Positions 1 through 60,800 of a stretch of DNA of 60,800 nucleotides are shown in pieces (position 1 is the first letter of the stretch; the number at the start of each line of letters is the position of its first letter). Below the pieces are notes generated by a model that saw only the letters and a program-made list of their open reading frames with translations, ran no database searches and was not told the DNA's origin. Source of the DNA: Lachnospiraceae bacterium (GTDB lineage Bacteria > Bacillota > Clostridia > Lachnospirales > Lachnospiraceae); the NCBI GenBank assembly GCA_018056425.1, contig JAGPFR010000013.1:1-60800 (forward strand). The letters are read 5' to 3'. The position numbers and the translations under genes are program-made.

Positions 1-1
1 A

Positions 2-406
2 ATAGGCATATCCATCGGAACATTTGTGATGCTGTTTAATACTCTTCTGTACACAATATGCGGGATCGCAATTCAGAGCTGGATTTTGCCTTTATATTCT
101 ATTGTCACATACTATGTGGGGTCGAGAACCGTGGATTTTATCACGGAGGGGTTTGATCGGGCAAAATGTGCGATGATCGTTACGGTTAAGGCAAATGAGA
201 TATCGGACGCCTTATCTGAGCATTTTGAGGCGAGTGGTACCATTGTAAAGGCAATCGGTGGATATTCAAAGGAAGATAAGGAAATTATTTATTTTATAGT
301 AAATCGCTTTCAGATCAACAAATTGAAAAATATAGTGCATGATATAGATAAGGGTGCATTCATTTCACTGCAGGATGTGGCTGATATAATAAAAAATCAT
401 GAATGA
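2..406 (+). CDS. YitT family membrane protein, C-terminal part (cut by window edge)
   Basis: The frame is already open at base 2, so the 5' end lies outside the window. What remains is the last membrane segments (hydrophobic stretches around the LLYTICGIAIQSW and PLYSIVTYYVG motifs) followed by a soluble domain with AMIVTVKANEISDAL, GTIVKAIGGYSKEDKEI and a C-terminal helix. This is the DUF2179 (YitT C-terminal) arrangement, a small ligand-binding-like fold seen at the end of YitT/YpjC proteins. The family is common in Firmicutes; its transport or sensing role is not settled. The family call is firm, the function unknown. Confidence 0.85.
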   Translation: MGISIGTFVMLFNTLLYTICGIAIQSWILPLYSIVTYYVGSRTVDFITEGFDRAKCAMIVTVKANEISDALSEHFEASGTIVKAIGGYSKEDKEIIYFIVNRFQINKLKNIVHDIDKGAFISLQDVADIIKNHE

Positions 407-476
407 AATCTGCAAATGGCTCTCATAAAAAAAAGAATAAAATATGTACGTGTTACATGCTTCGCAATAGGTATCG

Positions 477-620
477 CGATACAGCTATCACAATTACTAT
501 TGCAGCGGTAAATGGGGTGATTCACGGAATTATGATCTGTGTATTAACAGTAGCAATCTCGGTGTAGACGGAGTGGTGGAATTAATCGAATTGCTTGTGA
601 AAGACAGGATTAAGCGGTAG
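477..620 (+). pseudogene. Remnant of a cytidylate kinase-like protein (C-terminal tail only)
   Basis: Reading in frame to the TAG at 618-620 gives RYSYHNYYCSGKWGDSRNY followed by DLCINSSNLGVDG and an ELIELLVKDRIKR tail. This matches the C-terminal signature of the cytidylate kinase-like family (YYN.Y.GKKWG...NYDLC.NSS.LG.DG.VE.I). Just upstream the frame meets a stop (TAG near 468), and no P-loop or start codon with an RBS is present. The rest of the 407-707 gap holds nothing else recognisable. I read it as a decayed 3' fragment; the match is from memory of the family motif. Confidence 0.65.
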
Positions 621-707
621 AACAGTTTGCTGTAAAATATGCCTACAAATTATGTTGCAATCCGGTGAGCTTGATGTTAAAATTATTTCAAGAGAGGAGG
701 TACTGTT

Positions 708-962
708 ATGCCTAATATAAAACCGATTTCCGATCTTCGAAATTATACCAGTGTTGTTAAAGAGGTAAACTATGGCAGTCGTGTCTATCTTACCAAGAAT
801 GGTCACGGGCAGATTGCGATGATTAATATGCAGGAGCTGGATGATCTGGAAAAGCAGCTTGCCTTATATAGATTTCAGATTGAGATGCAAAAGGGAGAAC
901 AGTCCATAGCATCGGAGGGTACTATATCAGCTAAAGAGCTTAGAAAAGAACTGGGGATATAG
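708..962 (+). CDS. Type II antitoxin, Phd/YefM family
   Basis: This 84-residue protein begins MPNIKPISDLRNYTSVVKEV, the classical YefM/Phd N-terminus (DNA-binding, ISDLRNY motif), followed by GSRVYLTKNGHGQIAMINM and an acidic helical tail that would wrap the toxin. The start has a good ribosome-binding site (GAGAGGAGGT, about 7 bases before the ATG). The toxin gene starts 3 bases after its stop, so the two are cotranscribed. The family normally represses its own promoter together with the toxin. Placement between a gene remnant and the shortened feoB suggests a mobile addiction cassette, which is inference. Confidence 0.88.
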   Translation: MPNIKPISDLRNYTSVVKEVNYGSRVYLTKNGHGQIAMINMQELDDLEKQLALYRFQIEMQKGEQSIASEGTISAKELRKELGI

Positions 963-965
963 TTT

Positions 966-1313
966 ATGAAGAAGGTTGAGTATTCCCAGCTCGTTAAAAG
1001 GAAGCTCCTGGAACTCAAAAAAGAGCTTACCGGAGAGTATGGTGAGGAGAAAACGAAAGAAATTTTGACAGCGATGGCTGATCATGTGGACGGGCTTGGT
1101 CTGCATGAAGAAAGCGGTGTCAGCATATCCCGTATGTATGACATAGATACTGATTATTGGTATTTATTCACGAATCATAATTATTTTATCTATAGGATTG
1201 AAACAAAGAAAGTGATCATTGTTCAGATGTTTAATGAACGTGAAGATTTCATGATGAAACTGTTTGGAATATCTGGTCGCACTCAGGAATCCATAGATTA
1301 CTGGGGAGAATGA
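966..1313 (+). CDS. Type II toxin, RelE/ParE family
   Basis: 115 residues, directly after the YefM/Phd antitoxin with a 3-base gap. The pattern MKKVEYSQLVKRKLLELKK, then DIDTDYWYLFTNHNYFIYRI and KKVIIVQMFNEREDFMMKLFG, fits the RelE/ParE fold (N-terminal helical hairpin, then a beta sheet ending in an IVQMFNERED strand). Members either cleave mRNA at the ribosome (RelE/YoeB type) or poison gyrase (ParE type); I cannot tell which from the sequence. Pairing with a Phd/YefM antitoxin supports the call. Confidence 0.82.
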   Translation: MKKVEYSQLVKRKLLELKKELTGEYGEEKTKEILTAMADHVDGLGLHEESGVSISRMYDIDTDYWYLFTNHNYFIYRIETKKVIIVQMFNEREDFMMKLFGISGRTQESIDYWGE

Positions 1314-1442
1314 AAAACTCGGGAGGTGTATCAAGAAGAAACCGCTGGCAACACTTTGGCAACAAAAAATCAGATAGTCAGAATAAAATGTGGAATTGAG
1401 ATAAAAATACACCATTTTTTACGCCGAAACTAAACAAATATG

Positions 1443-3191
1443 CTAAAGTTCAACTGAGAACTTATAGAGGTTGAACATGAGGTATGCAAGTGCTGCAACC
1501 TTGGTGATTCCCATAGCTGCTGCTACTGCGCTTCCGCTTCCTACAAGCTCAAGCTCTTCGGTATCGATGAAGTTGGTGATCGCATATACTGTAGCGATGG
1601 TTCCTACTACGTTCTCTTTTGCGATGAAGCCGGTGATAGAAGCTGCTGCAAGCTGCCATGCGGCGATTCCTACTACGGGAACGAGGAGTACTGCGAAAGG
1701 TCCTGCGATGCTTGCAAGGATTGAGGTGTCTTCCATTCCCTCTTCAACGACTTCGAAATGCCAGTTGAAGGACTGCATGATCTGGACAATGGTGTTACAT
1801 ACGAGGATGATGGTTCCCGCTTTTACGATGTATGCCTTACCTCTGTCGAGCATGGAGCCGAAAGCAAGCTTAAGTGAAGGAAGCTTGTACTCGGGAAGCT
1901 CGATGATGAAGAATGACTTTCTGTACTTAGCTCCGGTGATAGCCTTGATGAGAACAGCTCCGAGAAGTACGAGTGCGATTCCGGTGAAGTACATTACGGG
2001 GCTTACCCACTTTGAATCAGGGAAGAAAGCTCCGGCAAAAAGTGCGATAACGGGGATCTTGGCACCGCAGGGCATGAAGGTTGCAAGCATTGCGGTGGAT
2101 CTTCTTTCTCTTTCGTTCTTGATGGTACGGCAAGCCATGATAGCAGGGATTCCGCAACCGGTTCCGATGATCATGGGGATAACGGACTTACCTGAAAGTC
2201 CTACTTTCTTGAAGATGGGGTCAAGAACTACGGTAGCTCTGGACATGTATCCGCAATCCTCGAGAAGAGCAAGGAGGAAGTACATTACCATTACGAGGGG
2301 AAGGAATCCTACAACCGCACCTACGCCTCCGATGATACCGTCAACAAGGAGTGCATAGAGGAGAGGATTTGCGTCTTCCATAAGTCCGCCCACATATTCC
2401 TGGAAGGTTTCGATCCAGCCTACGAGGATATCTGCAAGCCAGGTTCCTACGGTTGACTGTGAGATGTAGAAAACAGCCCACATAATTGCTGCGAAGATGA
2501 TAAGTCCGAGTACGGGATGAGTAAGGATAGCGTCAACCTTATCAGCCTTAGTCTTATCCTTGGTCTGTACCTTACGAACTTCTACGTCTTTAACTATCTT
2601 ATTTACAAAGTCGAATCTCTTTCTGTCCGCTGCTTCAACTTCTGCCTTATCGTGAAGATTGATGTCTCCCTGATTGTAAGGAGCCTTCTGTCCCTTGCCA
2701 TTAAGCTCTACTGCTGCTGCAACAACATCCTTAAGTCCCTTCTCGTCGGTGGAAACCGTCTTGATAACGGGACATCCGAGCTTTTCGGACAGGAGCTTTT
2801 CGTTGATCTGTGTTTCTTTCTTTTCATTAATATCGGATTTATTCAGTGCTACGACTACGGGAATACCGAGTTCGAGAAGCTGAGTGGTGAAAAAGAGGCT
2901 TCTGCTGAGATTTGTCGCATCAACTATGTTGATGATGGCATCGGGGCGCTCGTTTCTGACATATGCGCTGGTAATGCTCTCTTCACTGGTAAAAGGCGAC
3001 ATTGAATATGCGCCGGGAAGGTCAACTGCGATAAGTTCCTCGCTTCCTTCGTAAAAATTCTTCTTGATGGCACTTTCTTTCTTATCTACGGTAACACCCG
3101 CCCAGTTACCGATCTTTTCGCGGCGACCCGTCAATGCGTTGAACATTGTGGTCTTACCGCTGTTGGGGTTGCCCGTCATGGCAAGTCTCAT
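1443..3191 (-). CDS. feoB: Ferrous iron transporter B, C-terminus missing
   Basis: Fe(II) uptake permease with an N-terminal G domain: G1 GNPNSGKT (residues 7-14), G3 DLPGAYS, G4 NKSD, then a helical region and about eight membrane segments with the gate motifs GTGCGIPAIMACRTI and CGAKIPV. The ATG at 3191 is chosen because AAGGAGGA lies just upstream; a longer in-frame extension lacks an RBS. At 582 residues it is short: the protein stops as AYLMFNLYKFSVEL, where FeoB proteins normally continue into a PPCFAAIGA... segment of some 70-80 residues. No such continuation is seen in any frame downstream, so the 3' end looks deleted. It follows feoA in an operon. Confidence 0.93.
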   Translation of the reverse strand: MRLAMTGNPNSGKTTMFNALTGRREKIGNWAGVTVDKKESAIKKNFYEGSEELIAVDLPGAYSMSPFTSEESITSAYVRNERPDAIINIVDATNLSRSLFFTTQLLELGIPVVVALNKSDINEKKETQINEKLLSEKLGCPVIKTVSTDEKGLKDVVAAAVELNGKGQKAPYNQGDINLHDKAEVEAADRKRFDFVNKIVKDVEVRKVQTKDKTKADKVDAILTHPVLGLIIFAAIMWAVFYISQSTVGTWLADILVGWIETFQEYVGGLMEDANPLLYALLVDGIIGGVGAVVGFLPLVMVMYFLLALLEDCGYMSRATVVLDPIFKKVGLSGKSVIPMIIGTGCGIPAIMACRTIKNERERRSTAMLATFMPCGAKIPVIALFAGAFFPDSKWVSPVMYFTGIALVLLGAVLIKAITGAKYRKSFFIIELPEYKLPSLKLAFGSMLDRGKAYIVKAGTIILVCNTIVQIMQSFNWHFEVVEEGMEDTSILASIAGPFAVLLVPVVGIAAWQLAAASITGFIAKENVVGTIATVYAITNFIDTEELELVGSGSAVAAAMGITKVAALAYLMFNLYKFSVEL

Positions 3192-3245
3192 TTCAAAATC
3201 CTCCTTTATTCTCCGTGATGGCGAGGGATATATCCCGTGAGCCAC

Positions 3246-3455
3246 CTAAATGCATATAGCGTCAGCCAGTTCCTTATCGATGTTGTACCTTGCGTCCTTA
3301 ATGGAAACTACAAGATTCTTCTTTTTATCGACAACGGTGATCTTTTCTCCGCTGTAGCATCCGAGTGTAAACAGGAAGCTCTCCATCTCTTCATCGCCTG
3401 TGGAAATGTTGGTAATTACGTATTCTTTTTCGAGTTCAGCATCATTAAGTGTCAT
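3246..3455 (-). CDS. feoA: Ferrous iron transport protein A
   Basis: A 69-residue SH3-like FeoA protein: MTLNDAELEKEYVITNIS, LGCYSGEKITVV, then a conserved ending NLVVSIKDARYNIDKELADAI, which is the usual FeoA finish (..ARYAID..LA..I). The start at 3455 follows AAAGGAGGC; a start 18 bases further upstream would bury that RBS. FeoB follows after 54 bases, so feoA-feoB form the standard iron uptake operon. FeoA is small, cytoplasmic and thought to modulate FeoB. Confidence 0.9.
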   Translation of the reverse strand: MTLNDAELEKEYVITNISTGDEEMESFLFTLGCYSGEKITVVDKKKNLVVSIKDARYNIDKELADAICI

Positions 3456-3496
3456 ATTCGGGCCTCCTTTCATTAGTTATCAATACAAAACTTTTG

Positions 3497-3536
3497 TTAG
3501 CTATCATTATCTACTGTTAGTATATCCTAACCGTTA
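3497..3536 (-). promoter_or_regulatory. Possible metal-responsive operator upstream of feoAB
   Basis: Read on the minus strand the region contains CGGTTAGGATATACTAACAG, whose core TTAGGATATACTAA is a dyad resembling DtxR/IdeR/MntR-type boxes (TTAGGTTA..CTAA). Immediately after comes AGATAATGATAGCTAAC, which partly matches a Fur box (GATAATGATAATCATTATC). The position 40-80 bases before feoA fits an iron-repressed promoter. Which regulator binds is not decidable here; neither a fur nor a dtxR gene is in the window. Confidence 0.45.
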
Positions 3537-3630
3537 TCATTTTATAAGATATTTCTTAAAAGTCAACAAAAATTTAAGAATAACAAGGGGGCAGGCTTCT
3601 GTTTTGCCGTACCCGTTTTCAATAAAATAA

Positions 3631-3657
3631 GGCCGGAAGGGGCTCACCCATCCGGCC
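3631..3657 (-). terminator. Rho-independent terminator after the first LytTR module
   Basis: GGCCGGA pairs with TCCGGCC around a 13-base loop and is followed on the minus strand by TTATTTT. It sits 20 bases past the DUF3021 gene stop. Confidence 0.8.
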
Positions 3658-3679
3658 ATTCAAGATCAGTTTCCGATTT

Positions 3680-4117
3680 TTACTTTTCGTTGTACTCTTT
3701 TAACTTCTGCGTATATTCCGCTCCTCTTCTCTTAAGTATCAGTCTGTCGATAATAATCGCCAACAGATACATGGACAATACGGATGACCAGAAGATCATC
3801 CAGGCTATGGGGCTTCCTCCCCCCGCAAAGATCCCCATGGAGTAGTAGATCAGTATCTCCACGGGCAGAAATAATATATAGAAGAGAGTCAGACAGAATA
3901 TAAATCCCCTCTTATCAAAAAGCGAGTTGAAAAAGCATCCCGCAAAACATGCCGATCCCCAGGCACACAGCGCCAGAAGTTTAAACAGAAATCCTACCGA
4001 AATCGAGCCTCCACCCATGATCTGTACAATTACCGCTGCACACAGAACGGTCCAGGCATAGGAAAATCCGAGAGCATTTCTGAAGACCGTAAGCATTCTT
4101 TTCATCATATAACTCAT
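3680..4117 (-). CDS. DUF3021 membrane protein, partner of LytTR regulator (module 1)
   Basis: 145 residues with four predicted membrane helices (around FSYAWTVLCAAVIVQIM, VGFLFKLLALCAWG, GFIFCLTLFYILFLPVEILI and IAWMIFWSSVLSMYLLAIII) and a basic cytoplasmic tail. This is the DUF3021 layout. It lies one base after the LytTR gene, the usual order for LytTR regulatory systems, in which a small membrane protein holds a stand-alone LytTR activator inactive (known for HdrM/BrsM of streptococci). The inhibitor role here is inference from that pairing; what it senses is unknown. Confidence 0.78.
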   Translation of the reverse strand: MSYMMKRMLTVFRNALGFSYAWTVLCAAVIVQIMGGGSISVGFLFKLLALCAWGSACFAGCFFNSLFDKRGFIFCLTLFYILFLPVEILIYYSMGIFAGGGSPIAWMIFWSSVLSMYLLAIIIDRLILKRRGAEYTQKLKEYNEK

Positions 4118-4118
4118 A

Positions 4119-4562
4119 TCAGCCCCCTATTCCGAGAAGTTTCTTAAGCTCAGTGGCATAACGCCTTGATATCACCACGATTTCCCCGTTTTTGAGGGTT
4201 GCTCGGATGTTTCTGGTAATCTCGGGCTTAAGGCTTACTACCTTATTTAAATGCACGATCATGGATTTGGAACATCTAAAGAAATCATTATTATCTAACA
4301 ATTCCTCGAGCTCGTATAATCTCTTGTCCGTCGTAGAAACATTTTTCTCTGTATAGATAAATGTCTTCTTGTCCACCGATTCGATGTAGTAGATATCTTC
4401 GATGGATACGTTCACATTGCTGCCGTCTTCTTTCGCAGCTATGAATGTGTCGAAGTTTCTGATGTGTCTCTCCAGTCTCGACACATCCTCCGTCACTTCC
4501 CTGCAGTGGATCTCGGCAAATACGACGTTTTCTTTTTGATCTCTTTCAATCGTTACTTTCAA
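4119..4562 (-). CDS. Stand-alone LytTR-domain DNA-binding regulator (module 1)
   Basis: 147 residues: an N-terminal strand/helix region (MKVTIERDQKENVVFAEIHC) then a complete LytTR domain from about residue 45: VSIEDIYYIESVDKKTFIYT, FFRCSKSMIVHLNKV, ATLKNGEIVVISRRYATELKKLLG. There is no receiver domain, so it is not a phosphorylated response regulator. It overlaps the upstream membrane-protein gene by 17 bases and precedes DUF3021 by one base. It probably activates its own operon through the direct repeat at 5237-5266. Confidence 0.88.
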   Translation of the reverse strand: MKVTIERDQKENVVFAEIHCREVTEDVSRLERHIRNFDTFIAAKEDGSNVNVSIEDIYYIESVDKKTFIYTEKNVSTTDKRLYELEELLDNNDFFRCSKSMIVHLNKVVSLKPEITRNIRATLKNGEIVVISRRYATELKKLLGIGG

Positions 4563-5157
4563 CTTCTCTTTCGTCCTCTTTGACCTGCATAAACAATCTT
4601 ATGCAAACAATGATCTGACATATGACGATAAATGCCATTGCCGCCGGATATCCGAAACCGTATCCGATCAGGATGACTCCGATGGATTCAACGAATGCTG
4701 CCGTAAAATAGATCCTGCTGTCATACACCCATGAAAAAGGAAGAAGGTGTGCAGTGAAGATTATTGCATAGATCAGGAGCATTGAATCCGGATGAGCCGA
4801 GTACGCCCACATGGCGATGGGCAGGTACAGGAACTGATTGATGTTGCATAAGAATCCGAGTTTATTGATCGGATTCGTACTTTTCCTGTAGATGTCCGCT
4901 CCGAGCATTTTCCCGAAGGCCGTTGCAATCGGCATAAGTAATCCCGAACAACAGAATGTGAAGAAGTTCATCTCATTCACATCAGTCATGCAGATCCTCG
5001 AGACCATTATCGCGCCCCAGAGGATCACGGACGCCATCATGAAGGGCAGTCCTCTTTTCTGGATGAGCGAGGCATCTTTGCGAAGCTCGTTTAAGCTCTC
5101 GGTGAAGGAACTTATCCTGTCACCCGTAAGTCCATTATTCATTGTATATGTAGTCAT
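4546..5157 (-). CDS. Multi-pass membrane protein (DUF7010-like), first gene of LytTR module 1
   Basis: 203 residues with about six membrane helices. Motifs such as RGLPFMMASVILWGAI, NPINKLGFLCNINQFLYLPIAMWAY, IIFTAHLLPFSWVY and a closing helix pair recall the DUF7010 family, whose function is not known. The start has GGAGGAAAAAGTT before ATG. It is the first gene behind the LytTR-type repeats, hence probably the effector of this module, and it overlaps the LytTR gene by 17 bases, suggesting translational coupling. Family call moderate. Confidence 0.65.
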   Translation of the reverse strand: MTTYTMNNGLTGDRISSFTESLNELRKDASLIQKRGLPFMMASVILWGAIMVSRICMTDVNEMNFFTFCCSGLLMPIATAFGKMLGADIYRKSTNPINKLGFLCNINQFLYLPIAMWAYSAHPDSMLLIYAIIFTAHLLPFSWVYDSRIYFTAAFVESIGVILIGYGFGYPAAMAFIVICQIIVCIRLFMQVKEDEREVESND

Positions 5158-5199
5158 AACTTTTTCCTCCCTTTGGAATGATTTCTTTGTTATGGCTAC

Positions 5200-5266
5200 A
5201 TATTATCGGGCGCTTTTTATATGCACAATAGGTTCACTACCAAGCGGTACAGCGGTGGCTACCAAG
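5200..5266 (-). promoter_or_regulatory. Promoter with two LytTR-type direct repeats (module 1)
   Basis: On the minus strand CTTGGTAG occurs twice, at 5259-5266 and 5237-5244, exactly 22 bp apart (two helical turns). They are followed by -35 TTGTGC (5223-5228), a 17-base spacer and -10 TAATAT (5200-5205). LytTR proteins are known to bind paired direct repeats spaced about two turns. The proximal repeat starts 16 bases before the -35, the same offset as in module 2 near 21864. Confidence 0.7.
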
Positions 5267-5277
5267 ATGCCGGAATC

Positions 5278-6126
5278 TTATTTATAGAGATAATCGTTGG
5301 GTACAAGTCCCCTGAAAGGACCGGATGAGAGAGAAATACCTACGTAATTATTAAAGTCCGCAATATACCATTTTCCGTCATAGCAAACGCAGTACATAAA
5401 CAGAGTAAAATCATCACGGCCGACCTCTACTTCATAAATGACTAATTCTATATCCGAATCCCAGATGTCTTCATAATTTTCTAAAAACCTGTCTTGGGGC
5501 ATAGCATTAACATATAATTCATCTACATCAAGGCGATCACCCAGCTCTATTTTCTCAAGCTTAGGATCGGTTGCAAGGAATTCAAGGGCACTCGCTATAG
5601 CATCGTCATCTTCGAGTGTATACTGTCCTCTATTCACAATTGCTTCTGCAAACTCCTCTTCATCGGTAGACTCGACAGCAATTGCCAGCACCTGGTTGCA
5701 AATTCCGCCGATTATATAACTCCTTCTGCTTTCTATATTAAGTTCTCTGGAAAAATCCGAATCATAATTTAAGGTAGATGCCAGGTGTCCGCCGGAGTTC
5801 ACTGCTATGCCATAGTATTGAACCCATTCAAGGAACTCTTTCATATCGTAATTTTCTACGTATGATTCCACTGCAAACGTGGATATAGCTCCTTCAAGAT
5901 CTCCCTCTTTCAGGAAATTTACATATGCCGCAACAGCTTCTTCGGCTGAATCGTACCCTGCTCCTTCAACCTTTGCAGGTGCCTTTTTTGAATTCATGGT
6001 CATAACTACAGCCATGAGAAGACAAGTAAGTACAACTCCTACCGTAAGACCGATAAGCAAAAATATTCCTTTCCCCAAGCCCTTCTTCTGTACTTCGGGC
6101 ACAGGCTGCATATTCATAGAATCCAT
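5278..6126 (-). CDS. Single-pass membrane protein of unknown function
   Basis: 282 residues. The N-terminus (about 17 residues) is cytoplasmic, followed by one membrane segment (GIFLLIGLTVGVVLTCLLMAVVM) and a KKAPAK stretch. The exported remainder is acidic: a helical repeat-like part (DSAEEAVAAYVNFLKEGDLE, reminiscent of NTF2/DUF4878-like lipoproteins where AxxxYxxAL..GD is common) and a C-terminal beta-rich part (LVIYEVEVGRDDFTLFMYCV, DGKWYIADFNNYVG). I do not recognise a specific family. The layout suggests an anchored extracytoplasmic domain. Its stop is 12 bases from the LytTR repeats of the next operon. Confidence 0.7.
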   Translation of the reverse strand: MDSMNMQPVPEVQKKGLGKGIFLLIGLTVGVVLTCLLMAVVMTMNSKKAPAKVEGAGYDSAEEAVAAYVNFLKEGDLEGAISTFAVESYVENYDMKEFLEWVQYYGIAVNSGGHLASTLNYDSDFSRELNIESRRSYIIGGICNQVLAIAVESTDEEEFAEAIVNRGQYTLEDDDAIASALEFLATDPKLEKIELGDRLDVDELYVNAMPQDRFLENYEDIWDSDIELVIYEVEVGRDDFTLFMYCVCYDGKWYIADFNNYVGISLSSGPFRGLVPNDYLYK

Positions 6127-6167
6127 AGTTTCTCCTTTAACGATAACAATTTTGATTTATGTAATGC

Positions 6168-7253
6168 TTACTTTGAAAGCTTCATATCTCCTTCTTTTAC
6201 CCATCCGAGTTTTACCACTACCATGTGGATCAGTGGTGTGATCACTGCGGGTAAAACAAAACAGATGAGAATAAGTCCGATCCAGTCTTTGGCAGTGATA
6301 GCTGCCTTGGTTCCCGCTGCAATGTCATTGACCCATCCGGTGTAAACTCCGAGAGGGCCTACAAATCCGCAGGTTCCCATTCCGGATGATACGGGCGCTC
6401 CGTTCATGTTCATCTGAAAAACGCATGTAGCAATGGGGCCGGTGATAGCGGATGCGACAATGGGTGCGATCCAGATCCTGGGGTTCTTTACGATGTTGCC
6501 CATCTGAAGCATGGAGGTTCCGATGCCCTGAGAGACCAGGCCTCCCATTTTATTTTCCTTATAAGATATAACCGCAAATCCGACCATCTGTGCGCAGCAT
6601 CCCGCAACAGCAGCACCGCCTGCAAGTCCGGTAAGTGAAAGTGCGGCGCAGATCGCAGCGGATGAAATTGGAAGAGTAAGTGCGATTCCTACGATAACGG
6701 ATACAAGAATTCCCATGAGGAAGGGCTGAAGATCCGTTGCCCACATGATGAGCTTTCCTACGGATGATGCCGCTTTTCCGATGGGAGGCGCAATAAGCCA
6801 TGACAGCAGCATTCCGATACCGATGGTAACGAGAGGTGTGACGAGAATATCGATCTTGGTTTCTTTGGATACGGCTTTACCGAATTCAGCCGAAATGATC
6901 GCCACGAACAGAACTGCCAAAGGACCTCCCGCTCCGCCCAGAGCATTGGATGCGAATCCTACGGTTATCATAGAGAAAAGAACAAGAGGCGGGCATTTCA
7001 GTGCATAACCGATGGCCACAGCCATTGCAGGACCGCTCATGGCAGATGCCATTCCGCCGACGGTGTATTCAACTCCGCCGATTGTTGCAACGGTTGCAGT
7101 CAGGAACGGAATGTTAAACTGTGTTCCGAAGGTGTTGATGATCGTTCCGATGAGCAGCGAGCAGAAAAGACCCTGCGCCATCGCACCGAGTGCATCGATA
7201 CCGTATCTCTTAAGTGAGATCTCAATGTTTTTTCTCTTTAAAAATTCCTTCAT
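6168..7253 (-). CDS. PTS EIIC-type membrane protein (PTS_EIIC_2 family)
   Basis: 361 residues and about ten glycine/alanine-rich membrane helices. Landmarks include SLKRYGIDALGAMAQGLFCS, GGMASAMSGPAMAVAIGYAL, GFASNALGGAGGPLAVLF, MNGAPVSSGMGTCGFVGPLG and TPLIHMVVVKLGWV. This is the EIIC-like PTS_EIIC_2 family, in which the permease occurs alone without EIIA/EIIB genes, as here; substrate and even sugar transport are unproven. ATG 7253 is used because TTGGAGGT precedes it. Only 14 bases separate the start from a 97-bp inverted repeat, so its promoter must lie in or beyond that repeat. Confidence 0.82.
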   Translation of the reverse strand: MKEFLKRKNIEISLKRYGIDALGAMAQGLFCSLLIGTIINTFGTQFNIPFLTATVATIGGVEYTVGGMASAMSGPAMAVAIGYALKCPPLVLFSMITVGFASNALGGAGGPLAVLFVAIISAEFGKAVSKETKIDILVTPLVTIGIGMLLSWLIAPPIGKAASSVGKLIMWATDLQPFLMGILVSVIVGIALTLPISSAAICAALSLTGLAGGAAVAGCCAQMVGFAVISYKENKMGGLVSQGIGTSMLQMGNIVKNPRIWIAPIVASAITGPIATCVFQMNMNGAPVSSGMGTCGFVGPLGVYTGWVNDIAAGTKAAITAKDWIGLILICFVLPAVITPLIHMVVVKLGWVKEGDMKLSK

Positions 7254-7266
7254 TTCATACCTCCAA

Positions 7267-7363
7267 GGTGACACGGGGACGTTTCTCTTGTCATCTTTTA
7301 AACCGCAAGACTTATTATCTTAGATTTTATAAAAGATGACAAGAGAAACGTCCCCGTGTCACC
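7267..7363. repeat. Long inverted repeat, GTGACA...TGTCAC family (copy 1)
   Basis: Two perfect 34-bp arms (starting GGTGACACGGGGACGTTTC and ending in its reverse complement) enclose a 29-base AT-rich centre. The same outer arm sequence recurs at 35694-35788, and shortened relatives occur elsewhere in the window. On the minus strand the arm/centre also contains TTGTCA, 17 bases, GATAAT, a promoter-like pair pointing to the EIIC gene. Confidence 0.9.
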
Positions 7364-7370
7364 ACAAAAA

Positions 7371-7394
7371 AGACAGGGGTGAAATCCCCTGTCT
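7371..7394 (-). terminator. Terminator of the EAL gene
   Basis: AGACAGGGG and CCCCTGTCT form a stem with a short loop followed on the minus strand by TTTTTTG, 20 bases after the EAL stop codon. Confidence 0.85.
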
Positions 7395-7414
7395 TAATAC
7401 ATATTATCTTAGAT

Positions 7415-8119
7415 TTATTCGGGCATTGCGAGGTAGTAACCCTGGAAGAGATCTACGCCCATATCCACGAGCATTTCGAATTCTTCTTTTCTCTCTATGC
7501 CCTCAGCAACTACCATGATGTTTCTTGCATGGAATGTCTTTACAAGACCTGATACATTCTCCTGCTTTTCGGAATCTGTATCAATGTCGCTTATGAGTGT
7601 TCTGTCCAACTTAACGATCTGCGGCGAATACATGTCCACCAGATCCATGTTGCTGAGTCCGTTTCCGAAATCATCGATTGCTATCATGAGATTCTGTCTC
7701 TCACATGCAATCTTTTTGTATTTACATGCGTTCTCGGATATAAAAGGATACTCAAGAATCTCTACGATACCTACTCCCGAGAGATCTCCGAAATAACTGT
7801 TGAATGCCGTTGCCTCCGACATGGTAAAGAACTCGGAAGGGAAGGAATTCAGACATACGTGCTCCGTATATCCGCGGGCCTGATACTCCTGCATTGCGCC
7901 GAAGAAAGTAGCTACTTCCAGGACATGGAGCTTATCTTCCTTATCATATTTATCGATAAGATCGAGTACCGTCATCTCGGTAGGGCGCATGAGTGCCTCG
8001 CGGGCAAAAATCGTCTTTCCGTCCGGCTTAAAGATCGGCTGAAATACGTAATTTATTGACAATTCCCCAAGCGCTTTCAGTATGTCGCTGTCTAACGGTA
8101 GATCGTTAAAATAAATCAT
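7415..8119 (-). CDS. EAL-domain cyclic-di-GMP phosphodiesterase
   Basis: 234 residues consisting of one EAL domain: NYVFQPIF, REALMRP (the EAL signature), CLNSFPSEF, VEILEYPF, IDDFGNGLSNMDLV (DDFGxG metal/loop 6 motif), VKLDR, VVAEGIE and LFQGYYLAMPE. The metal-binding and catalytic positions expected for an active PDE appear to be present. No sensory domain or membrane helix is attached, so it is cytoplasmic. An ATG at 8119 with AGGTGGG upstream is preferred over the in-frame GTG four codons earlier. It is monocistronic with its own terminator. Confidence 0.92.
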   Translation of the reverse strand: MIYFNDLPLDSDILKALGELSINYVFQPIFKPDGKTIFAREALMRPTEMTVLDLIDKYDKEDKLHVLEVATFFGAMQEYQARGYTEHVCLNSFPSEFFTMSEATAFNSYFGDLSGVGIVEILEYPFISENACKYKKIACERQNLMIAIDDFGNGLSNMDLVDMYSPQIVKLDRTLISDIDTDSEKQENVSGLVKTFHARNIMVVAEGIERKEEFEMLVDMGVDLFQGYYLAMPE

Positions 8120-8180
8120 TATTTTACCCACCTATAACTGTCGTTACCTAATTCTATCATAGTGGGTAAGTAAGTCAATA

Positions 8181-8573
8181 TCAGAACTTCTCTACTTCAG
8201 GAGCTCCCGTGAAGGAACTGAATGTTGCGGTTGCATTCTGCAGGTAGAAAACCTCGGTATTGTCATCGTCTGCCGAATACATGCCCTGAAGATTGGGATA
8301 TGCATCAAGCATGGATACCTTGGGCTCTCTTCTGTCATCTGCGATAAGCTCGCATGCAACTCTGATCCATTCGCCGTTTAAGAACGCACAGATCTCAGCC
8401 TTGGGATTTGCGTGAAGCTGCTTGCTGACATCTTTCTTTTTACCTGTCTGAATGTAGAGCTTGCCCTCGAACTCGTTGATGGTTCCGAAAGGTCTTACTC
8501 TGGGCTGGTCGCCGTCTACGGTTGCAAGATAATAGGTTCCTGCATCTTTGAGAAATTTAAGTGTTCTTTCCAT
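8181..8573 (-). CDS. Pyridoxamine 5'-phosphate oxidase-like FMN-binding protein
   Basis: 130 residues with the split-barrel flavin-binding pattern: FLKDAGTYYLATVDGDQPRV, RPFGTINEFEGKLYIQTGKKKDVSKQL, NPKAEICAF and EWIRVACEL. The family includes small FMN/F420-binding reductases and stress proteins; the substrate is unknown. It lies 21 bases downstream of a histidine phosphatase gene on the same strand and may share its transcript. Confidence 0.85.
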   Translation of the reverse strand: MERTLKFLKDAGTYYLATVDGDQPRVRPFGTINEFEGKLYIQTGKKKDVSKQLHANPKAEICAFLNGEWIRVACELIADDRREPKVSMLDAYPNLQGMYSADDDNTEVFYLQNATATFSSFTGAPEVEKF

Positions 8574-8594
8574 TTTTATTACCTCCGAACAAAA

Positions 8595-9287
8595 TTATTT
8601 ATTTTCCATTCTGTGATATTTGCCTTCGTGAATATGTCTTCCGTCATTACCAAGTTCGAGACAGGGCAGCGTACAGAGGCCTTCGTGCCTGTCGAACCTT
8701 ATCGTCGTGATGCCGGTAAATTCCATATGGAAGAGTGCACACATATAAGGAAAAGGAATATTAAGGATATGTCCCATCGCTGCTGCCGATGATCCTCCAT
8801 GTGAAAAGAGAGCGATCGTGCGATGTTTCTCTTCCTCCTTGGTATGCCTGTAGTAGAATCCGTCCCGTACGTATCCGAATGTGGCAAGCCACTCATCGAT
8901 ACCGGGCTCTATGCGATCAACGCACTCGATCACGCTGTTTGTTTTGAAGTATGGGCTTTCCCTCCAGTCAGGATCGTTGAGATTAATGTTCTGTCTTGCC
9001 ATCTCATCGACGATGTTCCAAGGATGTCCGTCCGAAAAAAGAGGCTTTCCGTCAGTGCTTCCCCAACTGATCTCCTGCATAAAATCAAGTGTCTTAATGG
9101 GAAGACCGAGCACTCTGGATGTTGCTTCTGCGGTCTCCTGCGCTCTTCCGAGAGGTGATGCATAGATTTCTTCAATGCCTTCTTCCATAAGGCGCTGCGC
9201 ACACCTTTCCGCCTGGATCTTTCCTGTCTCCGTGATGCAGTCCAGCTCATAGTTGGGCTCACCGTGTCTGATAAATAATACTCTCAT
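8595..9287 (-). CDS. Histidine phosphatase superfamily (phosphoglycerate mutase-like) protein
   Basis: 230 residues starting MRVLFIRHGEPNY, with the catalytic RHG motif at residues 7-9. It continues with TETGKIQAERCAQRL, IYASPLGRAQETAE (second arginine motif) and IALFSHGGSSAAAMGH (second catalytic histidine). The acid residue region ISWGSTDG is also in place. Substrate is not predictable; such proteins dephosphorylate small phosphometabolites. Divergent from the ABC exporter operon across a 143-base gap. Confidence 0.88.
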   Translation of the reverse strand: MRVLFIRHGEPNYELDCITETGKIQAERCAQRLMEEGIEEIYASPLGRAQETAEATSRVLGLPIKTLDFMQEISWGSTDGKPLFSDGHPWNIVDEMARQNINLNDPDWRESPYFKTNSVIECVDRIEPGIDEWLATFGYVRDGFYYRHTKEEEKHRTIALFSHGGSSAAAMGHILNIPFPYMCALFHMEFTGITTIRFDRHEGLCTLPCLELGNDGRHIHEGKYHRMENK

Positions 9288-9430
9288 AGTTTAAAACCTT
9301 TACTTTCGGTTGAAATACTCAACTATTATAACACTGTCATTCCGATTCAACCACAAATATAGTGCCTTAACCCTCACCCCTATGATAAAATCATACATGT
9401 ATCGTTATGTAAGAACCCCCATATATCACT

Positions 9431-11719
9431 ATGAAAAACGATTTAAAAAACGACAAACTTTTTCTTGAGAAACTATCAACTCTCGGCATCGATTCAGATG
9501 CCATCATTCTCTCAAGTCCCATCGATCTTTCTTTTGACGGAGAGTACATCAGCGGATACATATTCGTAACCGGTGACAGACTTGGTGTGTGCACGGGTAA
9601 GCTTCCCGAAAACTACATCAACTGCTTCAAGGGAATCGACACGAAGGATCTTGAGGTGCTTGACCCCACAGACCTGCAGGCGGTGCTGTACGATAATGCA
9701 AAGCTTGCTCATCTCAGACTTGATACATACATCGGATCGAATGTTCTCTCAGGCGAATACGATGGCGTCCCCGTTCACATCGCGGCATTTTCGAATCACT
9801 ACCAGTCCGAGATGAATGTGCTCGTAAGACAGCTTCGTGCTTTTCTTAAGGACGGAACTCTTCCTCACGAAGAGGAGAAAGATGAGACCGTTGATAACGA
9901 GGAAGAACTCGTTAAGAAAAAAAGCAAGCGCAATATATTCATGCGCACTCTTAAATATTTCCTGAGGTATAAACTGCAGATCGCTGTTCTCTTTTTAACA
10001 TATGCGACATCAGCGGCAGTCAGTATCGCGTGGCCGTATCTGACAGGTACAGTCCTCTTCGACAGGATTCTTGCAAAGGACGATTCGTTCCTTATGCGCT
10101 TCGGCCTTGCAGGAAAATATACCGTTGCACTTCTTGTCGTTGCACTCGTGATGATCGGTGTCAGACTCATTCAGGCTGCATCGAACTTTTTCCAGATATT
10201 TGTAATGGCCAAGGTCGCAAGCTCGACCGTCAAGGATATCAAGACCGATATCTTCGATGCGATGAGCAGGCTTTCGCTGAATTTCTTCATTAATAAACAG
10301 ACCGGCGGACTTATGACAAGAGTTCTCAGTGACTCCGAAAGAGTCAGGGAGTTTTTCATCGACGGTCTTCCGATGATCTTCGTACACGGTGCGACCATTA
10401 TCATCACCTTCACGGTAATGTTCAGACTCAACTGGAAGATGGCGCTTATCGCATGTATCCTTCTTCCGCTTCTCGTCTTCATGACCGTCAAGCTCCGTCC
10501 CGGTCTCTGGACCCTTTCCGGCAAAAGACATCGTGCGGAAAAAGCGGTTACCGGCAAAGCAAACGATAACCTTACCGGCGCGCGTGTTGTTAAGGCTTTC
10601 GGCCAGCAGGATTCCGAAATCTCAAGGTTTGTCCGTCCCAGCAACAATCTCAAAGATGCTGAGATCAATATCGTAAAACTAAGAAACAGATTTGCGATCC
10701 TCTACAACATGGTTCAGGAGGTATCAAGTATCTGGATCTGGATCGTCGGAGTTATCTTCGTACTTAAGACAAGAGAGATCGAACTCGGTGTGCTCATTAC
10801 TTTCGTCGGATATGTAATGCAGCTTAACGGACCGATGAATTTCTTCTCATATGTATTCAGACTATGGGCAGAAAGCATCAACTCGGCGGAAAGGCTTTTC
10901 GAGATCATCGATGCGATCCCCGAGATTCAGGAAATTGACAATCCTGTCAGATTAGATCATCCAAAAGGCGAGATTGAACTCGATAACGTAACATTCGGAT
11001 ACAGAGCGGGCCGCCCGGTTCTCAAGAACATCAACCTCCATGTCAAAGAAGGCGAGATGCTCGGAATAGTCGGAAGGTCCGGCGCAGGTAAGTCCACACT
11101 CGTTAACCTCATCTCAAGACTCTACGATGTAGGCGAAGGCGAGATCAGAATTGACGGAACCCCGGTCAGGAATCTTGCGCTTTCAGATCTTCGAAGAAAT
11201 GTTGCGATGGTATCTCAGGATACATACATCTTCATGGGTTCTGTTGCCAGGAACATCGCATACGGCAATGAGAATGCCACAAAAGCAGATATCATAAAAG
11301 CTGCAAAGCTTGCATCCGCTCATGAATTCATATCCAAACTTCCGGACGGATACGACACCATCATCGGTGCATCGGGCAAGGATTTATCGGGCGGTGAAAA
11401 ACAGCGTATATCCATTGCGCGTGCGATACTTGCAGATCCCAAGATCCTCATCCTGGATGAAGCAACCGCAAGTGTCGATACCGAGACCGAAAAAGCGATC
11501 CAGCATTCGCTCAAGTTCCTCGTTCAGGGCAGGACAACGCTTTCCATCGCACACAGACTCTCCACCTTACGTGACGCCGACAGGCTTATCGTCATAGACG
11601 GCGGAAGGATTGTCGAAGAAGGAACATGGGATTCCCTTCAGGATAAAGAAGACGGCATCTTCAAAAACCTCCTGGATCTCCAGAACAAATCCCTCGAACA
11701 AACCGCAGAATTTTTGTGA
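9431..11719 (+). CDS. ABC exporter half-transporter with N-terminal PH-like extension (first of pair)
   Basis: 762 residues. Residues 1 to about 150 form a beta-rich extension (SSPIDLSFDGEYISGYIFVT, GDRLGVCTG) followed by an acidic linker. A six-helix type I exporter domain (about 180-470) and an NBD (about 515-755) follow: Walker A GRSGAGKST, signature LSGGEKQR, Walker B ILILDEATAS and H-loop IAHRLST. Both catalytic motifs are intact. The start has no clear Shine-Dalgarno. A DUF1854 gene follows, then a second exporter; together they probably form a heterodimeric exporter with an accessory subunit. The cargo is unknown. Confidence 0.9.
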   Translation: MKNDLKNDKLFLEKLSTLGIDSDAIILSSPIDLSFDGEYISGYIFVTGDRLGVCTGKLPENYINCFKGIDTKDLEVLDPTDLQAVLYDNAKLAHLRLDTYIGSNVLSGEYDGVPVHIAAFSNHYQSEMNVLVRQLRAFLKDGTLPHEEEKDETVDNEEELVKKKSKRNIFMRTLKYFLRYKLQIAVLFLTYATSAAVSIAWPYLTGTVLFDRILAKDDSFLMRFGLAGKYTVALLVVALVMIGVRLIQAASNFFQIFVMAKVASSTVKDIKTDIFDAMSRLSLNFFINKQTGGLMTRVLSDSERVREFFIDGLPMIFVHGATIIITFTVMFRLNWKMALIACILLPLLVFMTVKLRPGLWTLSGKRHRAEKAVTGKANDNLTGARVVKAFGQQDSEISRFVRPSNNLKDAEINIVKLRNRFAILYNMVQEVSSIWIWIVGVIFVLKTREIELGVLITFVGYVMQLNGPMNFFSYVFRLWAESINSAERLFEIIDAIPEIQEIDNPVRLDHPKGEIELDNVTFGYRAGRPVLKNINLHVKEGEMLGIVGRSGAGKSTLVNLISRLYDVGEGEIRIDGTPVRNLALSDLRRNVAMVSQDTYIFMGSVARNIAYGNENATKADIIKAAKLASAHEFISKLPDGYDTIIGASGKDLSGGEKQRISIARAILADPKILILDEATASVDTETEKAIQHSLKFLVQGRTTLSIAHRLSTLRDADRLIVIDGGRIVEEGTWDSLQDKEDGIFKNLLDLQNKSLEQTAEFL

Positions 11720-11743
11720 CAAGGAGTCCGACCCCCTTTCACA
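11715..11743. repeat. Short degenerate GTGACA-type inverted repeat
   Basis: TGTGACAAGGAGTC pairs imperfectly with GACCCCCTTTCACA. The ABC stop codon (TGA, 11717-11719) is inside the left arm. It belongs by sequence to the repeat family described elsewhere and is immediately followed by the RBS of the DUF1854 gene. Confidence 0.55.
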
Positions 11744-11757
11744 TAGAGGAGTTACAA

Positions 11758-12294
11758 ATGGAAGACAATACTTTAAACATATATGAGAAAAAAGCCGAGG
11801 AGATGACAGCAACTCACATCATCTCTCCGGGTGAGAAATTCACTCAGACAGAAGGCGGATTCATAAGTCTCGATTACGATGGCAAGCATTACAACAGAGT
11901 CAAGGTGGTAAGGCTCTTTCCTTTTTCGGATGCGAATAAATATCTTTCCATCAGAGAGTACGGCGGATCCGGCAAGGAGATAGGCATCATTGAAGACCTC
12001 GATGCAATGCCCGCAGAGACAAAGGCAGTTATAGAGCATCAGCTGACCCTCAGTTATTTTACTCCCGTGATCAGTAAGATCTACAGCATCAAGGATGAGT
12101 ACGGATATGCATACTTCCACGTTCTTACCGATAAGGGCGAGTGTAAGTTTGCCATAAACATGGGATCCAATGCGGTAAGCAAACTCTCCGATACAAGACT
12201 CATAATCCAGGATGTCGATGAAAACCGTTTTGAGATCGGAGACACCGATGCCCTGACCCAGAAGGAAAAGAGAATGCTCGACCTGTTCATGTAA
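11758..12294 (+). CDS. DUF1854 family protein between two ABC exporters
   Basis: 178 residues, soluble. The pattern VKVVRLFPFSDANKYLSIRE, GKEIGIIEDLDAMPAETKAV, TLSYFTPVISKIYSIKDEYG, GECKFAIN and RLIIQDVDENRFEIGD matches DUF1854 (charged RxFPLSxxxxYISLRD then KEIGxIEDL). In several bacteria this domain accompanies ABC exporters and has been named after cyanophycin gene clusters, but no cyanophycin synthetase or cyanophycinase is in this window. The start at 11758 follows GAGGAG. It lies 13 bases before the second exporter gene, so the three genes are one operon. I infer a regulatory or cargo-handling subunit. Confidence 0.82.
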   Translation: MEDNTLNIYEKKAEEMTATHIISPGEKFTQTEGGFISLDYDGKHYNRVKVVRLFPFSDANKYLSIREYGGSGKEIGIIEDLDAMPAETKAVIEHQLTLSYFTPVISKIYSIKDEYGYAYFHVLTDKGECKFAINMGSNAVSKLSDTRLIIQDVDENRFEIGDTDALTQKEKRMLDLFM

Positions 12295-12307
12295 TTGAGG
12301 ATTGATA

Positions 12308-14467
12308 ATGATCTTAAAATATGACCTTCCGAAAAATGCAGAAAGCATGGTTACGCTCACCAGTGATGAGCGAATTTACTATGCCGTTCCGATAGATATT
12401 GATGAAGCCGGAAACTTTACAACCGATTCCTTCTTCGTCGTAACCACAAAGAAGCTCTGCATCATTCGCGGAAAAGATTATAAAGAATACGATATCAAAG
12501 ATTTCGATAAAGCATCTGCCGAGCCCGGAATAGGCGGTGGTATCCTTACCGTACGTAAAGGCGATACCCACACCGTACTTGCCCACTACTCTTCCAAGCA
12601 TCTTAGCAGATATGCATATATCGCCCGTGGGATCAACATCCTCATCTCCGGCAGATTTGAAGAAGTAATCAGCCCCGAGTATGAGAAGATCTGTCCAATA
12701 TGCGGACGTGCGATCCCAGGAACCAAGACCTGCCCCAAGTGTTCAGGCAAAGGCGGTTTCTTAAGCGTGTTTACCAGGATGGCTGCTCCTTATAAGAAGG
12801 ACTTCCTCGGAATCTTCCTTGTCATGGTATTTGTTGCGGTCACAACGCTCCTTAATCCCGAAGTGCAGAAGCACCTGATAAATGATGTACTGAGTAAGGA
12901 CGGAAAACTCAGCACGGCGCTTATCTACCTGACCCTGATGTTCACATTCAGCGCCTCGATAGTAATCTTAAACATTATAAAGAGTAATGCCTCCGCAAGG
13001 CTCGGCTCCAAGATTGCGGCCGATTTAAGAAAACAACTATTTGAGAAATACCAGAAGCTCCCCTTAAGCTTTATCAATGACAGAAGACCCGGCGAGCTTT
13101 TAAACAGGATCACTCAGGATACAAGATACATCAGCGATTTCATGGCCGATGTCTTTTGTAACCTCTTTGCGATACTCTTTATTTTCATCTGGGATGTCAT
13201 CTTCATGATGGTCCTCAACATTAAGCTTGCGCTCCTCACATTCATCCTCGTTCCGTTCGTATCGCTCCTTGTTATCACATTCAGGAAAACAATGAGCCGT
13301 ATCTTCGGACTCCAGTACAGGAAGAATGATGACGTTGCAAGTAACCTTCAGGATGTCATCTCCGGAATGCGAGTAGTTAAGACCTACGGCAAGGAAAAAG
13401 ATGAATCCGAAAGATTCAAAGCGGTTTCGGAAACATTCGCTGTCATCCAGAAAAAGAATGAAAGATTCTGGGGAATGTTTGACTTCCTTGTATCCGTTCT
13501 TATGGGAATGGGACTTGTCATCGTAGTTTACTTCGGAGGCATGGATGTTCTCGGAGATAAGATGTCACCCGGCGAGCTCTATCAGTTCATCGCATATACT
13601 CTTCTTCTCTTCCAGTACATCGGATGGCTCGGCAGACTTCCCAGGGAATTGTCGAGACTTACAAGCAGCCTTGAAAGAATCTACGATGTACTGGCGCAGG
13701 ATGTTCACGAAGAGCCGGAGACCGTTAAGGATATCGATATCAAAGGTGAGATCACATTCGATCACGCAACATTCGGATACAAGTCCTACCAGCCCGTTCT
13801 CGAGAATATCAATGCGGTTGTAAAACCCGGTGAGATGATCGGTATCGTCGGCGCATCCGGTGCAGGTAAATCAACTCTCATCAATCTCATGATGAGACTT
13901 TACGAAACCGATGACGGACGCATCCTTGTTGACGGTGTCGATATTAAGGATATAAGCCGTAAGTCATATCACTCACAGCTCGGAGTTGTTCTCCAGGAAA
14001 CATTCCTCTTCTCGGGAACAATCCTTGATAACATCAAATTCTCCAAGCCGGATGCCACTGTCGAGGAGATCATAAGGGCTGCAAAACTTGCAAATGCTCA
14101 CGACTTTATCTGCGCACTTCCCGACGGATACAATACCTATGTCGGCGAAAAGGGATACACTCTCTCGGGCGGCGAGCGTCAGAGAATCGCAATTGCAAGA
14201 GCAATCCTTCCCGATCCCCGCATCCTTATCCTTGATGAAGCAACCGCAAGCCTTGATACCGAGAGCGAATTCATGATTCAGAAAGCACTCGAAAGACTTA
14301 CAAGCGGCAAGACCACCTTTGCAATCGCGCACAGATTATCAACCCTTAAGAATGCCGACCGGATCATGGTTATAGACGATCACCACATAGCAGAGTTCGG
14401 AACTCACAAAGAACTCCTTGATAATAAAGGCATTTACTATAACCTGTTTACAGCTCAGACGTCATAG
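12308..14467 (+). CDS. ABC exporter half-transporter with PH-like domain and zinc ribbon (second of pair)
   Basis: 719 residues. Residues 1-125 are a PH-like beta domain (ERIYYAVPIDID, DSFFVVTTKKLCIIRG, YKEYDIKDFD). It is followed by a four-cysteine zinc ribbon (CPICGRAIPGTKTCPKC, cysteines about 129, 132, 142 and 145), a six-helix exporter domain (about 160-450) and an NBD with GASGAGKST, LSGGERQR, LILDEATASLD and IAHRLST. The ATG at 12308 is preferred over a TTG two codons upstream. A ribbon fused in front of the membrane domain is unusual for an exporter and suggests a cytoplasmic sensing or docking function. It shares an operon with DUF1854 and the first exporter. Confidence 0.9.
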   Translation: MILKYDLPKNAESMVTLTSDERIYYAVPIDIDEAGNFTTDSFFVVTTKKLCIIRGKDYKEYDIKDFDKASAEPGIGGGILTVRKGDTHTVLAHYSSKHLSRYAYIARGINILISGRFEEVISPEYEKICPICGRAIPGTKTCPKCSGKGGFLSVFTRMAAPYKKDFLGIFLVMVFVAVTTLLNPEVQKHLINDVLSKDGKLSTALIYLTLMFTFSASIVILNIIKSNASARLGSKIAADLRKQLFEKYQKLPLSFINDRRPGELLNRITQDTRYISDFMADVFCNLFAILFIFIWDVIFMMVLNIKLALLTFILVPFVSLLVITFRKTMSRIFGLQYRKNDDVASNLQDVISGMRVVKTYGKEKDESERFKAVSETFAVIQKKNERFWGMFDFLVSVLMGMGLVIVVYFGGMDVLGDKMSPGELYQFIAYTLLLFQYIGWLGRLPRELSRLTSSLERIYDVLAQDVHEEPETVKDIDIKGEITFDHATFGYKSYQPVLENINAVVKPGEMIGIVGASGAGKSTLINLMMRLYETDDGRILVDGVDIKDISRKSYHSQLGVVLQETFLFSGTILDNIKFSKPDATVEEIIRAAKLANAHDFICALPDGYNTYVGEKGYTLSGGERQRIAIARAILPDPRILILDEATASLDTESEFMIQKALERLTSGKTTFAIAHRLSTLKNADRIMVIDDHHIAEFGTHKELLDNKGIYYNLFTAQTS

Positions 14468-14514
14468 CCCCTTCATGCATGCCGGGCTCCGGAAGAAGCT
14501 GCGAGAGGATACCA

Positions 14515-14926
14515 CGGCTAACAAAACAGACTTTTTATGCCGGTTTGTTAGCCAAAACCAGCCAATTTGCCGCCATTTCATCCATGGCGGGCTAACAAAA
14601 CAGGCATCTGAGGGTGTTTTATTAGCCCATAATCGCAGAATTACCTGCTTTTCATACATCACGGGCTAATAAAACCGGCTTTTAAGGGTACTTTTTTAGC
14701 CCATAGCTGCCAAATTACCCGCCTTTCATCCGCTGCTGGGCTAACAAAACTGGCATCTGAGGGTGTTTTATTAGCCCATAATCGCAGAATCACCTGCTTT
14801 TCATACATCACGGGCTAATAAAACAGGCTTCTGAGGGTACTTTTTTAGCCCATAGCTGCTGAATTACCCGCTTTTCTCCCATGCCGGGCTAATAAAAACT
14901 AGTTTCTGAGGTATTTTTTTAGCCCT
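14515..14926. repeat. Tandem array of 74-75-bp hairpin-forming repeats
   Basis: Six units start at about 14515, 14589, 14663, 14738, 14812 and 14886. Each opens GGGCTAA(C/T)AAAAC and closes with a T-rich TTTTTAGCCC, so each can form a stem of at least seven pairs (GGGCTAA/TTAGCCC). Units 2 and 4 are nearly identical, as are 3 and 5, giving a higher-order period of about 149 bp. Unit 1 and the last unit diverge. No gene is seen in the 478 bases between the exporter stop and the GNAT start. It is not a CRISPR: the unit is repeated end to end with no unique spacers. Confidence 0.9.
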
Positions 14927-14945
14927 CAACTGCCAAATTATAGAT

Positions 14946-15680
14946 ATGACTAAACAGACACTGCTTTTCGAAAACTTATCATTTCACACCCATCCGGCAC
15001 TTGTGACGGAAGATTATGACGGATGGCAGATCAGATATTCAAACGGCTACACCAAACGTGCTAACTCTGTCAGTGCGCTTGGCGCTTCAACCATAGACAT
15101 AGACGAGAAGATCAGATACTGTGAAGAATATTACAGATCAAAGAACCTACCGTGCGTTTTCAAAACCACGGACGACGAGGCAGAATTCGACAAGCATCTG
15201 TCAGATCTCGGATACAAAGAAGTTACTCCCACGGATGTACTTGCGATGCCTCTTAAAGACAGATCATTTAATACATCCGATTGCATCATCACAGAAGCCC
15301 CCACAGAAGAATGGTTCGATGCTTACTTCGGAATGGCCGAGTACAGCAAGGACATTTACATCCAAACCGCGAAGGAAATGATAAAAAGTATCAGCCTTCC
15401 TTCTTTTTACTGTATAATCAAACAGGATGGCGTTCCCGTATCCGTCGCATCCGCAGTTATCGAAGACGGATGCATGGCAATGCTCAACGTATATACCGAT
15501 AAAAATCACAGACTCAAAGGCTATGCAAGAAAAGCCTGCGAGAACCTGTTAAACGAAGCCGTAAAGTTCGGTGCCCACACCGCATACCTGCAGGTTGTTG
15601 CGGACAACGGCCCCGCTTATCACATCTATGACTCTCTCGGCTACAAAAAAATCTATACTTATCGTTACAGAGAAAAGTAA
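14946..15680 (+). CDS. GNAT family N-acetyltransferase
   Basis: 244 residues. The C-terminal half carries a GNAT core: PVSVASAVIEDGCMAMLNVYT (beta 4), NHRLKGYARKACENLLNEAV (the R-x-x-G-x-A acetyl-CoA pyrophosphate loop), then AYLQVVADNGPAYHIYDSLGY and KKIYTYRYREK. The N-terminal half resembles the partner domain of two-domain GNAT proteins (IRYCEEYYRSKNLPCVFK). Acceptor unknown. The start codon is preceded by no strong RBS (ATTATAGAT). It begins 20 bases after the hairpin array ends. Confidence 0.83.
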   Translation: MTKQTLLFENLSFHTHPALVTEDYDGWQIRYSNGYTKRANSVSALGASTIDIDEKIRYCEEYYRSKNLPCVFKTTDDEAEFDKHLSDLGYKEVTPTDVLAMPLKDRSFNTSDCIITEAPTEEWFDAYFGMAEYSKDIYIQTAKEMIKSISLPSFYCIIKQDGVPVSVASAVIEDGCMAMLNVYTDKNHRLKGYARKACENLLNEAVKFGAHTAYLQVVADNGPAYHIYDSLGYKKIYTYRYREK

Positions 15681-15717
15681 GTACTGTACAACAGCTAAAG
15701 TGACGGAAGATAATACA

Positions 15718-16192
15718 TGATTTTCGACGGAACAGAAAAAATAATAGGGCGCGGTGCACAGGCCGATGTTATTGAATACCAAGGGTACGCATACAAGATA
15801 TACAAGCCTTCCTATCCTGCCAAATGGATAGAATTTGAAAAATCTCAGCAATAACCCTTTCACCCGAAGAGAAGGAATCTCTGCTCCCTTCAATCGACAG
15901 ACTGTCCGCAAAATACAAGGAATGCATTTGTCATCTTGATATGCACTTCCTTAATATCATGATCACGGATGACAAATATAACTACACAATTATCGACTGG
16001 ATGAATGCGAGAATCGCACCGCCTGTTTTCGACTATGCAAGAACTCACGTGATCCTGGAGGAATTTGCGAAAGACATTCTTCCATATTATGAATCCGTGA
16101 TAACGCCTGACATGAACAAATTGGAATTATTACCGGAGGATTATGCGGAAGCAATCAAAATCTGCTACGCTCTCCGTCAACATGAGAAATAG
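15718..16192 (+). pseudogene. Aminoglycoside phosphotransferase/kinase-like gene with internal deletion and frameshift
   Basis: The first 45 codons read MIFDGTEKIIGRGAQADVIE, then YAYKIYKPSYPAKWIEF, an APH-like N-lobe start. The frame then ends at a TAA near 15853. The C-terminal part reopens in another frame around 15844: LSPEEKESLLPSIDRL, then CICHLDMHFLNIMITDDKY and YTIIDWMNARIAPPVFDYAR, i.e. the catalytic H-x-D-x-H-x-x-N and metal-binding IDW motifs. The middle of the kinase (roughly 80-100 residues) is absent. It is therefore a deletion pseudogene. Family placement (APH/choline kinase fold) is from the motifs; the substrate is unknown. Confidence 0.8.
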
Positions 16193-16212
16193 AATCTGGA
16201 GGAATATTTAAT

Positions 16213-17430
16213 ATGCAGAAATTAACCAATCAGGAAAAGATGAAACCCTGGATGGGATTTGTCCTGTTCTTTGTGGGGGTCCTGTTCCTGCTTTTTGCGG
16301 GATCCTACATGCAATCTAACTGGGGAATTCCCGGACTGATCCTTACCGAGATCGGATTTTTGGCAATCTCGGTCATCTACTGCCTGATCCGTAAAGTCAG
16401 CCTCAAGGAAGTATTTCCCATTAAGAAGATCACCGTACGTGATTTCTTCGGAACGATCTTCATGTTCGCAGGCGGTTTCCTTGCTAACCTTGTAGCGATA
16501 GGAATATCATTTTTCGTTCTTGATCATCTCGGACAAAGTTTATCCGGTGAAATCTCAGATCTCAGCGATTTCCTCTACGGAAACAAGATGCTCTACATAG
16601 TTCTCGTACTTGTGGTTGCAGTCACACCTGCGATCTGTGAAGAAGCATTCATGAGAGGCGCTGTTCTCTCAAACTTCAGGGGACTAAAGCACGACTGGGT
16701 TACCGTTCTTATCATCGGCATCTTTTTCGGAATCCTTCATCTCTCACCCTTAAGATTCCTTAATACCGCAATCCTCGGCGGAATCCTCGCTTACATCATG
16801 GTCAAAAAGAACAACATCCTTCTTCCGATGCTTGTTCATTTCCTGAACAACTTTGTCACATCCATTGCAGGGGTTGCTTCAAGCGGTTCCGGAACAGACG
16901 CTGCAGCTGCTTTGGATAATGTTAATACATCCATCACACTCGGTTCCTTCCTCGTAATGGGTTTCCTTTTCCCTCTGCTCCTTGTTATCGGTGCAAAACT
17001 TTACGATAAAAATCTCAAGGGAACAAACTTTGCGATCGCAGGTATTCTCTCAGGCGTAATGTTTGCCGGAGGAATCCTCTTAGTCGTTATCGCCTCGTTA
17101 AACGGCTTATACAAAAATGCTCTTCTCAACTGGAACTACACCTATCAGGTTACTGAAGAGACCATGGAATGCGAAAACCTTGCCGAGGCGGGTATTGATA
17201 TAACGGAGGAAAAAACCTACTCCATTATCGTCTCATCCACCGCTTCCAAAGCAGAGATCACTTTCACCATGGTTGATGAAGACGGAAATGAGATCATAAG
17301 CAAGTCCGGATCAGGAATGCTTGTGGTATCTGAAAACATTGAGCTTACTCCCGGTCACTACGACCTTTACTTCACAGGTGGCGAAGACATGATCGGCAAA
17401 ATGTTCTCGTATCAGGTAATCGTGCAGTGA
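16213..17430 (+). CDS. CPBP family intramembrane metalloprotease
   Basis: 405 residues. About eight membrane helices include the Abi/CAAX-protease core: CEEAFMRGAVLSNFRG (EExxxR), IGIFFGILHLSPLRF (second motif with histidine) and LLPMLVHFLNNFVTS (third motif with histidine and asparagine). These are the presumed zinc ligands and catalytic residues. Further helices and a C-terminal extracytoplasmic beta domain (from about residue 310, SIIVSSTASKAEITFTMVDE) follow, which is an extension beyond the basic family. Roles range from prenyl-protein processing to bacteriocin immunity; none can be assigned here. The stop codon is inside an inverted repeat. Confidence 0.87.
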   Translation: MQKLTNQEKMKPWMGFVLFFVGVLFLLFAGSYMQSNWGIPGLILTEIGFLAISVIYCLIRKVSLKEVFPIKKITVRDFFGTIFMFAGGFLANLVAIGISFFVLDHLGQSLSGEISDLSDFLYGNKMLYIVLVLVVAVTPAICEEAFMRGAVLSNFRGLKHDWVTVLIIGIFFGILHLSPLRFLNTAILGGILAYIMVKKNNILLPMLVHFLNNFVTSIAGVASSGSGTDAAAALDNVNTSITLGSFLVMGFLFPLLLVIGAKLYDKNLKGTNFAIAGILSGVMFAGGILLVVIASLNGLYKNALLNWNYTYQVTEETMECENLAEAGIDITEEKTYSIIVSSTASKAEITFTMVDEDGNEIISKSGSGMLVVSENIELTPGHYDLYFTGGEDMIGKMFSYQVIVQ

Positions 17431-17498
17431 GCCACAGGGGACGTTTCATTTCGGCCCGGTGATTCTTTGGGCCAAAATGAAACGTCCCCATGGCTCAC
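17427..17498. repeat. Inverted repeat acting as bidirectional terminator (GGGGACGTTTC family)
   Basis: GTGAGCCACAGGGGACGTTTC pairs with GAAACGTCCCCATGGCTCAC; inside, CATTTCGGCCC pairs with GGGCCAAAATG. The arm core GGGGACGTTTC is shared with the copies at 7267 and 35694. The stops of the converging CPBP gene (TGA 17428-17430) and ABC-F gene (17495-17497) lie in the two arms. Confidence 0.85.
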
Positions 17499-19030
17499 AT
17501 ATTTACTGTCTCGGTTGCGATCTTTTCCCTGAACCTCACATCATGCTCAACAAGCAGCATTGTCGGTTTGAATTCAAGAATCAGCTTTTCAATCTGCATC
17601 CTGGAGAAAACATCGATATAATTCAGCGGTTCGTCCCAGATATACAAATGTGCGGGAGTAACAAGGCTCGATGCGATCAGTACTTTTTTCTTCTGTCCTT
17701 CCGAGAAATCTTCCATGTTCTTCTCGAACTGTTCCCTGCCCATATCCATTCTCCTGAGCACAGCAAGGAAATGAGATAGATTTAGTTTCTTCTCCTCGCA
17801 ATATTTTCTCAGACTGCCTTTAAGAAAAGAAGTATCCTGATTGATATAGGAGATCACAAGTCCGGATGCAACATCCAGTACGCCTTCCGCATGCGGAAGG
17901 TTCTTTTTTGCCTCCGGAGAAGATTCCGGAACGCGGCTCAGTATTACATTTATCAGGCTTGACTTGCCGCACCCGTTTTCACCTGCAAGCACAACCCTTT
18001 CACTGCGGGCGATCTTAAATCGCAAGCCTTCAAAAAGCGCCTCACCGGCATCATCATATTTAAGCGAAAGATCCCTTGCCTCTATAAGAACCTCCTTGTG
18101 AAAACGCATCGGATCAAGCTTAAGAGGCACTTCCGATTCGATATCCCGGAGAAGCCCTTCCTTCTCTTCAATCTCGCGGTCGATCCTCTTTTCGAAATTC
18201 TTAACACGGGATTGCATCTTCTTGGTCTTGGCACCGATAAAGCTTCTTGAGGAAATACTTCTGTCATTTTCCTTGATGGGATCAAAACCTATCTTTGTAT
18301 TTTCGTTAACGGTCGCCCATCTGTCCGCTCTGTCTGCAGCTGCTTTAAGCTTTCCGATTTCTTTCAGGTGTTTTTCGTTTTCTGCTTTTGCAAACGCATC
18401 ACTCTTTTCTTTGTTTTCCCACCATGAAGAAAAGTTGCCTGCCTGTACTTCTATAGTCTTCCTGTTCAGGACAAGTACATGGTCACAAACGGCATCAAGC
18501 AGATCTCTGTCATGAGAAACCAGTACAAAACCCTTCTTGCCGGACAGGTATTTCTTAACGCTTTCCCTCGCCGCAGGATCGAGGTGATTTGTCGGCTCAT
18601 CTATCAGCAGGAATTCATTCTCCCATGCAAAAAGCGCGGCAAGCATCACTCTTGTCCTCTCGCCGTGACTAAGACTTCCGAAAGGTCTGTACAAACATTC
18701 CGCATCCATCTCGATCTGATTCATCTGAACGTTAACCTGCCATGATTCGATCTGAGGTTTCCAAACAGATATCAGCTCATCCGCAGTCTTATCAAGATCA
18801 GCCTCACTTACTTCATACGGGAAATAATCAAACCGGACATTTGTTGTAATACTTCCCTCATACTCATATCTTCCCATGAAAAGATTCAGCAGAGTCGTCT
18901 TGCCCTTGCCGTTTCTCCCGATCATTCCAAGCTTCCAATCGGTATCAATATTAAAATTTACATTTTCAAGAACGTTATCTGCGTTCGATTCATATGAAAA
19001 TGTAAGATCATTTACTCTTATCTGTGCCAT
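17495..19030 (-). CDS. ABC-F ATPase, Lsa/Vga-like ribosomal protection type
   Basis: 511 residues, no membrane domain, two ATP-binding domains. The first has GRNGKGKTTL, LSHGERTRVMLAALF and LLIDEPTNHLD; the second GENGCGKSSL, FSEGQKKKVLIASSL and WDEPLNYID. They are joined by a charged linker (WATVNENTKIG ... SRSFIGAKTKKMQSRVKNFEKR). The linker and the variant second signature are typical of the Lsa/VmlR antibiotic-resistance ABC-F group, which displaces lincosamide, streptogramin A and pleuromutilin drugs from the ribosome. A true resistance phenotype is inference. The ATG at 19030 follows GAAGGTGAGGTGA. Expression is probably attenuated: an intrinsic terminator lies 32 bases before the start. 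Confidence 0.88.
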   Translation of the reverse strand: MAQIRVNDLTFSYESNADNVLENVNFNIDTDWKLGMIGRNGKGKTTLLNLFMGRYEYEGSITTNVRFDYFPYEVSEADLDKTADELISVWKPQIESWQVNVQMNQIEMDAECLYRPFGSLSHGERTRVMLAALFAWENEFLLIDEPTNHLDPAARESVKKYLSGKKGFVLVSHDRDLLDAVCDHVLVLNRKTIEVQAGNFSSWWENKEKSDAFAKAENEKHLKEIGKLKAAADRADRWATVNENTKIGFDPIKENDRSISSRSFIGAKTKKMQSRVKNFEKRIDREIEEKEGLLRDIESEVPLKLDPMRFHKEVLIEARDLSLKYDDAGEALFEGLRFKIARSERVVLAGENGCGKSSLINVILSRVPESSPEAKKNLPHAEGVLDVASGLVISYINQDTSFLKGSLRKYCEEKKLNLSHFLAVLRRMDMGREQFEKNMEDFSEGQKKKVLIASSLVTPAHLYIWDEPLNYIDVFSRMQIEKLILEFKPTMLLVEHDVRFREKIATETVNM

Positions 19031-19061
19031 GACGATCACCTCACCTTCAAGGCCAATAAAA

Positions 19062-19088
19062 AAATCTGCTTCTTACCGAAGCAGATTT
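19062..19088 (-). terminator. Attenuator terminator before the ABC-F gene
   Basis: AAATCTGCTTC and GAAGCAGATTT form a perfect stem followed on the minus strand by a run of Ts (TTTTTTTATT). It lies between promoter and coding region, so transcription must read through for the gene to be expressed. Confidence 0.85.
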
Positions 19089-19222
19089 ACGTATCATGAT
19101 CCGTAACGCACAAAAAGTGCACAGGTAAATATTTACCGGCTCACAGATGAATACGATAATCCAATTCGGCATATACAAACAGACCCTTTCAGGCCACATC
19201 TCATTTGCATTTACCAAATCGA

Positions 19223-19234
19223 TTATCTATGCAT
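19223..19234 (-). CDS. Putative three-codon leader ORF (Met-His-Arg) of the ABC-F gene
   Basis: AAGGTGATAAG precedes ATG CAT AGA TAA, a well placed RBS and minimal ORF about 40 bases after the predicted transcription start. Short uORFs of this sort control ABC-F and erm genes when drug-bound ribosomes stall. A second, longer candidate (MPNWIIVFIC..., beginning near 19175) would run through the terminator, but has a weak RBS. Confidence 0.4.
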   Translation of the reverse strand: MHR

Positions 19235-19340
19235 CTTATCACCTTACGCCGAAGCGCCTTTCTTTTAACTAAAGCTACAGTAACACGATTTTTTTATCCC
19301 GTCAACATGTGGCACATATTCAGATATTCGGTCACACTTA

Positions 19341-19805
19341 TCATCCTTTTAACTTCTCAAGAGCCTCATCCATCTTCTTATTCTCAGCCTGTTCTTTTAA
19401 TCTGGTGAATACCACACCGGCAGCCGAACAAACCGCAAACGATACGAAGAATCCGATCCATGCTCCTATGTCATTTACGGGGAACCAATTGAATGCGAGC
19501 ACAAATACAACAATCGCACAGGTAACCGATACAAACATCAAAATAATCCTTGCAACGATCGGCATATTCTTAATAAATCTGTCGGTTAGGATCACGGACT
19601 GTAATACAATGACGATCACCGACAGAGCAAAGAGCTGGAGGATCGTATTCATAGCGAGCCCTTCCGAACCGAGTGAAAACAGGGTAGACACTTCTCCGGC
19701 ATCCTGCCCCACAAGAGTACCGATCAAAACATGAATCAGTATTACGACTCCGAATACAGCAAACACTTTGGATATATAATCAAATAAGGTTTTGTTTTCT
19801 TCCAT
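19341..19805 (-). CDS. Four-helix membrane protein, DUF3021-like LytTR partner (module 2)
   Basis: 154 residues with four membrane helices (VFAVFGVVILIHVLIGTLVG, NTILQLFALSVIVIVLQSVI, IARIILMFVSVTCAIVVFVLA-type and IGFFVSFAVCSAAGVVF) and a charged C-terminal tail (RLKEQAENKKMDEALEKLKG). Layout and position match the DUF3021-type inhibitor of LytTR regulatory systems. ATG 19805 follows GGGAG and begins one base after the LytTR stop. It is the last gene of the module-2 operon. Confidence 0.72.
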   Translation of the reverse strand: MEENKTLFDYISKVFAVFGVVILIHVLIGTLVGQDAGEVSTLFSLGSEGLAMNTILQLFALSVIVIVLQSVILTDRFIKNMPIVARIILMFVSVTCAIVVFVLAFNWFPVNDIGAWIGFFVSFAVCSAAGVVFTRLKEQAENKKMDEALEKLKG

Positions 19806-19806
19806 G

Positions 19807-20247
19807 TCACTTAACTCCCAATCTCTTCCTGAGTTCATCAGAATACATACGCGATACAATTATCTGTTCATCATTTTGAAGCGTTACCCGTATCTTACGA
19901 TTTATATCCGATCTGAGGCTCTTCACCTTTCGAAGATTTAAGATGCTCTGCTTACTTATCCTGATGAAGTCCTTCTCCGAAAGCTGCTGCTCGAATTCAT
20001 AAAGTTTAAGTGCGGATTCATAGGTTTCTTTTTCCGTGTATATAAAAGTGTTTCTCTCAACCGCTTCGATATACAGAATCTCGCCCACATCCAGGAGTAC
20101 CGTCTCTTCACCCTTTTTGACTGCAATCTGCATGTCCATCATTCGCATCAGCGAAATGATCTTCTCAACCTCGGGTGTGAGAGAAGGCACATGTATATCA
20201 ACCCCTATATCACTGTATTTGGAATCAACATCGATATTGATCTTCAT
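19807..20247 (-). CDS. Stand-alone LytTR-domain DNA-binding regulator (module 2)
   Basis: 146 residues. An N-terminal region (MKINIDVDSKYSDIGVDIHV) precedes a LytTR domain from about residue 45: LLDVGEILYIEAVERNTFIYT, FIRISKQSILNLRKVKSLRS, VTLQNDEQIIVSRMYSDELR. No receiver domain. It follows the ABC-2 permease by 8 bases and is paralogous to the regulators at 4119 and 28576. The likely target is the 21-bp-spaced direct repeat upstream of its own operon (21864-21895). Confidence 0.88.
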   Translation of the reverse strand: MKINIDVDSKYSDIGVDIHVPSLTPEVEKIISLMRMMDMQIAVKKGEETVLLDVGEILYIEAVERNTFIYTEKETYESALKLYEFEQQLSEKDFIRISKQSILNLRKVKSLRSDINRKIRVTLQNDEQIIVSRMYSDELRKRLGVK

Positions 20248-20255
20248 AGAACGGC

Positions 20256-20951
20256 TTACTCCAATCCCTTCCTGCGGTACGCAAGTGCAAAGAAAACGAT
20301 CAAAAGTCCTGCATTAATTAATATGACCATGCTTCCGAAGTTTCCGATTCCTTCACTTCCGTTTAATATTATACCATCAAGCAGGTTCATGATCTGTTTT
20401 GTATAAAAGATTTTTGAAATCTTTGCAACAGTATCATTAAAGATTGCAAGCATTGGTACAAACGAAAGAACCATCATAACCGGCATCACCAGAGAAGTTG
20501 CACTCATTTGATTCTTAGACCATATTCCGATGCACGCACCAGCTATTATTGAGATCATAAAACCAACAGCCATAACTGCCATAAATGCAGGTATCGTCTT
20601 TGCCGGAATTGCGGTGGCCATCATACATGCTCCGATCATGCATATTCCCCACACATAAAGTCCGACTCCGATAAGATACTCTGCCGGCTTAACGTTTGCC
20701 ATCATAAGAACTCTGAGAGTATTTCTTTCTTTTTCCTCGGAGATGATAGCTGCAGTTGAAGTAAGAGGAGCCATTCCGATGTACATCACTGCAAAGAGTC
20801 TTGTAAAAAAGAACTCCGGCATATCCTTCATCTCGATAGCATTCTCAAATATTAGTGTCATCAAAGGGAACAGAATGAACTGTATGAGAATTGTTTTGTT
20901 TTTAAATGTATCTTTGATCTGCTTCTTTATCACAACTGAAATATTTCTCAT
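20256..20951 (-). CDS. ABC-2 type transporter permease (LytTR module 2)
   Basis: 231 residues with about six membrane helices, starting MRNISVVIKKQIKDTFKNKT, an ABC-2 permease N-terminus with an amphipathic helix. It continues with ISEEKERNTLRVLMMANVKP (the conserved ExERGTLxxL-type coupling motif) and glycine/alanine-rich helices. The ATG overlaps the ATPase stop by one base (TAATG). With the ATPase it forms an exporter whose cargo is unknown. Confidence 0.86.
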   Translation of the reverse strand: MRNISVVIKKQIKDTFKNKTILIQFILFPLMTLIFENAIEMKDMPEFFFTRLFAVMYIGMAPLTSTAAIISEEKERNTLRVLMMANVKPAEYLIGVGLYVWGICMIGACMMATAIPAKTIPAFMAVMAVGFMISIIAGACIGIWSKNQMSATSLVMPVMMVLSFVPMLAIFNDTVAKISKIFYTKQIMNLLDGIILNGSEGIGNFGSMVILINAGLLIVFFALAYRRKGLE

Positions 20952-21799
20952 TATCCCGCCTCCTGAAGTCCTCTGCCCGTAAGTTCTAAGAATACCGACT
21001 CAAGCGTGGGCTCCGTAGAATGTATTGTTTCAAGCTTTCCGCTTGTCATAAGTTCGCTTATCTCAGCAGCGGATTCGCTTCCTGCGCTGAGCTCAATATC
21101 GCTTCCGTCAACCAGATGGATCCTGATCTTCTTAAGTCTGTTATATTTTCTGCAAATTTCCTCGGGCTTTCCTCTTTCTACGATCTTGCCTTCGTTTAAG
21201 AGGAATATTTCGTCGCAGAGCCCGGATGCTTCTTCCATATTGTGAGTGGTAAGGAAGATTGTGCACCCCTCCGCCTTCTTATCCATGATGATCTTATGAA
21301 CCGCCTTCATCGATTGGGGATCAAGACCGGATGTGGGCTCGTCCAGGAAAATGATCTCGGGCTTTTGGATAAAAGCTCTCGCAAGTCTGAGTCTTGCTTT
21401 CATCCCTTTTGATAAAGCGGATGCTGATTTCTTCTTCGCATCTCCGAGACCTATATCATCAAGTGTCTTACTTACCGTCTCCTTTGATACTCCGTAAATA
21501 TTCGCATATATCATCAGATTATCCATGCAGGAAAATCTCTCGTATACTCCGAAGTTGTCCATCATGATACCGAACTTCTTCTTATCGTCTCCGGAAAGAC
21601 TCTTCACATCTTTTCCGAAAACCGTTACATCCCCGCACCCGGCATCCAGTTGACCGGTCAATATCTTTATCATTGTCGTCTTACCTGCACCCGAAGGTCC
21701 GAGCAGTCCGACTATGCTTCCCTTTTTTATCTCAAGATCGATTCCATCCAGAACTTTCTTGTCTCCGAAGCTCTTACATAAGCCTTTGCATGTGATCAT
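20951..21799 (-). CDS. ABC transporter ATP-binding protein (LytTR module 2)
   Basis: 282 residues. Walker A GPSGAGKTT, signature LSKGMKARLRLARAF (LSxG variant typical of ABC-2 drug/lantibiotic-type ATPases), Walker B IIFLDEPTSGLD and H-loop TTHNME. A C-terminal extension carries LVDGSDIELSAGSES. The start at 21799 has GGGAGGG upstream; an in-frame extension of 26 codons would run back across the promoter and repeats. First gene of the module-2 operon, so transcription should respond to LytTR. Confidence 0.9.
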   Translation of the reverse strand: MITCKGLCKSFGDKKVLDGIDLEIKKGSIVGLLGPSGAGKTTMIKILTGQLDAGCGDVTVFGKDVKSLSGDDKKKFGIMMDNFGVYERFSCMDNLMIYANIYGVSKETVSKTLDDIGLGDAKKKSASALSKGMKARLRLARAFIQKPEIIFLDEPTSGLDPQSMKAVHKIIMDKKAEGCTIFLTTHNMEEASGLCDEIFLLNEGKIVERGKPEEICRKYNRLKKIRIHLVDGSDIELSAGSESAAEISELMTSGKLETIHSTEPTLESVFLELTGRGLQEAG

Positions 21800-21825
21800 A
21801 TCTTTGCCCTCCCGTCTGTATCTGC

Positions 21826-21895
21826 ACAATAACAGCCCTCTGAAGGCAAAACAATAGGCCATGACATAAGTTGCCATGGCCGTTACATAAGTTGC
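21826..21895 (-). promoter_or_regulatory. Promoter with two LytTR-type direct repeats (module 2)
   Basis: GCAACTTATGT occurs twice on the minus strand (21885-21895 and 21864-21874), 21 bp apart. Downstream lie -35 TTGTTT (21849-21854), a 17-base spacer and -10 TATTGT (21826-21831). The proximal CTT begins 16 bases before the -35, and CCTATTGT overlaps the -35, exactly as in module 1. Confidence 0.75.
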
Positions 21896-21908
21896 ACAAA
21901 AGCGTGCT

Positions 21909-22355
21909 TTACTCTATATATCCGATTGTTCTAGCAAGCTGTTTGATCTGTTCTCTGTCGGCTTTGGGGCCCGCAGTGATCATAAGAGTATTATCTACGC
22001 GGATAATGAGTTTGTAGATTATATCGTCTTCGTACTCTACCACGCAATAGTTGCCGTCCTCGGTTCTTGTAACCTCATCACACATAGAAACGGCAAGTGT
22101 GTATTCGGTAGTACAGGCCACATCATCTTTCTTAAAGTCACAGAAAGTAAATGTCCAGTGATTGGTAAGAACTGCGCCTATTTTCTCGGATGATCCGATT
22201 GCACTTTCGCTTGCGAGGGATTCGTCATAATAGCCCAGATCCACAAGAGTGTTCTTTACAGTCTCAACATCCGTCGTTTTGAATTTGCTTCCGCATCCAC
22301 AGAGCATTGAAAGCGCCATGACACATACAACCAGAAATGAACAAATTCTCTTCAT
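21909..22355 (-). CDS. Small lipoprotein of unknown function
   Basis: 148 residues with a type II signal peptide: MKRICSFLVVCVMALSMLCG then Cys-21 at the lipobox (MLCG|C). The mature part is mixed alpha/beta (VETVKNTLVDLGYYDES, HWTFTFCDFKKDDVAC, YCVVEYEDDIIYKLIIRVDN) and ends in a helix. No family recognised. It ends 13 bases before the LytTR repeats of the next operon and probably has its own transcript. Confidence 0.75.
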   Translation of the reverse strand: MKRICSFLVVCVMALSMLCGCGSKFKTTDVETVKNTLVDLGYYDESLASESAIGSSEKIGAVLTNHWTFTFCDFKKDDVACTTEYTLAVSMCDEVTRTEDGNYCVVEYEDDIIYKLIIRVDNTLMITAGPKADREQIKQLARTIGYIE

Positions 22356-22372
22356 ATATCTCTCCTATCACA

Positions 22373-22402
22373 GGTGACAATTGGGCAGGTCCATCCGTCA
22401 CC
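22373..22402. repeat. Short GGTGAC...GTCACC inverted repeat
   Basis: GGTGAC and GTCACC bracket an 18-base centre with a further weak TGGGCAGGTCCA dyad. It lies between the lipoprotein and UPF0340 genes and resembles the outer arms of the long repeats. Confidence 0.45.
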
Positions 22403-22404
22403 CA

Positions 22405-22959
22405 TCACATATCCTTATGATATACGGCTCTCTCTCCGCCTACATACTTGGGTCTATGACGGGCCGCGAGGACGAATGCTTCTCCGATATGTCTGTGCTC
22501 AAGTCTTAAGGGTACAACCACCGGATGAATATGCATTCCGATCATTACGCCGCCGATATCCATTCCTGCATCTGCCTTTTGTCCGATGTTCTCTACAACA
22601 ACGGGATCAGGCAGGCTTCCGTAATGCTTAACCGCAAACGCGCCGCCCGCATGAGGCTGAGGAATAACATTCACCTCTTCGAATCCGTATTTTTCGGCAA
22701 CGCTTCTGTCGCATACGATCGCACGGTTTAAATGCTCGCAGCATTGAACAACCAGATCGATCTTTCTCTCAGTCATTGCTTTTGATATCGCACCGTAAAC
22801 CGTTTCAACAACCTGATCGGTCTCTCCATCCGCGGATGTTCCCATCGTGTTTCCGATGATCTCGCTGGAAGAACATCCGACTACAAAAAGGTCGCCTTCT
22901 TTAAGATTTGTTTTCTCGAAGATCTCTTTTAATACTGCCTCGATATCGTCTTTAACCAT
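22405..22959 (-). CDS. UPF0340 (YwlG-like, TIGR01440) protein
   Basis: 184 residues: LFVVGCSSSEIIGNTMGTSA, VVQCCEHLNRAIVCDRSVAE, NVIPQPHAGGAFAVKHYGSL, DAGMDIGGVMIGMHIHPVVVPLR-type stretches and a final RHRPKYVGGERAVYH. These are strongly conserved signatures of the YwlG family of Firmicutes, which has no assigned function. Full length. It follows the large hydrolase gene by 13 bases. Confidence 0.9.
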   Translation of the reverse strand: MVKDDIEAVLKEIFEKTNLKEGDLFVVGCSSSEIIGNTMGTSADGETDQVVETVYGAISKAMTERKIDLVVQCCEHLNRAIVCDRSVAEKYGFEEVNVIPQPHAGGAFAVKHYGSLPDPVVVENIGQKADAGMDIGGVMIGMHIHPVVVPLRLEHRHIGEAFVLAARHRPKYVGGERAVYHKDM

Positions 22960-22972
22960 TTCCTGCTCCTTA

Positions 22973-25159
22973 TTACTCCCAATATCCGATATTGTTGATT
23001 ATAACAGAACCGTCTTCACTTCCGTCAAAATATAACTTGATTGTTTTAACTTTCTTAAAATCGAACTCTCCGGGATTCTCAAACATCTCAGGGCTGATGC
23101 TGACGGTCTGCAGCTGATGCTTGTATTCATATGAATTAAAGATTGCATCCTGCCTGTAGAGCTGGACCGCAAGAGTTCGATATACAAATTCTGTATTTTC
23201 CGTACTTACGGTATTTCCCATCATATCAGTCAGTTCAACCGTATATTTCAATCCCTCGCCGACTTCTTCGGTGTCATCACTCATATCAGCTATACTGAAT
23301 GAGAGATAACCGTCTGAGATATCGGCATACGGAAAATCAATTCTTACGACCGGTTCGTTTTCTTCCTTCCATCTGCACGAGAGAACATAATCCTCTCCGT
23401 TGGTTCCTCTTCCTCTGTCATATTCATCAAGGGTCCATGTTCCGATTCCGTAACACGCCACTCTGACATTTCCTTCAAAACTGTTTATCGTTGAAGTATC
23501 TTCGAAATCACAGATACTTACAAAATCGGAATCCGAATAATTCGTTATATAAACCGTATCAGGCAGATAGTCTGTGTACGGCCTGTAGTCAGACAGAAGC
23601 GATACATATGTATCATCTTCCCCGAGTGTGGCATCAAGAAAAGTTCTGATATAAGCTTTTGCGATAAGTTTCTGATCAGCCTCATCAAGGAAGTTATATG
23701 TATTCAGATAGTGATTGGTGACACCAGCCATGTCATACCTTCCCCATCTGCTGTTGAACTGTCCGTGATTTGCACCGAGGATATATACGGATGACTTAAA
23801 AAAGAATTCATTACCGATATCGGAAAAGAATACATTATTGTACTGCTTTTCTCCCATCATGCTGCTTACATCCTGATCGTTGGATCCGTGGAGAAGCAGA
23901 TAGTTCACATCGGATATCTCAACAGCACGTTCAACCGGCATGTACTGGTCCACAACGGGTGAGATCGCAACTATCGAAGTAATGTCAAAATGATAATCAA
24001 ACTTTATATTACCGTCCTCGGGATAAACATCCATATCGTTAAAGAGGTATGCTGTAGCAACCATCTCTCCGCCTCTTGAATGTCCGCCGATTGCAACCCT
24101 CTCTTCATCGATAAGTCCGTAGATCTTACTGCCCTCAGACTCATTAAGTTCAAATATCTTCTTCATATTATCAAGGAGCAGGATCGCACGTTTGTCATTA
24201 CCCTCTCCGGTAGCATTTATAATATTCTCATCGACGGAAATAACCACGTATCCGTTTGATGCAAGATACTCTCCAAGATACTCATAACCGAGATATGAAG
24301 GAACCCATGAATCATGATTTCCGTGAACAATGAAAAAGACGGGTCTGTCCTTCTCACCTTCCGGATACCAGATCTGTCCCTTTACCGGAACTTTATCAAA
24401 CTCATATCCGGTAAGAGGATCAAAGAGTGCATCCATTCCGTCTCTGTTTGCAATGGAATCGAATCCGGTGTAATCGAGAGTTTCGGTCAGAATGTCATCT
24501 TCTTCATCAGGGCCGTATGAAAGCGAAGAAACGCTGTATGGTCCGTTCTTAAGATAGTCGTCAAATCCCGCAACCTGTGCAACACTCTCCGGGGCGAAGC
24601 TGTTATAGAATGCAATGCGGCTTTCTCCGAAAGTATCATTAAAGAAAAAGTACACATACGAACCGATAAAAAGTCCTGAAACAACCAATGCGATATAAGC
24701 AAATACCTGCTTAAATCTCTTCGTCTTTGCAAATCCCCAGATTACTCTTCCGAATACATCCGCACTAAGAACAAGCGAAAAACTCATAAAGATTGCAGGC
24801 CCCATGAGTCCTCCCTGGGTTCCGATGGTATTTTCCATAATCACGAAAAAGAAAGCTTCCCAGAAATATACAGCGCTTCTTTTGCTTCCTCCCACAAACA
24901 GCTTAAGAAGCAGTGCACCTGCCTCGGCAATAACGACAAATGCTGCTGTCATTATGAGATAATCCGCCCATACGGGAATCCTCTCATATAGAAATTCTCC
25001 TATTGCCCATCCGGTAAAAAGAATACCTACAAGCGCCGTGGCGATCATTGCACCGGGGCGTCCCGCTTTCATAAATGCTCGCGCGGGAGCAGTCTTCCTT
25101 TTAATGAAGCTGAAGGGCTTTTTTATGCCTCCCCAGATCTTCTTAAAGAACTTTTTCAT
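22973..25159 (-). CDS. Large membrane-anchored alpha/beta hydrolase
   Basis: 728 residues. The first 165 hold about five membrane helices (GAMIATALVGILFTGWAIGE, YLIMTAAFVVIAEAGALLLK and others). A loop follows, then an alpha/beta hydrolase fold at about 240-520: FFIVHGNHDSW (oxyanion side), IGGHSRGGEMVATAY (nucleophile serine elbow), LLLHGSNDQDVSSMM and LGANHGQFNSRWG (probable catalytic histidine). The last 200 residues are beta-rich (galactose-binding-like), with DRGRGTNGEDYVLSCRW. The hydrolase is probably extracytoplasmic. The fold resembles chlorophyllase/PAF-acetylhydrolase-type esterases; the substrate is unknown. It sits 3 bases after a small gene, forming an operon. Confidence 0.82.
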   Translation of the reverse strand: MKKFFKKIWGGIKKPFSFIKRKTAPARAFMKAGRPGAMIATALVGILFTGWAIGEFLYERIPVWADYLIMTAAFVVIAEAGALLLKLFVGGSKRSAVYFWEAFFFVIMENTIGTQGGLMGPAIFMSFSLVLSADVFGRVIWGFAKTKRFKQVFAYIALVVSGLFIGSYVYFFFNDTFGESRIAFYNSFAPESVAQVAGFDDYLKNGPYSVSSLSYGPDEEDDILTETLDYTGFDSIANRDGMDALFDPLTGYEFDKVPVKGQIWYPEGEKDRPVFFIVHGNHDSWVPSYLGYEYLGEYLASNGYVVISVDENIINATGEGNDKRAILLLDNMKKIFELNESEGSKIYGLIDEERVAIGGHSRGGEMVATAYLFNDMDVYPEDGNIKFDYHFDITSIVAISPVVDQYMPVERAVEISDVNYLLLHGSNDQDVSSMMGEKQYNNVFFSDIGNEFFFKSSVYILGANHGQFNSRWGRYDMAGVTNHYLNTYNFLDEADQKLIAKAYIRTFLDATLGEDDTYVSLLSDYRPYTDYLPDTVYITNYSDSDFVSICDFEDTSTINSFEGNVRVACYGIGTWTLDEYDRGRGTNGEDYVLSCRWKEENEPVVRIDFPYADISDGYLSFSIADMSDDTEEVGEGLKYTVELTDMMGNTVSTENTEFVYRTLAVQLYRQDAIFNSYEYKHQLQTVSISPEMFENPGEFDFKKVKTIKLYFDGSEDGSVIINNIGYWE

Positions 25160-25162
25160 GGA

Positions 25163-25645
25163 TCAAAATCCTTCTTTCAATTTTTTAAATTCTTTTATCA
25201 GTTTTTCCGGACTCTTATTGCACTCATCAAAATATAAGTGCTCGGTCTTCTCATAGTTTTCCTTATATACTACTTCAAGATATTTCCTTCCTGCGGCCTG
25301 TTTCTCACGGTGCATTACGCCGAGCCCTTTTCTGCCCCCGAAAGAAAACAAGCCACCCAAAAGACCGTCACTCCAATTGGAAGATTTCTTACTGTCTTTT
25401 CCGTCCAGAGAAGTGCCCGAGTATTCAATGGATGTCTTAAAAGGTGTATCGATCTTAATCTGATCTATCTGTGAGAATTCGATAATATAATGATCTTCGA
25501 ATGTTCCGTCATAATTATCTTCCGAGATAAAAAGATGGCGCGGAGTCAGTCTGATAATCACTCTGCACTCGGGAATACGTTTATCGGTAGGATAGATCCT
25601 GGCAGTAAGCATTTCCTTTACTTCTTCGCTTTTATACATTTCCAT
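25163..25645 (-). CDS. Small protein with PH/GRAM-like beta domain
   Basis: 160 residues. Beta-strand-rich N-terminus (TARIYPTDKRIPECRVIIRLT, RHLFISEDNYDG, HYIIEFSQIDQIKIDTPFKT), a glycine-rich loop (WSDGLLGGLFSFGGRKGLG) and a C-terminal helix (SPEKLIKEFKKL). The strand order and the single C-terminal helix suggest a PH-like fold, which is inference. The gene precedes the large membrane hydrolase with a 3-base gap, so the two are likely functionally linked. Confidence 0.65.
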   Translation of the reverse strand: MEMYKSEEVKEMLTARIYPTDKRIPECRVIIRLTPRHLFISEDNYDGTFEDHYIIEFSQIDQIKIDTPFKTSIEYSGTSLDGKDSKKSSNWSDGLLGGLFSFGGRKGLGVMHREKQAAGRKYLEVVYKENYEKTEHLYFDECNKSPEKLIKEFKKLKEGF

Positions 25646-25658
25646 GCGATTACCCCTT

Positions 25659-26300
25659 TTAGTTCGATCCGATCTTGATCACTACATTTATGGCATCATT
25701 AACAAGTTCCGCAAATTTCTTTCCGTCATCCGGGCTTCCTACAATGCTGCCGTAATGAGTGGGTATCGCAACTTCAGGCTTAATCTCATTAACAACCGCA
25801 GCCGCGTCCTTGTAATCCATGGTGTAGTATCCTCCGATCGGGACAAGTGCGATGTCACACTTTACGGCCTTTGCTTCTTTGGTCGCATCGGTATCTCCGG
25901 CTATATAAACTCTCTTTCCGTCTGCCTCAAATATGTATCCGACCCATCCTGCGGATTTCATATGGAAGGGCTTAAGTGTGTTATATGCGGGAACAGTTTC
26001 GATCACCAGACCATCCACATCCTTGGATTCTCCCTGTTTGATCGTCTCGATCCCGGCAACAAGTGACCTTGCATCCTCTGCTTTCTTAGCCATATTCTCG
26101 GGAACGACAAGTATCGTATCTGCTTTGGCAACCTTTGCTATATCATTAGGTGAAAAATGATCATGATGATCGTGGGTGATCAGAACATAATCCGCATCGT
26201 GAGGAGCCTGCTTCATTTCAAAAGGATCGGCATAGATTGCCTTGTCCCCGCTCTGAACCCTGATACTGCTGTGAGTAAAAACCTTAATGTTCTCTACCAT
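25659..26300 (-). CDS. Metallo-beta-lactamase fold hydrolase (UPF0173-like)
   Basis: 213 residues with the zinc-binding HxHxDH motif as THDHHDHFSPND, then AGIETIKQGESKDVDGLVIE, GYIFEADGKRVYIAGDTDAT (metal-bridging aspartate) and VAIPTHYGSIVGSPDDGKKF (last histidine). The short form without an N-terminal extension matches the UPF0173/UlaG-like branch. RBS GGGGGC lies close to the ATG. Substrate unknown; such proteins hydrolyse phosphodiester or lactone bonds. Confidence 0.88.
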   Translation of the reverse strand: MVENIKVFTHSSIRVQSGDKAIYADPFEMKQAPHDADYVLITHDHHDHFSPNDIAKVAKADTILVVPENMAKKAEDARSLVAGIETIKQGESKDVDGLVIETVPAYNTLKPFHMKSAGWVGYIFEADGKRVYIAGDTDATKEAKAVKCDIALVPIGGYYTMDYKDAAAVVNEIKPEVAIPTHYGSIVGSPDDGKKFAELVNDAINVVIKIGSN

Positions 26301-26334
26301 AGTAGCCCCCTTGATAGGTGATCACAAAAGTTAA

Positions 26335-26363
26335 CCCGTGCTTCCAAGCATCGGAACCACGGG
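26335..26363 (-). terminator. Hairpin between the MGMT-like and MBL genes
   Basis: CCCGTG and CACGGG (extended to CCACGGG) pair around a 17-base loop, followed on the minus strand by TTAACTTTT. Near-identical CCCGTGG/CCACGGG stem ends also appear after coaX. Confidence 0.6.
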
Positions 26364-26386
26364 CTTTATTATAGCATTTTTGCATT

Positions 26387-27016
26387 TTATATTAAATCCC
26401 ACTGATATCTCTTAAGATCTACTCTGCCATCCTTAACTTCAATCCCTTCTGCTTCAAGAAGCTCTGCCTGTCTTCCGGCTCCTCCGAATGCGAATTCTCC
26501 GGAGAGTTCTCCCTTTGAATTAACTACTCTGAAGCACGGAATATGATCCGGATCGGGATTCTTATGTAATACATTTCCCACGGCTCGTGACATCTTCTTA
26601 TTCCCGGCGACTTCCGCAACCTGTCCGTACGTTGCAACCCTGCCGTAAGGAATCTTCTTCACGGCTTCGTATATTTTTCTCGAAGGACTGTAAGATACAA
26701 GATCATAGCTTTCGGCTATCATCAGTTTAATGTCTTTATCGGGAATACTTCCATCCAATATCACCGTATTCCAATTGTCCTTGTTCTGATGATAACCGGG
26801 CACAACCGACTTATACATATCTCTCCAGAAGAATGCCTTATCTGGATCAACCTTTACGTTGAGATTTATGAATCCGTCCTTTTCATAAGTCCAAAGGAAT
26901 GCCTTTTTATTGCCTTCATATCTCACAAGCTGCCAGTTATCATCATGAAAAGGCGCATCCTGAAATGCACCTTCAAATGACAATCCAAATTTTAATGCTT
27001 CTTCACGTGTTTTCAC
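26387..27016 (-). CDS. Fusion of MmcQ/YjbR-type domain with an alkyltransferase-like (ATL/MGMT) domain
   Basis: 209 residues. Residues 1 to about 108 are a MmcQ/YjbR-like domain (KFGLSFEGAFQDAPFHDDNW, FINLNVKVDPDKAFFWRDMY, DNWNTVILDGSIPDKDIKLMI). Residues 113-209 are an MGMT/ATL DNA-binding domain: IYEAVKKIPYGRVATYGQVAE, NKKMSRAVGNVLHKNPDPDHI and PCFRVVNSKGELSGEFAFGG. The usual alkyl-acceptor motif is PCHRVV; here the cysteine stays but the histidine is phenylalanine, so methyl transfer may be impaired and lesion recognition more likely. The domain combination is known in Clostridia. No RBS is obvious. Confidence 0.82.
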   Translation of the reverse strand: MKTREEALKFGLSFEGAFQDAPFHDDNWQLVRYEGNKKAFLWTYEKDGFINLNVKVDPDKAFFWRDMYKSVVPGYHQNKDNWNTVILDGSIPDKDIKLMIAESYDLVSYSPSRKIYEAVKKIPYGRVATYGQVAEVAGNKKMSRAVGNVLHKNPDPDHIPCFRVVNSKGELSGEFAFGGAGRQAELLEAEGIEVKDGRVDLKRYQWDLI

Positions 27017-27083
27017 TTCTTAGCCTTACTATTTTTTAACTATAAACCCACACGATTACTTATAGCAAAAACCATATTGTTAT

Positions 27084-27992
27084 TTACAGCTCTTTATATT
27101 CTTCAAGAAGATTATAGATTCCATCTTCCGACAATACCCCTCGTTTAAGATCAGGTGGAAGAAGTCCCGCTTCATCGTATCCATGATCCATCTTCCATTC
27201 TGCACTCTGATAATATATATTAAGTTTACAAATCAATGCTTTAAGGTCTGTCGAAGTTGATGCATCTTTCAGCGTCATTGCGAATTTAGCACCATCCATT
27301 GTCTTCTCATACTCCTTAATTCTATCAATTGAAGCTGACAATTCCTTTTCTTTCTTTTCCAATTCTCCCGATAAAAGTTCAATTAAATCCTCGAGAAAAC
27401 TCTTTTCGCTGTATTTGTTTTGCAATTCCTTGATCACCAGTACCATTGTAACTATTGAAGTAGCAGCAACTAATAATACAGATTCCATCATGTCCATATC
27501 TGATGTAGCACAAGAAGAAATTATACCTATCTCAATCGGAATCAACACCGTTTTTATCACATCTAAATATATCGTAGCTTCTCGATGTTTCTTTTTTAAC
27601 ACCCTTATGAAATCATAATTCCAAACACAATTCTTATTTAATATGTATGATTTCCAATTCGTATATCCGGATAATTGTATTCTTCCGGCTAGTTTTTTGA
27701 GTTTTTTAAGCTTCTTCGCATCATATTGACAGCCTATTTGGGCATACAGATCAACTTCATTATCATAATCAAAACCAGAATCGAAGCACGCTAAATATTT
27801 TAGTTCTTCTTTCTTTCTCTCCTTGATCAAGCAGACTAAAGTACATATCAAACTTAGTTCAAGAAGCACAACAGCTATGATGTTTGAAAGAAGGCATATA
27901 TTCATGGGAAGCAGCACTAGCGAAAGAATCACAAAAATCAAAGCTGCTATCGCCCATTTGTATGAACTATCTGTTTTTATTTTCTTGTTCAT
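27084..27992 (-). CDS. Membrane protein of unknown function with coiled coil
   Basis: 302 residues. Two N-terminal membrane helices (WAIAALIFVILSLVLLPMN, IIAVVLLELSLICTLVCLI), a cytoplasmic section with KLKKLKKLAGRIQLSGYTNW, two more helices (VIKTVLIPIEIGIISSC, SVLLVAATSIVTMVLVI), then a coiled coil (ELEKKEKELSASIDRIKEYEK) and a helical tail. No family recognised. The gene and its flanks look AT-richer than the neighbours and the RBS is poor (GAAAGGTAAGATATTCC), which hints at acquisition, though composition was not counted. Confidence 0.65.
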   Translation of the reverse strand: MNKKIKTDSSYKWAIAALIFVILSLVLLPMNICLLSNIIAVVLLELSLICTLVCLIKERKKEELKYLACFDSGFDYDNEVDLYAQIGCQYDAKKLKKLKKLAGRIQLSGYTNWKSYILNKNCVWNYDFIRVLKKKHREATIYLDVIKTVLIPIEIGIISSCATSDMDMMESVLLVAATSIVTMVLVIKELQNKYSEKSFLEDLIELLSGELEKKEKELSASIDRIKEYEKTMDGAKFAMTLKDASTSTDLKALICKLNIYYQSAEWKMDHGYDEAGLLPPDLKRGVLSEDGIYNLLEEYKEL

Positions 27993-28150
27993 GGAATATC
28001 TTACCTTTCTTAATTACATTTCTTCTTAATTGGCGTTCTTTTAATGTAATTATAGAAAAGTGTGTATTGTAAATTCAAATTTTAGAAAACAATTTTTCAT
28101 AATTATATATCATTATAATCACAAAGCATCTCATCGAGCAGTTTATCTTC

Positions 28151-28576
28151 TCATTTTTCCTCATTAAGATCCTGAATCTCTTTAAGAAGATCCTGCTGTT
28201 TCTTCGCGTCATCCCACAGTCTGTAGTAATATAAGGCCGCTCCGATGACATAAGGAATGGTAAAGGATCGGAAGAGTTCAAACCATCCCCTCGGAGTTAC
28301 AGGACCATAGAAGAATGTTCCTATATAAACTGCAAATGCGCATAACGCACATGCTATGACATACTGTATTACGATCATTGAAAGAGGGCTGAGCTTTTCG
28401 AAGAATTTGTGAATTGAAAGCACAAATACAGCGATGTTGCAGAATATGAACATCATTATGACATTTGCATTATTTGTCTCGGTACCCGCTAGCATGTTGA
28501 TCAGGGCGCCTGCAACCGAGACTATCGTATAGGAACAGCACAGTTCCAGCAGATACGACTTTATAAAATCTCTCAT
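28151..28576 (-). CDS. DUF3021 membrane protein, LytTR partner (module 3)
   Basis: 141 residues with four membrane helices (SYTIVSVAGALINMLAG, VIMMFIFCNIAVFVLSIH, MIVIQYVIACALCAFAVYIG, IPYVIGAALYYYRLWDDAKK) and a charged C-terminal helix. This is the clearest DUF3021 member of the three. The ATG shares bases with the LytTR stop (1-base overlap), so translation is coupled. It is the last gene of the module-3 operon; the likely role is membrane control of the LytTR protein. Confidence 0.8.
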   Translation of the reverse strand: MRDFIKSYLLELCCSYTIVSVAGALINMLAGTETNNANVIMMFIFCNIAVFVLSIHKFFEKLSPLSMIVIQYVIACALCAFAVYIGTFFYGPVTPRGWFELFRSFTIPYVIGAALYYYRLWDDAKKQQDLLKEIQDLNEEK

Positions 28577-29046
28577 CAGGACATCCTCCTCATTTTCTGC
28601 AGATACTCGGTAAAACTCTTTTTGTAACTTCTGTTGATACAGATCTTCTCCCCGTTATCGAACGATACATACACTTTCATGTTAATATCGGGCTTAAGCT
28701 GTTTGATCTTATAGATATTTACGAGGTTGGACTTTGATATTCTGACGAATCCGTACGGTGATAATTGTTCTTCTGCCGATGCAAGAGTCGTCATAAGTCT
28801 GTACACACCGTTTTCGGTATAGGCAAAGAGTTTTCTCTCCACATGGTCGAAATAGTATATGTCGCCGGGATCAAGAAAGATCTCTTCACCGTCATCCAGG
28901 TCTTCGTCAGCAGGCCGCCCCGGCAAGGACGGCCTTTCTGATTTGATCGTATCTATCACCTGTTTTATGACAGGTCTCATTTCACTGAAATATATATCTA
29001 TGTGTTCGTCCGTATTCTTTTTATCTTCAAAAAGATTTATCTTCAT
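28576..29046 (-). CDS. Stand-alone LytTR-domain DNA-binding regulator (module 3)
   Basis: 156 residues. The LytTR domain starts at about residue 55: LDPGDIYYFDHVERKLFAYT, YGFVRISKSNLVNIYKIKQLKP, VSFDNGEKICINRSYKKSFTEYL. The N-terminus (INLFEDKKNTDEHIDIYFSE) and a proline/aspartate-rich linker (SLPGRPADEDLDDGEE) differ from the other two copies. There is no receiver domain. It follows the alpha/beta hydrolase by 9 bases. Confidence 0.87.
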   Translation of the reverse strand: MKINLFEDKKNTDEHIDIYFSEMRPVIKQVIDTIKSERPSLPGRPADEDLDDGEEIFLDPGDIYYFDHVERKLFAYTENGVYRLMTTLASAEEQLSPYGFVRISKSNLVNIYKIKQLKPDINMKVYVSFDNGEKICINRSYKKSFTEYLQKMRRMS

Positions 29047-29055
29047 TAATTCAGA

Positions 29056-30027
29056 TTACAATCCGTAGGTTCCGAGGAATTCCATAACTCCGTTCATATA
29101 TCCTTCGGGATCGTCGATAACTCCTTCAATATGTGCACTGTTCACGCTCATGATAACCTTCTCATCAGTGCCTATATTATTGTACACTTCCTGAACCTTC
29201 TCGGGAAGACATACCTGGTCTTTTTCAGAACGAATTACCATAGTAGGAATCATGTCATTTGCAACTACTGCGATGGTATCCGCATCATCATAATCAACCT
29301 TGTAGAGAAGTTTTGAAGCAATCTTACTTACAAAGATCATGTAGTCAGTTCCTGCATTGTAAAAATCCTCTTCATTATCGCTGTCTGCGAAAACAGAACG
29401 AAGCATGTACTCCATACCGGGAACGGGTGAATCACAGATAACGGCGTCGGCTGCATTTACGTCTCCGGGAGTTACGTTTGATGCATAGATTGCTACGGTC
29501 TGTCCGCCCATTGACTGTCCGTGTACGATAACCTTGTTTGCTCCGAGCTCTTCTCTTGCATACTGCACCATTGCGGCAACATCGAGAGATTCGTTGATCC
29601 CGAAAGTAACCTTCTCATCTGCATTATCTCCGCATCCTCTCTGGTCGATTGCGATGCAGTTATATCCGCGAAGAAGATACTGCTCTGCAAGGGGATAAAT
29701 GCTTACTCTGTCTCCGCCTGCGCCGTGTACGAGGACTACGCACTTATCGCTTTCTTCATCTGCCTTGAAGTAAGTTCCGGGAACCACATTCCCGTCCTCA
29801 GCAACTGTGCTGATCTCTGTTCCGGTGTATCTTGCATTAAATCCCTCCAGGTCATATCCCCATATATCTACAAGCTGCTTTACGCTGTTTGACTTGGTGT
29901 CGTTTCCTTCGTTCTGATACATAACCTGATCTGCGATCATCTTGCCGAGTGCTGCAGATCCGATTATTCCGAGAAGTACAAGTACGATCACTGCTACCTT
30001 AACGATCTTTAATGCTTTCTTTTTCAT
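29056..30027 (-). CDS. Exported or membrane-anchored alpha/beta hydrolase (LytTR module 3)
   Basis: 323 residues. An N-terminal membrane anchor (LKIVKVAVIVLVLLGIIGSAALG) is followed by a serine hydrolase domain: CVVLVHGAGGDRVSIYPLAEQ, GYNCIAIDQRGCGDNADEKV, VIVHGQSMGGQTVAIYAS (nucleophile elbow GQSMGG), MVIRSEKDQVCLPEKVQ and VNSAHIEGVIDDPEGYMNGV (catalytic histidine). It is the first gene of the LytTR module-3 operon and therefore the presumed effector. The substrate is unknown; an envelope lipid or peptide ester is possible. Confidence 0.86.
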   Translation of the reverse strand: MKKKALKIVKVAVIVLVLLGIIGSAALGKMIADQVMYQNEGNDTKSNSVKQLVDIWGYDLEGFNARYTGTEISTVAEDGNVVPGTYFKADEESDKCVVLVHGAGGDRVSIYPLAEQYLLRGYNCIAIDQRGCGDNADEKVTFGINESLDVAAMVQYAREELGANKVIVHGQSMGGQTVAIYASNVTPGDVNAADAVICDSPVPGMEYMLRSVFADSDNEEDFYNAGTDYMIFVSKIASKLLYKVDYDDADTIAVVANDMIPTMVIRSEKDQVCLPEKVQEVYNNIGTDEKVIMSVNSAHIEGVIDDPEGYMNGVMEFLGTYGL

Positions 30028-30101
30028 AATGTTTAACTCCTTTGTTGTTTGCTTTGATGATCATACTCTAACAAACAAAAATGCAACCTGCGGCAAAATC
30101 T

Positions 30102-30133
30102 GCACAAGTTGCATTTGGGGATGTATATGTTGC
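30102..30133 (-). promoter_or_regulatory. LytTR-type direct repeats upstream of module 3
   Basis: On the minus strand GCAACATATAC (30123-30133) and GCAACTTGTGC (30102-30112) are 21 bp apart, and share GCAAC..T with the module-2 repeats. A possible promoter follows with TTGCAT and TATGAT, but the spacer is only 15 bases and the repeat-to-promoter distance differs from modules 1 and 2. Confidence 0.55.
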
Positions 30134-30134
30134 A

Positions 30135-30163
30135 TGTGACAGGGGGTCCGCCCCAGTGTCACA
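30135..30163. repeat. Short GTGACA...TGTCAC inverted repeat after the FtsX gene
   Basis: TGTGACAGGGG and CCCCAGTGTCACA form a stem around GTCCG, immediately after the permease stop codon (30167). It can act as terminator for the ABC operon, although no T-run follows, and shares its arms with other repeats in the window. Confidence 0.6.
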
Positions 30164-30166
30164 CGT

Positions 30167-32680
30167 TTATATGTTCCTGATAACTGCTGCGGGAATCGCC
30201 ATTGATACCAGTACAAATACAGGGATACAAGCCAGTACCGGCCATATCACAAACCTGTAGGTGAACATTATCATTCCGCCGGCTATCAGATTAACGATCA
30301 GGTAATTCAGGAGCATTCCAATCGTAAGCACTAATGCAAATGTCAGGATAATGTGGATCACTCCCTCACTGATCAGCATTCCCTTCTGCTGCTTACGGGT
30401 CATACCGATCGCTCTTAAGACTTCAAGCTCTTTCTTGCGCTCATGGATCGAAGTATAGGTAAGGTTTACGAAATTAAGTATTCCGATAAGAGCAATGATA
30501 AGACTTAACGCACCTCCTACGATTAAGAATACATTCACCATATCTTCAAAATCTTCAAGATAGGTTTCTCTGGATTCATAACCGAGCCGTGAATTAATCT
30601 CAGAACAGTACTTTTCTACAAACGCCGCCACATCCGCATAAGCTTCTTCCTCAACATTGAAAAACAATTTCATAGCTCCCTCAGAAGGTGCATGCTTCAG
30701 ATATTCATCCGCAGGAAGAGTAAAGTATATATCCAATCCGTGGCTATGTTGAGGTCCCATTGCGTACGACAGATCACCGATTGCCATTACCTCATATTCC
30801 GCGCTGGTACCATCCTGAAAACAAACATTTACTTTTTCTCCGATTTGGTACATAGCGTATTCGGAATCATCCTGACTGCTCTTTACGGAGGCGGATACGA
30901 TTACATATTTACCGGTAAAAAATTTCTCCCAGTCGAGATCTCCGGCATCGATATCCATATTGTCGAAGACAAACTCATCGACTCCGTAAACATGTGATGC
31001 CATAACGTGTCTGTTATAGACCCAGTCGTCATAAAGCATTTTTGATTCTTCATCATATACAAACCATTCAGTATGTGCCTCATATAACGAAATCATTCTC
31101 TCGCATGCAATTCCTTCAACTTCCTGCTGTGATTCCATCATATATGATGCTCCGATATCAGTAATTCCCGGAATGGATGAAAGTTCCTCGATATCTGCCT
31201 GAGAAACACCATCAAATACTTCGTTTGAAAGGTTTCTGTTCATAAGAGAACCTTCAGCAACAGTAAAATCCGAAGCTGCAAAATTGCTTACAAATTTATT
31301 CTTATCAAAGCTCTTTGTGATGGATACGGTAACATTTATCATCAGTACACTGAGAGAAAGTGACAGCACTACGACAAATGATTTTTTCTTGTTTCTCTTC
31401 AGATTCTCTCTTGCCATTGAAAAAGGAGTCACCTTGTTTGTTTTCTTTTTCTTCGATAAATTCGCTCCCGTATACTCGCTGTATCTGACAGCCTCAACAG
31501 GCGAGATCTTCTTTACGACTTTGCAGGGCTTGATACAGCTGATCCTGATCGTGATCCAGGCAAAAAGAGCACTCAGTACAAATATCAAAATGCTTGGATG
31601 TATTTCACAGGGAACATTCAGCATGTTTTCTGTGATAACGGGAAGTAGAACAACCGATACCAGATATCCGAACGCCATTCCTACAGGTATTCCGATCACT
31701 CCGAGAAGAACAGCCTGTCTAATTATGAGTCTTTTGAGCTGCTTGTTAGTCGTTCCGACAGTCTTCAACAAGCCGTAGTATCTTATATCCGAAGAAACAG
31801 CGATACAGAAAATATTGTAGATGATCAGATATCCGGATCCCATGATAAGCATAAGGATGAATGCGATCATAATGACCGAAGTAGGATCTGTTTTTGCAGT
31901 AGCATAAGCCCAGTTGATTCCGTCATTAACCTCGGGACCGAATCCCAGTCTCTCCTTCAAATCTGCCATCTGTCCTTCCAGGTTGAATTTAGAGGAGAAG
32001 TTGAAATCAGGATTAATGGCGCCGGTATAGCTCTGATTCATCAAATGAGCTTCCTTATCTTCCGCATCCTTCCAGACGGGAGCATATGTCTCCTGGAACT
32101 GCTTTGAAACATAGATCTGATTGGCAAGTGTTGCCGCGGGCTTTTCCCAGTAGCCACTCAACACAAAATCAAATTCCCGGATCGTCTCTCCGTCATATAT
32201 GATCAAATGAAGCGTTTCGCCCAATTCATACGGAAGGCCGAAATCATCAAGCACATCAGTACAGGTCGCTATTTCATACATATCCTCCGGAAGCCTTCCC
32301 ACTTCGGGATAACTGAATGAGGTTTTGGCGCACTCATCGGTTGTATATCTGATCTCTGTATAATCCTCATACAGTTCATCGTTCAAAAGTGACCCGACAA
32401 TTACGTTATAGGAAAGGTCTCTGATCCCGGAATCCGTTTTGAGAATTTCGTATTCCTCTTCGGTCATGAACTTAAATCCTGCGTGGCTGGAAGTTCCGAC
32501 CTGAAGCAGAGTGCTCTGTTCAACAGACTTTATTATGCTTCCGGATACCGTGAACAAAGTGGTAAGCATCATGGTTGAAAGAATGATGGCAAATGCCAGG
32601 ATCACATTTCTTCTGACATTGGCAAATATACTTTTCCTGCACAGATTATCTATGCACTTTTTATTCTTAACATTACTCAT
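30167..32680 (-). CDS. FtsX-like ABC transporter permease (MacB/BceB type)
   Basis: 837 residues. An N-terminal helix (NVILAFAIILSTMMLTTLFTV) precedes a large extracytoplasmic domain, three central helices with the FtsX motif (ISSDIRYYGLLKTVGTTNKQL), a second helix set near residue 440 (KSFVVVLSLSLSVLMINVTV) and another extracytoplasmic domain. The last three helices are paired with HERKKELEVLRAIGMTRKQQ. Two FtsX repeats and two big external loops are typical of peptide-sensing or export permeases. The ATG overlaps the ATPase stop region by 8 bases. The genes of the adjacent two-component system are in the same orientation upstream. Confidence 0.88.
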   Translation of the reverse strand: MSNVKNKKCIDNLCRKSIFANVRRNVILAFAIILSTMMLTTLFTVSGSIIKSVEQSTLLQVGTSSHAGFKFMTEEEYEILKTDSGIRDLSYNVIVGSLLNDELYEDYTEIRYTTDECAKTSFSYPEVGRLPEDMYEIATCTDVLDDFGLPYELGETLHLIIYDGETIREFDFVLSGYWEKPAATLANQIYVSKQFQETYAPVWKDAEDKEAHLMNQSYTGAINPDFNFSSKFNLEGQMADLKERLGFGPEVNDGINWAYATAKTDPTSVIMIAFILMLIMGSGYLIIYNIFCIAVSSDIRYYGLLKTVGTTNKQLKRLIIRQAVLLGVIGIPVGMAFGYLVSVVLLPVITENMLNVPCEIHPSILIFVLSALFAWITIRISCIKPCKVVKKISPVEAVRYSEYTGANLSKKKKTNKVTPFSMARENLKRNKKKSFVVVLSLSLSVLMINVTVSITKSFDKNKFVSNFAASDFTVAEGSLMNRNLSNEVFDGVSQADIEELSSIPGITDIGASYMMESQQEVEGIACERMISLYEAHTEWFVYDEESKMLYDDWVYNRHVMASHVYGVDEFVFDNMDIDAGDLDWEKFFTGKYVIVSASVKSSQDDSEYAMYQIGEKVNVCFQDGTSAEYEVMAIGDLSYAMGPQHSHGLDIYFTLPADEYLKHAPSEGAMKLFFNVEEEAYADVAAFVEKYCSEINSRLGYESRETYLEDFEDMVNVFLIVGGALSLIIALIGILNFVNLTYTSIHERKKELEVLRAIGMTRKQQKGMLISEGVIHIILTFALVLTIGMLLNYLIVNLIAGGMIMFTYRFVIWPVLACIPVFVLVSMAIPAAVIRNI

Positions 32681-33359
32681 TCTTCTCACCGTCCTTTGAG
32701 ATCACATGTCCGTCCTCGATATGAATGATGCGATCTGCCATTTGGGCTATTTCTTCATTATGTGTGATCATTATTATGGTCTGTCCGAATTTGGCTCCGG
32801 TTGTCTTAAGAAGTCCGAGTACATCCTGGCTTGTCTTCGAATCAAGGTTTCCGGTAGGCTCATCCGCAAGGATAAAAGAGGGCTTTGTGGCAAGTGCTCT
32901 TGCTATGGCCACTCTCTGCTGCTGTCCTCCCGAAAGCTGGTTGGGCATGCTGCTTTTCTTCTCTGTCATACCAAGGATATCGATGATCTCATTAACAAAC
33001 TTCTCATCCACATCGTTTCCGTCGAGCTGTATGGGAAGTACGATATTTTCATACACATTAAGTACCGGAACAAGATTGAATGCCTGGAACACAAAGCCGA
33101 TCTTTCTTCTTCTGAAGATCGTTCTTTCCTCTTCGTTAAGTCCGAATATGTCCTTACCGTCTACGTAAACCTTACCTTCCGTCGGAGTATCAAGTCCTCC
33201 GAGCATGTTGAGGAGTGTGGACTTACCGCTGCCACTGGTTCCAACGATTGCAACGAACTCACCCTGTGCAACGCTGATATTTACTCCATCTATTGCCTTA
33301 ACGGGTGAAACACCCTGCTCGTAATATTTTTTCAAGTTCTCAGTTCTTAAGATTTCCAT
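32673..33359 (-). CDS. ABC transporter ATP-binding protein (MacB/LolD-like)
   Basis: 228 residues: Walker [11 protein letters not shown]-loop [17 protein letters not shown], signature [15 protein letters not shown], Walker [13 protein letters not shown] and H-loop ITHNEE. These motifs define the MacB/LolD/BceA group that energises FtsX-like permeases. RBS GGAGG sits 7 bases before the ATG. A terminator-like hairpin (33377-33409) separates it from the sensor kinase gene, so it may have its own promoter. Confidence 0.92.
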
Positions 33360-33376
33360 TTATAACCTCCATAAAA

Positions 33377-33409
33377 ATATGCTAAGCACCTTTGATGTAC
33401 TTAGCATAT
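33377..33409 (-). terminator. Terminator between the sensor kinase and ABC ATPase genes
   Basis: ATATGCTAAG and CTTAGCATAT form a 10-bp stem around a 13-base loop, followed on the minus strand by TTTTTATGG. It lies directly before the ATPase RBS and could also act as an attenuator. Confidence 0.75.
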
Positions 33410-33441
33410 CAATGCAATCTGACAAGGATATTTCCGAAATA

Positions 33442-34284
33442 TTACAGTTTTGACACATTTGGGAAAAAGAGTTCGAAGGTGCTTCCTTTCCCGGGAGTCG
33501 ATTTAACCTTTATATATCCGCCCAGTTCCTCGACAAGCTGTCTTGCAAGGTACAGTCCCACTCCTATTCCTTCATTATCACTGACATCCCTGCTTCTGTA
33601 AAATCTTGCAAAAAGCTTGGGGATTTCATCTTCTTCGATTCCGATTCCGTGATCTTCGACACTTATACAGGAGAACATTTCAAAAGTATTGATCCGAAGG
33701 TTTATACTTGTTCCCTCGTCCGAATACTTAATTGCGTTATCGATTATGTTAAAGACCGCCTCAGTCGTCCATTTAAGATCGAGGCAGGCCACAGCATCCC
33801 TGCTTTCATCCATGATCAATTCTATATTCTTAAGCCTTGCTTTGGGAAGAGCCTGATCATATGCTCTTTTCAGGACGCTCATAAGAGAATTATCTTCGGG
33901 CTGAAGTCTGAAGATACCGGTTTCAAGTCTCGACATCTTAACCAGTGCGGTTATGAGTTCTTCGAGCTTCTTACTCTGCGAGTGAATCTCATCGGCATAT
34001 TCTTTAAGTTCTCCGTCCGCCTTTTCGCCAAGAAGTTCCGAATACATCATTATATTGGTAAGAGGAGTCTTGGTCTGATGTGAAATATTTGTGATGAGCT
34101 CTTCGATGTTTTCTTTTTCCTCACGGAGCTTCTTCTCGGACATCGAGGAAGAAGTAAGATATCGCATCAGCTTACTCTGAAGCTTTGAAAGCTCGCTCTC
34201 ATCAAAACTGCTTTCCGCAAATTCTCCGCTTATCGCATCATCGAGCATTTTATTCAGGAGTTTGTATTCTGTGGGTTTAAACAT
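33442..34284 (-). CDS. Soluble sensor histidine kinase
   Basis: 280 residues with no membrane helix. An N-terminal helical region leads into the H box ITNISHQTKTPLTNIMM, then N box FNIIDNAIKYSDEG, G1 VEDHGIGIEEDEI, F box LFARFYR and G2 GVGLYLARQLVEELGG. Kinases of the BceS/PhoR type usually have two membrane helices; a soluble form must sense a cytoplasmic partner such as the neighbouring permease. It starts one base after the response regulator stop (34286). Operon order: flavodoxin, regulator, kinase. Confidence 0.9.
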   Translation of the reverse strand: MFKPTEYKLLNKMLDDAISGEFAESSFDESELSKLQSKLMRYLTSSSMSEKKLREEKENIEELITNISHQTKTPLTNIMMYSELLGEKADGELKEYADEIHSQSKKLEELITALVKMSRLETGIFRLQPEDNSLMSVLKRAYDQALPKARLKNIELIMDESRDAVACLDLKWTTEAVFNIIDNAIKYSDEGTSINLRINTFEMFSCISVEDHGIGIEEDEIPKLFARFYRSRDVSDNEGIGVGLYLARQLVEELGGYIKVKSTPGKGSTFELFFPNVSKL

Positions 34285-34285
34285 A

Positions 34286-34945
34286 TCACTGCTCCTGCTT
34301 AAATACGTAACCGATTCCGTAAACGGTATGAATGAGCTTCTCGTTCTTATCTTCTATCTTGCCTCGAAGTCTCTTAACCGAAACGGTAAGTGCATTCTCA
34401 TCAACGAACTGTTCGTTCTGCCATACATAATCGATGAGTTTATCTCTCGAAAGAGTCGTGCCTTCATTTTCGGTAAAGCATCTGAGAAGTCTGATCTCTG
34501 TCTTGCTCAATTCGATCGCATTTCCGTTTTTCAGGAATCTGAGTCCTTCGAAATCAAGACTGAGGCCGTGCTTATCGTATGCAAAGGAGCCTGCGCTTCT
34601 TCCGATCAGTTTCTCCACTCTGAGTCTGAGTGCCATGAGTGAAAAAGGCTTGGTAACGAAATCATCCGCTCCGAGTGACAGTCCAGTTACTTCATCCATC
34701 TCCGTATCATTTGCCGTTACGATCAAGACGGGTACCTGTGAAGTCTTCCTGAGGTCTTTCAGAAAATCAAACCCGCTTCCGTCCGGAAGATTAACATCCA
34801 GGATTATCAGATCGGCTTTATCAGCATCCTTAACATCTTTAAGGCAACGGAATGATGAAAATTCATAAAGATCACTTCCAAGTGATAACTCTATTCCGTG
34901 ATTGATCGAAGGATCATCTTCAATTATGTATATTCTCTTCTTCAT
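34286..34945 (-). CDS. OmpR/PhoB-type response regulator
   Basis: 219 residues. Receiver domain: RIYIIEDDPSINHGIELSL (acidic pair), LIILDVNLPDGSGFDFLKDL (phospho-aspartate), VLIVTANDTEMDEV and GADDFVTKPFSLMAL (lysine). The winged-helix domain has LSKTEIRLLRCFTENEGTTLSRDKLI, VSVKRLRGKIEDK and HTVYGIGYVF. The start at 34945 gives an ATGA overlap with the flavodoxin stop, and is preferred over an upstream extension. The cognate kinase follows directly. Probable targets are the operon itself and the ABC transporter downstream. Confidence 0.92.
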   Translation of the reverse strand: MKKRIYIIEDDPSINHGIELSLGSDLYEFSSFRCLKDVKDADKADLIILDVNLPDGSGFDFLKDLRKTSQVPVLIVTANDTEMDEVTGLSLGADDFVTKPFSLMALRLRVEKLIGRSAGSFAYDKHGLSLDFEGLRFLKNGNAIELSKTEIRLLRCFTENEGTTLSRDKLIDYVWQNEQFVDENALTVSVKRLRGKIEDKNEKLIHTVYGIGYVFKQEQ

Positions 34946-35658
34946 TTCCAGGGTCTTTCGCTGCCAATCCAGCCGTTTTCTTTCCAATACATAAAGTCCG
35001 TATAATCCGGATTCTGCTTTCCGAGAGATGTCTGAAGCATCCTGACAGCATAGAACTTCGCTCTTACAACAATCCCGGTATGTGCAGGTTTGCTGTAATC
35101 AATTGCCAGAAATTTCTTCGCCATTTTATTAAGCCTTGATTCAAACTCTTTGTGCTTCTTCTCGGGAATCTTATCCCAATGAATCTCGGACATAAGTTTG
35201 AATGTACACTTCTTAATATATGTCACGCCCCACCATGAGAGCGAATCGGCAATATCCTTCGCTGAGGATCTATCTCCGCCTCCGAGGCATTGTGTAATGA
35301 TCAGCGCTCTTTTTCCGAACATTTCCTTCATGGGCCTGTGAGGCATCCATCTGTATCCGAAGTGATCGAGCATTGCTTTCATCGCACCCGTCGCATGGAA
35401 TACATACGCAGGTGATGTGAAAACAAGAAGATCCGCTTCACGCAGAGCTTTTTCTATCTTCTGAACATACTCCGCATCCTTACACTTATCCTGATATGTT
35501 AAAAAGCAGGACGTACATCCGGTGCAAAAGCCCGGACAGTCTTTAGGAAGATAGAATTCCGTAATCTCTGCTTTGTCTTTGAAATTATTCAGAAATATCT
35601 CTTTTAAGTTATAAGTTACTCCATGTTTTTCGGTTCCGTTAATGACCGTGATTTTCAT
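34942..35658 (-). CDS. Flavodoxin-fold NAD(P)H-dependent FMN reductase
   Basis: 238 residues: MKITVINGTEKHGVTYNLKE (FMN phosphate loop), YLPKDCPGFCTGCTSCFLTY with a cysteine cluster, DLLVFTSPAYVFHATGAMKA (conserved SPvY..s..mK) and FGKRALIITQCLGGG. This is the NADPH-dependent FMN reductase family with the iron-sulfur-flavoprotein-like C-x-x-C region. ATG 35658 has GGAGGG upstream. It is the first gene of the two-component operon, which is unusual company. Its promoter (TATAAT, 6-7 bases after the inverted repeat) abuts the long repeat at 35694. Confidence 0.85.
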   Translation of the reverse strand: MKITVINGTEKHGVTYNLKEIFLNNFKDKAEITEFYLPKDCPGFCTGCTSCFLTYQDKCKDAEYVQKIEKALREADLLVFTSPAYVFHATGAMKAMLDHFGYRWMPHRPMKEMFGKRALIITQCLGGGDRSSAKDIADSLSWWGVTYIKKCTFKLMSEIHWDKIPEKKHKEFESRLNKMAKKFLAIDYSKPAHTGIVVRAKFYAVRMLQTSLGKQNPDYTDFMYWKENGWIGSERPWK

Positions 35659-35693
35659 TTTTCCACCCTCCACAAAGAACTATTATAACACAA

Positions 35694-35788
35694 TGACACG
35701 GGGACGTTTCTACTGTCATCTTTTCTCAAATCCAAAGCTATTAGCTCTGATCCTTAGAAAAGATGACAGTAGAAACGTCCCCGTGTCA
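35694..35788. repeat. Long inverted repeat, GTGACA...TGTCAC family (copy 2)
   Basis: Arms of about 31 bp begin TGACACGGGGACGTTTCTAC and close with the exact complement; the centre holds a smaller AGCTATTAGCT stem. Compared with copy 1 at 7267, both arms changed CTCTTGTCATC to CTACTGTCATC in a compensated way, so the pairing is kept. Confidence 0.9.
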
Positions 35789-35792
35789 CTCC

Positions 35793-37562
35793 TTAAGCCT
35801 GTACTATAAGTATGCCGTACTTACCAAGCACTCCGCTTCCGTCTTTTCCGGCTGTCCACTTTCTGGAATAGATCACATCACCGAATTTGCTCACATCAAG
35901 CTTTACATCCGTCTCTTCACAGTTGAGATACACCCTAATGCTTTCCGCATCTCCGAGCTTTAAATATGTGATCACTCTTTTCTCGGGAACATCATCGGGA
36001 AAGTGAAAGTTTCTGCTCTTGCACGACTGAAACCTTTTTCTAATTTCGATGAGTGCCTTCATATCATTAATACGATCATCGAGTTTTCCGGAATCAATCT
36101 CATCCCATGGCATGCATCTTCTGCAGTCGGGATCGTGTGCTCCTTCCATTGCAACTTCGGTTCCGTAGTAGATGCAGGGTGAGCCCGGCATCGTAAAGAG
36201 TACCGCAAGCTGCTGATAGAACACATCGATGTTTCCGCCGGCTTTCTCCATGAGTCTGTTCGTATCATGCGAATCGAGAAGATTGAACAGAACATCATTT
36301 ACCTGGGAGTAGTACATTGTAAAGCATCTGTTGATGTCATATTCGAAGGTCTCACGTCCTCTGTTTTTATAAACCCAGAAATCCGCAATGGCTGTGGACA
36401 AAGGATAATTCATCACGGAATCATACTCATCACCCTGAAGCCATGTGATCGAATCATGCCAAATCTCACCGAGGAGATAGAAATCATCTTTGATCCGTGA
36501 AGTCATGTATCTTACTGCTTTTAAGAATGAATGTGATATCTCGTTACCTACATCGAATCTTAATCCGTCGATGTCAAATTCCTCTATCCAGAATCTGATC
36601 ACATCAAGAATGTAATCAACCACCTGAGGATTGTTGGTATTTAATTTGGGCATGTACTCGGCAAATGCAAAGGAGTAATATCTTCCGTCCCTGGTATCGC
36701 GTCCTTTTTCTATGGGCCACTCATTGACCATATACCAATCAGCGTACTCAGAGTCCCGTCCTTTCTCCACAACATCCAGCCACATCGGATGATCCGAACC
36801 GGTATGATTAAACACCGCATCAAGCATTACGCGTATCCCTGCTTCGTGTGCTTCTTTTACAAGTGCCTTAAGATCATCATTCGTTCCGAAATGGGGATCG
36901 ACCTTTTTGTAATCATGCGTGTTGTATTTGTGATTACTGTCTGCTTCAAATACAGGATTCAGATACAGTCCGGTTATACCAAGATCCTTCAGGTATGGGA
37001 TCCTGTCCCTTATACCCCTTATATCTCCACCGTAATAGTCATGCATTCCAACCTTTCCGCTCTGCCAGGGAAGTACGTTTACGGGATCTGTGCTCCTGTC
37101 GCCATTGCAGAATCTCTCGGGAAAAATCTGATACCAGACGGTGTCATTTACCCACGAAGGGGTCTTACATATATCAGCGGGATTCATCCAGGGCATGATG
37201 AAATGAGAAAGGGTCTTGCCTTCCTGATTCATCTCTTCTTCTGTGTAGAAGCCGTCCTCGTACATGAATATAACTTCACCTTCCGAGTGAAGTTCAAAAT
37301 AATACTTACACCTTTTGTATGCAGGACACACGGTAGTTGTCCACCAGATATGATTCTTAAGTCTCTTCTTATAAACAATCTCTTCACGTTTTCCGTTCCA
37401 TTTTTCGCACCCGCCCATTATCCCGGCATCATAGGGATCGCCATAGATCAGATATACATGATCAACGTCATACCCTGTTTTAATATTGATGATCAGGTTA
37501 TTCTCATCCAGGGGATAGCAGTACTGTTCGGACATTCTGTGATAAATCGCACTTAATTCCAT
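35793..37562 (-). CDS. GH13 alpha-glucosidase / cyclomaltodextrinase-type enzyme
   Basis: 589 residues. An N-terminal starch-binding-like beta domain (about 1-125) precedes a GH13 barrel: TVWYQIFPERFCNGD, DYYGGDIRGIRDRIPYLKDLG, GIRVMLDAVFNHTG (region I), DGLRFDVGNEISH (region II, nucleophile aspartate), FYLLGEIWHD (region III, acid/base glutamate) and NLLDSHDTNR (region IV). The N-terminal domain plus QIFPERF is typical of neopullulanase/maltogenic amylase-type enzymes that degrade maltodextrins in the cytoplasm; no signal peptide is present. ATG 37562 follows GAGGAG. A LacI-type operator lies 17 bases upstream of the start. Confidence 0.9.
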   Translation of the reverse strand: MELSAIYHRMSEQYCYPLDENNLIINIKTGYDVDHVYLIYGDPYDAGIMGGCEKWNGKREEIVYKKRLKNHIWWTTTVCPAYKRCKYYFELHSEGEVIFMYEDGFYTEEEMNQEGKTLSHFIMPWMNPADICKTPSWVNDTVWYQIFPERFCNGDRSTDPVNVLPWQSGKVGMHDYYGGDIRGIRDRIPYLKDLGITGLYLNPVFEADSNHKYNTHDYKKVDPHFGTNDDLKALVKEAHEAGIRVMLDAVFNHTGSDHPMWLDVVEKGRDSEYADWYMVNEWPIEKGRDTRDGRYYSFAFAEYMPKLNTNNPQVVDYILDVIRFWIEEFDIDGLRFDVGNEISHSFLKAVRYMTSRIKDDFYLLGEIWHDSITWLQGDEYDSVMNYPLSTAIADFWVYKNRGRETFEYDINRCFTMYYSQVNDVLFNLLDSHDTNRLMEKAGGNIDVFYQQLAVLFTMPGSPCIYYGTEVAMEGAHDPDCRRCMPWDEIDSGKLDDRINDMKALIEIRKRFQSCKSRNFHFPDDVPEKRVITYLKLGDAESIRVYLNCEETDVKLDVSKFGDVIYSRKWTAGKDGSGVLGKYGILIVQA

Positions 37563-37578
37563 ATTCACTCCTCTTTTA

Positions 37579-37592
37579 GGAAAACGTTTTCC
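37579..37592. promoter_or_regulatory. LacI-family operator before the GH13 gene
   Basis: GGAAAACGTTTTCC is a perfect 14-bp palindrome with the central CG that LacI/GalR-family regulators (MalR, CcpA-like) require. It lies just upstream of the RBS, so bound repressor would block transcription. No LacI-type gene is in the window. Confidence 0.7.
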
Positions 37593-37644
37593 GTTAACAC
37601 AAAAAATATAGCTTATATCGGCACATATTGCAACACCAAAAAAA

Positions 37645-37670
37645 GAAACAGGGGTCTGTCCCCCTGTTTC
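37645..37670 (-). terminator. Terminator of coaBC
   Basis: GAAACAGGGG and CCCCTGTTTC form the stem; TTTTTTT follows on the minus strand. The coaBC stop codon (37669-37671) overlaps the base of the stem. The GAAACAGGGG arm resembles the dispersed inverted repeats. Confidence 0.85.
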
Positions 37671-38859
37671 ACCTTTTCGAAAGAATCGCATCAAGAAGTG
37701 CATCCGCAGCTTCGTCCTTGCTCATGATGGGAAGCTGCTTCTGATCATCTTCAGTAATAAGCGTAAGGATATTGGTATCAACTCCAAAGCCCGCACCATC
37801 AACCTTTACATTGTTTGCTGCGATCATATCAAGGTTTTTCCGGGCCAGTTTGGCCCTGCTGTTTTCGATCATATTCTCTGTTTCCATTGAAAATCCGCAG
37901 AGGAACTGACCGTCCTTTTTGTTCTCGCCGAGAGTTTTCAAAATATCTTTTGTGCGCTCAAGAGGAATGGACATATCACCGTCTGTTTTTTTGATCTTGT
38001 TATCCGAAACAGAGGCAGGTCTGTAGTCTGCAACCGCAGCTGCTTTTATGATAACATCAGCACTTTCCGCTTCAGCCATAACCGCATCATACATATCCTG
38101 AGCCGTGGTAATATCAACCACATTTACATACGCAGGCTTTGCCAGATCGGTTTTGCCTGACACAAGTGTCACCTCCGCGCCTCTTCTCGATGCTGCCTTT
38201 GCGATCGCATATCCCATCTTGCCTGACGAATGATTGGTCAGGTATCTGACCGGATCGAGTGCTTCCCTTGTAGGGCCTGCAGTGACAAGCACTTTCATTC
38301 CCTTCATGTCTTTTTCGTGAGCAGCCGTATGAAGAACTGCTTCGAGTAATCTTTCGGGAGTCGGGAGTTTTCCTTTCCCTACCGCGCCGCATGCAAGTCT
38401 TCCGCTGTCCGGTTCGATTATCTCCCATCCATAGTGACGAAGTGTTTCTATATTATCCTGAGTTACCGGATTTTCGAGCATTGCGGTATTCATGGAAGGA
38501 GCTATCGCCTTGGGACATCTGCATGCAAGAACTGTTGTCGTCAGCATATCATCCGCAATACCATGTGCAAGTTTTGCGATGATATTTGCGGTTGCGGGCG
38601 CGATGATGACCATGTCCGCCTTATCTGCAACTGAAATATGCTCGACGCTGTGAACGAAGTTCCTGTCAAAAGTATCCGTCAGTGCCTTATTACCGGTAAG
38701 CTGCTCAAATGTAATGGGAGTTACGAATTTAGTTGCGTTTTCGGTCATGATAACCTGTACATCCGCATGCTGTTTTACGAGCAGGGATGCAAGCACACAG
38801 GCCTTATAACATGCAATTCCCCCGGTTACTCCGAGTACGATATGTTTTCCGTTGAGCAT
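37669..38859 (-). CDS. coaBC: Bifunctional phosphopantothenoylcysteine decarboxylase / phosphopantothenate-cysteine ligase
   Basis: 396 residues. The N-terminal FMN-dependent CoaC half has VLGVTGGIACYKA, VEHISVADKADMVIIAPATA, HGIADDMLTTTVLA, PSMNTAM (substrate motif) and RLACGAVGKGKLP (catalytic cysteine). The C-terminal CoaB half has VLVTAGPTREALDPVRYLTN, SSGKMGYAIA, KAAAVADYRP, DNKIKK and AANNVK. It makes phosphopantetheine from phosphopantothenate in CoA synthesis. Divergent from panT-coaX, which supply the pathway's first steps. Both enzymatic halves look intact. Confidence 0.96.
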   Translation of the reverse strand: MLNGKHIVLGVTGGIACYKACVLASLLVKQHADVQVIMTENATKFVTPITFEQLTGNKALTDTFDRNFVHSVEHISVADKADMVIIAPATANIIAKLAHGIADDMLTTTVLACRCPKAIAPSMNTAMLENPVTQDNIETLRHYGWEIIEPDSGRLACGAVGKGKLPTPERLLEAVLHTAAHEKDMKGMKVLVTAGPTREALDPVRYLTNHSSGKMGYAIAKAASRRGAEVTLVSGKTDLAKPAYVNVVDITTAQDMYDAVMAEAESADVIIKAAAVADYRPASVSDNKIKKTDGDMSIPLERTKDILKTLGENKKDGQFLCGFSMETENMIENSRAKLARKNLDMIAANNVKVDGAGFGVDTNILTLITEDDQKQLPIMSKDEAADALLDAILSKR

Positions 38860-38961
38860 GGTCTCTTTTCTCCTCAGTCAAAAGTACGATTTCTCTTACT
38901 CTAACATAAAAGATCATAATTGCAATATTCTTATGTATGCAAAAAAGAACAATCAAAACCC

Positions 38962-38989
38962 TTGCCGATGACACTTCTTATGCTATAAT
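38962..38989 (+). promoter_or_regulatory. Promoter of the panT-coaX operon
   Basis: TTGCCG (38962-38967), 16 bases, then TATAAT (38984-38989) preceded by TGC, i.e. an extended -10. The transcript would start at about 38996, right at the first strand of the structured leader. Confidence 0.75.
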
Positions 38990-38992
38990 CGT

Positions 38993-39121
38993 CTTGCTCA
39001 GGTTAGGGAAATCATCCCTTGTACCTTCCAAGTGAAGGGCAGGAGGGTGGACGCCTTTCCCGCCGAAAGCGTTATTCTACGCAGTGTATCCCTGTAGGAG
39101 GAACACAAGCAAGGAGGAAAA
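38993..39121 (+). ncRNA. Structured leader RNA upstream of panT (unassigned, riboswitch-like)
   Basis: CTTGCT (38995-39000) can pair with AGCAAG directly before the RBS AAGGAGG, closing the whole ~115-base element. Inside are possible stems GGT-GGGA/TCCC-ACC (39002-39026), CCTTC/GAAGG, GCGT/ACGC (39068-39081) and GTGT-CCT/AGG-ACAC. The last strand of the closing stem touches the ribosome-binding site, which would allow translational control. I compared it from memory with TPP, FMN, THF, preQ1, cobalamin and other known classes and found no match. Vitamin uptake genes often carry such switches. Confidence 0.5.
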
Positions 39122-39733
39122 ATGAATAACAGATCAAATCTCAGAAAGATGACGGAACTCGCCATCTTCATCACCATCATTCTTGTAATGAAGATAACAG
39201 GTTTATCTTCTATCCCGGTCGGACCTCTCGTAATGACGTTCACCATGGTACCCATTGCTATAGGAGCTATGCTTCTCGGACCCGCAGAGGGCGCAGTCCT
39301 TGGTTTCGTATACGGTCTTACCAGTCTTTATGACGCAATGACCGGCGCTTCCGCAATGACCGGTTTCTTTTTCCAGATAAGCCCCGTAAATACAATTGTT
39401 CTCTGCGTTGTCGTACGTACTCTCGTAGGACTTCTTACCGGTCTTTTCTTTAAAGCACTCAAGAAAGCCGATAAAAAGAAAATCTGGTGCTACTATGTCG
39501 GCGGACTTATGGCTCCCATGTTCAATACCATTCTTTTCATGGGCTACATCGTCCTCGTATTCTATAAGACCGAGTTTGTTCAGAATCTCGTTGAAAAGCT
39601 CGGAGCTGCAAATCCCATCATGTTCATTATCCTGCTCGTTGGTCTGCAGGGAATGATCGAGTGGCTCACAGGCTGCGTAGCCGGCGGCACCGTAGCCAAA
39701 GCTGTTGCTCACGCACTTAAGAGAGATAACTGA
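39122..39733 (+). CDS. panT: ECF transporter S component, probably for pantothenate
   Basis: 203 residues with five to six membrane helices: LAIFITIILVMKITGLSSIP, MVPIAIGAMLLGPAEGAVLG, FVYGLTSLYDAMTGAS and IMFIILLVGLQGMIEWLTG. The IGAMLLGPxxGAxLGFxYGLxS pattern is the S-component signature for vitamin uptake with a shared ECF module (genes not in this window). Adjacent coaX and divergent coaBC make pantothenate the most probable substrate; this is context-based. RBS AAGGAGGA precedes the ATG. Confidence 0.78.
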   Translation: MNNRSNLRKMTELAIFITIILVMKITGLSSIPVGPLVMTFTMVPIAIGAMLLGPAEGAVLGFVYGLTSLYDAMTGASAMTGFFFQISPVNTIVLCVVVRTLVGLLTGLFFKALKKADKKKIWCYYVGGLMAPMFNTILFMGYIVLVFYKTEFVQNLVEKLGAANPIMFIILLVGLQGMIEWLTGCVAGGTVAKAVAHALKRDN

Positions 39734-39760
39734 AAACCTTTATCGCTTGGGAGGTAAAAC

Positions 39761-40525
39761 ATGATCCTGGCTATAGATGTAGGTAATACAAACATTGTTC
39801 TCGGAGGCGTCGAGGACGGCAATGAAGTATTCTCGGCAAGACTTGCCAGTGATAAAAACAAAACAGAGGATCAGTATGCACTGGATATCAAAGGCATACT
39901 TGATATGAATCATGTAGAGGTTAAAGATATCGAAGGCGGAATTATCTCATCCGTTGTTCCATATCTTCAGACCGTACTTCCCAAAGCAGTTAAGAAGCTT
40001 ACGGGCTACGATATCATGGTAGTCGGTCCCGGATTAAAAACAGGACTCGACATCCGTACCGATAATCCGGGTGCCGTTGGAAGTGACCTTATTGTCGGTG
40101 CCGTTGCGGCCCGTGCTAAGTATAAGCTCCCCATAGCAATAGTCGACATGGGCACGGCGACAACAATGTCCGTAATCGATGAAAACGGAAGCTACCGCGG
40201 AGGGATGATCATTCCCGGAATGTGGGTTTCTGTCAATGCACTTTCGTCAATGGCGGCTCAGCTTCCCAACATTGACCTTACAGGTAAAGCGAAAGTTCTC
40301 GGAACAAACACCGTGGACTGTATGCGCTCCGGCGCGCTTATCGGATGTGCTGCGATGCTCGACGGAATAATAGACAGAGTTGAGGAAGAACTCGGAATGC
40401 CCGTCACAGCAGTTTTAACAGGTGGTGTGAGTCCTCTTGTTGCACCTTATTGCAAGAGGAACTTCAACCTCGAACCGGACATATTGATCAGAGGCCTTGA
40501 GCTTCTTTATAAGAAAAATAAATAA
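39761..40525 (+). CDS. coaX: Type III pantothenate kinase
   Basis: 254 residues: MILAIDVGNTNIVLGG (ASKHA phosphate loop), LKTGLDIRTDNPGAVGSDLI, IAIVDMGTATTMSVIDENG, GGMIIPGMWVSVNALSSMAAQLP and TVLTGGVSPLVAPYC. This is the CoaX family, which phosphorylates pantothenate with K+ dependence and lacks CoA feedback. Full length. Downstream of panT with a 27-base gap and RBS GGGAGG. Confidence 0.95.
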   Translation: MILAIDVGNTNIVLGGVEDGNEVFSARLASDKNKTEDQYALDIKGILDMNHVEVKDIEGGIISSVVPYLQTVLPKAVKKLTGYDIMVVGPGLKTGLDIRTDNPGAVGSDLIVGAVAARAKYKLPIAIVDMGTATTMSVIDENGSYRGGMIIPGMWVSVNALSSMAAQLPNIDLTGKAKVLGTNTVDCMRSGALIGCAAMLDGIIDRVEEELGMPVTAVLTGGVSPLVAPYCKRNFNLEPDILIRGLELLYKKNK

Positions 40526-40542
40526 TCTTCTTCATTGTAAAG

Positions 40543-40571
40543 CCCGTGGTATCTGCAATTGATCCCACGGG
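40543..40571 (+). terminator. Terminator of panT-coaX
   Basis: CCCGTGG and CCACGGG pair around a 15-base loop; TTCTCCTTTT follows. It sits 18 bases after the coaX stop. Confidence 0.7.
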
Positions 40572-40579
40572 TTCTCCTT

Positions 40580-40610
40580 TTGTGACAGAGGGTCGGACCC
40601 TCTGTCACAA
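40580..40610. repeat. Perfect short GTGACA...TGTCAC inverted repeat
   Basis: TTGTGACAGAGGGTC and GACCCTCTGTCACAA pair almost without loop. Same outer arm as the other dispersed repeats, directly after the coaX terminator. Confidence 0.8.
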
Positions 40611-40665
40611 TCTATGGTATAATTTTGCCTGACCTATAAAGAGCTCATTTGAAAAGGAAACCATT

Positions 40666-41214
40666 ATGGACTCATCTAAGAAATCAAAACTTTGGAACTT
40701 ATTCAGAGACAACATGGAATTCTTCCTTACCTACTGCTTCTTTGGCTGGGTGTATGAATCCATCTGGTGCTGTCTGATATATCACCGCAGGGGATTCATA
40801 AACAGAGGATTCCTCTTCGGCCCCTGGCTTCCGATATACGGAATCGGTTTCTTCATCATACTCGGAATATTCAAACTACTGAGAGTTAAAAAGCCGATAC
40901 TCGTATTTATAGTCGGTGCTGTTGTTGCCGCAACCGCGGAACTGATAGCAAGTTACATCATCGAAGCCGCCGGCATGGATCCCATGTGGGATTATCACGC
41001 GGAATTTCTGAACTTCGACGGCAGGATCGCACTTGTTCCCTCGCTCATGTTCGGGCTCCTCATCTGGGTTGCACTGTGCCTGATCCATCCGGGCATCAAG
41101 AAGCTCCAAAACAAGTTCAGGGATTCAAAGCCTCACAACATAGGCTTCATTATCATAACTGTTTTATTCTTCATAGACCTCATTGCCAGAATCTGGCTGG
41201 GAAGTAATATATGA
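40666..41214 (+). CDS. Putative ABC transporter permease-like membrane protein (CmpB family)
   Basis: 182 residues with five membrane helices. FFLTYCFFGWVYESIWCCLI, RRGFINRGFLFGPWLPIYG, MWDYHAEFLNFDGRIALVPS and FGLLIWVALCLIHPGI carry the GFxNRGFLFGPxLPIYG and WDYSxxxxNxxGRI signatures of the ABC_trans_CmpB family. It is annotated as transporter-related, but no partner ATPase is adjacent and the real function is unknown. Confidence 0.85.
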   Translation: MDSSKKSKLWNLFRDNMEFFLTYCFFGWVYESIWCCLIYHRRGFINRGFLFGPWLPIYGIGFFIILGIFKLLRVKKPILVFIVGAVVAATAELIASYIIEAAGMDPMWDYHAEFLNFDGRIALVPSLMFGLLIWVALCLIHPGIKKLQNKFRDSKPHNIGFIIITVLFFIDLIARIWLGSNI

Positions 41215-41224
41215 TATGCAACTT

Positions 41225-41258
41225 AAAACGCAGACCGCTTTAGTGCAGTCTGCGTTTT
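41225..41258. terminator. Bidirectional terminator between CmpB and GGDEF genes
   Basis: AAAACGCAGAC and GTCTGCGTTTT form an 11-bp stem around a 12-base loop, with T runs in both directions. It serves the two converging genes. Confidence 0.9.
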
Positions 41259-41259
41259 C

Positions 41260-42060
41260 TTATGCTACGACAGTATTCTTGCCGTTTTGTTTTCCTATAT
41301 AAAGCTTCTCATCCGCAGCTACGATCCATTTATTCAATGCAACGGATTTATCCTTTTCCTCAACACCTGCGGTAATCGTTACCTTGATCTCCCGGCCTTC
41401 ATACTCAAGCCTGATATCCTCAACCGTCTTGCGGAGTTTTTCGATGGTTTCCGTCCCATCATCTGTCAGGATCAGGAATTCTTCGCCGCCCCATCTGGAC
41501 ACCTTACAATCTCTGCAGACATCATTCATCGCTTCCGCTATCTTTTTAAGGACCTCATCACCCGCAATATGTCCGTATACGTCATTGATCTTCTTGAAAT
41601 CATCTACATCTATCATCGCGATGTAATGATCCTTGTCGTCATCATATGCCTCATTCAGTCTCTTCATCATGTAGTGCCTGTTGTACAGATGGGTGAGGAA
41701 ATCTGTGTTGGCTCGTTCCGTCTGCTTCTTATCGCTTTCGATTATCTGACGTATAAGAAGTCTTGCATAATATGTCAGAAGCCCGATAACGATCAATGAA
41801 TTGGAGAACCAGAAGAATCCGGCATAAACAGGATCAATATCATATACCGGCCCGATATAGGCGGCATGAATCGTGCTGATCATATACATTGCAACAACAA
41901 GTATTGCATAAAATGTGGTTTCGATCTTTCTGTACCTGACTTTATATGCCAGGTACTCTGTAGTAAACAGTATCGGTATCATCGACATGGTATACAGATG
42001 AAATCCGAATTTATTCCCAAGGAACATTGTTGTCACGCTCATATAAAGTGTGAGCCACAA
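41260..42060 (-). CDS. GGDEF diguanylate cyclase with truncated N-terminal membrane domain
   Basis: From a TTG at 42060 the product has 266 residues: three membrane helices (about 10-30, 45-65 and 75-100), a linker coiled coil, then a GGDEF domain with NTDFLTHLYNRHYM, IAMIDVDDFKKINDVYGH, SRWGGEEFLIL (GGEEF active-site variant, functional) and AADEKLYIGKQNGKN. The reading frame stays open upstream to about 42150 and reads [18 protein letters not shown], membrane-like sequence that belongs to this protein, but no credible start or RBS exists. At 42150 it runs into ribBA. The gene therefore lost its 5' end in a deletion. Confidence 0.8.
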   Translation of the reverse strand: MWLTLYMSVTTMFLGNKFGFHLYTMSMIPILFTTEYLAYKVRYRKIETTFYAILVVAMYMISTIHAAYIGPVYDIDPVYAGFFWFSNSLIVIGLLTYYARLLIRQIIESDKKQTERANTDFLTHLYNRHYMMKRLNEAYDDDKDHYIAMIDVDDFKKINDVYGHIAGDEVLKKIAEAMNDVCRDCKVSRWGGEEFLILTDDGTETIEKLRKTVEDIRLEYEGREIKVTITAGVEEKDKSVALNKWIVAADEKLYIGKQNGKNTVVA

Positions 42061-42101
42061 ATAAACTATTCTGACATACTTTCCGAGTCTGTCATGCCTG
42101 A

Positions 42102-42284
42102 TCAGATAAAAACCATGTACATATACAAGCGCTGTCGGTATGCCATGAAGTTTACGTTCTCCGTAGTTGCAAACTCTGCCGCGCAGATAAGATCACCTTC
42201 ATTTTCACGATCCTCATCATCGGTAACGAGGATCAGTTTTCCTTTTTTAAGTTCTTCAATAGCTTCCTTTACAGATCCTGTCAT
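42102..42284 (-). pseudogene. 5' fragment of ribBA (DHBP synthase), truncated by deletion
   Basis: It begins [20 protein letters not shown], then [20 protein letters not shown] and ENVNFMA, the canonical RibB start with the metal-binding DEDRENEGD motif. After about 46 residues the sequence switches to unrelated codons ([12 protein letters not shown]) that lie antiparallel in frame terms with the GGDEF gene. The remaining ~350 residues of a RibBA protein are gone, and no ribH follows. Its ATG overlaps the ribE end by 29 bases, as in a rib operon. Confidence 0.82.
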
Positions 42285-42885
42285 ACACACTTTCCTTCCT
42301 GTCACTTACAAACTTCTTAATGTATTTCCCTATTACATCGGTCTCTATGTTCACCACATCACCCGGCCTTTTGTTACGTAGAACCGTAGCATCCAGAGTA
42401 TGCGGAATGATCGAAACCGAAAAGCTCTGCGAACTGACCTTGGCCACCGTAAGACTGATACCGTCTATCGCAACCGATCCCTTCATTACGATCCCATCCA
42501 GAAGTTCCGGACCTGCTAAGATCTCATACCACTTCGCATTTCCGTCATCGAAACACGCTTTGATCTTAGCCGTTCCGTCGATATGACCGCTTACGATGTG
42601 ACCTCCGAATCTGCTGCCAACAGCCATCGCTCTCTCCAGATTGACTTCGTCACCGATCCGCAGATTTCCCAGACTCGATCTCATAAAAGTCTCATTCATC
42701 ACATCGACCGTAAACTCACCTTCGGAAAATAAAACAACCGTAAGACACACACCGTTAACCGCGATCGAATCTCCGATATGTACGTCTTCCAGAATCTTCC
42801 CTGCCCTTATGACAAGCCTGCTTTCGCGGCTGTTTCTGCGAAGACTTTTTACCGTGCCGAGTTCTTCAACTATCCCTGTGAACAC
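42256..42885 (-). CDS. ribE: Riboflavin synthase alpha subunit
   Basis: 209 residues in two similar lumazine-binding halves: [69 protein letters not shown], then [30 protein letters not shown] and [14 protein letters not shown]. All conserved blocks are present, so the enzyme looks intact. It overlaps the ribD 3' end by 20 bases. It dismutates 6,7-dimethyl-8-ribityllumazine to riboflavin, but ribH to make that substrate is not in this window. Confidence 0.93.
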
Positions 42886-43399
42886 CGTACTTCACCTCAC
42901 TTTCCACTAAAATGTCATCACCGAGTTTCGTGATCTTAACCGGATCGAGGATAACTGCATCTTCGATTCTTCCGATACCATCACCGCCTACCGGAGTTTT
43001 TGCATCACCACCGAAGATCTTAGGAGCAATGTATGTATGAACCTCGTCAACGATCTGCGCCTCGATCGCGCTGAAGTTAAGCTGTGACCCTCCTTCAAGT
43101 AAGATGCTGTCGATCCCTTTTTCACCGAGAATCCTCATCAGATCCGTGCAGGGCGGTGTTTTCCCGTGATGACAGCAGGGCTCTAATGTCACATAGATAG
43201 TCGCACCGTCAGGTTTTTCCGTGCAGTTTCCCAGCGCATTCCTTTCCGCATGGAGATGGCCGTATTTTTCGTGATAACCTTCACCGATGATCCTGCCGTT
43301 CTTAACTATCACCGCACCGACCATCGGGTTTGGATTCGTATATCCCCTTCCGCGCACCGCAAGCTCCAGCGCCAGCCTCATGTAATATTCATCATTCAT
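42866..43399 (-). CDS. ribD: RibD deaminase/reductase with large in-frame internal deletion
   Basis: 177 residues instead of about 360. The first 86 are the deaminase start: MRLALELAVRGRGYTNPNPM, GEGYHEKYGHLHAERNAL (zinc HAE) and TLEPCCHHGKTPPCTDL (zinc cysteines). The sequence then jumps directly to MRILGEKGIDSILLEGGSQL and DEVHTYIAPKIFGGDAKTPV, which is the end of the reductase domain. The deaminase C-terminal part and the NADPH-binding core are missing, without a frameshift. Activity is very unlikely. ATG 43399 follows TTGGAGGAA. First gene after the FMN riboswitch. Confidence 0.85.
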   Translation of the reverse strand: MNDEYYMRLALELAVRGRGYTNPNPMVGAVIVKNGRIIGEGYHEKYGHLHAERNALGNCTEKPDGATIYVTLEPCCHHGKTPPCTDLMRILGEKGIDSILLEGGSQLNFSAIEAQIVDEVHTYIAPKIFGGDAKTPVGGDGIGRIEDAVILDPVKITKLGDDILVESEVKYGVHRDS

Positions 43400-43416
43400 A
43401 AATTCCTCCAATAAAA

Positions 43417-43444
43417 AAGTCCTGAAGCTATACTTCAGGACTTT
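43417..43444 (-). terminator. Second terminator of the FMN riboswitch expression platform
   Basis: AAAGTCCTGAAG and CTTCAGGACTTT form a 12-bp stem with loop TATAG followed by TTTTTTATT, 11-18 bases before the ribD start. Confidence 0.85.
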
Positions 43445-43484
43445 AATGACGCCACTGCATATTTTCCCCTTCGGGAAAATAAAA

Positions 43485-43507
43485 CCCCGGGCATAATATA
43501 CCCGGGG
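43485..43507 (-). terminator. First terminator-like hairpin after the FMN aptamer
   Basis: CCCCGGG and CCCGGGG pair around TATATTATG; TTTTATTTT follows on the minus strand. It lies between the aptamer and the second terminator. Confidence 0.7.
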
Positions 43508-43527
43508 CAGAAATGCAAACAGCAATA

Positions 43528-43636
43528 CATCTTCTTTCATCCAGACTATACTGTCGGCCCCGGAATCTCACCGGATCATGCCTTACGGCTCGCGGGCTTT
43601 ACCGCCGGTAGGGAATCACACCCTGCCCTGAAGATT
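43528..43636 (-). ncRNA. FMN riboswitch (RFN element) controlling the rib genes
   Basis: On the minus strand the element reads ATCTTCAGGGCAGGGTG, ATTCCCTACCGGCGGTAAAG, CCCGCGAGCC, GATCCGGTGAGATTCCGG, GGCCGACAGTATAGTCTGG and ATGAAAGAAGAT. All the conserved RFN blocks are present in order. FMN binding normally causes termination before ribD. An extended -10 (TGATATAAT, 43655-43660) lies just upstream at the mgsA end. The aptamer looks intact although the genes it controls are damaged. Confidence 0.95.
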
Positions 43637-43665
43637 AATTATTCGATTGAATGCATTATATCACA

Positions 43666-44136
43666 TCAAAGAAGCGTTTGTGCTCTGTTTGCGATATTTT
43701 GCTTAAAATTTATAACATCGTGATCGTACTCTTCATCCATAAATGAAGAATGAATCAGGAAATCGGCAGTTGCCTTGTTATTGGCAAAGGGAATGTCATA
43801 AACCTGGGCAATTCTCATGAGTGCCTTAACATCGGGATCGTGAGGAGCTGCGGTAAGGGGATCCGAAAAAAAGATAACAAAGTCGATCTTACCCTCTACG
43901 ATCTTTGCTCCGATCTGCTGGTCACCGCCAAGAGGACCCGAATTATAACCTCTTACCGGAAGATTGGTAGCATCCGTGATCATACGGGCTGTTGTTCCGG
44001 TTCCGCACAGAAAATGCTTCTTTAATGTCTCGGCATTATCTTTACACCACTGGATCAGCTCAGGCTTTTTCCCGTCATGAGCAATCAGGGCGATGTTTTT
44101 TTGTTTTCCAATTGTAAGTGTAATCGTATCTGACAT
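43666..44136 (-). CDS. mgsA: Methylglyoxal synthase
   Basis: 156 residues: NIALIAHDGKKPELIQWC, FLCGTGTTARMI (phosphate loop), VRGYNSGPLGGDQQIGAKI (catalytic aspartate), FVIFFSDPLTAAPHDPDVKA (aspartate and histidine) and FANNKATADFLI. It converts dihydroxyacetone phosphate to methylglyoxal, bypassing lower glycolysis when phosphate is low. Full length with all catalytic residues visible. RBS GGAGGTTCCGAA upstream of the ATG. Confidence 0.95.
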   Translation of the reverse strand: MSDTITLTIGKQKNIALIAHDGKKPELIQWCKDNAETLKKHFLCGTGTTARMITDATNLPVRGYNSGPLGGDQQIGAKIVEGKIDFVIFFSDPLTAAPHDPDVKALMRIAQVYDIPFANNKATADFLIHSSFMDEEYDHDVINFKQNIANRAQTLL

Positions 44137-44202
44137 TTCGGAACCTCCGATTCTTTCTTTTTACCTTTATATAATAGCAAATTATTCGATATATTCAACA
44201 TT

Positions 44203-44304
44203 ATGGAAGAACTCTCCGCTACAGTCACCACCCTTGCAAGCTCTGCAAATGATCTCAAGACCATTGCCGAACAGCTTAACGAGGATATGAAGTTCTTTAA
44301 GTAA
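44203..44304 (+). pseudogene. C-terminal remnant of a methyl-accepting chemotaxis protein
   Basis: 33 codons: MEELSATVTTLASSANDLKT then IAEQLNEDMKFFK and stop. This is the last stretch of an MCP signalling domain (..SMEELSATVTTLA..A..L..IAE.L). Upstream in frame there is no further MCP sequence, and a terminator follows at 44335. I read it as a 3' remnant after deletion of the rest. Confidence 0.72.
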
Positions 44305-44334
44305 TAAGGCTTAAGTCTCGATCAGAGGATATAA

Positions 44335-44362
44335 AGACCGCTTCCGAAACCGGAAGCGGTCT
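44335..44362 (+). terminator. Terminator of the lost chemoreceptor gene
   Basis: AGACCGCTTCC and GGAAGCGGTCT form a perfect stem around GAAACC, followed by CTTAGTTTT. It sits 30 bases after the MCP remnant. Confidence 0.85.
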
Positions 44363-44450
44363 CTTAGTTTTATGTTGTAAAACGATCCGGTTATGTAATA
44401 TTATGCAAGAGAAGCTACCAACCGGTTTACCTATGGGGAGTACACTATTT

Positions 44451-44792
44451 ATGGAAATAACACTTACAAACGGTTTTGTATCGGATTACGATGACTTTTA
44501 TCTCTGGGTTGAAAAATTTGAGGAAGACGCAGATGCAAGCGTAATTGCCAAAGATGAAGACGGCGAAGCTGTCTCCCTGACCAAAGCAAGAATCGGAATG
44601 GTAGTAGTCCACTCCGCATATGACAGTGAAGATGATTATGATGCCGCAGTTGAAGATCTCATGAGTGAAGATTACGATACCTTCGCAGAATTCGTTACCG
44701 ATGAGGATATGTACTATGTCGGAGTTGAAAGTCTGGATGAAGGCACTCCGCTTGATTCATTTGAAATCGGTGATGATGTTTATTACTGCTGA
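44451..44792 (+). CDS. Small acidic protein of unknown function
   Basis: 113 residues, very rich in Asp/Glu (AYDSEDDYDAAVEDLMSEDY, EEDADASVIAKDEDGEAVS). It starts MEITLTNGFVSDYDDFYLWV and ends in a DDVYYC tail. ATG 44451 is chosen because GGGGAG lies 10 bases upstream; an ATG at 44403 has no RBS. Soluble, no motif recognised. It ends one base before the stop of the converging response regulator gene. Confidence 0.6.
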   Translation: MEITLTNGFVSDYDDFYLWVEKFEEDADASVIAKDEDGEAVSLTKARIGMVVVHSAYDSEDDYDAAVEDLMSEDYDTFAEFVTDEDMYYVGVESLDEGTPLDSFEIGDDVYYC

Positions 44793-44793
44793 T

Positions 44794-45444
44794 CTATTTT
44801 CTGCCTGTAAGATAATACACCGCAAGGGCTGTCCTATGGGTCAGCCCTTCTTTATTCAGTATATTTGAAATATAGTTCTTAACAGTGCCTTCGGATATGA
44901 ACAGTCTTTCAGCTATCTCTTTATTGGAAAGGCCGTCCGCAACAGCCTTTATGATCTCAAGTTCGCGGGGCGAATAATCGGAGCCGTCAAAGCCGGCAGA
45001 TGCACCATCCGCCCTTCCTTCGGAGTCTGCAGCGTTTGATGCAAGAGACTCAAGTACATTCTCTTCCATTACACCGAGTCCGTTGTAAACCGACTTGATC
45101 ATCTGCTTAAGATGCTCAGGGGTGTGATTCTTGATAAGATATCCTTTTGCTCCGTTCTTAAGAGCTTTTCTTACAAGTTCATCGTCATCGAATGTTGTAA
45201 GGATGAGAACCTTTCCGAGTCCTTCTTCCACGATGATCTTGGTTGCCTCAATCCCATCCATCTCAGGCATCTGTATATCCATGAGGAAAATATCCGGTGC
45301 CGACTTCCTTGCAAGTTCAATCGCTTCCTTACCTGTTCCCGCAGTCCCGAGAACTTCAAACTCATCGTCGACATCAAGAATTATCTTCATTCCGTCTCTG
45401 ACAAAGTCGCTGTCATCTGCAATTATCACCTTGATCTTTTCCAT
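44794..45444 (-). CDS. NarL/LuxR-type response regulator
   Basis: 216 residues. Receiver: VIIADDSDFVRDGMKIILD, IFLMDIQMPEMDGIEATKII (phospho-aspartate), KVLILTTFDDDELVRKAL and GAKGYLIKNHTPEHLKQM. HTH: YSPRELEIIKAVADGLSNKE, IAERLFISEGTVKNYISNIL. It pairs with the kinase upstream (11-base gap) as in LiaSR/LnrJK systems. The likely binding site is the dyad at 49737-49756 upstream of the operon's first gene, which would make the operon autoregulated. Confidence 0.93.
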   Translation of the reverse strand: MEKIKVIIADDSDFVRDGMKIILDVDDEFEVLGTAGTGKEAIELARKSAPDIFLMDIQMPEMDGIEATKIIVEEGLGKVLILTTFDDDELVRKALKNGAKGYLIKNHTPEHLKQMIKSVYNGLGVMEENVLESLASNAADSEGRADGASAGFDGSDYSPRELEIIKAVADGLSNKEIAERLFISEGTVKNYISNILNKEGLTHRTALAVYYLTGRK

Positions 45445-45455
45445 ATCCGCTCCGT

Positions 45456-46592
45456 TTACTCACCTATCGGAAGAAGCATCATCACTTTGAATCCCGCTTC
45501 CGTTTCAAAGCTTATCATGCCGTTAACACTTCTTGCTCTCTGACGCATTCCGGATATTCCCATGCCGTCTTCTATCTTGGCACATCCGATCCCGTCATCT
45601 TCTATAGAACATCTGACCATCTTATTCATCACTACTATGACGATATTAATATGCTTGCACTTTGCATACTTCATCGAGTTGGACACCGCTTCATATGCAT
45701 TATCCAATATCACCTCCCACAGATTATCGGGAACCTGTGAAGTATCGCCTTCCGTAGTCAGATTAGCTTCAACACCCTTATTGTTACAGTCTTCGCACAG
45801 TTCATACAGATGAAGCATTGCGATCTTTCTCTTCTCGGGACGTTCCTTGCGAAGTATCGCGCGTATCTCATCCATCCCGGTTCTGAGCTGATCGATAACA
45901 GCCTGTACCATCGCTACGGCCTTATCTGGATCCTTATCCATCAGAACCTTTACTCCCTCAAGCTGATATATCGATCCGTTGATATTATGACCCAGCCTGT
46001 CATGGAGAGTCTGTGACAATTCCGCTCTGTCCTCGAGAATCTTATTCTGTGCATTGAGCATGCTCTTATTGAGCTCAGCCTTTGCACTGTATTCCTGATA
46101 CTGCATTTCCTTCTTTAGGTTCTGCTCAGTCTCAAGATCACTTCTGGTACGTTTGATCAGTTCCTTTATTACATAGTTCTGCTGAATGTATAGCGTAGCC
46201 ATCATGAACACTATAACAAACAGCGTAAGGAATCCTATCGGTGTATCTATAAGCGTCCCGATCAGCGGGACAAAATAAAACTTATAATCAATATCCGGAA
46301 AAAGAGAAAGCAGCTCATACGCACTTAAGAATCCGAAAGGAACGAAATATCTTCCTCCCATATATATGAGCAATAAGGCTATGATGCATGAAAGAGCAAG
46401 ACACGCCATCTTCCCGCTTCCCTTCATGAATTCTTTTGCCGCAAGGCATCCTATATATAACGAAACGAGAAGGAGTATCTTGACGGATACCCCTGTCTCG
46501 TTAACTGCATTCATTATTCCGTATACGCTGAATACTATAAGAAGTGTCAGTTTTATCAATAAGAAATTTTTATCTCTTATATTCTCACTCAT
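45456..46592 (-). CDS. Sensor histidine kinase, HisKA_3 (NarX/LiaS type)
   Basis: 378 residues. About five N-terminal membrane helices (NFLLIKLTLLIVFSVYGIMN, ILLLVSLYIGCLAAKEF, MACLALSCIIALLLIYMGG and two more), a coiled coil (LETEQNLKKEMQYQEYSAKA), then a HisKA_3 dimerisation helix with the phospho-histidine in LSQTLHDRLGHNINGS, and an ATPase domain (LDNAYEAVSNSMKYAKC, EDDGIGCAKIEDGMGISGM). ATG 46592 overlaps the permease stop by 8 bases. Kinases of this kind sense membrane-active compounds. Confidence 0.9.
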   Translation of the reverse strand: MSENIRDKNFLLIKLTLLIVFSVYGIMNAVNETGVSVKILLLVSLYIGCLAAKEFMKGSGKMACLALSCIIALLLIYMGGRYFVPFGFLSAYELLSLFPDIDYKFYFVPLIGTLIDTPIGFLTLFVIVFMMATLYIQQNYVIKELIKRTRSDLETEQNLKKEMQYQEYSAKAELNKSMLNAQNKILEDRAELSQTLHDRLGHNINGSIYQLEGVKVLMDKDPDKAVAMVQAVIDQLRTGMDEIRAILRKERPEKRKIAMLHLYELCEDCNNKGVEANLTTEGDTSQVPDNLWEVILDNAYEAVSNSMKYAKCKHINIVIVVMNKMVRCSIEDDGIGCAKIEDGMGISGMRQRARSVNGMISFETEAGFKVMMLLPIGE

Positions 46593-47832
46593 GATTCCTG
46601 ATCTTGATCCCGATACTGCCCAAGCCCAAAGTGACAATAAGATATGCTGCCGTTACACATAATATCATAAAATACACCTTATTGTCCCCAAGCATCATCA
46701 TTTCCGTAGCATCAAGAAACCATTTCGAAGGCATGAGATAGGACATGGTTTTGATGGCATCGCCGGCTGCATCAAGTGAGAAATATAATCCGGACAAAAG
46801 TGATGAAAGTGTCCACAGGATAAACGCAGATACCGTTGCACTCATTACATCATCAAACAGGATTCCGATCATAAGACTGAGTGAGCAGAATATCAATCCA
46901 AGCAGGAATATCATACTGAAAAATCCTACGCGGCTCATACCCAGTTTGTCCGCATCTATCGAGAGTGTAATCACGCTTGTCACTATCGCAAACAGAAAAG
47001 ATACGATACCTCCGCATATGAACTTGGCAGCAAAATACTGTGCATCCGTAAGGAGAGACAGCTTAACTCTGGTAAGAACCATATCCTTTCTTTCACGGAT
47101 GACCGAATAAGCTATCAGCACTCCGCCGAATACAAATCCGAGAGTCAGGAACGCAAATGCGTAACCCATAAGTGCTTTCTGATCCAACTGTTTATCGGTG
47201 AGAGCTCTGCCGGCTGTTCCGTCTAAAAGTACGGTTTCTTTTGCCGGAAGGAAATCACGCAGGGTATCGAGATTGTTAATAATCTCATCTTCACTTCCCA
47301 TGAAAAGAGCATTGGAAACCTGTCCCATGAACATCCTGATTTCATTTTCGAGAAGTTCAAATCTCTCATCATCCGAAAGGATATATACTGTAAGAGCTTT
47401 ATCCGCATCACCGTTTAAGACATATTTATCAAAATCTTTGTTAAGGTAAAGATCTGATCCCACGAAATCATTGTATCCGTCAAAGTTTACATGATCCGTA
47501 ACTTCTGCTTCCGTGATATCCGGAGTCTTTACTCTAACGACAGTGATCATACCGCTCTCAGCCAGGCATTCGAGCATATACTCGGACAGTTCGCTGCAGG
47601 ATGCATCATAAACCTTGATCACATACTTACCGCCTCCGCCGAAATATCCGACCCTTTCATCGGCTTCATTAATTTCAATAATCTCTTCTCGTTCGGACAC
47701 ATCGCGCAATCCGAAGTTTTCTGCCTGCAGTCTGAGCATGAGCATGGATAATACAGGCATAATGATCAGGAATATCCAGAAGATAATGTTTCTGAACAAT
47801 AATTTCAGAGTTGATTTTATTATGCTGGTCAT
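46585..47832 (-). CDS. ABC-2 type permease (second of the pair), LnrN-like
   Basis: 415 residues: one N-terminal helix (LLFRNIIFWIFLIIMPVLSM), an extracytoplasmic domain of about 180 residues, then five helices (LMGYAFAFLTLGFVFGGVLIAYS, FICGGIVSFLFAIVTSVITL and others) with the coupling segment VIRERKDMVLTRVKLSLLTD. This is the ABC2_membrane_3 family. ATG 47832 overlaps the previous gene's stop by one base. Two unlike permeases with one ATPase match the LnrLMN linearmycin exporter of Bacillus. Confidence 0.87.
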   Translation of the reverse strand: MTSIIKSTLKLLFRNIIFWIFLIIMPVLSMLMLRLQAENFGLRDVSEREEIIEINEADERVGYFGGGGKYVIKVYDASCSELSEYMLECLAESGMITVVRVKTPDITEAEVTDHVNFDGYNDFVGSDLYLNKDFDKYVLNGDADKALTVYILSDDERFELLENEIRMFMGQVSNALFMGSEDEIINNLDTLRDFLPAKETVLLDGTAGRALTDKQLDQKALMGYAFAFLTLGFVFGGVLIAYSVIRERKDMVLTRVKLSLLTDAQYFAAKFICGGIVSFLFAIVTSVITLSIDADKLGMSRVGFFSMIFLLGLIFCSLSLMIGILFDDVMSATVSAFILWTLSSLLSGLYFSLDAAGDAIKTMSYLMPSKWFLDATEMMMLGDNKVYFMILCVTAAYLIVTLGLGSIGIKIRNHE

Positions 47833-48893
47833 TATCTTACTCTCCTCCTTAAACCCGCAACTCCGACAGACATGGCAGAGCATACGGCTGTTATCGCACA
47901 GGGAATTGTTATCGCACTTATCACGTAGTCACTCTTTCCCATACTTGAAAGTTCAACCAACGCCCTGTTGGAGTGATAAATGGGCATAAGATGCTTTAAC
48001 CATTCAGGCATTGAAGACATAATATAGGACTCAAAAGTTCCGCCGATAAATCCCATTGTCCAGATAAGCGCAAAGGCTATGAATATTGCTGCTACGGTAC
48101 TGTTTGTAAATTCATACAACATAAGTCCGAAGGAGGAAGCAGCTACAATAAGTGCCAGAACTATCACCGAGGAAAGAATTATATTTCCCCAATGCACGCC
48201 GAGCAGTAACGAGTTGCATACCGCAGCTATTCCAAGGGATAATCCGACGCTGCAGACAAGCGGTACCAGCCTCGACATATAGATCTGAAAAGCAGACAGG
48301 TTTGAAACCTGTAATCTCTCCGGAATATTATGCTTACGTTCATTGGATAAAAGTCCCGCAGCACATACGATTGCCAGCCATCCGAAATAAACTATGTAGA
48401 TGATTCCGTAATAATCGGTTGAATCGATTGCCGGAGCATAGTCCGGATGTTCAATCCTGATCTCAGTATTTTTGATGTCCCCGCTGATCATGGCTGTAAA
48501 GAAGGTGTTCATAAGGTGCTCAAGGACCGCACCTTCCGTTTGGTAATCGTTTGATTTATAAACCGTATATGAATCCGGTCCGAATTCCACAAATCCGCGA
48601 AGATCGTACCCGCGAACACTTTCTTCAGCGGTTCCGGGTTCGTATTCTACGAAGTAAACTCCGTTTTCTTCACCGATATCTTTGAGCGTATCGATATACG
48701 GATACAGATTACTGTCTTCCTCTATACTGTATCCCGCTTTAAATTCGGATGCTCCCTCGTAGCTTTCAAAAATTGCCGAGAACGCACTGGCAAGTACAGC
48801 CGATACAATGACGGGACCGATTATATAGATAATGAGATTAACCCCGTTTCTGAACATGATCTTGAAATTGTTCTTTATCAAATATCTGATCAT
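47832..48893 (-). CDS. ABC-2 type permease (first of the pair), LnrM-like
   Basis: 353 residues: an N-terminal helix (NLIIYIIGPVIVSAVLASAF), an extracytoplasmic domain (to about residue 160) and five helices with GLLSNERKHNIPERLQVSNL as coupling segment. It shares the ABC2_membrane_3 layout with the next gene. The ATG overlaps the ATPase stop by one base (TAATG). It probably forms a heterodimeric permease with the product of the following gene. Confidence 0.87.
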   Translation of the reverse strand: MIRYLIKNNFKIMFRNGVNLIIYIIGPVIVSAVLASAFSAIFESYEGASEFKAGYSIEEDSNLYPYIDTLKDIGEENGVYFVEYEPGTAEESVRGYDLRGFVEFGPDSYTVYKSNDYQTEGAVLEHLMNTFFTAMISGDIKNTEIRIEHPDYAPAIDSTDYYGIIYIVYFGWLAIVCAAGLLSNERKHNIPERLQVSNLSAFQIYMSRLVPLVCSVGLSLGIAAVCNSLLLGVHWGNIILSSVIVLALIVAASSFGLMLYEFTNSTVAAIFIAFALIWTMGFIGGTFESYIMSSMPEWLKHLMPIYHSNRALVELSSMGKSDYVISAITIPCAITAVCSAMSVGVAGLRRRVR

Positions 48894-49645
48894 TACATGT
48901 CCCTCAGTTTCTTTCCGGTAAGAGTAAGGAATACTTCCTCCAATGTGATCGAATTGACATCGTCGGATACCAGTTTCTTAAGTTCCTCACTCGTTCCGCT
49001 TGCGATGACTTTTCCGTTATCCATGATGGCAATCCTGGTGCAGATGGCCTCAACCTCTTCCATGTAATGGCTCGTATAGATGACTGTTGCACCGTTTTTA
49101 TTGGACTCCCTTATCTTCTCCAGGATAAAGTTTCTGGACTGGGGATCTATACCCACTGTGGGCTCATCGAATATGATAAGTTCGGGATGATGTCCGATCG
49201 CACAGGCAATGTTGAGTCTTCTTTTCATACCGCCCGAGAAAGTCTTGGCGTAATCATTACGTCTTTCGGAAAGCCCTACATATTCAAGGGACTCATCAAT
49301 CCTTTTCTTTAACTCAGAGCCCTTTATTCCGTAAAGAGATGTAAAGAGTTCCACATTCTCCCAAGCCTTGAGATTTCCGTGAATTGCAAGGTGCTGTGGA
49401 ATATATCCGAGCTTGCCGCTCAGTTCTCTTTTATTCTTCCTGAAATCCTTACCCATGAATTCCACGCTCCCGAAATCCGGCTTGATCAGGTTACAGATCA
49501 TATTCATGGTGGTACTCTTGCCTGCGCCGTTGGGACCGAGCAGACCGAATACTTCACCCTTTTTAATCTCCAGATTCAGGTTATCCACTACAGTTCTGTT
49601 ATCGTATCTTTTGGTCAGATCGACAGTCTTTAAGATCGTTTCCAT
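48893..49645 (-). CDS. ABC transporter ATP-binding protein, LnrL-like
   Basis: 250 residues: Walker A GPNGAGKST, Q-loop LGYIPQHLAIHG, signature FSGGMKRRLNIACAI, Walker B LIIFDEPTVGID and H-loop YTSHYMEE. This is the DrrA/LnrL-type ATPase group of antibiotic and lipid exporters. First gene of a five-gene operon (ATPase, permease, permease, kinase, regulator). RBS GGAGAA precedes the ATG. Confidence 0.92.
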   Translation of the reverse strand: METILKTVDLTKRYDNRTVVDNLNLEIKKGEVFGLLGPNGAGKSTTMNMICNLIKPDFGSVEFMGKDFRKNKRELSGKLGYIPQHLAIHGNLKAWENVELFTSLYGIKGSELKKRIDESLEYVGLSERRNDYAKTFSGGMKRRLNIACAIGHHPELIIFDEPTVGIDPQSRNFILEKIRESNKNGATVIYTSHYMEEVEAICTRIAIMDNGKVIASGTSEELKKLVSDDVNSITLEEVFLTLTGKKLRDM

Positions 49646-49703
49646 TTCATTTCTCCGTTTCTGTGTCGTGGTCTTGCTTGCATATACAGATTATCAATTC
49701 GTG

Positions 49704-49756
49704 TAAATACCTTGTAGTGAAAAAAGATACAATTTCAATATGACAAAAGTCATATT
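49704..49756 (-). promoter_or_regulatory. Promoter and activator dyad of the ABC/two-component operon
   Basis: AATATGAC-AAAA-GTCATATT (49737-49756) is a perfect 8-4-8 dyad, the geometry used by NarL-type regulators. Four bases later on the minus strand come -35 TTGTAT (49727-49732), a 17-base spacer and -10 TATTTA (49704-49709). Position immediately upstream of the -35 suits an activator. Confidence 0.7.
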
Positions 49757-49770
49757 CTTACATATTAAAA

Positions 49771-49792
49771 GACCGGCCCCGAAGGACCGGTC
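49771..49792 (-). terminator. Terminator of the GNAT gene
   Basis: GACCGG and CCGGTC form the stem (extended by GGA/TCC on the minus strand), followed by TTTTAAT, 9 bases after the GNAT stop. Confidence 0.75.
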
Positions 49793-49800
49793 CTTTATCC

Positions 49801-50319
49801 TCAATCAAATTCCTTTTTGTAGAAGTACGCTTCAAAGGTTGCGCTTCCGTCGGTTTTGGTATACTGACCGTCCTTCCAATAAGTCATGCCCAGCTTTTCC
49901 ATTACGCGTCCGCTCTTTTTGTTTTCTTTGGCAAAGTCACCTATCAGAGTGTGAATGCCTCTTTCCCTCTGAACGGTATCGATGATTGCTGTAATCGCCT
50001 CGGGAACAAGCCCTCTGCCCCAGTATTCTTTTCTCAGGTTATATCCGACGATCCACGCATCCATCTCTTCCTTGTAAAAGAGACCACCCTGGCCTATCAA
50101 TTCACCCGTTTCCTTCAAAACAAAACCGAGATCAAATTCATCCTTGCCCTCAGGGTCACGAGTTTTGAGCCATTCTCTTGTTACATTCACATCCTTATGA
50201 AGAGGATAGATCATATATTTATTCACGTCAGGATCGCTCGCCCACTTAAAGATTGCCTCGGCATCATCAATCGTGATTGTCCTTAAAATAAGTCTTTCCG
50301 TTTCAATTCTGCGCTCCAT
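49801..50319 (-). CDS. GNAT acetyltransferase, RimJ/RimL-like
   Basis: 172 residues: MERRIETERLILRTITIDDA (the ETERLILR start of the RimJ/RimL group), WIVGYNLRKEYWGRGLVPEA (acetyl-CoA loop: R-x-x-G-x-G type), FAKENKKSGRVMEKLGMTYW (N-x-x-S-x-x-V-x-EKLG). The start follows AGGAGG. It begins one base after the nucleoside phosphorylase stop (50321), so the two are cotranscribed. The substrate is unknown (protein N-terminus, or a small molecule). Confidence 0.9.
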   Translation of the reverse strand: MERRIETERLILRTITIDDAEAIFKWASDPDVNKYMIYPLHKDVNVTREWLKTRDPEGKDEFDLGFVLKETGELIGQGGLFYKEEMDAWIVGYNLRKEYWGRGLVPEAITAIIDTVQRERGIHTLIGDFAKENKKSGRVMEKLGMTYWKDGQYTKTDGSATFEAYFYKKEFD

Positions 50320-50320
50320 A

Positions 50321-51085
50321 TTAAAACCTCCTGAGTATATCCAGCCCCAAAAGCAGTGCCTTTCCATGGGACCCTTTTCCGAATCCCCTTGCATCATACT
50401 CATGTACATTTGCCAAAGAATCCGCGGTAAACAAAAACTGCCCAAAGCTTGCGCCTCTCTTCCTGCAGCATGCCGCCAATGCGGAACACTCCATCTCAAC
50501 TACCGAGCATCCTTCCTCCAAACGGTACTTTACCATATCCTTCGTTTCCCTGAAGAACCCGTCCGTTGTCCAGGTTGTTACCGTAACGAAAGGAAGATCG
50601 TATTCCTTAAATGTGCTCTCAATTACGGCAATCGGCTCAGGATCCAGTTCTATATATCTGGATGCAGGCAGATACAGGTAAGACGTTCCCTCTCCGCGAA
50701 AAGCTTTTACCGGAACAAGGAATGCATCTTCGGGAATATCCGCAAGTACCCCGCACGATCCTACCGCTATGATCTTCTTACACCCTGCTGCGATCAAAGA
50801 ATCAATAATCGACGCTGCGGCAGGTGCACCGATCAGAGACTGTACCAGACAAATGTCTTCTTTTTCTTCATGCAGTATATATATCCTGACATTATGAGAA
50901 ACCGTGATCAGTTCCTTAACGACTTCAGCATTTTTTTCTGCTGCATAATCATCGACAACATCACCTAAAAATGTGAACAGGCATTTTTCCGGAAGCTGAA
51001 TGCCCTTAAGTTCATATTCCGGAGAAATTACTTCCGGTGAACAGTCATCGTATTCAAGTATGGGGATTTCATTTTTAATGATCAT
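50321..51085 (-). CDS. Nucleoside phosphorylase family protein (PNP_UDP_1)
   Basis: 254 residues: IYILHEEKEDICLVQSLIGA, CKKIIAVGSCGVLADIPEDA, VPVKAFRGEGTSYLYLPASR, VTTWTTDGFFRETKDMV and CSVVEMECSALAACCRKRGA. The VGSCG and VEMECSAL motifs are the phosphate/ribose and base-binding segments of the PNP/UDP phosphorylase fold. The nucleoside specificity is unclear and the protein differs from DeoD/Udp, so a salvage or drug-modifying role is possible. ATG 51085 has CGGAGG upstream. The gene lies behind a leader ORF and a terminator hairpin. Confidence 0.85.
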   Translation of the reverse strand: MIIKNEIPILEYDDCSPEVISPEYELKGIQLPEKCLFTFLGDVVDDYAAEKNAEVVKELITVSHNVRIYILHEEKEDICLVQSLIGAPAAASIIDSLIAAGCKKIIAVGSCGVLADIPEDAFLVPVKAFRGEGTSYLYLPASRYIELDPEPIAVIESTFKEYDLPFVTVTTWTTDGFFRETKDMVKYRLEEGCSVVEMECSALAACCRKRGASFGQFLFTADSLANVHEYDARGFGKGSHGKALLLGLDILRRF

Positions 51086-51106
51086 ATCGCTGCCTCCGTA
51101 TAACAA

Positions 51107-51140
51107 AAGACCTTATCAAACATTTGCTTGATAAGGTCTT
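51107..51140 (-). terminator. Attenuator-like hairpin before the nucleoside phosphorylase
   Basis: AAGACCTTATCAA and TTGATAAGGTCTT form a 13-bp perfect stem around ACATTTGC, followed on the minus strand by TTTTGTT. It lies between the leader ORF and the gene's RBS. Confidence 0.7.
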
Positions 51141-51168
51141 GGTGATTTGAGTTATATGAATTCACTGT

Positions 51169-51279
51169 TTACGAATTCCGGTTATAACCTGACCTCATCT
51201 CGCATACACTAACTGACCCGGTGGATAAATCCGCGGGCTTAACGTTAAGCATATCAAGCATGCAAAGTGAGTTCTTCAT
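51169..51279 (-). CDS. 36-residue leader peptide or small protein upstream of the phosphorylase
   Basis: After a strong promoter (TTGACA 51333-51338, 17 bases, TATATT 51310-51315) and an AAAGGA RBS there is an ORF starting MKNSLCMLDMLNVKPADLST and ending EMRSGYNRNS. It contains two cysteines (6 and 26). It is the first ORF on the transcript and the terminator hairpin at 51107 follows 29 bases later. No homology is recognised. It may be a regulatory leader peptide or a real small protein; the rest of the 51086-51595 gap upstream is the chemoreceptor promoter region. Confidence 0.5.
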   Translation of the reverse strand: MKNSLCMLDMLNVKPADLSTGSVSVCEMRSGYNRNS

Positions 51280-51595
51280 GAGATAATTCCTTTCAGGTTA
51301 TTAGTGCATAATATACTCGCCGGGTAATAAACTGTCAACCATAAATTTCTTCCGAAATTGCAGCAAAACAGAATATATATAAGCTATTTCTTGCAAAATA
51401 CGTATAAATTGGTAAAATATAATGGTCAGAAAGTTTTTATTTTCTTACCTTTCCTATATGTTCTATTCATATTTTCAGTTCGTGCTATTGCATTATTGTA
51501 CAAAGTTTTTTAGTTCCACAGTTCCTAATTCGATGATATTTCACTAAGAATCCGTCTCGGACGGATATTAATTCATTTTTAGGAGGGTTCTTTGT

Positions 51596-53359
51596 ATGAG
51601 CAATTCACAAAAGAGTAATTTCTTTCAATCCATCATTTTCCAAAATATGGCCGTTTATTCGCTGATACTGATCGCGTTTATCATTTATTCGGTGATCAAC
51701 ACTTCAGCCATCAAAAGCGTAAAAGACCAGGCCCTGCTTGCCAGTGAGAATGTCTTACTGTGTGCAAACGCAACCGCAGCTTTAGAAAAGGATATAGTTC
51801 AGATTTCTGCAGAGATCAACAAAAACCTGGGGCAGCTTGAAGGCGGCACTGTAATAACCGCGGCTGAATTTGCCGACATGGATGCCACTATCGCAGAAAT
51901 GAATGAACAGCTTGACTTTATGGACACCAGTCTCCTGATCGGTAACCTAGCCGACGGCGAAGAGCGTGTTGCAAATTTACGTTCTTCCATAACCGCATTT
52001 ATTGAAACCGCCGAAAACCTGAAAGCATGCGTAATAGCCGGAGATCTTCCGGGTGCGATCACCTACGTTTCTTCAGATTATGGAACAAATCTTGGTTATG
52101 CCAAAGAAGCAATCGCATCCATTTACGACGGAATAGATCAGTTAAACGCAGGCTTTAACGCTTACATGGATTCTTATATTACATCTACCTCCATGAAAGG
52201 TAATGTGGTCATGGCGATTGTTGTGGTACTCATATTAGCAAGCTTCGTCCTTACCTATTTCCGTGTTAACAAAACCATTTCAGGAATCTCTTCAGAGCTC
52301 GATACCATTGTCAGCGATATCAATGCAGGCAAGGGTGACCTGACTGCCCGTATACACACCAATACAAAGACCGAACTTTCAATCATTTCATTCGGTATCA
52401 ATCAGTTTATCTCTACGCTTCAGGGTGTCATCAAAGATGTTAAATCCGGAACATCCGTCCTTACTGCTTCCTCCGAAAGCATGATCGAAAGGATCAGAAG
52501 TGCATCGGACAACGTAACAAATACTTCCGCAGCAATGGAAGAATTAGCCGCATCAATGGACAGCGTCGCTTCGGCAGCCTCTGAACTCACAGATCAGCTC
52601 GACATTGTACGTGAGGCAACCGGCGAGATCAACAGTGAAGTATCTTCCGGAACCCAGAAAGCAAACGAGATCAAAAACGCAGCTGATGCCATCAAGAAGG
52701 AAGCTACCGTTAAGAAAGAAAGCACCGGTGCAAAAATGGAAGAGCTGTCCAAAGTATTGGAAGCTTCCGTCAAAGAATCCGAACAGGTTAACCAGATCAA
52801 TGAACTCACCAATGAGATCCTTGATATCGCAAGCAAGACAAACCTTCTTGCACTTAACGCTTCCATCGAAGCAGCCCGTGCCGGAGAAGCAGGACGCGGA
52901 TTCTCGGTTGTTGCTACCGAGATCAGCACACTTGCAGACAGCTCCAGAGACACTGCAGGAAATATCCAGCAGATCTCTACCCGTGTTACTACAGCTGTTA
53001 AGGATCTTGCAGACAATGCTAATCTTGTCATCAAGTTCATCAATGAAAACGTACTGTCCGATTACGATGCCTTCGTAGAAACCGGAACAAAATACGAAGC
53101 TACTGCTGAATTGATCGATCAGATGCTGATGGAATTTGCCGACAAGGCAGACAACCTGAATTCCGTAATGGATGAAATGTCTGACCGTATATCCGCAATC
53201 TCCACTTCCGTACAGGAGAGCTCAACTGCGATCAACATGTCAGCTACAGCTGCTACTGAGATCGTCGGAGAGATCCAGGGCATCAACGAAGCAATGGATC
53301 AAAACAACGACGTTACCCAGCAGCTCAACACAAGCGCTCAGAAATTCGAAACGGTATAA
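51596..53359 (+). CDS. Methyl-accepting chemotaxis protein
   Basis: 587 residues. TM1 (about 18-38, [16 protein letters not shown]), a helical-bundle periplasmic-type sensor domain (about 40-200, four-helix MCP type), TM2 (about 204-224, [19 protein letters not shown]), a HAMP domain, then a long cytoplasmic coiled coil with the signalling hairpin [20 protein letters not shown] and [20 protein letters not shown]. Methylation-type Gln/Glu pairs flank it. The ligand is unknown. RBS AGGAGGG sits 10 bases before the ATG. Its stop codon abuts a 33-bp palindromic terminator. No other che gene is in the window. Confidence 0.94.
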
Positions 53360-53426
53360 CGGATCCAAACATTAAAAAAAGCGGAGGAGCAACTGCTCCT
53401 CCGCTTTTTTTAATGTTTGGATCCGT
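53359..53426. terminator. Perfect 33-bp palindromic terminator after the chemoreceptor
   Basis: ACGGATCCAAACATTAAAAAA continues through GCGGAGGAGCA and is mirrored exactly, with a 2-base loop. The CG-rich inner stem followed by TTTTTTT terminates in both directions; the outer 20 bp of complementarity exceed what a terminator needs. Confidence 0.9.
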
Positions 53427-53515
53427 AGTGACGTAGATACAATTTTTCTATGCAATTTACGATTGCCAATAGTAAATGATAAAATGCCATTTCATAAAGC
53501 ATCTGAACTTTACAT

Positions 53516-54742
53516 TCAGGTTTCCAACTCGCGTATACTTTTGATCACAAGTATCAATGCGGATGTTGCTACAAGACATATTCCCGCAATCTGAACCGTA
53601 ATTGCCGAGCCTCTTCCGACTCCCAGTCCGGTGGCATTACCAATCGCATCAGCCGCAAATCCCGAAACCGCATACGCAACCACATATCCCATCTGGGAGA
53701 TAAAGCCTATAAGTCCCCATGCACGTCCCTGCGTCTCTTCGGGAATATTGGTTCTGGTAAGATAATCCAGGCAGTTGTTTGCAATCGGAAGTGCTGCGAA
53801 GAACATAAATCCGAAACAGCATATTACAATAATGTTTTCAAAGCATCCGAATCCGAACATGAATGCCCCTGCTGACATAAGGGATATTCCGAGAGCTTTT
53901 ACGAAATGATTTCTGATTCCCTTTATGCCCAGCACTATGCTGCTTACAAGCATTCCGCATGCACAGATTGTCTCGGAGATTCCAAGTGTCTTTGAATCCG
54001 CAAAAGAAAGAATAAGGGGCTCCGCAAGAATCTGAAACACTCCCATAAACAGAGTAATACCTGCAGATACAACCATGATCATAAATATTCCCGGCTTTGC
54101 GGTAATCGCCACCCATCCGCCTTTAAAGCTTTCCGCAAATGATTCTTTTTTCTCAACCACAGTATTTCCGATTCCGTGCCTTACAACCGCAACACTCATA
54201 ACCGTCAGAAAGAATGTACACATGTCGATAAAAAGCAGCAGTTTTACATCGCTTACCGTAAGCAGAAATCCCGCGATAACAGGTGAGAAAAGATATCTTG
54301 CACTTCCGGCAAGGGATACGAGACCGCTTGCTTTGGAATACTCTTCCTTTGTTAATAGTTCAGTGATGGTTGCCCTGAATGACGGCTCCAATAGAGCTGA
54401 GAAGATTGCATTTACGGATACCCCCAGACAGATCTGCCAAAGCTGTGCGCCGCCGGTCGCCATGCACACAAGGATATAGATAATCCCCAGTGCGGAGCAT
54501 CCGTCACCAATCATCATAAGAAGACGTCTGTCGTATCTGTCCGCCAAAACCCCGGCAGGTACTGAGAGTACAAGAGTCGGGAGAAATCCGAGAAGAGTAA
54601 CGATTGCCATATTGGCCGCGCTTCCAGTCTGATTAAATATATATACTCCGAGTCCGAATGCGGTAAGTCCTCCGCCTATGGAGGATATCAATTCACCTGT
54701 CCATAGGAGGAGAAATTTTCCGAAATTACTATTCTTATTCAT
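53516..54742 (-). CDS. MFS transporter (drug/macrolide efflux MefA-like)
   Basis: 408 residues with about 12 membrane helices: LLLWTGELISSIGGGLTAFG, GVLADRYDRRLLMMIGDGCS (MFS motif A, GxLxDRxxRR), SGLVSLAGSARYLFSPVIAG, NIPEETQGRAWGLIGFISQM. The organisation matches the MefA/DUF-type MFS_3 efflux proteins. Substrate unknown. ATG 54742 lies one base after the TetR stop; a longer in-frame start would overlap TetR by 67 bases. Last gene of the TetR-controlled operon. Confidence 0.88.
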   Translation of the reverse strand: MNKNSNFGKFLLLWTGELISSIGGGLTAFGLGVYIFNQTGSAANMAIVTLLGFLPTLVLSVPAGVLADRYDRRLLMMIGDGCSALGIIYILVCMATGGAQLWQICLGVSVNAIFSALLEPSFRATITELLTKEEYSKASGLVSLAGSARYLFSPVIAGFLLTVSDVKLLLFIDMCTFFLTVMSVAVVRHGIGNTVVEKKESFAESFKGGWVAITAKPGIFMIMVVSAGITLFMGVFQILAEPLILSFADSKTLGISETICACGMLVSSIVLGIKGIRNHFVKALGISLMSAGAFMFGFGCFENIIVICCFGFMFFAALPIANNCLDYLTRTNIPEETQGRAWGLIGFISQMGYVVAYAVSGFAADAIGNATGLGVGRGSAITVQIAGICLVATSALILVIKSIRELET

Positions 54743-54743
54743 A

Positions 54744-55340
54744 TTATTTTCCGTTAATAAGCTGTTTGATAATATCCATCGTTCCCGGTTTTGCTCCGAG
54801 AAGTTTTTCAATCATATCTATGAAAACGTCAACATCTCTTTCCGTAACTTTGTAATCGTCAAACAAAGTATTGCTGACAATCAGCAACATACGCACTCTC
54901 TCATAAACATTATCACAGCTAAGAACCCCCTCTTCGATACCCTGCTCCGCAACTTTTGTAAGTATGGGAGCAACAACCTCAATGATCCTTTTATTTACTT
55001 TGTCATGCATCAGGATGTTTTCAGAACTGTTCAGAGTATCGGTTATGGTCTTTTCCTTCTGCTCGGGGCGGAACGAAGAAATAATTCCGATGATCTTCTG
55101 GGGGATCGGAATATCCGCGTTAACGATCTGCATCGCTTTCTCCGTCTCACCGTCAATCATCATCATGCATACTTCTTCAAGCATTTCTTCCTTACTCTCG
55201 AAGTAGTAATAGTATGTACCCTTCGCAATACCCGCTTTCTCTATGATCGTATCGACGCTTGTATTCTCATATCCTTCGGATAAAAACAGATCGTATGCGA
55301 TCTTCAGAAGTTCCTGTTTTCTCTGTTCACCTTTTTTCAT
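54744..55340 (-). CDS. TetR/AcrR family transcriptional regulator
   Basis: 198 residues: RKQELLKIAYDLFLSEGYEN, TSVDTIIEKAGIAKGTYYYY and FESKEEMLEEV form the TetR HTH. The rest is an all-helical ligand-binding domain. ATG 55340 follows GGGAAAGGGAAT. The gene lies inside the operon, between the FtsX-like permease and the MFS gene. It most likely binds the two 13-bp dyads at 58389 and 58446 around the operon promoter, repressing all four genes and itself. Confidence 0.92.
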   Translation of the reverse strand: MKKGEQRKQELLKIAYDLFLSEGYENTSVDTIIEKAGIAKGTYYYYFESKEEMLEEVCMMMIDGETEKAMQIVNADIPIPQKIIGIISSFRPEQKEKTITDTLNSSENILMHDKVNKRIIEVVAPILTKVAEQGIEEGVLSCDNVYERVRMLLIVSNTLFDDYKVTERDVDVFIDMIEKLLGAKPGTMDIIKQLINGK

Positions 55341-55363
55341 TGCGATTCCCTTTCCGAATTCCC

Positions 55364-57610
55364 TCACATCCTAAGTTCTATAGATCTTACTTCGCTGCTT
55401 CCGGCTCTGACAGCCATCAAACCGATGGCAAATGCAATACCCGGCACAAGTATATATGCGATCACCGGATTGATAATGAATTTAAATCCCGAAGCCCCGA
55501 GTGTTCCGAGCATCATACCTGCAATCTTTTCTCCCGCGAATACTCCAAGGATTATTCCGAGCACGCAACCGGCTGCAATATAGATAAATGATCTTTTGGC
55601 ATATTCGTTCCTTATGTACGACACTTTTATTCCCAGTGCTTTCTTCAGGGATATTTCACTCTTTTCCTGCCAGATCATGAGTCTTATGAACAGAACGACC
55701 ACAATGAAAATAATAATACATGATACTGCAAAAGATAAAGCAGCTGCGTAACCGATACTCTTGATCGTCCGGCCGTACAGACCGTCCATATATCCCGCGA
55801 TGTCCGTGATCTTTACAGAGCTTCCGTATTCTTCACAGAATTCCTGATATCCTTTTATGAAGCTTTCAATTCCGTTAGGATCATTCAGAGATACATATAT
55901 GATGCTCCACATTATAGGAACGTCTTTATCAAATTCCGAGTCTCCGTATATCTTCGCAGTCTTTCCACCGTTTGTTATATCGGAATATATTCCGCATACG
56001 GTATATGTAACATCACCGGAACTTCTGTGAAGGACAATCGTATCCCCGACATTGCATCCAAGTTCTTCGGAATTTAGTTTCGATAGTGCAATCTCCCCTT
56101 CTGCCTTCGGACAGTCTCCTTCGAGATAGTTAAGAGGGAAGATGGTGTGGTCTCCTATTTCGGTTGTAAGATTTACCATTTGATTTCCCGGAAGAGTAGC
56201 CCTAAAGCTTTTTGTCTGCATAAGAACATACTTGCCCACAGTCAGTTCTCTGCTTAACTGTTTTTCAAGTGCATTCGATATTTCTGCGATGTCATCGCCT
56301 TGACGCACATCCATTCTTACATGACTCTGTCCTACGCCCATGTAACTTACGAATCTCTCCGAGGATATCGTTGTGGAGAAATTTACTGGGACAAGAATCA
56401 GGAAGACTGCAGCTGCAGCTACCGCAGTGATCCATATTAAGCTGTCTTTTCTGCGTTTAGTGTTTCTGCTTCTGTCACTGATTACCTCTACCGCAGAAAG
56501 CAGATCATTCTTCTTAAGATGCTTTCTTATCGACAAGAGAATTATCGATTCCGTTACGAGTATTCCAATAAGTGATGCCTCAAATGTTCCCGCATTATCA
56601 CCAGAAGCCCCGTACAATTCACGCATCTGCATTCCGAGAGGTTTAGAAATTACCAGTGTGGCAAGTGCTCCGATGATTCCTCCCGATAGTGACAGGATTA
56701 CATATTTGGAGATGAAAATCTTTCTTATGTTTTTACCGCTGAGACCAAGAGCTTTAAGCATGCCTGCGGATTTCTTATCCTTCTCCATTCCGGTAAGTAC
56801 GATGTAACGGATACAGATTAGAGAGATTACAAGAACCACTATTCCTGCCAGAAAAATGATAAGGATCATCATGCCGTCGGAAAGAGCATTCATCATTTTG
56901 ATAAGAGATGATGTGATAGTCGGCCCGTTTGCAGGAAGTCCCGCATCCGCGTAAGCCGTTGCAAATGCATCAATATCGAATCCGTCTTTTATCAGAAATT
57001 CTATTAAGTACTCCTGTCTTCCGATGCTTTCTAATTTTCGGTAGTCTTCACTGCTTACAAGAAATCTTTTCGACGAAGCCATCATCGAATTCATCTGTGA
57101 ATCCCTCAGGAAACCTGCGATGGTAAGAGACAAATCTCCGATCCGCATTTCCTGTCCCGGTTCAAGATCATATTCACTCTTATAACAGACAGGTACATAT
57201 ACCGTTCCTTCTGACGCGTGCAGGATCTCGTTGTCCGTTCCCAGCAGATGATCGAAGTTTTCATTTTGAATGCATAGTCCGTTGTCCTGAGTACTGTCCG
57301 CAAGTGATATGCCGTTTAATGTGATTCTGCTGTTTTCGATATTCAGGAAGTTTGCTATCAGCATGTCTTCAACATCGTCTCTCGAATCCGCAAACTCTCT
57401 GAGCTGCGTCTCATCAATCTCCCCCGAATGCATCTGCAGGAAATCACAGGTCTTTGCTTCAGTCATCAGATTATCTATGGAACCAAGTAAGCTTACGGAT
57501 AACAAGACAGTAAGCCCGATGAATGCTGCGGAAATTGCCATGAAGGTACATGTAGCGGCTGATACCAGCTTGTTCTTCCTTATGTAGTTTTTGAACATCT
57601 TCATGTACAT
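55364..57610 (-). CDS. FtsX-like ABC transporter permease
   Basis: 748 residues. N-terminal helix (LVSAATCTFMAISAAFIGLT), extracytoplasmic domain, three helices with MEKDKKSAGMLKALGLSGKN (FtsX coupling), a second half from about residue 395 (SLIWITAVAAAAVFLILVPV) with another external domain, and three terminal helices with EISLKKALGIKVSYIRNEYA. The ATG at 57610 has GGAG 7 bases upstream. With the ATPase it forms a MacB-like transporter; cargo unknown. Confidence 0.88.
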   Translation of the reverse strand: MYMKMFKNYIRKNKLVSAATCTFMAISAAFIGLTVLLSVSLLGSIDNLMTEAKTCDFLQMHSGEIDETQLREFADSRDDVEDMLIANFLNIENSRITLNGISLADSTQDNGLCIQNENFDHLLGTDNEILHASEGTVYVPVCYKSEYDLEPGQEMRIGDLSLTIAGFLRDSQMNSMMASSKRFLVSSEDYRKLESIGRQEYLIEFLIKDGFDIDAFATAYADAGLPANGPTITSSLIKMMNALSDGMMILIIFLAGIVVLVISLICIRYIVLTGMEKDKKSAGMLKALGLSGKNIRKIFISKYVILSLSGGIIGALATLVISKPLGMQMRELYGASGDNAGTFEASLIGILVTESIILLSIRKHLKKNDLLSAVEVISDRSRNTKRRKDSLIWITAVAAAAVFLILVPVNFSTTISSERFVSYMGVGQSHVRMDVRQGDDIAEISNALEKQLSRELTVGKYVLMQTKSFRATLPGNQMVNLTTEIGDHTIFPLNYLEGDCPKAEGEIALSKLNSEELGCNVGDTIVLHRSSGDVTYTVCGIYSDITNGGKTAKIYGDSEFDKDVPIMWSIIYVSLNDPNGIESFIKGYQEFCEEYGSSVKITDIAGYMDGLYGRTIKSIGYAAALSFAVSCIIIFIVVVLFIRLMIWQEKSEISLKKALGIKVSYIRNEYAKRSFIYIAAGCVLGIILGVFAGEKIAGMMLGTLGASGFKFIINPVIAYILVPGIAFAIGLMAVRAGSSEVRSIELRM

Positions 57611-57622
57611 ATTTTTTCTCCG

Positions 57623-58360
57623 TTACCATCCGAAGGAATTGAGCCAGGTATTTATGCGCTGCTGACGCTCGTCTTCCCGGGACGGATCGTACTTACCAAG
57701 TTCAAGCTCCCCCTTAAGTTCACCGTCCAGGATATATAAAACTCTGTCACATTTAAGAGCCACTTTGCTGTCATGTGTAACCATCAGGATCGTCACACCA
57801 CTTTTGTTGATCTTAAGGAATGAATCGATGACCGTTCCCGCCGCTCTTTGATTAAGTGCGCCGGTCGGTTCGTCTGCAAATAGTATCTCGGGATCCATCA
57901 TCATGCTTCGCAAGATGCACGCTCTTTGAAGCTGACCTCCGGATACTTCGTTAGTCATATGATCTGTGATGTCATCTATTCCAAATTCTTTGAGAAGTCC
58001 GGTTGCTTTTTCGCGAATCTCTTTTTCATGTTTCTTGCCCTTGGCATAGACGGATGTGAATATGATGTTGTCCATGACATTAAGGTCGGGAAGAACATTC
58101 ATCTGCTGGAAAACAAAACCCATCCTGTTAAGTCTCAGCTCAGACTTCCCCTCTTCGGTTAACGAGGTAAGCTCCGTCTCATTGAGAGTTACTTTTCCCT
58201 CATCTGTCTTGTCCATCCCGGATACACAGTATAAAAGCGTGGATTTACCCGAGCCCGAAGGTCCCATTATCGCGATCATCTCTCCCTGATATACAGAAAA
58301 TCCGATACCTTTTAAGATGTCACTCTTACTTAAGTTTTCTACTTTTAACAGTTCCTGCAT
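57623..58360 (-). CDS. ABC transporter ATP-binding protein (MacB/LolD-like)
   Basis: 245 residues: Walker A GPSGSGKST, Q-loop NRMGFVFQQMNVLPDL, signature VSGGQLQRACILRSM, Walker B ILFADEPTGALN and H-loop VTHDSK. The ending RQQRINTWLNSFGW is unusual but intact. First gene of the operon ATPase, FtsX permease, TetR, MFS. RBS GAGGATGAGAAT. Transcription is controlled by a promoter with two operator dyads directly upstream. Confidence 0.91.
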   Translation of the reverse strand: MQELLKVENLSKSDILKGIGFSVYQGEMIAIMGPSGSGKSTLLYCVSGMDKTDEGKVTLNETELTSLTEEGKSELRLNRMGFVFQQMNVLPDLNVMDNIIFTSVYAKGKKHEKEIREKATGLLKEFGIDDITDHMTNEVSGGQLQRACILRSMMMDPEILFADEPTGALNQRAAGTVIDSFLKINKSGVTILMVTHDSKVALKCDRVLYILDGELKGELELGKYDPSREDERQQRINTWLNSFGW

Positions 58361-58388
58361 ATTCTCATCCTCATGGGTGATATATTTT

Positions 58389-58458
58389 CGACTATCGGTC
58401 GGTTTTACTATAAAACAGGTTTAATTGCCGTGTCAAGAACTTTTTCGACTATTAGTCG
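58389..58458 (-). promoter_or_regulatory. Promoter flanked by two TetR-type operators
   Basis: CGACTATTAGTCG (58446-58458, perfect dyad) lies 9 bases upstream of -35 TTGACA (58431-58436). The spacer is 18 bases, -10 TATAGT is at 58407-58412, and CGACTATCGGTCG (58389-58401, one mismatch) follows. Each dyad is extended by ACCGAC..GTCGAAAA on the minus strand. Two repressor sites bracketing a promoter is a typical TetR arrangement. Confidence 0.85.
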
Positions 58459-58483
58459 GTAATTTGAAAACCCAATAAAAAAA

Positions 58484-58504
58484 GCGCCTTCGTAATGAAG
58501 GCGC
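58484..58504 (-). terminator. Terminator of trxA
   Basis: GCGCCTTC and GAAGGCGC form an 8-bp stem around GTAAT, followed on the minus strand by TTTTTTTATT, 17 bases after the trxA stop. Confidence 0.9.
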
Positions 58505-58521
58505 CTTCCGCATTATGATCC

Positions 58522-58839
58522 TCAGATCAACTTATCAAGTTTCTGTACAAGCTTAACCTTGGCAACAGCTCCGATCTGCTCATCAACGAGTTTGCCGTTT
58601 TTGATGAATGCAAAAAAAGGAATGCTCATAACATCGTATTTATCTGCAATTTCAGATTCCTGATCGATATTGACCTTGGCAATCTTTGCCTTTCCTTCAT
58701 ACTCCCTGGCAAGTTCTTCAACTACAGGGCTCATCATCTTGCAGGGGCCGCACCAGTCGACATAAAAATCTATAAGAACCGGAAGCTCGCTGTTTACTAC
58801 TTCGTCTTCAAAGTTTTCTTTTGTGATCTTATATTCCAT
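58522..58839 (-). CDS. trxA: Thioredoxin
   Basis: 105 residues: MEYKITKENFEDEVVNSELP, VLIDFYVDWCGPCKMMSPVV with the WCGPC active site (cysteines about 31 and 34), KVNIDQESEIADKYDVMSIP (cis-proline after MSIP) and FIKNGKLVDEQIGAV. Full-length cytoplasmic thioredoxin. The ATG at 58839 follows AGAGGTAA; a longer frame upstream overlaps the HxlR remnant and has no RBS. Thioredoxin reductase is not in the window. Confidence 0.95.
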   Translation of the reverse strand: MEYKITKENFEDEVVNSELPVLIDFYVDWCGPCKMMSPVVEELAREYEGKAKIAKVNIDQESEIADKYDVMSIPFFAFIKNGKLVDEQIGAVAKVKLVQKLDKLI

Positions 58840-58852
58840 AATCTTTACCTCT

Positions 58853-58999
58853 CTTAAAGAGCTTGAAGCTGACGGCTTCGTCGTCAGAAAACAATACGAT
58901 GAAATGCCCGTACGTGTTGAGTATAGTCTTTCCAAGAAAGCAAAAAGCCTCATCCCCATTCTTCTCGAACTTAAAAAGTGGGGAGAAGAAAATCTGTAA
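58853..58999 (+). pseudogene. C-terminal remnant of an HxlR-type transcriptional regulator
   Basis: 48 codons: LKELEADGFVVRKQYDEMPV, RVEYSLSKKAKSLIPILLEL and KKWGEENL, then stop. This is the conserved HxlR ending (L.ELE.DG...R..Y.E.P.RVEYSLT..G.SL.PIL..L..WG). The N-terminal half with the start is absent: the sequence runs straight into the divergent trxA 5' end. HxlR regulators often stand divergent to redox genes, so this is probably a deleted trxA regulator. Confidence 0.8.
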
Positions 59000-59006
59000 A
59001 AATATT

Positions 59007-59040
59007 GCACCTGCTCCGGTATCTATGCCAAAGCAGGTGC
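59007..59040. terminator. Bidirectional terminator between HxlR remnant and asnS
   Basis: GCACCTGCT and AGCAGGTGC pair around a 16-base loop; GTTTTTTAAG follows on plus and AATATTTTTAC on minus. It ends 31 bases before the asnS stop. Confidence 0.8.
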
Positions 59041-59070
59041 ATGTTTTTTAAGTATTCAGTTATCTACAGC

Positions 59071-60456
59071 TTAGAAATCTGCAGATCTGGGCGTTCTGGG
59101 ATAAGGGATTACGTCACGGATATTCTCTACTCCGGTCAGATACATGATGAGACGTTCAAATCCCATTCCGAATCCTGAGTGAACGCATCCGCCGTATCTT
59201 CTGGTATCGAGATACCAGTCGATGCCTTCCTTATCAACTCCCATCTCATCCATTCTCTTAATGAGAACATCGAGATTTTCTTCTCTCTGGCTTCCGCCCA
59301 TGAGCTCGCCGGCCTGGGGAACAAGAAGGTCTACTGCAGCAACGGTCTTGTTGTCGGGGTTAACCTTCATGTAATATGCTTTGATATCCTTGGGCCAATC
59401 GGTTACGAATACAGGTCCGTTGAAATAATCCACGATATATTTCTCATGCTCTTTAGCGATATCCTCACCGTAATCGGGCTCAAACTCCCACTTAACATCC
59501 GCTTTCTTCAGGATATCGATAACATCATGATGCTTGATTCTGGTGAACTTAGCATTGATGATAGCATTGAGCTTATCCTTTAATCCCTTTGATACGAACT
59601 TGTCGCAGAAATCAATCTCTTCGGGGCAATTGTCGAGTACATACTTAACAACGTACTTAAGCATCTCCTCTTCGATATCCATGAGTCCTTCAAGGTCGCA
59701 GAATGCCATCTCGGGCTCGATCATCCAGAACTCGTTTGCGTGAGTCTGTGTGTTGGAATTCTCTGTTCTGAAAGTAGGTCCGAAGGTGTAGATATCACCG
59801 AATGCCATTGCAAAAGTCTCGCCCTGGAGCTGTCCGGAACCGGTGATGAATGCCTGCTTTCCGAAGAGGTCTTCATTGAAATCTACCTTTCCGTCCTCGG
59901 TAAGAGGCAAATCGTTCATATTCAAGGTAGTGATCTTAAACATCTGATCGGAGCCTTCGCAGTCCGCACAGGTAATAAGAGGAGTGTGTACATACAGATA
60001 TCCTCTCTCCTGAAAATAGCTGTGGATAGCCATTGCAGCAACACTTCTTACTCTGAATACTGCAGAGAAAAGATTGGTGCGGGGACGAAGGTGTGCAACG
60101 GTTCTTAAATACTCTCTTGTATGGCGCTTGGGCTGAATGGGATAATCCTCGGGACAGTCGCCAAGTACCTCTACGCTCTTTGCCTTAACTTCAAAAGGCT
60201 GCTGGTTTTCGGGAGTAAGAACTACTTCACCGATTACCTTAACGCTCATTCCGACTCTGATCTTGGAAATATCTTCGAAATTGGGAAGAGCCTGCTCATA
60301 TACAACCTGAAGATTCTCGAAGAAAGAACCATCATTTATATTAAGAAATCCAAACTGTGCCTGTGAACGATTGGTACGAACCCATGCACAAACTTCTACA
60401 TCCTTGGATGCATATTCGGCGGTGTTTCTGAATAATTGCTTAATCCTTGTTCTCAT
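59071..60456 (-). CDS. asnS: Asparaginyl-tRNA synthetase
   Basis: 461 residues. N-terminal OB-fold anticodon-binding domain (VEVCAWVRTNRSQAQFGFLN, VIGEVVLTPENQQPFEVKAK), then the class II core: motif 1 region AVFRVRSVAAMAIHSYFQER, motif 2 FGPTFRTENSNTQTHANEFW and motif 3 HSGFGMGFERLIMYLTG. The NEFWMIEPEM stretch separates AsnRS from AspRS. Full length with the usual RTPRSADF-type ending. An extended -10 (TGCTATAAT) about 50 bases upstream serves as promoter, divergent from the BlaI-like gene. Confidence 0.96.
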   Translation of the reverse strand: MRTRIKQLFRNTAEYASKDVEVCAWVRTNRSQAQFGFLNINDGSFFENLQVVYEQALPNFEDISKIRVGMSVKVIGEVVLTPENQQPFEVKAKSVEVLGDCPEDYPIQPKRHTREYLRTVAHLRPRTNLFSAVFRVRSVAAMAIHSYFQERGYLYVHTPLITCADCEGSDQMFKITTLNMNDLPLTEDGKVDFNEDLFGKQAFITGSGQLQGETFAMAFGDIYTFGPTFRTENSNTQTHANEFWMIEPEMAFCDLEGLMDIEEEMLKYVVKYVLDNCPEEIDFCDKFVSKGLKDKLNAIINAKFTRIKHHDVIDILKKADVKWEFEPDYGEDIAKEHEKYIVDYFNGPVFVTDWPKDIKAYYMKVNPDNKTVAAVDLLVPQAGELMGGSQREENLDVLIKRMDEMGVDKEGIDWYLDTRRYGGCVHSGFGMGFERLIMYLTGVENIRDVIPYPRTPRSADF

Positions 60457-60537
60457 AGTCTGATACCGTTCTTTCTATATTTATTCCGCTTTTTACGGCA
60501 TTACTTTGGTATTATAGCACACTACCTCAAAAAAATG

Positions 60538-60589
60538 TTGACAAGTTTGGTCTACGGTTATAGACTTCAATTGGTCTATAGCTATAGTC
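60538..60589 (+). promoter_or_regulatory. Promoter with two BlaI-type dyads
   Basis: TTGACA (60538-60543) is followed by GTCTACGGTTATAGAC (60550-60565) and GTCTATAGCTATAGTC (60574-60589), two related 16-bp dyads centred 24 bp apart. They overlap the probable -10 region. BlaI/MecI proteins bind paired dyads of this size, so autorepression is expected. Confidence 0.7.
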
Positions 60590-60630
60590 TAAAAATCTGT
60601 CTGTGTTGAAAGGAGGACAAATTAGTAATC

Positions 60631-60800
60631 ATGTCTGATTTGTTATTGAGTGAAAGCGAATACAGGATAATGGATATCATATGGGATAACGCTCCCGTTG
60701 AATCCGGCCGGCTCGTCAAGCTGTGCGAGAGCAAACTGTCCTGGAAGAAATCCACTACTTATACGATGCTTAAGAAACTGTGCGATAAGAATCTCGTTAA
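60631..60800 (+). CDS. BlaI/MecI/CopY family repressor, N-terminal part (cut by window edge)
   Basis: The 56 visible codons read MSDLLLSESEYRIMDIIWDN, APVESGRLVKLCESKLSWKK, STTYTMLKKLCDKNLV. This is the winged-helix domain of BlaI/MecI-type repressors (LsxxEwxIMxxlW, then KxxTvxTmLxRLxxKgxl). RBS AAAGGAGGA precedes the ATG. The C-terminal dimerisation part and any partner BlaR1-like gene lie outside the window. Confidence 0.9.
   Translation, partial: MSDLLLSESEYRIMDIIWDNAPVESGRLVKLCESKLSWKKSTTYTMLKKLCDKNLV

Follow-up and report, generated by a model that had tools for sequence, protein, structure and literature searches.

A cassette of three genes, in which two ABC half-exporters flank a DUF1854 protein, was identified in the window, by which is meant the whole 60,800-nucleotide stretch of Lachnospiraceae DNA that was analysed. 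On balance, and with modest confidence, the cassette is read as a heterodimeric type IV exporter in which cytosolic front ends, made of PH-like domains and a four-cysteine ribbon, form one built-in soluble assembly with the DUF1854 protein, and this assembly is most likely regulatory. Comparison with relatives supports a lasting functional partnership between DUF1854 and the exporters, with DUF1854 as a constant module and not a stray neighbour.

The genes are closely packed on the forward strand at 9431–14467 in the order ABC1, DUF1854, ABC2. ABC1 (9431–11719, +) is an ORF of 762 aa with an N-terminal PH-like domain that carries no ribbon, followed by a transmembrane domain (TMD) and a nucleotide-binding domain (NBD). 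The mechanical ORF of the DUF1854 gene begins at GTG 11716 and was trimmed to ATG 11758, which is preceded by an SD-like GAGGAG and is probably the true start (11758–12294, +; 178 aa; PF08909, 1.3e-36). The mechanical ORF of ABC2 (TTG 12302, 721 aa) was likewise trimmed to ATG 12308, which follows GAGGA and probably opens a protein of 719 aa (12308–14467, +). The trimmed starts agree with those of L037, a near relative, and with the consensus of ABC2. The resulting gaps are 38 bases between ABC1 and DUF1854 and 13 bases between DUF1854 and ABC2, and because they are short the three genes are presumed to form one operon. Scans found 7 promoter and 7 terminator sites, compared with averages of 9.3 and 5.2 for shuffled sequence, which is about chance level. 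The arrangement of two half-exporters around a DUF1854 protein, proposed in an earlier note made from the sequence, was borne out by the ORFs and by Pfam matches over cut-off to TMD, NBD and PF08909. The source genome (2.56 Mb, 90.76 % complete) holds no second DUF1854 match by profile search, and the nearest named loci are mostly from Lachnospiraceae and other Clostridia (taxon according to the database record).

Both ABC proteins have the arrangement of type IV (exporter-fold) half-transporters, TMD and then NBD in one chain. In ABC1 the TMD (PF00664, 132.3 bits) spans 9986–10837 and the NBD (PF00005, 122.6 bits) 11021–11470; in ABC2 the TMD (140.6 bits) spans 12812–13615 and the NBD (118 bits) 13799–14248, all on the + strand and all far over the Pfam cut-offs. 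Walker A, signature (LSGGEKQR in ABC1, LSGGERQR in ABC2), catalytic Glu and H-loop (AHRL) are canonical in both window subunits and intact in nearly all relatives, and both ATP sites look catalytic. Assignment to the heterodimeric exporters with a degenerate site was ruled out by the Glu and the canonical signature in both proteins. The class of peptide exporters that contain a C39 peptidase was also set aside: no C39 domain was among the Pfam families listed (all 18 for ABC1, the best 25 of 29 for ABC2), and ABC2 has a front end predicted to be PH-like instead.

In a tree of 94 rows, built by a quick method and with no outside root, ABC1 proteins were separate from ABC2 proteins and single-ABC forms, and ABC2 made up one starred group. 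The pattern is compatible with an ancient duplication, after which both copies were inherited together. By eye, the ABC1 and ABC2 sides of the tree have similar species content, and this likeness, together with the constant pairing of ABC1 with ABC2, suggests that the two assemble as a heterodimer. The top sequence matches among solved structures were two-half exporters that scored with both halves (ABCB4, ABCB1 and the bile salt pump among them), and the best single-half structures include Sav1866, TM288 and MsbA; nothing firm as to cargo is indicated by this likeness.

The front end of ABC2 (12308–12652, +) was modelled with AlphaFold2 from an 81-row alignment (mean pLDDT 91.2), and a seven-stranded barrel (residues 25–115) closed by a long C-terminal helix was obtained. 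This domain is confidently predicted to have a PH-like fold. The PDB matches listed in a fold search were mostly PH, PTB and PH-like domains and were modest in strength (best E 1.1e-3, none below 0.001; query TM-scores of 0.35–0.50 in the listed rows). The Pfam family bPH_3 (PF14470) scored 16 bits against the window domain, under its gathering cut-off of 23, whereas with an E limit of 0.1 it matched 24 of 81 ABC2 relatives, the strongest at 3.6e-5. The corresponding part of ABC1 (9431–9850, +; about residues 1–140, limits approximate) is homologous to the ABC2 domain by hhalign (probability 99.8, E 4.1e-30), a match to which the ribbon columns contribute. Because it is tied to the ABC2 domain by this profile comparison, the ABC1 domain would be PH-like by kinship; no bPH match was among the 25 of 33 Pfam families listed for ABC1 front-end domains. 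Unusual PH-like fronts had been claimed for both exporters: N-terminal domains are present on both, and their PH-like nature was upheld by predicted structure and fold search for ABC2 and by profile comparison only for ABC1, whereas the term unusual did not stand, since the domains are a family-wide trait.

Directly before the membrane domain of ABC2 lies a four-cysteine ribbon of the form CxxC-x9-CxxC (CPIC..CPKC; 12692–12742, +). Its placement ahead of the first membrane helix of the second exporter agrees with the original reading of the DNA, and the ribbon recurs in 100 of 100 ABC2 proteins, the window counted. Two CxxC pairs at zinc-ribbon spacing are found in ABC2 and are missing from window ABC1; the ABC2 ribbon is a putative metal-binding site. 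The Pfam family DZR scored 15 bits against it (gathering cut-off 27.3) and matched 66 of 81 ABC2 relatives at E 0.1. The ribbon is invariant across the 81 rows of the ABC2 alignment, which is not an independent count because the rows had been cut at the ribbon. It is further present in 8 of 8 full-length single-ABC relatives (8 of 9 once a Gemmatirosa relative is added, from whose translation it is absent), in 4 of 6 full-length fused ABC1-DUF1854 proteins and in 55 of 96 ABC1 proteins. Window ABC1 is among the 41 of 96 that lack it and falls in a supported ten-row tree group, all of whose members are without the ribbon. Since it is missing from these 41 proteins and from the Gemmatirosa relative, the ribbon cannot be essential in every subunit. 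Separately, a weak PH-plus-ribbon match (E 8.7e-6) was noted within a 966-aa frame in a genome that has no DUF1854 (G047:C7:22535–22909).

The middle protein matches PF08909 with 125.7 bits (cut-off 26.8). Its structural model has a mean pLDDT of 85.7; Foldseek comparison of this model with the PDB gave nothing under E 0.001 (best E 0.065, TM 0.22), and sequence-profile and single-sequence searches of the PDB returned no match at E 0.001. A weak Pfam match to PRC_RimM was obtained (E 0.23). The C-terminus, LDLF[LMI] (window 12271–12291), is strongly conserved in Lachnospiraceae and less so in distant proteins, and these residues are perhaps a docking tail. In one genome (G206) the DUF1854 gene is split over two frames (L173:9719–10184), owing to a frameshift that is either genuine or an assembly error. 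A DUF1854 gene was also found at 9072–9605 of MT835803.1, an unannotated 'Bacteriophage sp.' record from human faeces, possibly as bacterial DNA within a phage record. Plasmid searches with the window and L032 queries gave no match, and a search with the L169 DUF1854 query gave one Gemmatirosa megaplasmid. A defence-system assignment was rejected: the PADLOC models mad3 and mad8 match the ATPase part of both exporters, and none matches DUF1854 at E 1e-5. In the open-licence PubMed Central papers searched the term DUF1854 is absent, and no study of this transporter was among those listed.

The partnership was followed through 121 loci: the window, 20 of the 22 further matches in the family, those 80 of the 540 contig-database matches that are most like the window, and 20 of the 26 further matches in the phylum. 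In all 121 (122 ORFs, one locus being split) DUF1854 adjoins or is fused to such an exporter, a count that is partly conditioned because the loci were found via DUF1854 itself and 80 were picked by their likeness to the window. At the eight left-out family and phylum matches and the Gemmatirosa locus, an ABC gene or fragment lies alongside in 9 of 9. Among the 122 ORFs, 100 stand between two ABC genes, 14 have an upstream ABC gene only, 1 has a downstream ABC gene only and 7 are fused; the 15 one-sided ORFs comprise 9 that read as single-ABC loci and 6 near a contig end. The order ABC1-DUF1854-ABC2 is seen in 84 of 101 loci, and the other 17 are accounted for by contig ends close by (8), a fusion (6), a split ABC frame (2) and a single ABC gene (1, L032).

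Natural fusions of ABC1 and DUF1854 number seven. Six are from Lachnospiraceae, as assigned in the database records (L092, L095, L097, L099, L101 and L104), and one (L155) is from the distant family f119. The L155 chain has 1024 aa (9744–12818) and the L092 fusion is a single chain at 7670–10552; at L097 the ABC1 part is split and the fused frame has 437 aa. Co-inheritance was followed in 200 genomes of the bacterial family, 22 of which have DUF1854. A profile of the PH-ribbon front end matched 53 of the same genomes at E 0.001. Matches of E 2.4e-22 or better fell in 22 genomes, precisely the set that has DUF1854; the limit between strong and weak matches was chosen after the gap had been seen. 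Matches in the remaining 31 had E 3.3e-6 or worse and were mostly short and in the ribbon part. As the profile had been built partly from the same genomes, the absence of strong matches from the other 178 is the only free test, and in some of these 19 of a larger number of candidates were scored. Natural fusion and co-inheritance point to contact between DUF1854 and the exporter; they would also fit a functional partnership that involves no stable docking.

Neighbouring genes were clustered from the ORFs of 101 loci, up to 10 kb on each side, with many contigs shorter than this. Outside the cluster of the cassette itself, no family at all occurs in more than 12 of 101 loci, and no cargo or pathway gene is evident. 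The cassette cluster holds 363 ORFs in which the cassette and other ABC ATPases are merged, and therefore an ABC neighbour could hide there. In the window, the cassette follows a histidine phosphatase gene on the other strand and precedes a GNAT acetyltransferase gene, with no evident link to either. Also upstream, at 6168–8131 on the − strand, two genes were noted, one for a membrane protein of the PTS_EIIC_2 family and one for a protein with an EAL domain. Neighbours that resemble sialidase, HelD or glycerol-1-phosphate dehydrogenase (all named by eye) are each shared by a small set of loci. In four family genomes (L040, L045, L046 and L047) a sialidase-like gene stands immediately before the cassette, with overlapping ends in L040 and L046, and in five genomes of family f65 (L160–L163 and L165) the cassette comes after a gene that looks HelD-like.

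In the mechanism favoured here, ABC1 and ABC2 would form a heterodimeric pump. Each half would open with a PH-like domain, to which ABC2, and in many relatives ABC1 too, would add a zinc-ribbon-like clamp before the first membrane helix. The DUF1854 protein would be an ever-present cytosolic subunit and would probably dock close to the C-terminus of the ABC1 NBD, which is its fusion site in some species. It would most likely couple or gate the use of ATP according to the state of the PH-ribbon platform, and would not serve cyanophycin metabolism. The cargo would be made outside the locus and would be a small molecule, a lipid or a general metabolite rather than a dedicated peptide; a dedicated peptide is disfavoured because, outside the cassette cluster, 12 of 101 loci is the most in which any neighbour family was seen, and because no C39 domain is listed. 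Docking, regulatory role and off-locus cargo are all inferred. In proposing gating, appeal is made only to general precedent, as this is the role that soluble domains on ABC pumps most often have. A bolder version is offered tentatively and may well be wrong: that the PH-like fronts, the ribbon and DUF1854 are a single soluble control module exclusive to this exporter class, with DUF1854 as the first example of a new type of ABC exporter subunit, docked on the NBDs and gating the pump.

The main rival to a gating role is a cargo dock, in which the PH-like domains and DUF1854 would capture a cytosolic peptide or protein and hand it over to the pump. It is considered unlikely. The front-end parts are soluble and N-terminal to the membrane domain, as such a dock could be, and in the available part of a study of the leaderless bacteriocin EntDD14 (PMC8657885) its export, alongside an ABC transporter, depends on two proteins with PH domains, DdE and DdF; these are, however, separate proteins and not ABC domains according to the same text (PMC8657885), and no neighbour family outside the cassette cluster was found in more than 12 of 101 loci.

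An exporter of lipid- or glycan-related compounds, with its cargo set by the pathways of the host, is judged just as improbable as a dock. The best NCBIfam relatives other than the cyanophycin models are MsbA, MsbA-related, HepA and type I secretion models, and a sialidase-like gene precedes the cassette in the four Lachnospiraceae loci given above, with carbohydrate genes near some others (by eye). Against this, all 25 NCBIfam scores listed per ABC protein are under their cut-offs, and the neighbours differ between loci.

Less probable again is a general multidrug pump in which the role of DUF1854 would be minor or unrelated. Such a pump would agree with cores that match ordinary solved exporters (ABCB1, Sav1866, TM287/288 and MsbA), the top two-half chains scoring with both halves, and would sit badly with DUF1854 and the PH-ribbon front end as constant companions and with the natural fusions of ABC1 and DUF1854.

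A cyanophycin link is suggested by the names of the nearest models. The best NCBIfam model for both ABC proteins is NF052233 (CphA_assoc_ABC), with 524.3 bits for ABC1 and 529.5 bits for ABC2 against a cut-off of 880, and for the DUF1854 protein it is NF052234 (CphA_assoc_prot), with 86.6 bits against a cut-off of 150. NF052233 likewise fell short of its cut-off in each of 19 phylum genomes that have DUF1854, and six further relatives were under the cut-offs of their NCBIfam models. Cyanophycin synthetase (TIGR02068) reached its cut-off in none of the 22 family genomes that have DUF1854 (best 151.3 bits, cut-off 850); in the source genome, at 90.76 % completeness, the best score was 68.8 bits, under cut-off. 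In a survey of 398 phylum genomes, with the 2 best candidates scored in each, TIGR02068 was over cut-off in 118 and DUF1854 was present in 20; four more genomes had sub-cut-off TIGR02068 matches of 583–771 bits, and the positive control, Deinobacterium chartae, was over the cut-off. The synthetase was present in 1 of 20 DUF1854-positive genomes and in 117 of 378 others (Fisher p 0.011, ignoring kinship), so that the two genes are found together, if anything, less often than expected. The only phylum genome with both (G590) has them on different contigs. The earlier note had raised the case of a cyanophycin locus that always co-occurs in relatives, and within the phylum this is contradicted (0 of 22; 1 of 20). 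On the Gemmatirosa megaplasmid, inspection by eye of the listed part of the stretch revealed no cyanophycin gene. Neither 'DUF' nor 'export' was found in the available text of a bioinformatic study of cyanophycin genes, in which amino-acid transporters are mentioned only in scavenging clusters (PMC10206079). A cyanophycin-linked transporter is accordingly regarded as very improbable, as the nearest models, named after cyanophycin metabolism, and the one genome with both genes are outweighed by scores under 880 and 150 and by a synthetase found in none of the 22 family genomes and, in the phylum, in 1 of the 20 genomes with DUF1854 as opposed to 117 of the 378 others, and as a general explanation the link was rejected for this lineage.

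The system behind NF052233 and NF052234 is still the nearest comparison: the window proteins are homologous to it over nearly their whole length, the front-end domain included. The pairing of an ABC protein with a DUF1854 protein among its members is taken from the model names. The window differs from it in scores under both cut-offs, in two different ABC subunits and in a genome with no cyanophycin synthetase over cut-off. TM287/288, TmrAB and BmrCD (YheH), bacterial heterodimeric type IV exporters of solved structure that were listed as sequence matches, resemble the window in that each pairs two unlike half-exporters in which a TMD precedes an NBD. Each of the three is known to have one degenerate ATP site, whereas in the window both look canonical. 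To our knowledge, none of them has both PH-like fronts and a DUF1854 protein as partner.

A PH-like fold is shared by the ABC2 front end with bacterial PH-domain proteins, namely 3dcx, 3hsa, YdbT and the DdE and DdF proteins of EntDD14. In 3dcx, 3hsa and YdbT the PH domain is not known to belong to an ABC chain, unlike in the window exporters. DdE and DdF, like the window PH domains, work beside an ABC transporter, as far as the available part of the text goes; in that text their PH domains are outside the ABC chain, whereas in the window one is built into each ABC half (PMC8657885). The exporter described here is an uncharacterised variant of a known transporter type, and its PH-like fronts, ribbon and DUF1854 are family-wide traits.

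The cyanophycin-based family names are misleading for these genomes and should not be transferred to them. For structural work, the natural ABC1-DUF1854 fusions (L155 and L092) are ready single-chain constructs. ABC exporters are commonly regarded as self-contained. If the proposed reading is true, a widespread exporter lineage in which PH-like and ribbon parts are combined with a constant soluble partner would represent a new mode of export control.
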